Shown: positions 1-28,969 of the stretch, piece after piece
How positions within the stretch are numbered: position 1 is the stretch's first letter
Layout of the letters: every line of letters starts with the position of its first letter
IMG/VR virus record: IMGVR_UViG_3300037882_002148
Span: 1-28,969 of that record
Strand: one strand, 5' to 3'
DNA: 28,969 bases
Source: a virus
The notes under the pieces: model-generated
Seen by the model: only the letters and a program-made list of their open reading frames with translations
Told to the model about the DNA's origin: nothing
Databases searched by the model: none
Translations under genes and position numbers: made by a program

Positions 1-28
1 ATTTAAACAGCTAATCATCAAAGCCATA

Positions 29-54
29 CACAGCTTAATGTGTAGCTGTGGTAT
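29..54. other. Imperfect inverted repeat upstream of the first promoter
   Basis: ACAGCT and AGCTGT, extended outward by ATAC and GTAT with one bulged G, can fold into a roughly 10-bp stem with a short loop. No T-tract follows, so it is not a canonical intrinsic terminator. It may be the 3' end of an upstream transcript or a stem-loop of the same kind as those seen further along. Nothing else is recognisable before the promoter. Confidence 0.4.
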
Positions 55-114
55 AGCATATTTCTAGTCGCTGTTTTATAGGAGAAAAGTCATAAAATCT
101 ATTAAATTTGATAG

Positions 115-143
115 TTGACAAGACATAAACAGCGTGATACGAT
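115..143 (+). promoter_or_regulatory. Sigma70-type promoter for the left accessory operon
   Basis: A perfect -35 hexamer TTGACA is followed after 17 bp by TACGAT (4 of 6 matches to TATAAT). Transcription would start near position 150. The short leader carries a TAAGGA ribosome-binding site about 11 bases before the first ATG. No other -35/-10 pair this good was found for the genes that follow, so it probably drives the whole plus-strand run. A host-type promoter fits immediate-early expression. Confidence 0.65.
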
Positions 144-185
144 AACAGAAGTTAAGCAAATTAATCACTAAGGAATAAAAAAAAC

Positions 186-605
186 ATGCAAGTAGATATT
201 ACACTCAAAACCACAGTAGACATTGACGATCTTCAAAATGTTTTAGATAGTTTAGACTATCATGAACTGAGTATTGACTGTGACGATGTAGACACAATCT
301 ATGGTAGTGATACCAATGAAAAGATCGAATATTTGCAGCTATGCGACAAGATCGGCGATACTTACAGCTATTATTGTGAACATCATAAAAAGTTTTTTTC
401 TGAGGATGAGTATAATGATAATTATATAGGTACCTATCTTACAAAAAAGGATTACGCTATGGAATATATACACTCTACAATCGATTTATCAGAATTGCCT
501 AGCATTATTCGTAATAACATAAATTGGTCTGATATAGCTGAGGATCTAACTACGGATCTAACTGTGATCGATATAGGCTATCATGTAGCGTTCTATAGGT
601 ATTAG
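186..605 (+). CDS. ArdA-like C-terminal domain protein, candidate antirestriction protein
   Basis: This 139-aa acidic protein is the first gene behind the strong promoter. Residues 80-139 follow the pattern of the C-terminal module of ArdA antirestriction proteins: YIGTY, then an acidic/aromatic 'DYAMEY' helix, 'ELPSII', an 'NINWSDIAEDL' segment where ArdA has (I/F)DY/W-x-x-(F/A)-A-x-D-L, and an aromatic end with GYHVAFYRY. ArdA proteins mimic DNA and block type I restriction enzymes; the many Asp/Glu residues here fit that. Residues 1-70 are not recognisable as the usual ArdA N-terminal part, so this may be a shortened or single-module relative. Early position suits a restriction-evasion role. 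The function is inferred from the motif pattern; an unrelated small phage protein sharing the fold is possible. Confidence 0.6.
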   Translation: MQVDITLKTTVDIDDLQNVLDSLDYHELSIDCDDVDTIYGSDTNEKIEYLQLCDKIGDTYSYYCEHHKKFFSEDEYNDNYIGTYLTKKDYAMEYIHSTIDLSELPSIIRNNINWSDIAEDLTTDLTVIDIGYHVAFYRY

Positions 606-608
606 GTA

Positions 609-643
609 ATTGCGCGGATCTCTTATGTAGAGATCCGCGCAAT
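609..643 (+). promoter_or_regulatory. Stem-loop cassette 1
   Basis: A perfect 14-bp stem (609-622 with 630-643) with a 7-nt loop lies directly behind the stop codon, inside a TAGGTAATT context shared with three other cassettes. The GCGGAT core is shared but the rest of the stem differs from the others. No T-run follows the stem, so it is more likely an RNA processing or stability element, or a weak terminator, than a classical intrinsic terminator. Confidence 0.7.
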
Positions 644-676
644 AGTAAATATTCATTCACTCACTCACTTAACATC

Positions 677-802
677 ATGAGAAATACTACACAGTCTACC
701 GATTATAAAATACTTAACACAGACGGATCAGTTATGTTTACCATCAATCCACTGTTAGCTATAGTTTTATTAGTAGTGGTAACATTAAAATTAATTAGGT
801 AA
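677..802 (+). CDS. 41-aa putative single-pass membrane microprotein
   Basis: A short open frame encodes a hydrophilic first half followed by a hydrophobic stretch (about residues 23-41: INPLLAIVLLVVVTLKLI, then R) long enough for one transmembrane helix. Its stop codon lies in the same TAGGTAATT motif that ends the neighbouring genes, and it fills a slot between two stem-loop cassettes. That is the strongest argument that it is a real gene. Against it, the upstream sequence (CACTTAACATC) lacks the clear CTAAGGAA ribosome-binding site of its neighbours. No family is recognised. By size and topology it could be an inner-membrane effector or a small superinfection or lysis modulator, but that is speculation. 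Confidence 0.45.
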   Translation: MRNTTQSTDYKILNTDGSVMFTINPLLAIVLLVVVTLKLIR

Positions 803-805
803 TTT

Positions 806-834
806 AGCGGATAGACTGCATAAGTCTATCCGCT
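806..834 (+). promoter_or_regulatory. Stem-loop cassette 2
   Basis: A perfect 12-bp stem (806-817 with 823-834) closes a 5-nt GCATA loop. The stem sequence AGCGGATAGACT is shared with cassettes 3 and 4. It is followed by GTATGATG, a short AATCAATC-type linker and CTAAGGAAATAAA, the ribosome-binding site of the next gene. Confidence 0.75.
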
Positions 835-870
835 GTATGATGGAATCAATCAACTAAGGAAATAAACAAA

Positions 871-1245
871 ATGCAGTCTAACAGTAAAGAAGTAAAGGAA
901 AAAATTAAGTTACACATCTTAGATTGTGTAACATTAGATGGTAATGAATTCGAGACGATAGAGAAAGCTTGTTTATATATGTATGATGAATTCGTGAGAG
1001 TTGCTAATTATCCGGCAAATAAGGCGCGGATACCTAACGATCAATTAAGGTTTTCCGATCATCTTTACGGCATTCCCTACAACTTCCATTTTTATTATAA
1101 TGATGTTAAGACATTCTTGGAATCTTTAGAGATCAACAATACTAGCGGTACAGATTATGATCTAGATGATATGCTTAAATTTTACCACTATCTTATCTAT
1201 AACTGCATGATCAAAGTAGTTAACAAAAATAGAAAAATAATTTAG
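871..1245 (+). CDS. Conserved small phage/plasmid-type protein (RIPNxQxRF family), function unknown
   Basis: This 124-aa protein contains a segment at residues 53-70, RIPNDQLRF followed by D-H-L-x-G-I-P, that I recognise from a small family common in phages and conjugative elements (pattern RIPNxQxRFxxxLxGLP, usually 100-140 aa and starting with a helix like KEKIKxHILDC, as here). No enzymatic motif is known to me for that family and no function should be assigned. Translation starts behind a good CTAAGGAAA ribosome-binding site that is nearly identical to the one before the 291-aa gene. The gene is bounded on both sides by stem-loop cassettes, which suggests insertion or exchange as a unit. 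Confidence 0.7.
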   Translation: MQSNSKEVKEKIKLHILDCVTLDGNEFETIEKACLYMYDEFVRVANYPANKARIPNDQLRFSDHLYGIPYNFHFYYNDVKTFLESLEINNTSGTDYDLDDMLKFYHYLIYNCMIKVVNKNRKII

Positions 1246-1252
1246 GTAATTT

Positions 1253-1281
1253 AGCGGATAGACTTATGCACTCTATCCGCT
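1253..1281 (+). promoter_or_regulatory. Stem-loop cassette 3
   Basis: A 10-bp stem (1253-1262 with 1272-1281) with a 9-nt loop. The left arm and both flanks (TTTAGGTAATTTAGCGGATAG before, GTATGATG-AATCAATC and AACTAAGGAAATAAA after) match cassette 2 almost base for base. The loop-side bases have drifted while pairing in the outer stem is kept, as expected for a selected RNA structure. Confidence 0.75.
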
Positions 1282-1323
1282 GTATGATGAAATCAATCGA
1301 ACTAACTAAGGAAATAAAACATT

Positions 1324-2199
1324 ATGGCAACTGCACAAGAGAGCATTACAGAATCTTACAATTTGATCGATGGTAAAATGGAAGTATGCCCAAAAAATAA
1401 GGGTAAGTATATTACACATAATTATCTATCTTATGGTGATTATGACAATAGCGGATCTGTTGAACGATCTAATGTAACATACATAATAGAAAATTATGCT
1501 TCAAACCGCTACCATTTAGTAGTAGGCTGGTGGGGATACAATCATATATACCTTAAAAATACTGCAATTAATGCAGAATTAATATGTGGATTATCAGAAT
1601 ATGCTAGTATTGATGATGACTATCTGTATAAATGGGAAGAAACGGAAGCAAAAAAACAATTTTTGGATAATTCTCTGAGTAATTATAAAGAACTTTACAA
1701 GGCGTTAGAATTGCATTTTGAGAATGATCCTACAATCGATCCTAGCATGATCGAAAATAGCGAGTATTTTTGGGAGTTATTTTCGATAATAAGATTAGAG
1801 TTCGACACATATTATCACTTTGAGAATTCGGTCTGTGTATTCAGAAGTAATAACTATGATAAAGATCAAGTTATTAATTTGTGCTTAGAATATTATGCAC
1901 AAAATGCAGTCATCAAACCGTTATCCGGCGATGAATTATTAAATAAATTATCACCAATAGCCTACAGATTAATGTATAATTCAAAAAATGAAGATGTAAT
2001 CTATACAATGGTAGTATATACATACACTTGTATAGATTGCCTAGCCGGATCTAGTGATTATCTATTTGATCATACCTATCCTTTTTATGAGATCGAGATC
2101 GATAAATCTAGCAGCTACGAAACAATACTAAGTAGTTTAATTGCTAGCTATGAGCATATCTGTGATTATGCTTATGAGCAGTTGGATAAGTTAGTTTAA
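1324..2199 (+). CDS. Hypothetical early protein, 291 aa, tyrosine/acid rich
   Basis: I do not recognise a defined domain. Residues 38-110 show a pattern seen in uncharacterised phage and plasmid proteins that often sit near ArdA-like genes: 'YGDYDNSGSVERSN', a hydrophobic strand, 'VVGWWGY', then 'SEYASIDDDYLYKWEETEA'. The remainder is rich in Tyr, Asp and Glu, has no transmembrane segment or catalytic motif I can name, and is probably alpha-helical. The start is fixed by CTAAGGAAATAAA just upstream. Cassettes 3 and 4 flank it. The combination with an ArdA-like gene and a RIPN-family gene resembles early accessory modules of mobile elements, but the role is unknown. Confidence 0.7.
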   Translation: MATAQESITESYNLIDGKMEVCPKNKGKYITHNYLSYGDYDNSGSVERSNVTYIIENYASNRYHLVVGWWGYNHIYLKNTAINAELICGLSEYASIDDDYLYKWEETEAKKQFLDNSLSNYKELYKALELHFENDPTIDPSMIENSEYFWELFSIIRLEFDTYYHFENSVCVFRSNNYDKDQVINLCLEYYAQNAVIKPLSGDELLNKLSPIAYRLMYNSKNEDVIYTMVVYTYTCIDCLAGSSDYLFDHTYPFYEIEIDKSSSYETILSSLIASYEHICDYAYEQLDKLV

Positions 2200-2212
2200 T
2201 TTAGGTAATTTT

Positions 2213-2239
2213 GCGGATAGACATTCATTCACTATCCGC
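2213..2239 (+). promoter_or_regulatory. Stem-loop cassette 4
   Basis: An 8-bp stem (GCGGATAG with CTATCCGC) closes an 11-nt loop. The TTTAGGTAATTTTGCGGATAG and CTATCCGCTGTATGATGAAG flanks repeat those of cassettes 2 and 3, and the CACTAAGGAAT ribosome-binding site follows. This is the most diverged copy. Confidence 0.7.
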
Positions 2240-2286
2240 TGTATGATGAAGATTCAACCAACCAACTCACTAAGGAATCAATCAAA

Positions 2287-2598
2287 ATGACTATCTTTCT
2301 AACTGACGATCAAAAAACATTTTTAAATCAGTCGATAGCTGATTGTAACGACAGTACGGACGTATACACGGCTTTGATATACAATAAACTTTTTGATCAA
2401 TACGGGGATGATGATCTGTTTGCTATAATATCATCTACAATGAATGCCGAAAAAAATAATAATATAACGGCTTTTCGGGTAAAATGTGACGTGTTCACAG
2501 CCGATCTTAGTAGATCGGCTTTTTTGTGCCTACTCATCCTAGAATGCCCTGTAACGCTCGAAAATACAGTTCGTGCTAGATTCTACCTAATTAGATAA
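2287..2598 (+). CDS. Hypothetical small protein whose 3' part overlaps an intrinsic terminator
   Basis: The frame is open for 103 aa and begins behind CACTAAGGAA like its neighbours. Residues 1 to about 70 are acidic and look like the other genes of this run. From about residue 71 the frame passes straight through a 9-bp hairpin with a T-run, and the remaining residues are of different, more hydrophobic and Cys/Leu-rich character. Either the original stop codon was lost so that the frame now extends into the terminator, or the gene is a truncated remnant. No family is recognised. Confidence 0.45.
   Translation: MTIFLTDDQKTFLNQSIADCNDSTDVYTALIYNKLFDQYGDDDLFAIISSTMNAEKNNNITAFRVKCDVFTADLSRSAFLCLLILECPVTLENTVRARFYLIR
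2499..2525 (+). terminator. Intrinsic terminator ending the left operon
   Basis: AGCCGATCT and AGATCGGCT form a perfect 9-bp GC-containing stem around a 4-nt TAGT loop, immediately followed by six T residues. This is a canonical rho-independent terminator on the plus strand. It lies inside the last open frame of the operon, about 70 bases before that frame's stop codon. Confidence 0.85.
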
Positions 2599-2623
2599 TC
2601 AATAGCCTTGTAGGGCATTCTAG
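2539..2623. repeat. 12-bp perfect inverted repeat
   Basis: CTAGAATGCCCT at 2539-2550 is exactly complementary to AGGGCATTCTAG at 2612-2623, leaving about 60 bases between the arms. It sits just behind the terminator and directly abuts a second inverted repeat. It could be a long-range hairpin in an RNA, a protein-binding pair or the end of a lost element. Confidence 0.6.
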
Positions 2624-3042
2624 CCGTCTCTCAGTGCAAGATTATTAAATTTAATAACTGAGAGACTGCAAGCCGAGATTGATCGCTTAGAATACTAGTA
2701 CAAATAGCCTAAAATGACAGTAGTATGTGCATACTAAGCCATTATGCTGAACTTCATCCTGAAGTATTGACAAAAGCACAGTAGTATCGGTGTAGTGAGT
2801 CTCTGTGTATGTAGTGCGCCTGTATTACGACAAAAAAGACAGTGTATTATGTATGTAGTACGCGGTGACGACGTAGGTGCCTGATATATTATGCTGTTGT
2901 GCGGCGATTGTGATATTATGCGGCTATTGTGTAGTTGAAGGGGTGCGGGGGGTTTCTCTATTAAAAGTGAGAGGCTACAGTTTGTATATAGCAGCTAAGT
3001 AATTATATCAAAAATTGCCGAAAAATTTTTTTTTACAAAAAA
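2599..3042. other. Non-coding stretch between convergent gene runs
   Basis: No frame of convincing length is present on either strand. The stretch holds two inverted repeats (listed separately), the compact hairpins TAGTATG-TG-CATACTA (2721-2736) and ACTTCA-TCC-TGAAGT (2751-2765), and imperfect direct repeats: ACAGTAGTAT at 2717 and 2778, and GTATGTAGTGCGC at 2807 with GTATGTAGTACGC at 2851. A TTGACA at 2767-2772 is followed 18 bases later by the weak -10 TGTAGT, so a short plus-strand non-coding RNA is possible. No tRNA was recognised. The part near 2930-2960 is unusually G-rich for this window. Confidence 0.6.
2626..2666. repeat. 10-bp inverted repeat enclosing a 16-bp AT palindrome
   Basis: GTCTCTCAGT (2626-2635) pairs with ACTGAGAGAC (2657-2666). 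Between and slightly overlapping them lies TTATTAAATTTAATAA (2642-2657), a perfect 16-bp palindrome. The arrangement can fold as a stem with an AT-rich inner stem, or serve as a dyad operator. No protein can be assigned to it. Confidence 0.6.
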
Positions 3043-3666
3043 TTAACAAGAAATGGGTCTAAATTTTGAATAGGCAGTAATTATAGTTCTTGATATGTTC
3101 GTATAACTATACCCATGTAATATCTTGCGTATAGTGATTACATTTCGTCCATACTTGTCAGCAATATCTTGTGAGGATACACCAGACAAATACAATTCTG
3201 GGATATATTTTATAATTTCCTCAGATAAGCTACCATTTAACAAACCATATTCCCTCATATTTCTCATATTATCTTGGTGAGTACCTAGTGATAGATTACT
3301 AGGATGAATATTCAACTTGATATTATCTTTATGCATCACATGAAGATTATCATGTATTTTTCCATTAACAATTTGATACATGAATCTGTGTGAGGATTGT
3401 CGAATTTGTTTTTTATTAGCATATCTACAAGCCAGACTAAATCCTCCATATCCGCCACCAATCAGCGAACCTTTCCATAACCAAGTATTATCATCGACAA
3501 TATCAATGAATGATTCAAATATAGAAATGCGATGTCTAATGTAATCTTCTGGGTAGGGTAAGAAATGTGAAAGATCATCTAATAATTTTGTGCCACATAT
3601 ATGAGTTGCACAGTTATAATTTTTGGGTTTGGGGGTATAAATTTTTTTACCAGAAAAAATTGTCAT
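3043..3666 (-). CDS. HNH endonuclease with C-terminal helix-turn-helix (homing-endonuclease type)
   Basis: Residues about 93-133 form an HNH module of the phage type: S-H-R-x-M-Y near the start, NGKIHDNLHVMHKDN, then HPSNLSLGTHQDNM. Residues about 145-190 (LSEEIIKYIPELYLSG, SSQDIADKYG, TIRKIL) are the helix-turn-helix that usually follows in free-standing homing endonucleases and contacts the target DNA. The Cys residues found in many zinc-stabilised relatives (HKCDNPxCVNPEHL) are missing here, and the change could affect folding or activity. It is the last gene of the minus-strand operon, 17 bases after another HNH gene of a different subtype. It probably cuts phage DNA at a specific site to spread itself. 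Confidence 0.85.
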   Translation of the reverse strand: MTIFSGKKIYTPKPKNYNCATHICGTKLLDDLSHFLPYPEDYIRHRISIFESFIDIVDDNTWLWKGSLIGGGYGGFSLACRYANKKQIRQSSHRFMYQIVNGKIHDNLHVMHKDNIKLNIHPSNLSLGTHQDNMRNMREYGLLNGSLSEEIIKYIPELYLSGVSSQDIADKYGRNVITIRKILHGYSYTNISRTIITAYSKFRPISC

Positions 3667-3683
3667 AATTATTTGTCAGTCAA

Positions 3684-4379
3684 TCAATATATTGGAGTAG
3701 GTTTATTCCATTTTGCTTGATTCTCTATATGCTCTTTCACCAACAGATCTAATTTTTCTTGATATTTTGTTGTAAAGCATACAGTATAATCAGGCAACCA
3801 ATTTGGAACAGATTGTAAATATCGTTGTGGAGATACTAATTGAGATTTAGTACCAAATTGATAGTGGATGTTTTGGAGATAATCTATTGGGAGCGAACCA
3901 AAATTCATATGTTGTTTGATAGTTGGCAATCTAATTGCTGTTAGGAAACTATTACCATGATGATTTACACCTAATGGTAGAGAATTAGTAGTTTTCTTCA
4001 GTGCAGTGTTGAACCAATTTGTCACTAATTCTAGATTTGCTCTTTGGTTGTTGGTAGGATCACCATCTATATGATTAATGACCCAATTGGCATTAGTTTT
4101 GATACCATATATTAGTTCGTGTATGTATTTCATTTTTCCATTTGATCTTGTACAAAATCTACCATTATTATCCACACCAAAATTATATTGTTTTAGTAGT
4201 GGTACAGAAGAGAGATCAATAGTGTTGGTATAGAGATCACCAGTGATAGTGTTTAATACGTGTAGCTGGTTGTCTACAAATAATTGATTGTATGTTATTT
4301 TTTTTCCAGTTTTATTGATGTTGTGATTAGGCAGATCGAATTGATAGAGTTTAGTACTGTCATCTGTAATGACATGCAT
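3684..4379 (-). CDS. HNH homing-type endonuclease, copy A
   Basis: This 231-aa protein carries an HNH core: H87 in 'YIHELI', VINHIDGDPTNN at about 100-111, and N115-L-E, followed by 'N-x-A-x-K' and a conserved DNA-binding tail. It is a close paralogue of the protein encoded from 19736 down to 19044. The two share most of their length, including the motifs FDLPNHN, NQLFVD, TNTIDLS and LPLGVNH, and are clearly similar at DNA level too. Copy A lies 3 bases downstream of an 83-aa gene in the accessory operon; copy B lies among structural genes. HNH enzymes of this kind nick or cut DNA with one metal ion. Self-propagation within or between phage genomes is the likely role. Confidence 0.85.
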   Translation of the reverse strand: MHVITDDSTKLYQFDLPNHNINKTGKKITYNQLFVDNQLHVLNTITGDLYTNTIDLSSVPLLKQYNFGVDNNGRFCTRSNGKMKYIHELIYGIKTNANWVINHIDGDPTNNQRANLELVTNWFNTALKKTTNSLPLGVNHHGNSFLTAIRLPTIKQHMNFGSLPIDYLQNIHYQFGTKSQLVSPQRYLQSVPNWLPDYTVCFTTKYQEKLDLLVKEHIENQAKWNKPTPIY

Positions 4380-4382
4380 GAT

Positions 4383-4634
4383 TTATGATCCACCAGCCGA
4401 TTCAATTGATTGAAGTTCACCAGTAAATATGTTATTAAATATGGTGTAAGATGCAAGATCTTTGAAGCAAACGCGACCAATAAATTCATGTTTAGAGAGT
4501 TTATTGGCTGGATAGCCATTTTGTAGAGTGGTGTGACTACAAAGAGTGGCACCAGATGAAGCTAAAGCAAATACAAAAGATTGAGTTTTTGCTGTGGACA
4601 TAGTGAATGAGATATCGTAATAGATGGGGTTCAT
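4383..4634 (-). CDS. Hypothetical protein, 83 aa
   Basis: The start codon overlaps the stop codon of the preceding gene by 4 bases (ATGA), so the two are translationally coupled. The protein is rich in Ser, Ala and Thr in its first half (around MSTAKTQSFVFALASSGAT) and ends in SAGGS. The hydrophobic patch at residues 19-29 is too short and too polar for a confident membrane segment. An internal ATG at residue 12 is an alternative start. I recognise no family. The gene sits directly before the HNH copy A gene. Confidence 0.6.
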   Translation of the reverse strand: MNPIYYDISFTMSTAKTQSFVFALASSGATLCSHTTLQNGYPANKLSKHEFIGRVCFKDLASYTIFNNIFTGELQSIESAGGS

Positions 4635-5023
4635 GTGGTTAAAATATAGCCGTTAGTGGATAGAAAATTATATACAGATTTTAGATGAATATATTGGTGA
4701 ATAATATAGATGGTACGATTGTTGGAAGTATGTTGTTCTGTGGTGTGTTGTGATCGATCCAGTAATAATTGATAATCTAGTGCAGAGATATTAGGTGAAA
4801 TATTTTTAAGAACACCCACTAAATTCAAAAATACAGGTTTTGGTTCGATTAGGAGAGGTTCTAATATATTATTGTGTATGTCATAAGAGCGACACACGTA
4901 GGAGCAATGGAGGTATAGATAATCAGTTTTAGATTCACCAGCAGTTTCATGATTGTCCCATAAAACGCCAGTACTGCTGCTACAGTACTTGGCAAATTTG
5001 TTAATAAAATAATCGTATGTCAT
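4631..5023 (-). CDS. Paralogous-family phage protein, member 1 (130 aa)
   Basis: One of four related proteins in this operon (the others end at 6306, 6697 and 8083). Shared layout: a start of the form M-x-Y-x-x-F, a variable middle, EPxPVF, then 'P-N-I-S-A-L-x-x-Q-L-L-x-D', and a C-terminal 'K-x-V-Y-x-F-L-x-x-x-x-Y-I'. It is closest to the 135-aa member, with which it shares PNISAL and the Y-x-F-L ending. This copy lacks the W-x-x-GG-x-x-x-GSCW motif present in the two central members. Function unknown. It follows a paralogous-pair partner (87 aa) with one base between them. Confidence 0.75.
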   Translation of the reverse strand: MTYDYFINKFAKYCSSSTGVLWDNHETAGESKTDYLYLHCSYVCRSYDIHNNILEPLLIEPKPVFLNLVGVLKNISPNISALDYQLLLDRSQHTTEQHTSNNRTIYIIHQYIHLKSVYNFLSTNGYILTT

Positions 5024-5024
5024 A

Positions 5025-5288
5025 TTATGTATCTAGTAGAGCGTCACAGAGATTACGAAGTTGAGTGAGGTATTGGGTACCAACGGTAGTATTGTTTCCA
5101 ATGGAGTAGGTAAAAGATGTGCCTAATTTAAACTGGATAGTATTGTTGCGGATGCAAGAGATAGTTAGTGCTTCTTCATGCATATCGGCATTATCAAATA
5201 ATTTAATAGCGGTATTTAGGAGCAGATCACGTCGATTGATTTCCGCTTGTAGTTCAGTAGTGGTGAATTGACTTAATTTGTTAGACAT
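5025..5288 (-). CDS. Small paralogous protein, member 1 (87 aa)
   Basis: Its N-terminus (KL-x-x-F-TTTELQAEINRRD) matches that of the 76-aa protein ending at 7860 (KLRDVTTKELRDELALRD), and both then continue with a beta-rich region. The two are probably duplicates. The helical 'T-T-x-E-L-x-x-E-L/I-x-x-R-D' start is common in small phage proteins of unknown role. It overlaps the preceding 102-aa gene by 16 bases and is followed after one base by the 130-aa gene. Confidence 0.7.
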   Translation of the reverse strand: MSNKLSQFTTTELQAEINRRDLLLNTAIKLFDNADMHEEALTISCIRNNTIQFKLGTSFTYSIGNNTTVGTQYLTQLRNLCDALLDT

Positions 5289-5581
5289 AATTCTTTAGTG
5301 ATTGGGTGAGCGATAACTGGGACTATTTCGAGAGAATCCACAAATTTACAGTATGTATCATACATAATTGTGTGGTCATAGCAATATCGTGAATTTTTTT
5401 TGAGATAGATTTTGATATTTTCAAGAAGTTGGTCGAGAGCAGATTGTGCGGCAGCAAGAGTAGAATAGCAGAGCGTGATATCTAATGTTGCCGACCAGCT
5501 TATTGATGAAGACCCATCTAGTGGTTCGTCATAGATTAATGTATCGTCGCCAACAGTTTGAACGATTGTGTATAATTGCAT
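5273..5581 (-). CDS. Hypothetical small phage protein, 102 aa
   Basis: The frame is open further upstream, but the ATG encoding MQLYTIVQTVGDD is preferred because it lies just behind the stop codon of the previous gene and avoids a 120-base overlap. The protein alternates beta strands and a helix (STLAAAQSALDQLLENIKIY) and ends with a strand containing SLEIVPV. The pattern 'xxxVQTVxDDxxIxDEP...TLxxAQxxxDxL...xxEIVPV' is typical of small uncharacterised phage proteins. No function is known to me. Confidence 0.65.
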   Translation of the reverse strand: MQLYTIVQTVGDDTLIYDEPLDGSSSISWSATLDITLCYSTLAAAQSALDQLLENIKIYLKKNSRYCYDHTIMYDTYCKFVDSLEIVPVIAHPITKELCLTN

Positions 5582-5582
5582 A

Positions 5583-5867
5583 TTAGAGAATGATCCAATT
5601 GTAGTCTGATTGTAGCATGATTGATTCAGAACCATCATATTCGTGGATATGGAATGGTACACCTTCTTCGATAGATGCCACCTCCAAGCCAACAGCAGAC
5701 CAATAGCCATGTTCCCATTTTTCGGTAGCTTTAGATTTTATATCGGCTGCGGGAGCATTAGATTCAATCATTTCGATGATCTCGTAGTCAGTGAGACATT
5801 CTGGGTATTCTGAATTCCAAGAATACCAGCCAGCACCGTAATCAGGACTAACAATAATTTTTTTCAT
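5583..5867 (-). CDS. Conserved small phage protein (DYGAGWYSWNSE type), 94 aa
   Basis: The chosen ATG (MKKIIVSPDYGAGW) overlaps the stop codon of the preceding kinase-like gene by 4 bases (ATGA); upstream in-frame codons would extend the overlap. The N-terminal pattern, a strand followed by DYGAGWYSWN, and the C-terminal PFHIHEYDGSE motif are recognisable from a conserved family of roughly 90-100 aa proteins in many tailed phages. The role of that family is not established as far as I know. No membrane segment or enzymatic motif is visible. Confidence 0.75.
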   Translation of the reverse strand: MKKIIVSPDYGAGWYSWNSEYPECLTDYEIIEMIESNAPAADIKSKATEKWEHGYWSAVGLEVASIEEGVPFHIHEYDGSESIMLQSDYNWIIL

Positions 5868-6301
5868 GGTTGATACACAGGTAATAGGATACAAGAGTGA
5901 GATAGTGGTTCTGGAATAGAATATCTGTGACTAAGATCTTTGATGTATTCAGTAACTTTTTTGTCAGGATTAAGTTTACTATTTTCGATACATTGTTCTG
6001 GGTCATTCTCAAAAAAGTAACGCAATATATCGGGATAGGTGGTAGAGTGTTCGATTAACCAACCAATGAGACGATGACGAGTGGGTGTATCGCACAGAAC
6101 AGGATCATTAATGATGAGAGATCTTTGTTGTTGAAGGCATTGTATCAGAGTCCATGCACAAGTATCGTCAATAAAGCCGTAGGGATTCTTGTGGTGGAAG
6201 AATGGATCATCAAAACTGATACAATGGCTGAATTTGGGGTGATTACAGTATGTAGTCTTTCCACTACATGGCAAACCGACGACGAGTGTAATTTCAAACA
6301 T
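5864..6301 (-). CDS. P-loop NTPase / kinase-like protein
   Basis: A Walker A motif, GLPCSGKT (residues 9-16), follows the first beta strand directly. A strand-helix-strand pattern comes next, with 'SFDDP' at about residue 33 in the place of the first acidic strand end, as in small nucleoside, nucleotide or polynucleotide kinases. There is a helical LLIGWLIEHS-like region further on. At 145 aa it is shorter than T4 polynucleotide kinase and has no phosphatase domain. The ATG of MFEITLVVG is chosen because it starts 4 bases after the preceding stop codon. A metabolic or RNA/DNA-end kinase role is likely, but the substrate cannot be read from the sequence. Confidence 0.75.
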   Translation of the reverse strand: MFEITLVVGLPCSGKTTYCNHPKFSHCISFDDPFFHHKNPYGFIDDTCAWTLIQCLQQQRSLIINDPVLCDTPTRHRLIGWLIEHSTTYPDILRYFFENDPEQCIENSKLNPDKKVTEYIKDLSHRYSIPEPLSHSCILLPVYQP

Positions 6302-6305
6302 AATT

Positions 6306-6704
6306 TTAGATATATCCCCAGCCACTCAATTGATCGTATAATTTTTGCAGAGACAAGAATTTCTCGCCATAGTCGGTGTAATTTCCGTAATATTCGTATT
6401 CTGAGAAGTAATTGTACTCTACTAAACGATATAGTTCTTTGTATCGCAGCATAATGATATCAGGACAAAAATATTCCAATATTTTATCTAATAAAGCCAA
6501 ATCCGATTCTCTTTCAGCGAAGATCGGGTAATGCGGGTCAGTATCACCATTATCCCAGCACGAACCACCACCAACACCACCAGTACGCCATTGTACAGAT
6601 ATGCAGAGGACTTCATTGTGGGTGGTGATATCACCAAGATATTCTTTAGCTTTATCATTTATGGTGTGGACTGATTCAACAAATTCTTCGTAATTATTAG
6701 ACAT
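6306..6704 (-). CDS. Paralogous-family phage protein, member 2 (132 aa)
   Basis: It is closely related to the gene immediately upstream: both have W-R/I-x-GG-x-x-x-GSCW at about residues 39-50, then a 'LxxLDKILEYFCPDIxxLxYK' helix pair, 'EYYGN-x-x-x-Y' and an LxxLYxxLxxWxY(I/V) C-terminus. The motif set, with its invariant Trp, Gly and Cys, is recognisable from a family of small proteins in many T4-type and other phages whose function is unknown. It overlaps the upstream gene by 8 bases, which implies translational coupling. The adjacent pair looks like a tandem duplication. Confidence 0.8.
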   Translation of the reverse strand: MSNNYEEFVESVHTINDKAKEYLGDITTHNEVLCISVQWRTGGVGGGSCWDNGDTDPHYPIFAERESDLALLDKILEYFCPDIIMLRYKELYRLVEYNYFSEYEYYGNYTDYGEKFLSLQKLYDQLSGWGYI

Positions 6705-7089
6705 AATTCCATTCCGTTAATAAATTGTACAGATCTTCCAATCTGATATATCTGACATCATATTCGACACAATTGCCATAGTATTCCCGTTCTTCTATCC
6801 ATGTGTAATATAGCAGTTCGACAATTGATTGATATTGAAGAAAGGTTAATGCTGGAGCAAAGTGTGGTAATAGCTTTGTGAGTGCAGTAAACTCTGGTTC
6901 TGGTTCTGGTGGTCGAGGTTGTAGTTTAGTATTCCAGCATGATCCATTTTGCATACCACCAGAAATCCAGCGTTTATTGAGTGTTCTGTTTTGTTCATCA
7001 TCGACATGTAGATAGAAGTTGGAGTAATCGGTGATGCCACCAGCTAAACACAGATCTAAAATTTTTTCTAGAAATTCTTGATAGTTCAT
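6697..7089 (-). CDS. Paralogous-family phage protein, member 3 (130 aa)
   Basis: Same architecture as member 2: start M-N-Y-Q-E-F, W-I-S-GG-M-x-N-GSCW near the middle, a proline-rich linker (PRPPEPEPEF), a helical LTKLLPHFAPAL segment, EREYYGN and the LYNLLTEWNYV end. The EPxPxF linker ties it to members 1 and 4 as well, so all four can be placed in one family. The start overlaps the stop of the preceding 89-aa gene by 4 bases. Function unknown. Confidence 0.8.
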   Translation of the reverse strand: MNYQEFLEKILDLCLAGGITDYSNFYLHVDDEQNRTLNKRWISGGMQNGSCWNTKLQPRPPEPEPEFTALTKLLPHFAPALTFLQYQSIVELLYYTWIEEREYYGNCVEYDVRYIRLEDLYNLLTEWNYV

Positions 7090-7355
7090 GTTAATGTGAT
7101 AGTTAGTGGTTCAGTGGTGTTCCAACTTGGATATAGCTGCACCAATAATCCAGCATTGTTTTCGGTCGAATAATTTTCACGAAAACTACTAAAATTATTA
7201 ATGGTTTGGTCGATGTATGATAAAACATCTGATAAAATCTCAGATTCAAATGTAGATGGGATGAGTGTGTGAGGAAAAAAGATAATTGCGATATGCATAT
7301 GGTTTTCGATTTTGTTCAATATATCCAGTATAGCATGTATTAGTGATAGATGCAA
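7086..7355 (-). CDS. Hypothetical protein, TTG or internal ATG start
   Basis: The longest frame (89 aa) would start at a TTG 7 bases after the preceding methyltransferase stop codon. The first ATG is at residue 20 (position 7298). Neither has a convincing ribosome-binding site, but the TTG gives the tight spacing seen throughout this operon. The protein has a hydrophobic strand around HIAIIFFPHTLIP and ends QLYPSWNTTEPLTITLT. No family is recognised. Its stop codon overlaps the next start. Confidence 0.5.
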   Translation of the reverse strand: MHLSLIHAILDILNKIENHMHIAIIFFPHTLIPSTFESEILSDVLSYIDQTINNFSSFRENYSTENNAGLLVQLYPSWNTTEPLTITLT

Positions 7356-7362
7356 TAGCTAA

Positions 7363-7863
7363 TTATTCAAAAGAGACTAATTTATCGTAGTTTTTTGTGA
7401 CACAGATCATACTATCAAATGTACCACCATTTTTAATTTTAGGTAAATGATCCGAATTCGGAATAGGATTTATACCAATACCAGGATTTAAGTGTTCTCC
7501 GCTACTGTTGATGCCCTCGAATTTGAGTCTGCCAAACAGAAAATGTACATGAAAATTAGGTATAATTACATGATGGTACAGTTTGGTACTAGTACTGACA
7601 GGTAACAGCATAACAGAGACATTATTATTTTGTTGATATTCTAGAACAGCTTTATGGACAAAATCTGTTTTTTCTTTTAGGGAATATGGTGGATTGACAA
7701 AGTTTACATCTTGCCAAGCACATAATAACCCATCATTTTCTTCAGTGATTTCGGCAGCAATTGGACAAGGATCGAACATATCACCAAAAATATCTACTAA
7801 TTTGTCGTAGAAGTATTGTGGGGTACTCCAATTGTTGCTAGGGGCGATGATTCTTGGCTTCAT
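7363..7863 (-). CDS. DNA N6-adenine methyltransferase (phage Dam-like, DNA_N-6-adenine-Mtase family)
   Basis: The catalytic motif NPPY at residues 57-60 (FVNPPYS), preceded by STPQYFYDKL at 13-22, DPCP at 31-34 and 'LLCAWQDVNFVNPPY', is the signature of the phage-type adenine methyltransferases of about 160-180 aa. At 166 aa it is full length. It transfers a methyl group from S-adenosylmethionine to the N6 of adenine in DNA. Likely purposes are protection of phage DNA from host restriction or marking of phage DNA. The start codon overlaps the stop of the 76-aa gene by 4 bases. Confidence 0.88.
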   Translation of the reverse strand: MKPRIIAPSNNWSTPQYFYDKLVDIFGDMFDPCPIAAEITEENDGLLCAWQDVNFVNPPYSLKEKTDFVHKAVLEYQQNNNVSVMLLPVSTSTKLYHHVIIPNFHVHFLFGRLKFEGINSSGEHLNPGIGINPIPNSDHLPKIKNGGTFDSMICVTKNYDKLVSFE

Positions 7864-8090
7864 GAGATTAATGGAATAGTATTGGCTAGAGTTTTTAGAT
7901 TTTCCCCAGTGATGTGATACACTTCATCATATACATGGATTACAACTGTATCAAAATCAAAATAGATTTTACAGACTACATCAGAAGCGGTTTCCGCAGC
8001 TAATATCATCGATACAGAATTAAATTTATCACGTAAAGCTAGTTCATCACGCAATTCTTTGGTGGTAACGTCTCTAAGTTTCTTATTCAT
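7860..8090 (-). CDS. Small paralogous protein, member 2 (76 aa)
   Basis: It begins KLRDVTTKELRDELALRD, a helix very like the start of the 87-aa protein encoded from 5288 down to 5025, and continues with beta strands (VIHVYDEVYHIT). It is shorter at the C-terminus than that paralogue. It overlaps the 135-aa gene before it by 8 bases and the methyltransferase gene after it by 4. Function unknown. Confidence 0.7.
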   Translation of the reverse strand: MNKKLRDVTTKELRDELALRDKFNSVSMILAAETASDVVCKIYFDFDTVVIHVYDEVYHITGENLKTLANTIPLIS

Positions 8091-8490
8091 TGGTAATATA
8101 TTTGTGGTTTACTAGGAATTCATATACTTTTTTTGCATGAATCATCTGATTTACAAATACTTTTACCGTATCATAAGCATTAGTTTCTGTGGTGATAGAG
8201 TATTGAACTTTATCGAACAACAATTGAAGATGCAGAGCAGAGATATTGGGGGCGACCACCAATAAAAAGTTAATAATATCGTCAAATACAGGGATTGGTT
8301 CAATTTGATGATAACGAGGTTCGTATGTTTCTTTATGATATGCATAGCAGGTGTAGCATGTAAAAAAGTGATCAAAATCTACTGTTTTTGTCCATTCGGA
8401 ATCATCCGCATACAAATCCATATTTCCGCCGTACTGATCACAGTCGCATTGATGTTGCTTGGCAATTTTGAGAAAATTAGAATAATTCAT
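8083..8490 (-). CDS. Paralogous-family phage protein, member 4 (135 aa), first gene of the minus-strand operon
   Basis: It belongs with the 130/132/130-aa proteins downstream: M-N-Y-S-N-F start, EPIPVFDDIINFL, 'P-N-I-S-A-L-x-L-Q-L-L-F-D', and 'K-K-V-Y-E-F-L-x-x-x-K-Y-I'. Cys residues cluster at CDCDQ and CYTCYAY, but their spacing does not match a zinc-binding site I know. It lies about 30 bases from the predicted transcription start of the extended -10 promoter, with no strong Shine-Dalgarno sequence. Function unknown. Confidence 0.75.
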   Translation of the reverse strand: MNYSNFLKIAKQHQCDCDQYGGNMDLYADDSEWTKTVDFDHFFTCYTCYAYHKETYEPRYHQIEPIPVFDDIINFLLVVAPNISALHLQLLFDKVQYSITTETNAYDTVKVFVNQMIHAKKVYEFLVNHKYITNE

Positions 8491-8525
8491 TGTGATGATC
8501 AGTTATGTATTGTTTCAATATAGAC

Positions 8526-8534
8526 ATTATATCA
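8526..8534 (-). promoter_or_regulatory. Extended -10 sigma70 promoter for the minus-strand accessory operon
   Basis: Read on the minus strand the sequence is TGATATAAT, a perfect TG-n-TATAAT extended -10 element. No good -35 hexamer lies at the normal distance, which extended -10 promoters do not need. Transcription would begin near 8519, some 30 bases before the first start codon. It would drive the fourteen tightly overlapped genes down to 3043. Confidence 0.65.
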
Positions 8535-8544
8535 TATAATCGAC

Positions 8545-8574
8545 AAAAAGGATCAGATATATCTGATCCTTTTT
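8545..8574. terminator. Perfectly palindromic bidirectional terminator
   Basis: A 30-bp perfect palindrome with A5 on the left, a GGATCAGATA arm and its mirror, and T5 on the right. Either strand gives a hairpin followed by a U-run. On the minus strand it would end the transcript of the small genes behind the PAAR gene, just before the extended -10 promoter of the next operon. Confidence 0.8.
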
Positions 8575-8594
8575 ATAATTATTTGTGTAGTTAT

Positions 8595-8780
8595 TTATTC
8601 AGAGTCATTCTGCCACCGAATATTTTTTAGTGTGTCGAGTCTTTGCGTTCTTTCATAACTTTGGCTTATTGCTAACAATTTTTTTTGATATGGTTGTAGG
8701 GGCGGAATAAAATAATCTGTCACCAATCTAGTACAGCCTGTATTAGCTTTCATAATATTCGTGTTTCTGTCAGTTTGCAT
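8595..8780 (-). CDS. Hypothetical protein, 61 aa
   Basis: This short, basic and polar protein (TRLVTDYFIPPLQPYQKKL, then a helical SQSYERTQRLDTLKNI) has no recognised family. An alternative start is the ATG at residue 10. It follows the 92-aa gene by 12 bases on the same strand and is the last gene before the palindromic terminator, so it probably belongs to the late transcript that includes the 92-aa gene. Its coding status rests on position and the open frame. Confidence 0.5.
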   Translation of the reverse strand: MQTDRNTNIMKANTGCTRLVTDYFIPPLQPYQKKLLAISQSYERTQRLDTLKNIRWQNDSE

Positions 8781-8792
8781 AGTATTTTTGTG

Positions 8793-9071
8793 TTATTTTG
8801 GTGAATATTCATATGTGGAACATTGTCTTTTGCCATATTTCCAGTAATATTGATGTAGTATTACTGTAAGTCCAGCCGAAGCTAAATATTCTGCCTTTCT
8901 TCTAGCTGGCTGGATATGTCGGAAATGTTGATGACTGCTATGATCTATGGTATTGTCTGGATTGGTAGACCAAGTATTTGTTTTTGTAGTGTACCAATAG
9001 AATTCGCCATCAATTTTGTCAGTGATAGTGATATCGCAGAAATTTCGTCTTTTTCGTTTAATTTTCTTCAT
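8793..9071 (-). CDS. Hypothetical basic protein, 92 aa, late-expressed
   Basis: The N-terminus is strongly basic (KKIKRKRRN). The rest contains many aromatic and His residues: GEFYWYTTKTNTW, HSSHQHFRHIQPARRK, VILHQYYWKYG. No family can be named with confidence. The start follows GAAGAAAAT and lies shortly after a perfect TATAAATA late-promoter box, which gives it its own late expression behind the PAAR gene. The basic start could bind nucleic acid; this is inference. Confidence 0.6.
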   Translation of the reverse strand: MKKIKRKRRNFCDITITDKIDGEFYWYTTKTNTWSTNPDNTIDHSSHQHFRHIQPARRKAEYLASAGLTVILHQYYWKYGKRQCSTYEYSPK

Positions 9072-9087
9072 ATTTTCTTCGTATCAG

Positions 9088-9095
9088 TATTTATA
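9088..9095 (-). promoter_or_regulatory. T4-type late promoter box TATAAATA
   Basis: Read on the minus strand the sequence is exactly TATAAATA, the T4 late promoter consensus recognised by the gp55-type sigma factor. It lies in the 52-base gap between the PAAR gene and the 92-aa gene and would start transcription about 10 bases before that gene's start codon. Confidence 0.65.
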
Positions 9096-9123
9096 CTATA
9101 CCACGCATCAATATTAAAGTCAA

Positions 9124-9438
9124 TCAAATAAAGGTATTTGTTGGTGAACCAATAATCACACCACCAAATATACCAACCGAATCCCCCAATTTTAGCTTCG
9201 GCAAACCATTAATAAAGTTTTTCGTCTGACTACCTGCTGCAAACAGCACGTCAGGGAAACATGGTGTGTTACAAAACGGATTAATATTCCCCCTAGTTCC
9301 GTAGAATTTAGTGTGTAGAACGGGCGAACCGTTAACAAATGTGTTAGTTTGAGTGGTTAAAAGTGTGGGAGGATAAATGCAGCATCCCACTGAAACTAGT
9401 GAAGCAAGATTTGTGGAATTGACGACGGGCGTAGACAT
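9124..9438 (-). CDS. PAAR-domain baseplate spike-tip protein (gp5.4-like role)
   Basis: The 104-aa protein shows the repeated pattern of PAAR-type spike caps: 'TNTFVNGSPVLHTKF' and 'TKNFINGLPKLKLGDSV' units, a Cys pair (C56 and C60 in NPFCNTPCFPDV), and the glycine-rich end FGGVIIGSPTNTFI. PAAR proteins form a sharp zinc-binding cone on the beta-helical spike of contractile tails (T4 gp5.4) and pierce the outer membrane. It lies 3 bases behind the 532-aa virion gene and downstream of gp25 on the same transcript, a normal baseplate setting. The His/Cys ligand set is not fully canonical, so metal binding is uncertain. Confidence 0.85.
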   Translation of the reverse strand: MSTPVVNSTNLASLVSVGCCIYPPTLLTTQTNTFVNGSPVLHTKFYGTRGNINPFCNTPCFPDVLFAAGSQTKNFINGLPKLKLGDSVGIFGGVIIGSPTNTFI

Positions 9439-9441
9439 AAA

Positions 9442-11040
9442 TTAAATATAATTAATAATTTGGGTAACATAATATCGACCATCAGCAACGATATAATTGT
9501 AATTACTGCTAGACAACCTACTAACACCAGTAAAAGTATCAGCATTAATACTGGAATAATATATATATTCTACACCAACTAATGTATAAACACCAGCAAC
9601 TACATCATATTTTACTAATTCCAAGTAGCCAGATGTAGTAAATCCAGTAGTACTATCTACAGTAATGATATCATCACCAATTTTAAAATCTTGAATAATC
9701 TTAGCAGTAGCACCATTATCCAGATTGCCCCCATTATCATTAATATCTCTGATTTTATCAGTATCGAATGTGTACAAACATGGAATAATCAGTTCATTTT
9801 GGATGCCACGCAGATTGGTAACATCACTACTGCCATATGGTTCTGTATTATAATCCAGTACATGTGTAGTAATGTAGTAAATTACATCGTTGCTGGCGAA
9901 CAGAACATTAGTGGTATTATTGTTAGTGTAGCCGATTTGCGAGATGTAGATACCGGATTTCGTATAAATGATCGATGGTGGGATGTCGGTAGTTGTAGCA
10001 CTCATACCCACACCAGTAACAGTTAGTTTATAGACGTGATGTAGCCAACCATCCACTAATTGGTAGCCGTTAACAGAAGGATTGGGATTAATATACGGTG
10101 TTGTGGGGATAACAGGAGTGTACGTTCTATTAAATTTGATAGTGATATCATCCATAAAGGATTGATATACAGTGGCAGAGCAATCGCTAATGCCAAAAGC
10201 AGTAGTAGGGGTTTTGTGGGGTATTTTGTAGTAGTTTGAGACAGTTAGGTTATTATTACTAACCGCACTAATACCCAGATTATTATTAGAAAATGTAGCA
10301 GTCGGTAGTTTAGAGATAGACGATATGCTGGTATTGGCAGATTCTAATATATTTTTGTTAATATCAGATAGTCTATTATTATTAATATTATCATTAGTGC
10401 TAGTAAAAGCATTAGGTAAATTTAGATTATAATTGCTGTAGGCAGTGGTTGTGGTAGTAGCTGTAACAGGAGTGTCCGAAAATTTAGCAAAATACGATAT
10501 AGATTTGTAGTTTGTGGAGTATCTTCCGACAATCCCAGCGCGATCTAAGATACCTTTACCTGCTAATACACGAATAGAAACATCATCAACAGATATAATT
10601 TGATTATTAGTAAATGTATTGGTGCCAGAATACTCTAAATAAGAGTGGTATCCGGTCAAATTGACGATTTTAGTGATTATACAATTTGATAATAGCGTAT
10701 CGCCAACTTTTAGTAATTTGTTGTTGGTGCTGGTATAATCAAAAATTATAGAATTGGTAGTAAAATCGGCATAATATACTACTGTATTGCCATTAATTGT
10801 GGGTAATACTATATTGGAGTAGGATAAAACTAGAGTACCGAACAAATCTACAGTATTATTGTTTACATTTTGGGCGGGTGTAGTGGAGAAGGTATCAATT
10901 TTATTAGCAGTAGAAATATTAAGTGTGATCTGTTCTGGCGGAATCACAAATATGTGAGAAAATACATCACCATCAAGATAATTAGAAGGAAAATTTGGTG
11001 ATATTGTGGTGCTTAATTTGTAAACATTTTGTAAAGTCAT
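9442..11040 (-). CDS. Virion structural protein, baseplate-associated, 532 aa
   Basis: No T4 counterpart can be named. The protein is rich in Asn, Thr, Ser and Ile and appears all-beta, typical of tail and baseplate proteins. Residues about 453-510 carry a module (ITVDSTTGFTTSGYLEL, EYIYYSS, FTGVSRL) that recurs in the 1896-aa protein and, more diverged, in the 2017-aa protein. It sits between gp25 (2 bases away) and the PAAR gene (3 bases away), so it is co-expressed with them and probably belongs to the central baseplate or spike region. A Thr/Asn-rich low-complexity patch lies around residues 195-225. Confidence 0.75.
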   Translation of the reverse strand: MTLQNVYKLSTTISPNFPSNYLDGDVFSHIFVIPPEQITLNISTANKIDTFSTTPAQNVNNNTVDLFGTLVLSYSNIVLPTINGNTVVYYADFTTNSIIFDYTSTNNKLLKVGDTLLSNCIITKIVNLTGYHSYLEYSGTNTFTNNQIISVDDVSIRVLAGKGILDRAGIVGRYSTNYKSISYFAKFSDTPVTATTTTTAYSNYNLNLPNAFTSTNDNINNNRLSDINKNILESANTSISSISKLPTATFSNNNLGISAVSNNNLTVSNYYKIPHKTPTTAFGISDCSATVYQSFMDDITIKFNRTYTPVIPTTPYINPNPSVNGYQLVDGWLHHVYKLTVTGVGMSATTTDIPPSIIYTKSGIYISQIGYTNNNTTNVLFASNDVIYYITTHVLDYNTEPYGSSDVTNLRGIQNELIIPCLYTFDTDKIRDINDNGGNLDNGATAKIIQDFKIGDDIITVDSTTGFTTSGYLELVKYDVVAGVYTLVGVEYIYYSSINADTFTGVSRLSSSNYNYIVADGRYYVTQIINYI

Positions 11041-11042
11041 GA

Positions 11043-11411
11043 TTATCTATCTAACAATAATGATACTGTAGTACTATCGGTAGTATTTAATTCTTTAATA
11101 GTGTAATAAATATAGATAATGATGGTATATTGATCGTCTTGTAGTTCAATGGTGATGTTGTCGATAGTGATTCTGGGTTCCCAGATAGTCAATTGTGATC
11201 TAATTTCGGTGATGAGATCATTAGCGGTATTAGAGTCAGGAACAGTAAATAATAGAGAATACAGATCGCAGCCAAAATTAGGATTGTGGATTCTTTCACC
11301 TCTTCTAGTTAAAATTATATTTTTTACAGAAGATTTAATAGATTGAATTTGATTTAATAGTAATAAATCTTTAGTGTTGGGATTAGCAGTAAGAGTGAGA
11401 TTAAGATCCAT
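11043..11411 (-). CDS. 25: Baseplate wedge protein, T4 gp25-like
   Basis: The 122-aa protein has the gp25 family layout: a short N-terminal strand with NPNTKDLLLLN, a helix IKSSVKNIIL, the signature TRRGERIHNPNFGCDLYSLLF (residues about 35-55), a helical ISQ-type segment and a C-terminal beta pair. gp25 is the wedge component that joins gp6 and gp53 and contacts the sheath at its first ring; a similar subunit (TssE) is found in type VI secretion. The frame could start six codons earlier at a GTG, but the internal ATG (MDLNLTL) matches known family starts. It is divergently arranged with gp6 across a 52-base gap holding a palindromic late-promoter box. Confidence 0.92.
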   Translation of the reverse strand: MDLNLTLTANPNTKDLLLLNQIQSIKSSVKNIILTRRGERIHNPNFGCDLYSLLFTVPDSNTANDLITEIRSQLTIWEPRITIDNITIELQDDQYTIIIYIYYTIKELNTTDSTTVSLLLDR

Positions 11412-11428
11412 TATGTATAGGATAAACA

Positions 11429-11442
11429 CCTAAATATTTAGG
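11429..11442. promoter_or_regulatory. Palindromic late-promoter box between gp25 and gp6
   Basis: CCTAAATATTTAGG is a perfect 14-bp palindrome, so CTAAATA reads on both strands. This T4-late-like box lies about 20 bases from the gp25 start on the minus strand and about 25 from the gp6 start on the plus strand. A single site may thus fire both ways. A second plus-strand box, AATAAATA, lies at 11444-11451. Confidence 0.5.
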
Positions 11443-11463
11443 AAATAAATAATAAAATTTAGA

Positions 11464-13311
11464 ATGAAAATCTCACCATTAGTGAATCTAGATTTCGAGC
11501 AAATAAAGTTGCAACTGAAGTATTTTCTCAAAAACAATACTAAATTTACTGATTATGATTACGAAGGCAGTAACGTAAATCAATTATTAGATGTATTGTC
11601 TTATGTTACTTTTTTGAATGCGTATAATACAAATATCGGATTAAACGAATTAAATTTACAGACAGCAGTATTGAGGGATACGGTAACATCCAAAGCACAA
11701 GAATTAGGATATACACCAAATAATTACAAAAGTGCAAGTATAAATGTAAATTTAACCATAACAGTACCACCAACCGCAGCATTTGTTGAAATTCCAGCGG
11801 GAGTTAGTTTTGTAGGTACCAGACAAAATGATAATTTGGCATATACATTTAACACAATAAATCGACAAATAGTATCAACCGAAGGAGGATTAGTAAACAC
11901 CTCAATAGTAGTGAAAGAGGGAATATTGATCGAAAATACCTATGTGTATGGGATAGAAGAAGCAGATAGAATCATTATCAGTAATGATAAAATTGATCTT
12001 GATACAATAACAGTAGTAGCTAATGGAAAAGAGTATAAGAGATATGATAATTTAAACAATTATGATTATACATTTTACACTAGCGTGATCCAAGACAACA
12101 ACATAGAAATAGAATTTGGTAGAACTATATTCGGTAAGGCACCAAATATAGGAGAAACGGTAACAGTATCATATTTGGTAAATCATGGTAGTTTAGCTAA
12201 TGGAGTAAAAAATCTAACATTTACTGGTGAATATAAGTATTATACCAATAGTAATGTACTTGGTACATTGGTACCAATACAAAATATCACATTTACGAAT
12301 AGTGTTAGTGATGGCGGTACGGACACAGAAACACTAGCGGAAATAAAATTTAAAGCAACAAAATTATTCATCGCACAAAATAGAGCAGTAGTAGGATCAG
12401 ATTATCAGAGTATAATATTAAATAACTTTCCGTATGTTGGTAGTGTACAAGTAATGGGCGGAGAAGATTTGACACCACCACAATACGGAAAAATAAAATT
12501 AACTATTCAAACAAAAAATGGATTAAAGTTAAATAATATCCAAAAAAACAATATAAAAGATACATTAAAAAGATATAACATTACTACTATACCAATTATA
12601 ACAGATAGTAATTATGTTAACCTAAAAATAAGATCATATATTAAGTACAATCCAAAAAAACTACCAAAAAATGTAGATAAATTGATACAATCGATAACTA
12701 AAATCATTAATGATTATGTTGGTACTGAATTAAAAACTGAATTCTATGGTCATAAATTAGAAAGTTTGATATACAAAGCTGATGAATCGATAGAATCAGT
12801 AAAAATAAAATTAGTAACAGTGGAAGAACAAACCAGCAATACTGGTAATTTTAGTAGTACTGGCAATGATATAAAAAATGACAATTGCAATTTGTACAGT
12901 TTACTAAGCAAATCATATATCGATAATGGAGAATTTTATAGAATATCCTCACTGGGGGATAACAGCCTCATACAGACACAGAAATACAATTTTGATACAA
13001 ATAGTGGTGAGTGGGTTAATGATGCTGTTGTAGGGCAAATAAACCCCAATACAGGAGATTATACATATAATCTTACTGGTGTGAATCAAATAACCGTAGT
13101 ATCCATCCCCGAAACGTTAGATCTAGTGGGTGATAGTGTATTAGTGCCAATTATATTCACACCAGTGATATCGGACAAAGATATATCAATTAATTACAAC
13201 ATCACTACGGAACCAGAATTAGCAAACCCAACAAAAAAACCTAACACTACCGCAATCAGTAGTGTTAGTATAAATGATATAATCCCAATTATATCAAATA
13301 TCAATTGTTAA
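11464..13311 (+). CDS. 6: Baseplate wedge protein, T4 gp6-like
   Basis: The N-terminus has the gp6 hallmark: an IKLQLKYFLKN helix, KFTDYDYEGSNVNQLLDVLSY (about residues 27-47), an 'AYNTNIGLNELNLQTA' helix and 'VTSKAQELGYTPNNYKSA'. Residues about 290-480 correspond to the baseplate J-like part (TLAEIKFKATKLF, RAVVGSDYQSIIL, VMGGEDLTPPQYGKIKLTI). gp6 dimers form the inner ring that holds the six wedges together. At 615 aa it is near the usual size. The last 18 bases overlap the 3' end of the 1896-aa gene on the other strand. The C-terminal 120 residues vary in the family and are poorly recognisable here. Confidence 0.92.
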   Translation: MKISPLVNLDFEQIKLQLKYFLKNNTKFTDYDYEGSNVNQLLDVLSYVTFLNAYNTNIGLNELNLQTAVLRDTVTSKAQELGYTPNNYKSASINVNLTITVPPTAAFVEIPAGVSFVGTRQNDNLAYTFNTINRQIVSTEGGLVNTSIVVKEGILIENTYVYGIEEADRIIISNDKIDLDTITVVANGKEYKRYDNLNNYDYTFYTSVIQDNNIEIEFGRTIFGKAPNIGETVTVSYLVNHGSLANGVKNLTFTGEYKYYTNSNVLGTLVPIQNITFTNSVSDGGTDTETLAEIKFKATKLFIAQNRAVVGSDYQSIILNNFPYVGSVQVMGGEDLTPPQYGKIKLTIQTKNGLKLNNIQKNNIKDTLKRYNITTIPIITDSNYVNLKIRSYIKYNPKKLPKNVDKLIQSITKIINDYVGTELKTEFYGHKLESLIYKADESIESVKIKLVTVEEQTSNTGNFSSTGNDIKNDNCNLYSLLSKSYIDNGEFYRISSLGDNSLIQTQKYNFDTNSGEWVNDAVVGQINPNTGDYTYNLTGVNQITVVSIPETLDLVGDSVLVPIIFTPVISDKDISINYNITTEPELANPTKKPNTTAISSVSINDIIPIISNINC

Positions 13312-13330
13312 GGTAGAATTTGATATTGGG
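13284..13330. repeat. Imperfect inverted repeat spanning the gp6 and 1896-aa stop codons
   Basis: CCCAAT-(TAT)-ATCAAAT on the left is complementary to ATTTGAT-ATTGGG on the right, giving 13 bp with a 3-nt bulge around an 18-nt loop. It encloses both stop codons of the convergent genes. It could fold in both transcripts and slow or stabilise their 3' ends. No T-run makes it a classical terminator. Confidence 0.4.
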
Positions 13331-16300
13331 TATACTTGTGATTCAATCGTGCCATATTGGTATATCTTTGGATAAAAATTATTAGTATACCCACTACCAG
13401 CATTAATGATATTAGCACTAACGACACTGCCATTCAAAGTTTCTAACAGCACTAGTGCATTAGTAACACCACCAATTAATTCTAATAGGAGATAACGAGG
13501 ATAATTAAGTCCAGGGTAATCTACATATACATATACCAGTTTACCATTATCCATATAGTAATCGAAAGTGGCAGGTGTCACATCAGCAATATTATTAGAT
13601 ATTATAGAAAACACACTATCAATATTAGTAGTCTTATCACAAACCCAAAGATGAAGATCAGAAATCGCATCGGTAGTGGATACCGTAATTATATTAGTAG
13701 TGATGTCGTAATCACTCGGCATCAACAAAACTCCATTAACAAACAATAGTGTACCAAATTCTATAGGTATTGGTGCGGGAATTGTGTATATATTGTTTGT
13801 TATTTGTGTTGTGGTGATATATTCAAAATTATTAGAATAGATACCATATACATCACCACTAACCACAGAACTAAAAGTTACAGTAGATCCTACTATGGTA
13901 TAATCTCGATTTATAACATTATTAACAAATAATAAAAATTTACTATTATTGGGTGAATAATTGTTGTTGTTGACGGTTAACGTACAAGTATTACTGGTTA
14001 CTGGAATAACATCAGTAAATACTAATTTAGCGGTACTAAAATTAAATAAAGTTATTTTATCATTAGTATTAACGGCAGAATATACTTTAGCCTTATTGTT
14101 AGTAATAACGCAATTGTTATTATTGTGTTGAACTACACCATTAATCAGCAATAAACTATTAGTTGCGCTACCATACACTAGATCCTCAAAAATAATCGTG
14201 GAGTAAACTGTAGTTAGTACCTGATTGCTATTGATGATCTTTAATATAATTCTGTTGTGGTTTTCTGTCAACCAAACTAAATCACCAACACTGTAATTAT
14301 CAAATTTACTATAATTAGAATAAACATAATTATCATCAAAATAATAATAATCAAAATATTGTTTGGCTAATTGTGTATTTTTGTATAGATCTGTAGGTAA
14401 TGAATCAACAATAATATCAAGATATTGTTCTGCATTCGATAATAAAGATATGTTTTGTTGGATCGCAACTACATAATCTACAACATTTCTTATTTGTTGT
14501 TGTTTATGCAAATACAATTTAATTACATTTTGTAGTTGGTATGTGCTAGATAATTTATTACCCAACATATGAACATTATTAACTACAGCTTCTTTCCATT
14601 CTGATATATTGTGTGGGGAGGATATAGTGTAAGAATACTTTTGATATTTTAGGTTATCGGCAATAATGTTGGTAGCAGTTATTAGAGAATCTTGATTAGT
14701 ATTATCGATAACATGTTTGTTACTACTGGCTTTATGATAGGTATTTGCTCTACTAACATTATATATTCTTCCTAATCTATTACCAAATTCATCCCACAAA
14801 TAATAGTTGACATCTATAATAAACTCACCAGTAGGATTACTGATTTGTAAAGTTGATGCAGTTTTATCGTAATGAACTATTTTAGATCTTACTATATAAT
14901 TGTTTCTAGATTCCCCATAATACACATACCCAGTAGACGCTATATCTTTTTTTTCGAGGATTGGTAGCAGAACAGCACCATTGTTATTAACAACATCTAG
15001 GTAAATGACTGGATTAAATTCAAAGAAAGAACCGCCATTTATAATGGTAGCACCTATAATTTTACCATCAGATATTATAAATTGGCAAGAAAATTCAGTA
15101 TTCAATAAATTTGGTGTAGAATAAAAATTACTACCGCCATCCACTACTAATATACTGGTTACAGTATTGTTACCATTTATTGATAACACTACATCAGTAT
15201 TGATATTATAATTGATAGTAGGATCTCCGCCAAATTTATCACCATTAGAAACAGTTTTTAATGATTTTATTGAACCAATACTTTTACTACCAAACACCAA
15301 TACAGCACCAATACCAGCAATAGTATTGATTTTGTATGTTGGTATTTTTGTTAATACATAACCAGCATCAACGATATTAACTGTAGCTATACTACCATCT
15401 GTATTAACAAAAGTAACCACAGCCGATGCAGTACTGTTATCAAATGTTATAATATCACCAACTTGATAATTATAACCAGGGATGTCCACATAGCAGCTAT
15501 CTATACCACCAGTACTAAGTTTATCTGTGGTATTGATGACTGAGTATATGTTGTTAGCGGGGGTAGGGAAATTTGGTTCTTGTTTGTATATTCTGGTAGC
15601 ATCACTAGGGATATCACAATTGTTTATCAATTTGAGATGATTATACGGATCAAATTTGTACTTATAGAAATTGCCTATAAAGTAAGGGAAAGTAGGAGTG
15701 GCAAAATAACAATATCTACCTTCGGGAAACTCAGGAGTTACACAAAATCTACCATTATATTCATCCAAATAGGAATTATCTGTATATTCATAATCTTCGA
15801 CAAATGCACCAATTGCATCAGTAGGTCTACTGGTAGGAATATTACTAATTATAGTCCACCCAGAATTCATAATAACTACAGCAGAATTCCGATCTAGTGG
15901 TGATGAATAGCCGAAACTACTATATATTGGACAGCCATCATATGCCCAACCAATTATAGGAGAATGTACATATTGAGTACTGCCCCCGCCATAACCGTAT
16001 CCGTATCCATAACCGTACCCATAGCCACCACCACCACCAGTAGTAGTTCCAACATCGAAGTTGAATAATTTCAAATATTGTTCTGGATAATTTGTATCGG
16101 GAATGTTGACTTTAGTCAACCCAATATCATTATTGTTGTAAGTATAACACCCATTAGCATCCATGTTTATAGTGTTATAATTCAAAATATCAGTAGTCCA
16201 ACGCTCAATATTACAATTAAAAGTAGCACTATTGTTATTAGGTTCGATGTATAATTCTGGATTATAATAACCATCTCCGCCATCAACAACATCAACAGAA

Positions 16301-18984
16301 ATAATTTTTCCACCAAATACCGACACAGCAAATTCAGCACCAACACCATTAGTATTTCTTAATAATACATTCGGAATGGTGAAATAATTAATACCACCAT
16401 TATCTACTGATACTGATGAGATTTTACCATTAACAGTAGAAACACTAAGCACAGCACCAGTACCGCTTGGTATTGCTACTACTGGTGTGCTGGTATATAC
16501 AATACTGTTTGGTATATCTAGCAGCTTATAAGATTTAGGATCGAACAATTCATCACTCAATTCTTGTAAAGTAAATGTATTTTTACCAATAAATCCAGAT
16601 ACTAATATATTTTTAGTTGGTATTGTCAGTGGTGTTGTGTATCTCCCACCATTAATTATCGTTATTGTGGGTATTTCTGTATACCATTTACCACCATTAA
16701 TTATCGTTATTCCTTTAACTACACCACTGACATCGTAGTCTACTTCTAACTCTAATCCGATACCAGTTACATCATTTAGTCCTCTAGTTATCAATATTTC
16801 TGGTTTTTTATTATAGTTTCTCAACTGATTATCTGGGATACCATCAATACTAATTTCAGAAACACTACCATATATTTTAATAACATTACTGGTATTAACA
16901 CCATTAATCGTAACATATGGGTATTGTTCAGTGGCAGTATTTGGTATTTTATATCCACTACCAAAATTTTGTATTTCTAATTTAGTGATCAACCCATAAT
17001 TAACAATATTTCCCTTGTAGCTATTGATTTCGATCCCATCTGTAGTCAATCCTATGCCTCTGCTAGTAGGTGTTAATTCTACTATATTATTCTTTTTGAA
17101 TCTTTTTAAAATAGTTTGTTCTGCTGATGTTCGGAAATATGAGGTAGTATTGAAATTAATACCATTTGCGGCGGTGTATATATGTTCATTAGTCTCATAC
17201 ACGCCTAGTACATTATACCAACTGCTTTTAATAGGTTCTTTATGGATGATTTGATATGTGTTACTGAATGTAGAATTTGTGTAACCAGAACCACCATCAA
17301 CCACTACCGCAGACGAAGAAACACCGATTAATACAAAATTACAACTAGTATTACCAGATGATAGTGTCACATTAAACTTGAATATATTACTATTGTTCAA
17401 ATTATTCGGTAATATATAACCACCGTATAATGATACCACATCACCATAGTTTGCATTATACAATTGCCCAATATATACATCCCTAACCACACCAATTAAT
17501 TTATTTATAGTTTTAGCAGAATAGTATATATATTCGGTGCCAATTTTAACAACCCCATTATTAGGAAATCCAATAGTGGAGTCTACGGTTATTTGATCAC
17601 CAACCATAGTAATAAATTTACTGTGTGGTGGCAAATATAATACATTGTTCTCATCGATTATTAAATTTATTACTTTCCTACCACCATCACTATAAACCAA
17701 ATTTACATTAGACACTGATGTTTTTACATCAGCAATTCCCAATCTTTTTGGTAATTCTTGAGTTAATGTTACATTGCGTTCGCTTAATATATTATTAAAA
17801 TTGTCGTTATTATCATCCAATTGTAACAATAATTCAGAATATTCATTCGGAATTGTGTTTGTTTTTAGTGTGTTGCTGTATGGTAATAGCACACTAGGTT
17901 CTATGAGTTCAGTAGTGATATTTGCTATAGTAGCTACTGTATTATCACCAAATATACGTTCACCAATCGAAAATAATTTTTCTGTTTCGTATATATACAG
18001 TTCATTATTATCAGGATTCCAGTACTTTACTATCCCAATATTAGTATTAGTAACGCTGTCGCCAATAGGAGTATTAACAATAAAATCCTGTTCGGTTACG
18101 ACAATATTGTTATTTTTTGAATAAAGAATACCCCCATTTAATATAGACACAGTAGTAATTACACCACCTACTATACCAGTAATTGCTATTTTAGCACCAC
18201 TACCTACTCCAAACACATCAACTCTAGGATAAAACTGGATACTTAAATCTGTATACCCAGACCCACCACTAACTATATCAACTTGGGTAATTACCCCACC
18301 TACTACTGTAGCTACCAATACTGCACCAGAACCTCTTGGTGCTAGTTTCAACTTAACAAAAGTATCATCATACAATATTTTGAATAAAAATTTTATACTA
18401 GCTTCGGTGCCTTTAGTGGTATAAAAATCTTTAATATGGCTGATTAAAATGCCATAATTGATCTTCTTGTTTAACCTTTTTGGTAGATTATTTAGATAAA
18501 CATACTTAAATATGTTCAGTATATGTTCGGAAAACCCGTATGCTACATTAAAGACTTCATTACCAGATTGTTGTAGTTTGTATATACTCTTACTATACAC
18601 ACAAACTTCGTTCACTATTTCTGCTGCCGAAACACCTCTAATACAGGATAAAAAACTATCACTAGATTTGTTTTTGTAGTATATATATTCATCGTTGATC
18701 TTCAAAAAACCAGATTTGGGGAAGCCTTTGGTGCTGTTTACTATTAATGTAGTGTTATTATCTTGTATTAGTCTGGTAGATTCTTGAAGATTATTTAATT
18801 TATGATTTTTTATGTTGTAGTAGTTCAACAAATTATTGATAATATCCAAACTACCAAATAGTTCCTCCTGCGATTTGTAGTATTCTTGCACGAAACCAAC
18901 AAAATCTGGATAATTCTCTTGAATGCGATCTACAAATAGATCTGGTATTTTATACGATATATTGATATTGCTACTGGTTCTCAT
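13294..18984 (-). CDS. Giant virion structural protein with GGxxY beta repeats and a YHYH-like domain
   Basis: The 1896-aa protein is built from several parts. Residues 10-60 and 165-215 (PDFVGFVQEYYKSQE, then DFYTTKGTEASIKFLFKILY) match the N-terminus of large cyanomyovirus structural proteins. Residues 78-120 and about 457-500 are a GFPxSGxLxIxxEYIYY module. From about 218 to the C-terminus roughly a dozen units end in a strand-turn 'V-x-GG-x-x-Y-x-x-x-P' (SGGSGYTD, VDGGSGYTN, INGGKWYTEIP, VDGGDGYYNP, VDGGSNFYSTP, INAGSGYTN). Residues 983-1001 are a Gly/Tyr tract. Residues about 1008-1110 resemble the YHYH domain (GWAYDGCPIY, then NGRFCVTPEFPEGRY, FPYFIG). The protein is probably a peripheral baseplate or fibre-like part that meets the host surface; receptor binding is inference. 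Confidence 0.8.
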   Translation of the reverse strand: MRTSSNINISYKIPDLFVDRIQENYPDFVGFVQEYYKSQEELFGSLDIINNLLNYYNIKNHKLNNLQESTRLIQDNNTTLIVNSTKGFPKSGFLKINDEYIYYKNKSSDSFLSCIRGVSAAEIVNEVCVYSKSIYKLQQSGNEVFNVAYGFSEHILNIFKYVYLNNLPKRLNKKINYGILISHIKDFYTTKGTEASIKFLFKILYDDTFVKLKLAPRGSGAVLVATVVGGVITQVDIVSGGSGYTDLSIQFYPRVDVFGVGSGAKIAITGIVGGVITTVSILNGGILYSKNNNIVVTEQDFIVNTPIGDSVTNTNIGIVKYWNPDNNELYIYETEKLFSIGERIFGDNTVATIANITTELIEPSVLLPYSNTLKTNTIPNEYSELLLQLDDNNDNFNNILSERNVTLTQELPKRLGIADVKTSVSNVNLVYSDGGRKVINLIIDENNVLYLPPHSKFITMVGDQITVDSTIGFPNNGVVKIGTEYIYYSAKTINKLIGVVRDVYIGQLYNANYGDVVSLYGGYILPNNLNNSNIFKFNVTLSSGNTSCNFVLIGVSSSAVVVDGGSGYTNSTFSNTYQIIHKEPIKSSWYNVLGVYETNEHIYTAANGINFNTTSYFRTSAEQTILKRFKKNNIVELTPTSRGIGLTTDGIEINSYKGNIVNYGLITKLEIQNFGSGYKIPNTATEQYPYVTINGVNTSNVIKIYGSVSEISIDGIPDNQLRNYNKKPEILITRGLNDVTGIGLELEVDYDVSGVVKGITIINGGKWYTEIPTITIINGGRYTTPLTIPTKNILVSGFIGKNTFTLQELSDELFDPKSYKLLDIPNSIVYTSTPVVAIPSGTGAVLSVSTVNGKISSVSVDNGGINYFTIPNVLLRNTNGVGAEFAVSVFGGKIISVDVVDGGDGYYNPELYIEPNNNSATFNCNIERWTTDILNYNTINMDANGCYTYNNNDIGLTKVNIPDTNYPEQYLKLFNFDVGTTTGGGGGYGYGYGYGYGYGGGSTQYVHSPIIGWAYDGCPIYSSFGYSSPLDRNSAVVIMNSGWTIISNIPTSRPTDAIGAFVEDYEYTDNSYLDEYNGRFCVTPEFPEGRYCYFATPTFPYFIGNFYKYKFDPYNHLKLINNCDIPSDATRIYKQEPNFPTPANNIYSVINTTDKLSTGGIDSCYVDIPGYNYQVGDIITFDNSTASAVVTFVNTDGSIATVNIVDAGYVLTKIPTYKINTIAGIGAVLVFGSKSIGSIKSLKTVSNGDKFGGDPTINYNINTDVVLSINGNNTVTSILVVDGGSNFYSTPNLLNTEFSCQFIISDGKIIGATIINGGSFFEFNPVIYLDVVNNNGAVLLPILEKKDIASTGYVYYGESRNNYIVRSKIVHYDKTASTLQISNPTGEFIIDVNYYLWDEFGNRLGRIYNVSRANTYHKASSNKHVIDNTNQDSLITATNIIADNLKYQKYSYTISSPHNISEWKEAVVNNVHMLGNKLSSTYQLQNVIKLYLHKQQQIRNVVDYVVAIQQNISLLSNAEQYLDIIVDSLPTDLYKNTQLAKQYFDYYYFDDNYVYSNYSKFDNYSVGDLVWLTENHNRIILKIINSNQVLTTVYSTIIFEDLVYGSATNSLLLINGVVQHNNNNCVITNNKAKVYSAVNTNDKITLFNFSTAKLVFTDVIPVTSNTCTLTVNNNNYSPNNSKFLLFVNNVINRDYTIVGSTVTFSSVVSGDVYGIYSNNFEYITTTQITNNIYTIPAPIPIEFGTLLFVNGVLLMPSDYDITTNIITVSTTDAISDLHLWVCDKTTNIDSVFSIISNNIADVTPATFDYYMDNGKLVYVYVDYPGLNYPRYLLLELIGGVTNALVLLETLNGSVVSANIINAGSGYTNNFYPKIYQYGTIESQVYPISNSTLTIDI
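15982..16038 (-). repeat. Gly/Tyr codon repeat within the giant structural gene
   Basis: Nineteen codons encode five Gly, six Tyr alternating with Gly, and three Gly. Synonymous codons vary (GGT, GGA, GGC, GGG; TAT, TAC), so this is not a fresh clonal expansion. It lies just before the YHYH-like domain and is likely a flexible linker or an aggregation-prone hinge. Confidence 0.8.
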
Positions 18985-19006
18985 ATTAAACTTTTATATA
19001 TAATAA

Positions 19007-19014
19007 TATTTATT
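19007..19014 (-). promoter_or_regulatory. Late-promoter-like box AATAAATA upstream of the giant structural gene
   Basis: The minus strand reads AATAAATATT, 7 of 8 matches to TATAAATA, about 25 bases before the start codon of the 1896-aa protein. Its position between the HNH copy B gene and the structural gene would keep structural expression independent of the inserted endonuclease gene. Confidence 0.5.
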
Positions 19015-19043
19015 CATACCGTATACCGCACAGCAAAGTCAAA

Positions 19044-19736
19044 CTAATATATTGATTCTGGTTTGTCCCATTTTGCTTGGTTCTCTAGATGCTCTTTCAC
19101 CAACATATCTATTTTTTCCTGATGTTTTGGCTTGAAGATCATGCTGTTATCAGGCAACCAATTTAGTGTTGCTTCCAAATATCGTTGTGGAGATACTAAA
19201 CCAGATTTAGTACCAAACTGATAATGGATGTTTTGTAAGTAATCTATTGATTTTGAACCAAAATTTATCTGTTGTTGGATAGTTGGTAATCTAATTCTTA
19301 TCACAAAACTATTACCATTATCATGGTTTACACCTAATGGTAAAGAATTAGTAGTTTTCTTCAATGCCGAATTGAACCAATTAGTTACTAATTCTAGATT
19401 TGCTCTTTGATTATTAGTACAATTGCCATCTATATGATTGATGACCCAATTATTGTTGGTTTTGAGATTACATATTAGTTCGTGTATGTATGTAGTTTTC
19501 TCATTTAGTTGGGTGCGAAATCTACCACCACCATCTAAACCAAAATTATATAGTTTTAGTAGTGGCACAGCAGAGAGATCAATAGTGTTGGTAGATAGAT
19601 CACCAGTGTTGATGTTTAGTAGATGTAGTTTATCATCTACAAATAATTGATTGTATGTTAGTTTACTACCTTTATATGTATTATGATTAGGTAGATCGAA
19701 AGAATATGTATTAGTGCTGTCGTTATAATGGATCAT
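19044..19736 (-). CDS. HNH homing-type endonuclease, copy B
   Basis: A close paralogue of the enzyme encoded from 4379 down to 3684: it shares FDLPNHN, LTYNQLFVD, TNTIDLS, the HNH core (YIHELI, VINHIDGN-x-x-NN, NLELVTNWFN), LKKTTNSLPLGVNH, the YLQNIHYQFGTKS tail and the final ENQAKW. The start (MIHYNDSTNT) is chosen to match copy A; the frame also allows an ATG nine codons earlier at 19763. It lies between the divergent gp8 gene and the 1896-aa gene in the same direction as the latter, a free-standing endonuclease among late structural genes. Substitutions are spread throughout with the catalytic His/Asn residues kept, so both copies appear intact. Confidence 0.82.
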   Translation of the reverse strand: MIHYNDSTNTYSFDLPNHNTYKGSKLTYNQLFVDDKLHLLNINTGDLSTNTIDLSAVPLLKLYNFGLDGGGRFRTQLNEKTTYIHELICNLKTNNNWVINHIDGNCTNNQRANLELVTNWFNSALKKTTNSLPLGVNHDNGNSFVIRIRLPTIQQQINFGSKSIDYLQNIHYQFGTKSGLVSPQRYLEATLNWLPDNSMIFKPKHQEKIDMLVKEHLENQAKWDKPESIY

Positions 19737-19776
19737 GTAGTTACAAATAGTTGCATATTCCATTATAACACAGAAA

Positions 19777-19783
19777 CTAAATA
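19777..19783 (+). promoter_or_regulatory. Late-promoter-like box CTAAATA upstream of gp8
   Basis: CTAAATA sits about 27 bases before the gp8 start codon, in the short gap shared with the divergent HNH copy B gene. It matches the plus-strand half of the palindromic box between gp25 and gp6. On the minus strand a weaker TTAAATA overlaps 19793-19799. Confidence 0.4.
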
Positions 19784-19809
19784 CTAGTATAATATTTAAA
19801 CATCATCTC

Positions 19810-21297
19810 ATGAGTTCAATTAATACGAACAATTTCAGACAATTATTAGCCGATTCTTTCGTTAATGCATTCACCAGCAATAACATATATATTTTTCTGT
19901 CGCGTTCGCAGATTTGGAACAAAGATGAAAATCTAGGCAATCCAGCCGTGTCAGAATTGACAGCACCATTACCGACCGACAACTACGAAGAATACAATCG
20001 CATACACGACAACATGATCGCCATCAAAAAGATTGATGTCAGTAGTGTTACAAAAGTGGTGAGAAAAATTGTTTGGGCACCAGGGATCACCTACGATATG
20101 TATAAGGATAATTATTCAGTGAATAATCCATCATCTTCTGGTGCTACCAATTTAATTAGTTCCAACTTTTATGTAGTAAACAGTCAATTTCAGGTATTTA
20201 AGTGTATCTACAATGGCGAGAGTCCAGAAAATTTACTAGGTATCCCCACATCTGTGGGTTCAGAACCGATAATTACTGGTTCACCCACAGCGATCATTAC
20301 TACTGCTGACGGCTATAGATGGAAGTTCCTCTACTCGCTCACTACCAATCAAGTATTAAAGTTTGCGAATAATAACTACATTCCAGTCTTCACCGATGCT
20401 ATCGTAAGTGCTGCAAGCGTCAGTGGTTCTATAAATCAAACAAATATAGTAGATCGAGGACTAAATCTAAATCCTGGTGTCTATTATACTAAAGTAGTCG
20501 GTAATGGTAGTGGTGCTGTTGTATCATTTGTAGTACCAAACGACAACTTAGATCCATTCGATCAAAGAATTGCATCAGTTTCTGTATTATCTGCTGGAGT
20601 GGGTTATACATATGGCAAAATAAATTTGAATAATGTATTTAGTGACAGTGCATGTACTAACTCAGTATCTCTATCCAGCACAGCATTAACAAATCCAGAA
20701 ACCATGCTGGTGCCAATCATCAGTCCAGTGGACGGGCATGGGTATAATCCAAGTAACGAATTAGGTGCTAATAGTGTAGTTGTCGCACCAATCATCGAAT
20801 CTATAGATGGTGATATTCCAATCAACATCCAATACAGACAATATGGAGTGTTAAAAAACCCACAAATATTCAACACAACTACACCATTTACTGATACTAC
20901 TGGTAATTGTATGCACAAAATAAAATTTGAATCTTCATTTACTGGTACTTTTGTGTTGGGTGATACTATCACTCAAGCAGGTGGTGGTGCGGAAGGTGTA
21001 GTAATAGGATGGGATGGTGTAAATAAAGTATTATCCTACTACCAGAATAAATATAATAATAATGGATCATATACACCATTTGAGATAAACAACAATACAA
21101 TAACAGCTACGTCTGGTGCCTTTGCATCACCAGACACAACATACAATTCTACAATTACTAATAGCACATTTGTAAATGGATTTGCTGTACCAGAAGTCAA
21201 AAAATACAGTGGGGAAATTATGTATATTGAAAATAGACAAGCCATCAATCGCAGCTTGGATCAAAACGAAGAAATTAAACTAATACTAGAATTTTAA
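19810..21297 (+). CDS. 8: Baseplate wedge protein, T4 gp8-like
   Basis: Residues 1-180 follow the gp8 family: an N-terminal helix (NNFRQLLADSFVNAF), 'NIYIFLSRSQIWNKDE' where T4 gp8 has its FxxFGRSxPW segment, 'APLPTDN', 'RKIVWAPGITYDMY', 'NFYVVNSQFQVFKCIYNG' and the diagnostic DGYRWKFLYSL (about 167-177). T4 gp8 forms a dimer at the wedge periphery. At 495 aa this version is longer than T4 gp8 (334 aa); the extra C-terminal part has GDTITQAGGGAEGVVIGWD-like beta motifs, as in cyanophage homologues. It begins the plus-strand late run with the DUF4815-type gene 43 bases downstream. Confidence 0.9.
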   Translation: MSSINTNNFRQLLADSFVNAFTSNNIYIFLSRSQIWNKDENLGNPAVSELTAPLPTDNYEEYNRIHDNMIAIKKIDVSSVTKVVRKIVWAPGITYDMYKDNYSVNNPSSSGATNLISSNFYVVNSQFQVFKCIYNGESPENLLGIPTSVGSEPIITGSPTAIITTADGYRWKFLYSLTTNQVLKFANNNYIPVFTDAIVSAASVSGSINQTNIVDRGLNLNPGVYYTKVVGNGSGAVVSFVVPNDNLDPFDQRIASVSVLSAGVGYTYGKINLNNVFSDSACTNSVSLSSTALTNPETMLVPIISPVDGHGYNPSNELGANSVVVAPIIESIDGDIPINIQYRQYGVLKNPQIFNTTTPFTDTTGNCMHKIKFESSFTGTFVLGDTITQAGGGAEGVVIGWDGVNKVLSYYQNKYNNNGSYTPFEINNNTITATSGAFASPDTTYNSTITNSTFVNGFAVPEVKKYSGEIMYIENRQAINRSLDQNEEIKLILEF

Positions 21298-21310
21298 GGT
21301 GTAGTAAACA

Positions 21311-21318
21311 CATAAATA
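21311..21318 (+). promoter_or_regulatory. Late-promoter-like box CATAAATA upstream of the 2017-aa gene
   Basis: CATAAATAAT matches 7 of 8 positions of TATAAATA and lies in the 43-base gap after gp8. A transcript starting near 21325 would have a leader of about 16 bases. The following AGAGTAAAG is a possible though distant ribosome-binding region. Confidence 0.5.
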
Positions 21319-21340
21319 ATAGAGTAAAGCTAAAAAAGTT

Positions 21341-24300
21341 ATGATAAACCAATCCCCATATTTTGACGATTTTGATCCAAAAAACAATTATCATTCAGTT
21401 CTATTCAAGCCAGGATTTCCCATTCAGGCTAGAGAACTGAATGTATTGCAATCCACTATCCATGATCAGATAAAAATATTATCAGATAGTAATTACAAAA
21501 ATGGGGATTTAATCGAAGGCGGTGAAGTAGTTTATGATAATAATGTAGACACAGTAAAACTACAACTATTATATAATAGCAATAAACCAGACACAACAGC
21601 TACCAGTTTAATCGGCAAAATTATTGTTGGTAATACAACTAATATACGTGCTGTAGTATTAGCTTATATTAACGATAAACAAAGTATTATTAACACACCA
21701 ACACTATATGTAAAATATGTATCTAGTGGTAGGATTGTGTCTGGTGTTCAGTATACAGAATTTGCAGATAATGAGGTATTGTCTATAAATAATGTAGGTT
21801 TTGCGTTAACTACCACTAACAGTGCTACAGAATTCCAAGCATCATTAGTGCATATAAATGATGCCAAGTTTTACTACGATGGTTACTATGTAGACTTTAG
21901 CAGAAGTAGTATTATAATCGAGCAATATAGCACACTTGCTAGTGTTAAAGTTGGTATTAAATTTAATAAATCGATAGTAGACAATATAACCGACCCAAGA
22001 TTAAATGATAATAGTGCTGGGTTCACTAATTGTTCTGGTGCTGGCGCAGACAGATTAAAAATAACACCAGAAATCCTGACTGTACCATACAGCAGCATAA
22101 CTACACCAACAAACTTCACTGAAATTATTAAGATAAAGTCTGGTGTAGTAGAATATACTATAGACCAGAGTATTAGCAATCAGATAGTAGATGCAGTAGC
22201 AAAAAGAACATATGAGACTAGTGGTAACTACACCACTAATGATTTTAAATTAAATACGGAACAAACATTAAATAATTTATTTAATAATGGTACTTATAAT
22301 GTCAATGATGTAATCAATGAAAAAACTATCCTAAACCGAGAACCATTATTCAGCGAAACCAATTCAATAAATGGTGCTGAATATATTTCAGTTGAACTAT
22401 CACCAGGACAAGCAGTAATCAAAGGATATGATTATAATTATGCAAAAAAACAAATAATCAATATACAAAAAGCATTAGACACTGATACAAAAACTAGCCA
22501 ATTATTAATGAACAATGGTTCTTATTTTAATATAAACAATATATTAGGAACCCTTGATCTAACCACAGAATACAAAACAATACAATTATGGGATAAATTA
22601 TTTTCAAACCCAAACAAAAAACTATTAGGTACTGCTAAATGTGTTAGTATATTAACTTACAACAACACAAACCGAGCATATATTATAGATCTAACCACAC
22701 ATACTAGATTAGTAACATCAGGATTATTAGCCAATTTAGTATATGGTGATTATGTGGAAGGAAAAATATCTGGTGCCACAGGTTATGTATATAGTGTTGG
22801 TGGTGGTGCTGGCGTAATAACTATCGAAAACAAAACTGGTGCATTCATACCTGGAGAAGATATAACTAATTCCAGAAATGACGTGGAACTAACGATTGTT
22901 AGCAGCCTAGATTACACAATCGATAATATAAAATCTATATCAGATGCGTCGGGATTTAATGCTAGTGTTGTACAGAATCAGATATTAGTAAAAGGTAGTA
23001 ATTATAATGTATCCGGTAACACGATAGTTGGAAATAATGTTGATTTTCTTAGTGAATTTAGTATTGGTAGTAGTGTAAGTATTGGTAATATAACTGGGAC
23101 GGTATTGACCATCCCAAACAAAGCTACTATCACCACAGATACAGTATTCCCCAGCCAAGCAATTAATGCTATCTACAAATTGATAACTGTAGTAAATGGA
23201 AACAATAGACAACTATATCAATATCTGCCAAATAAAGAAATAAAACAAACTGCTAATAGAACATTAAGTGTCACCAAATATGCAGTTGTGTCCTTTATTA
23301 ATGGATCTGCTACCGTACCTAACCAAACTAGTAGTGAAGTAATAGGCAACACTACAGTATTAGTACAAACTAGTGGTGGTAGTATTGTTGCAAAATTTGT
23401 AACTAATAGTTTTATACAAACCCAAAATGATCCCAACCCATCAGGGTATACTGGGGTTGGTTTTATATCATACGAAAATCAACTAACCGCACCATACATT
23501 AACAATATGGTGCTAGAGAAGAACAAAGTTGTTAGATATAATAGACAAAAATCTAGCACACCAGTAGTTCCTTATGCTATTAGATATGACGACAATGAAC
23601 TATCATTAGGTTTTACTAATGTAACTAAAATATTAGCAGTAAGATATTCACAAACTGACAAAACCAGTAACAATTACACCAACACTTGTTTTGATACTAT
23701 TACATTAGCTAATGCTACGCAATTTAATATTTCTGATATTGTATACAACAAAGAAATCAAAGCAAAAATCATCGAAAAAACTGGAAGTGTATTAACTTTA
23801 ATATATCTTAGTGATTTGCACTTCCAACCAGGAGATAATATTATCGATTGGAATAACCAAGTAAATAGTATTGTAACCTCTACAACATCTGGTAGTTATA
23901 TTGATGTTACTAATAATTATAAGTTAGTGAGCAATCAAACTGATACTGTATCAGATATATCCAAATTAAAAATAATAAACAGTAACAACAAACCAACAAA
24001 TGATGTTGTTGTAGTATTTGATTATTACAATACTGGTAGTGGTGATGTGGTGACAGTAGATTCATATAATGATACAGTATCAGAAACCAACATTATAGAT
24101 TTTAGATTTTTTGGCAAATCTCCAATAATAAATGGGTTAGGTACTATATCATCACCATACATCCTAACAAATAGTAATTTAAACCCAACAACAAGAGATA
24201 TAAAATTCAAAACTGTTGTTGCACCAGAAACTATATTCAAGTGTGATTATGATTATTATCTAAATCGAAGAGATCTAGCAATAATAGATGTTGATGGAAC

Positions 24301-27300
24301 ATACAAAATACTATCTGGAGTGAGTGCTGAACTACCAGCCAAACCAGAAGCACCAAAAGAATCGCTAATATTAGCGGATATATATCTACCAGCAAAAACA
24401 CTAAACCTAAGCGAAGTACAAATAGTATTACAAAATAATACTAGATATACAATGGAAGATATTGGTAATATAGAAAAACGAGTAAGCAATGTAGAAACAG
24501 AAATAGCACTAAACAAATTAGAGTTATCAGCTAACAATACTATATTAGCTGATAATAATGGAAACCTTTTACTCAAAACTGGATTTGTAGTGGATGAATT
24601 TATCAGCACAAGTTTATCAGACACCAATAATGTTTTATACCGATCTTCTATAGATGTACACGGACAAACCCTCAGACCAAGCACCAATACCGAAAACATA
24701 GAATTAGATATATTACCTTCTATAAATAATTCTTATACAAAAACTAATTCGTTGATTAGTTTACCGTTTGTGGAAACCACATTTGTAGAACAAACAAAAG
24801 GTGATATTGTAACAGTAGCAAACCCATACACGTTGACGAACTGGGAAGGCTTACTTAATACATATCCTAGTAACGACAACTGGTATGTGGACAAAGATAA
24901 CGAATTTATTTACGAAAATTGGTATCCCAACATCACCACACAGCCAAATTTAGCAAAAAATAAAAGAATAGCTGACAAATTAAACAAAAACATATATCTC
25001 AGACAACAAACAATAAAATTAAATATAGAATCAGTAAAACCCAACACCAAATTAAATATCACTATAAACTCAATATCTGTTGATAATCTAACGATACCAT
25101 CTAAATGTAGTGTCATAAAAGATGGTAGCAATGGAACCAATAATATAGCATTTATAGTTGGTGAGAGTTTGTTGTGGGAAAATGTGAATACCAGAAGTAT
25201 TGTAGGATCACAATACCAACCAAGAGTATACTCAAAATATACAGAAGCGACAGTAGGTAATGGCGTGTATGCTGGCAACTCTAATATATTAAATATTAAC
25301 TGGAACACTGGATATAATTTTGATATAGAAGATATAGGAGTTGGTACTTATATCATTGGGGTCACTTCTGGTGCAAAAGCCATTGTAAAAAATACTGACA
25401 TCATCAGTGATGATAATGGTAATTTTTCAGGAAACATTTTTATACCAAGTATTAGTAGCAATTATAAATTTGCCACTGGTAAATTAGTGATCAAAGCGAC
25501 TGGTGTAAATACTTTTGCAGAAAATGTGTTTCAATGTGGTGGTAGTACTATAACTGATGATAAAAATATAGTATCATTACGAGTGCCTGAAACTAATGAC
25601 ACCAATATTACATCCAAACAGATAACTGGAAGCAACATTACAAAATCAAATAATTGGAACAACCCACTATCCCAAACATTTATCAATAATGAGATTGGTG
25701 GTTGTTTTGTGACCTCATTAGAATTATACTTCACCAGTAAAGATAATTTCATCCCGATCATAATCCAATTACGAACAATAGAAAATAATTATCCTACAGA
25801 AATAATTATACCGCTATCTGAAATTAGTGTAAATCCTAGTAGCATTAACGTTAGTAGTGATGGGAGAATAGCAACCAAGATAACATTCAAAGATATAGTA
25901 TACATAAAAGAAAATGTACAATACGCTATATCAATATTGACAAATTCTAACAATTATAAACTATTAGTTGGTAAATTTGGTAGCAAAGATAAAAACGTAC
26001 TAATAGAAAAAAACCCAAATATAGGCAGCTTGTATCTCCCACAAAATACTAAAGTTTGGGTTGCGGATCAAACCAAAGCAATTAAGTTCAAATTAAATAA
26101 AGCTTTATTTAATACATCGGGAAAAGTAACATTATGCAATTCTAACAACCAATCAGAAAACAGTAATAGTTACATAACCACCACTAAACTAAGCAACTTA
26201 GTTAACGTATATAGTCCTAATCACGGACTACACAGCATTAACAACAGAACAAGAATAGCTAATGTAAAATCTGACACAAAACCTACTATATTAACCACTA
26301 CTATTGCTGATGCCCAATATATAACCTCTTCGTCTATTTTTGTAGAATCTCCACAATTAATTCCCACAATTATAAATAACCTACCAATATCTAATATCAA
26401 TCCTGGTTATTTAAAAATAAATGAAGAAATTGTTTCTTATATTGCTGTAGACAATAATACAAAAGCAGTGACGGTACCTGCGTTTGGAAGAGGTATCAAC
26501 AACACTCAGATCAAAGCACATTTGGCAAACACGGTAATAGAAAATTATTCTATATTTGGTATACCACTAACAGAATTAAACACAACCTTTAATACCATAG
26601 TACCAATTGATCTAGACAACTTTGGTGTATATACTATCAGCAATGCTAACATTACTGGAACTAGCAATAAAAACATATATGTTAGTCGAAATAAACAATA
26701 CGAAAGCATAACTCCCAATATTTCATATAAGTATTACCCAAATACTAATATCACTGCCAAATTGATTGCGACAACAGCTACTAGTATAGGAGTAAATGTA
26801 CTAAGAGAACCTTCATTTTTACAGTTTATTAAAGATATATCATTAACTGATAATAACAAATTTAATAGACCATTGATGGTGGCTACTAAAGAAAATGAAC
26901 AATTATTGCAACAAAAGTCTCTTATTACTGAAGTAACATTAAGTAGTACTAATCCTAACTTATCACCAATTATAGATTTTGATAAGTGTTCTATGGTCGC
27001 CACCACTAATAGAATTAATGTGGATCAAACTACTAATGAATTGCTACCAAACCAAAGCAAATTGGAATACATATACATCACAAAACCAATTTCTTTGATA
27101 TTACCATCACAAGGTATAACTATTATATTTGATGCGATTAAAGCAGCCGAACATAGCATAAAGGTTTATATCAAAATAGCCAAGGAAAATAATTTACCAG
27201 AATTTGATAAAAACAACTTCATCGAAATACCAGCAATCATCTATCCTAGTGGTGATACATTTAAAGAATATAAATATCAACTAAGAGACATATCCCAATA

Positions 27301-27394
27301 TAAAAATTTCCAAATTAAAATATCATCTACCTCATCCACCCAAGCTAATTATCCAGAAATAAAAAATCTAAGAATTATCAGCACCGCCACGTAA
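21341..27394 (+). CDS. Giant virion protein with DUF4815-type N-terminal domain, baseplate-peripheral
   Basis: The N-terminus (SPYFDDFDPKNNYHSVLFKPG, then F-P-I-QARELNVLQS) is the start of the DUF4815 family of tail/baseplate proteins found beside gp8 in cyanomyoviruses. Further parts include GATGYV-type beta motifs around residues 475-500, a helical segment at about 1038-1075 (MEDIGNIEKRVSNVETEI) likely to form a coiled coil, a 'DDNGNFSGNIFIP' strand pair near 1357, and the recognisable module near 1440-1540 (NPLSQTFINNEIGGCFVTSL, LYFTSKDNFIPIIIQLRTIE, VNPSSINVSSDGRIAT). Near 1680-1712 lies a diverged GxLKINEExxSY module. At 2017 aa it is larger than typical relatives. It probably caps or decorates the baseplate edge or anchors fibres. 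Confidence 0.85.
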   Translation: MINQSPYFDDFDPKNNYHSVLFKPGFPIQARELNVLQSTIHDQIKILSDSNYKNGDLIEGGEVVYDNNVDTVKLQLLYNSNKPDTTATSLIGKIIVGNTTNIRAVVLAYINDKQSIINTPTLYVKYVSSGRIVSGVQYTEFADNEVLSINNVGFALTTTNSATEFQASLVHINDAKFYYDGYYVDFSRSSIIIEQYSTLASVKVGIKFNKSIVDNITDPRLNDNSAGFTNCSGAGADRLKITPEILTVPYSSITTPTNFTEIIKIKSGVVEYTIDQSISNQIVDAVAKRTYETSGNYTTNDFKLNTEQTLNNLFNNGTYNVNDVINEKTILNREPLFSETNSINGAEYISVELSPGQAVIKGYDYNYAKKQIINIQKALDTDTKTSQLLMNNGSYFNINNILGTLDLTTEYKTIQLWDKLFSNPNKKLLGTAKCVSILTYNNTNRAYIIDLTTHTRLVTSGLLANLVYGDYVEGKISGATGYVYSVGGGAGVITIENKTGAFIPGEDITNSRNDVELTIVSSLDYTIDNIKSISDASGFNASVVQNQILVKGSNYNVSGNTIVGNNVDFLSEFSIGSSVSIGNITGTVLTIPNKATITTDTVFPSQAINAIYKLITVVNGNNRQLYQYLPNKEIKQTANRTLSVTKYAVVSFINGSATVPNQTSSEVIGNTTVLVQTSGGSIVAKFVTNSFIQTQNDPNPSGYTGVGFISYENQLTAPYINNMVLEKNKVVRYNRQKSSTPVVPYAIRYDDNELSLGFTNVTKILAVRYSQTDKTSNNYTNTCFDTITLANATQFNISDIVYNKEIKAKIIEKTGSVLTLIYLSDLHFQPGDNIIDWNNQVNSIVTSTTSGSYIDVTNNYKLVSNQTDTVSDISKLKIINSNNKPTNDVVVVFDYYNTGSGDVVTVDSYNDTVSETNIIDFRFFGKSPIINGLGTISSPYILTNSNLNPTTRDIKFKTVVAPETIFKCDYDYYLNRRDLAIIDVDGTYKILSGVSAELPAKPEAPKESLILADIYLPAKTLNLSEVQIVLQNNTRYTMEDIGNIEKRVSNVETEIALNKLELSANNTILADNNGNLLLKTGFVVDEFISTSLSDTNNVLYRSSIDVHGQTLRPSTNTENIELDILPSINNSYTKTNSLISLPFVETTFVEQTKGDIVTVANPYTLTNWEGLLNTYPSNDNWYVDKDNEFIYENWYPNITTQPNLAKNKRIADKLNKNIYLRQQTIKLNIESVKPNTKLNITINSISVDNLTIPSKCSVIKDGSNGTNNIAFIVGESLLWENVNTRSIVGSQYQPRVYSKYTEATVGNGVYAGNSNILNINWNTGYNFDIEDIGVGTYIIGVTSGAKAIVKNTDIISDDNGNFSGNIFIPSISSNYKFATGKLVIKATGVNTFAENVFQCGGSTITDDKNIVSLRVPETNDTNITSKQITGSNITKSNNWNNPLSQTFINNEIGGCFVTSLELYFTSKDNFIPIIIQLRTIENNYPTEIIIPLSEISVNPSSINVSSDGRIATKITFKDIVYIKENVQYAISILTNSNNYKLLVGKFGSKDKNVLIEKNPNIGSLYLPQNTKVWVADQTKAIKFKLNKALFNTSGKVTLCNSNNQSENSNSYITTTKLSNLVNVYSPNHGLHSINNRTRIANVKSDTKPTILTTTIADAQYITSSSIFVESPQLIPTIINNLPISNINPGYLKINEEIVSYIAVDNNTKAVTVPAFGRGINNTQIKAHLANTVIENYSIFGIPLTELNTTFNTIVPIDLDNFGVYTISNANITGTSNKNIYVSRNKQYESITPNISYKYYPNTNITAKLIATTATSIGVNVLREPSFLQFIKDISLTDNNKFNRPLMVATKENEQLLQQKSLITEVTLSSTNPNLSPIIDFDKCSMVATTNRINVDQTTNELLPNQSKLEYIYITKPISLILPSQGITIIFDAIKAAEHSIKVYIKIAKENNLPEFDKNNFIEIPAIIYPSGDTFKEYKYQLRDISQYKNFQIKISSTSSTQANYPEIKNLRIISTAT

Positions 27395-27588
27395 TGAATG
27401 TAGAAAGTTTCCCCGAATTGATCAAAAAAGATGGTGTGGTTATGCTCAATGATGTAGATATCTACAATCGACATATGAGCAAACATCACACCAATCTATC
27501 CTACCAACACAGACTATCCAAATTAGAATCTGATATGTGTGATATAAAATCTTCATTACAATTAATTATAGAAAAACTAAGTAAATGA
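27394..27588 (+). CDS. Small coiled-coil protein, 64 aa
   Basis: The start codon overlaps the stop codon of the giant gene (TAATG) and the stop overlaps the next start, so it is translated in series with both. The C-terminal half (HRLSKLESDMCDIKSSLQLIIEKLSK) has a leucine/isoleucine heptad pattern and should form a coiled coil. Small proteins of this form occur at the same place in cyanomyoviruses, but I know no function. It may be a trimerising cap or an assembly helper for the giant protein. Confidence 0.65.
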   Translation: MNVESFPELIKKDGVVMLNDVDIYNRHMSKHHTNLSYQHRLSKLESDMCDIKSSLQLIIEKLSK

Positions 27589-28004
27589 ACACCAAAATAA
27601 AAAATTATGAAATAAAACAACACTCCACTTTTTATGAAACTATTAGATTGTTAAACACTAATCGTTCTCCAAAAGATATAACTGGATGGTTGATATATGG
27701 TGGTGTTCATCATTTCTACAACACATCAATATATACACCATTCGTAATTACAATACCAGATGCAACAAATGGGATATTTGATATAAAAATAGCTTCTGCT
27801 GATACCAGTCTGTTAATCAGTAGCTATAGTGGCAATAGTGGTAATTATATCTACGATATAGCCGCAAAACTACCAGACAATACAGTGTTGAGATTACAAT
27901 CGGGTGGGATTGTGGTTTCTGCTGGTATAACTAATACAGCATTACCAGGATTCCCACCAATAAATGATGATGATACTATATTTATAGATGGGGGTGTAAT
28001 TTAA
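27585..28004 (+). CDS. BppU-like N-terminal domain virion protein, 139 aa
   Basis: The pattern at the start, 'IKQHSTFYETIRLLNTNRSPKDITGWLIYGGV', resembles the N-terminal domain of phage baseplate upper proteins (BppU) and the related small cyanophage proteins: (I/F)xQGxTFxxxxRLxDxxGxPxDLTGYxxxxQI. The rest is a beta sandwich (VITIPDATNGIFDIKIASADT, YIYDIAAKLPDNTVLRLQSG). In siphophages this domain links receptor-binding proteins to the baseplate. Here it probably serves as a small adaptor. It overlaps both neighbours by 1-4 bases. Confidence 0.65.
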   Translation: MNTKIKNYEIKQHSTFYETIRLLNTNRSPKDITGWLIYGGVHHFYNTSIYTPFVITIPDATNGIFDIKIASADTSLLISSYSGNSGNYIYDIAAKLPDNTVLRLQSGGIVVSAGITNTALPGFPPINDDDTIFIDGGVI

Positions 28005-28801
28005 TGAAACCAAACAGCAGAGAGTCTTTAATTAGCTATGCACTTAAACAATTAGGCGCACCACTAATAGAAATCAATGTAGAACGCTCTCAACTTGATA
28101 ATTTACTAGACGACACCATCCAACTATATCAAGAACGAGTGTATGATGGTGTCGAAGATGTCTATCTCAAATATGTAATCACCCAAACAGATATCGACAA
28201 TAGTTGTAATAATACTCCTGTAGCAAATACTAATGGTCTATCATTCGTAGAGAATAAAAATTATCTATTACTACCAGATCATATAATTGGTGTTACTCAA
28301 GTACTAAACACTAACTATGGTGGCTATACTGATATGTTTGGCAGAACTGCTGAATTTTATATGCATGATAAATTCAACTTTTTTGGCAATGCTATCATCG
28401 ATCTGACTGACATCTACATCATGCGAGAGACTATCCAGAATACTAAAAATTTATTGAATCCAGAAAATAATATTGAATTTAATTACAGTAGTGGTAGATT
28501 ATACTTGCAGTTTAATATCGCCAATATGTTGGGGCAGTATATTGTAATTCACTGTCAACGCGCAATCGATCCTAATCAATTTAATAAGATTTATAATAAC
28601 AGGTTCGTGAAGGAATATTTCACAATACTTGCCGAAGAGCAATGGGGAAAGAATCTATCCAAATTTAGTAATATTAGTTTGCCAGGAAACGTAATGTTTA
28701 ATGCTGACAAAATTTTAGCTAGTGCTACACAAAAAAAAGCAGAATTTTTAGCGAAAATGCAAGCTGAATGGGAAACACCAAGTCACTTTTTTGTTGGTTA
28801 G
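28004..28801 (+). CDS. 13: Neck protein, T4 gp13-like
   Basis: The N-terminus SRESLISYALKQLGAPLIEINVERSQLDNLLDDTIQLYQE and the next segment 'YDGVEDVYLKYVIT' are signatures of gp13 of T4-type phages, especially the cyanomyovirus form. At 265 aa it is slightly shorter than T4 gp13 (309 aa). gp13 and gp14 form the neck rings that close the packaged head and connect it to the tail. It is translationally coupled to the previous gene (TAATG). In T4 gene 14 follows directly; here it does not, because the sequence after the stop changes character into a mobile-element end within 30 bases. Confidence 0.92.
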   Translation: MKPNSRESLISYALKQLGAPLIEINVERSQLDNLLDDTIQLYQERVYDGVEDVYLKYVITQTDIDNSCNNTPVANTNGLSFVENKNYLLLPDHIIGVTQVLNTNYGGYTDMFGRTAEFYMHDKFNFFGNAIIDLTDIYIMRETIQNTKNLLNPENNIEFNYSSGRLYLQFNIANMLGQYIVIHCQRAIDPNQFNKIYNNRFVKEYFTILAEEQWGKNLSKFSNISLPGNVMFNADKILASATQKKAEFLAKMQAEWETPSHFFVG

Positions 28802-28828
28802 TCCAACAAGAATGCTCTACAACACGTA

Positions 28829-28969
28829 TTGACATACCTCCCACCGCTAACCCGCAACGGGTATAGCTGGGGATTCCTTTACGCTTCATCGAATATTGCT
28901 GCACCCACCGCGCAAGCGGTTTCCTCAGTCTTACACACTCTCTGCGTACATTTTACATCGTGCCGATGA
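28829..28969 (-). mobile_element. Putative right end / omega RNA region of an IS200/IS605-family TnpB element, cut by the window edge
   Basis: Base composition jumps to clearly GC-richer than the phage genes. Read on the minus strand the sequence runs GGAATCCCCAGC, a small hairpin (ACCCG-TTG-CGGGT), then GCGGTGGGAGGTATGTCAA. That is the typical layout of an IS605-type right end, which is also the 3' scaffold of the omega RNA used by TnpB. A second hairpin (ACCGC-TTGC-GCGGT) lies upstream at about 28918-28931. The element would end at TGTCAA near 28829. A minus-strand frame entering from the window edge stops at 28879 and could be the C-terminal tail of tnpB, but it has no diagnostic residues. 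The tnpB gene itself, if present, lies outside the window. Confidence 0.5.

Follow-up and report, generated by a model that had tools for sequence, protein, structure and literature searches.

A probable IS200/IS605-type tnpB element lies antisense behind the gp13 neck gene of a T4-like phage

The reRNA of the insertion sequence ISDra2 is described as an RNA of ~150 nt that spans the 3' end of tnpB together with the right end of the element, and its last ~16 nt, which are flanking DNA, are described as directing cleavage beside the TAM (PMC8612924). According to the report on the Campylobacter phages CP220 and CPt10, which share T4-like genes, these phages carry the TnpB-only IS200/IS605 elements ISCaje1-3, and their genomes also have putative homing endonucleases (PMC2853527). 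Moreover, a TnpB gene drive directed against element-free plasmids has been published (PMC11870625). Here we describe a viral contig 28,969 bases long (the window, which is the whole stretch of DNA analysed and the entire record). With a probability of roughly 0.8, an IS200/IS605-type tnpB element lies in this contig, antisense, behind gp13 of a T4-like phage that probably infects cyanobacteria, either at the gp14 start or within it (Table 1).

Table 1. Features of the window
Feature	Position	Strand	Basis or remark
gp6-like gene	11464-13311		T4-like
gp8-like gene	19810-21297		T4-like
Long protein	21341-27394		Matches PHROGs of unknown function
gp13-like neck protein (head-tail adaptor Ad2)	28004..28801	+	phrog_211, E 1.8e-33
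Phage flank, gp13 stop to element boundary	28802..28828	+	Possible gp14 start ATG at 28812 (MLYNT + TA)
Omega-RNA guide position: 20 bases of phage DNA adjoining the right end	28809..28828	-	Direct reading; PMC8612924
Element as far as visible (141 bases)	28829..28969	-	Truncated by the contig end
Right-end hairpin GGAATCCCC...GGGAGGTATGTCAA	28829..28877	-	Terminus at 28829; pattern and homology
Last 29 tnpB codons and stop (HRHDVKCTQRVCKTEETACAVGAAIFDEA, then stop)	28879..28968	-	In register with the TnpB C-termini of L309 and L292
GTGTAAGAC motif, in the tnpB 3' end / omega-RNA region	28928..28936	-	

The gp13 of the window matched 935 phage records; among the matches listed, the best identity was 38% and most were cyanophages, and a cyanobacterial host is probable for this T4-like phage. 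Three free-standing HNH endonuclease genes lie on the minus strand (3043-3666, 3684-4379 and 19044-19763), recognized by Pfam HNH_3 (the third marginally under the cut-off) and as PHROG HNH endonucleases, and the phage therefore has other homing-type genes. Between the gp6-like and gp8-like genes, and in the opposite orientation to them, sits a gene for a baseplate/structural-like protein of 1896 aa (13294-18984, minus strand) with piecewise matches to several structural PHROGs, including part of the head-closure family. An inverted repeat (TTTTTGTTGG / CCAACAAGAA, 28788-28812) runs across the gp13 stop; no classic terminator was found there on either strand.

A preliminary description of this DNA had placed an IS200/IS605 right end, in a GC-richer segment, immediately behind the neck gene, and both points held. 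In particular, the last 140 bases are 52% GC, and none of the 28,690 other 140-base stretches of the contig is equally GC-rich. The right-end pattern GGAATCCCC-N(8-38)-GGGAGG-N(0-1)-ATGTCAA matched the window once, at the minus-strand hairpin listed in Table 1, and was found in 0 of 100 shuffles. This hairpin closes on the TGTCAA end, with the TCAA terminus of IS200/IS605-type elements, and both the hairpin and the reRNA/omega-RNA region fall within the visible part of the element. The description had treated positions 28802-28969 as one segment; from 28829 onward this is indeed the element, whereas 28802-28828 proved to be phage flank. Note that the minus-strand RNA fold is no stabler than that of shuffles (z -0.81), so the hairpins alone are no proof and the evidence is homology. 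The covariance search suggested earlier for an omega RNA came up empty: Rfam gave no match in the segment at the gathering threshold and irrelevant chance matches only at E up to 10. An exact 19-mer of the right end had 0 matches in the viral contig collection, and the exact GGGAGGTATGTCAA end had 0 matches in genome contigs searched with the first version of the pattern.

Part of this homology comes from tnpB, whose 3' end the preliminary description had missed while suggesting that the gene be sought. The visible 29 codons and stop of tnpB precede the right end and share its strand, and the minus frame HRHDVKCTQR...DEA-stop aligns with ...GHRHDLKCTSR...NEA-stop in the copies of Baaleninema simplex and in L309. 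(Pfam and NCBIfam both identify the L309 and L292 proteins as TnpB.) Taken by itself the peptide is marginal (phmmer E 0.029; 4 of 50 shuffles had any match, the best at 0.042). Every phmmer match of the peptide was a TnpB protein, however, mainly at the C-terminus and in register, and we therefore conclude that the 3' end of tnpB is present. PF07282 and a profile built from A1 had no match in the window, which holds 29 tnpB codons only. As the contig stops 141 bases into the element, well short of the 2 kb over which the preliminary description had wanted tnpB and a left end to be sought, the RuvC catalytic residues and zinc finger of TnpB, the left end and gp14 lie beyond it. At the nucleotide level, 386 genomes from the phylum to which Baaleninema simplex belongs were compared with the 141 bases, and 13 matched with E no higher than 0.001. 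One cyanobacterial TnpB element (L306) was 71% identical over query positions 2-101 (E 1.7e-6), its alignment spanning all 141 bases when gaps were allowed, and a cyanobacterial end (L302) was 88% identical over positions 93-141 (E 1.2e-8). Judged by these alignments, the nearest relatives found are cyanobacterial TnpB elements. (Note that in the Baaleninema copies the left boundary falls in a repeated intergenic motif, so that the left end and TAM are ambiguous there.)

The same alignments decide against the idea, raised in the preliminary description as an alternative, that the segment is conserved phage coding sequence. A plus-strand frame is open from the gp13 stop almost to the contig end and the plus-strand fold is stabler than expected (z -2.27), as conserved phage DNA behind gp13, coding or terminator, might show. 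In 12 of 14 IMG/VR relatives, however, gp14 comes directly next, the phage collection gives no match to the segment, and the alignment to TnpB elements rules this reading out in practice. An IStron (a group I intron plus an IS605 end) lies in the same orientation as its host gene; this candidate was rejected because the element is antisense to gp13. TldR, a TnpB-derived repressor, is marked by a degenerate RuvC and a guide directed to a promoter; in the window, the body of TnpB lies beyond the contig.

To place the right end in context, we searched genome and viral collections for the pattern, which at least 115 genome and at least 120 viral stretches carried; the stretches listed hold 243 matches (117 genomic, 126 viral). 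A tnpB frame ends upstream on the same strand in 132 of these 243 (47 of the 117 genomic and 85 of the 126 viral), and 0 of 243 have a TnpB frame solely downstream or solely on the opposite strand. In another 60 the sequence available beside the end is shorter than 400 bases, and 51 have no TnpB within 1.5 kb although space allows. The TnpB profile behind these counts was built from 11 such proteins, only some of them tested with Pfam, which called nine of 10 upstream proteins TnpB and one a sulfatase. For 10 of the 243 ends the GTGTAAGAC motif (or TGTAAGAC[CT]) lies within the 260 bases upstream; for none does it lie downstream. Two matches were set aside: L018, found with a looser pattern, is a chance match within coding sequence, and a match on a Nostocales plasmid is a solitary end close to a tyrosine integrase and a Tn3 fragment. 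A search for the gp13 family in six viral records with such ends found 0 of 6, and the control likewise matched nowhere.

Because 51 of the 243 ends have no TnpB nearby, a right end alone does not establish an intact element. The window may thus hold a dead or tnpB-deleted, non-autonomous remnant, a right end and tnpB tail without a working nuclease, and we regard this as possible though rather unlikely. Pointing the same way are a 174.5-kb viral contig with two such ends away from any TnpB, a Baaleninema copy (L294) that fuses an earlier part of the TnpB frame to the tail as if internally deleted, and two changes in the window hairpin, an A where relatives carry C and an extra T before ATGTCAA by comparison with the Calothrix/Scytonema type. 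Against a remnant, the tnpB tail stays open over its 29 codons and keeps the register of its relatives, and if the reading of the contig break given below is right, the 141 bases are identical at two or more places in the sample, which suggests recent movement.

The 174.5-kb contig (IMGVR_UViG_3300028048_001497) deserves a separate comment. Its two tnpB-less copies of ~370 bases (L202 1-650 and L253 1-520) apparently carry both palindromic ends, and it also encodes 4 TnpB genes. In both copies TATAAT lies 4 bases past the right end; the guide position therefore spans a promoter-like site.

Turning to the insertion site, the element lies directly behind gp13, and gp14 is missing from that place, as the preliminary description had said. 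Two of the 14 IMG/VR relatives have an extra gene between gp13 and gp14: a homing endonuclease (phrog_314, NUMOD3; L015 3080-3646) and a 170-aa protein without assigned function (L016 6466-6975). Among phage records, gp14 lies no more than 11 bases behind gp13 in 12 of 16 (DSL-LC02 being counted by its sequence rather than its annotated start); the gap is 59 bases in K368, and extra genes separate the two in Mendera, PhaxI and LIMEstone1, the insert of PhaxI being an antisense endonuclease with T5orf172/MUG113 domains (L277 2545-3255). The extra genes in these relatives indicate that the junction accepts mobile genes. (In Synechococcus phage DSL-LC02, L267 2334-2955, gp14 directly follows gp13 with a broken frame, and a later start is annotated.)

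Before the element begins, the flank reads ATG CTC TAC AAC ACG TA. In relatives gp14 frequently starts M-x-x-N-x-[YF]: N at position 4 and Y/F at position 6 occur in 14 of 23, and in 20 of 23 if S is allowed for N and H for Y/F. This motif, which was picked post hoc, fits 0.14% of random 27-mers and just 2 of the 1006 remaining ATGs in the window. Counter to this, a TAM of TTGAT or TTAC, the targets given for ISDra2 and IS608 (PMC8612924), would make codon 6 of the candidate gp14 a stop. That the element interrupts the start of gp14 is thus plausible on the sequence, although the evidence conflicts, and we put it at about even odds.

The point at which the contig stops is informative in its own right. 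The visible element is exactly 141 bases long, which is the last k of the usual MEGAHIT list. According to the authors of COBRA, who use k lists ending in 127 and 141, metaSPAdes and MEGAHIT leave maxK bases at breaks caused by repeats (PMC10914622). Among 69 contigs from other records that end no more than 400 bases inside such an element, with distances counted from the terminus, 16 break at exactly 55, 77, 99, 127 or 141 bases, where a flat spread predicts 0.97 of 69. (Three of 72 distances, from L077, L070 and L220, were excluded as the stretch, and not the contig, ended there. Note that the five k values were chosen after the distances had been seen; all are in the assemblers' usual lists.) On the flank side of the terminus, 1 of 16 contig ends falls at such a k value. 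The excess inside the element suggests that assembly broke off in a repeated element. Weighing against this, the assembler of the record is not given, and of the other contigs named k141 with ends here, 1 of 6 breaks at exactly 141. On the favored reading, the element has several flanks in the sample, and the window would end where the assembly graph branches. More generally, a distance from terminus to contig end that equals an assembler k marks an element boundary and hints at a repeat.

These observations bear on whether the contig is a chimera, a host element end misjoined to a phage contig. The junction is seen in one contig only, and the nearest relatives found for the end belong to cyanobacterial genomes. 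We nevertheless consider a misjoin very unlikely, as a true path into a repeat would be expected to break at exactly 141 bases, a de Bruijn path requires reads across the junction, and the boundary coincides exactly with the TCAA terminus.

We favor, then, a tnpB element inserted behind gp13, and the phage DNA in its guide position lies exactly where the preliminary description had put it, as direct reading confirmed. The element would have inserted antisense behind gp13, with assembly halting in sequence present at more than one place in the sample. An RNA of ~150 nt, transcribed across the tnpB 3' end and the right end, would carry at its own 3' end ~16-20 bases read from phage DNA, from 28828 down to 28809. 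TnpB with this RNA would then cut element-free gp13-gp14 junctions beside the TAM, and repair off a filled copy would retain or spread the element. We infer a multi-copy state, an active TnpB and retention; retention by the cutting of empty copies would be consistent with known TnpB biology, and the drive between co-infecting phages that the preliminary description had proposed is speculative.

A stronger proposal is that this is a phage-adapted homing element, in which TnpB replaces the protein homing endonucleases that fill the gp13-gp14 junction in other phages and spreads through co-infection. The other inserts at the junction (those of L015 and PhaxI), the phage DNA in the guide position and the published plasmid drive (PMC11870625) are in keeping with this idea, which we nonetheless judge unlikely. 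A flank in guide position is no sign of phage adaptation because any IS200/IS605 element has one, gp14 may be broken, and the phages with an empty site that had been proposed for comparison were not found (an 18-mer of the guide had 0 matches in the viral contig collection). Less likely still is a takeover of the homing niche, in which the antisense element interrupts gp14 within its first codons, the guide RNA aims at the gp14 start of element-free rivals, homing occurs on co-infection, and expression of gp14 continues from a start that the element provides or that lies past it. An intact element would offer a natural and testable instance of RNA-guided homing where essential phage genes meet.

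How does this locus compare with described systems? The cyanobacterial TnpB elements (Baaleninema simplex PCC 7105 L292-L297, L306 and L309) share with it the TnpB C-terminus, the TAAAG(G)AATCCCC hairpin, the TATGTCAA end and the order and spacing of these parts; the window, with 141 bases visible, differs in its longer hairpin, longer tnpB tail and phage location. ISCaje1-3 resemble it as TnpB elements within virulent T4-related phages and differ in host; ISCaje2 and ISCaje3 are described as inserting at ATTTT, whereas the target in the window lies beyond the contig (PMC2853527). With ISDra2 it shares a right end whose reRNA reads flanking DNA (PMC8612924); the TAM and any tnpA, further points of comparison with ISDra2 and IS608, lie beyond the contig. 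The IS200/605 gene drive is alike in that TnpB retargeted to a new site would attack element-free copies, and differs in concerning plasmids rather than phages, as presented in that work (PMC11870625). A narrow literature search found no published TnpB element at the gp13-gp14 junction. Of 50,697 phage records, 394 hold relatives of the L309 TnpB, some of them Microcystis phages, and TnpB elements in phages, T4-like ones among them, have already been published; the window is a good but ordinary example.
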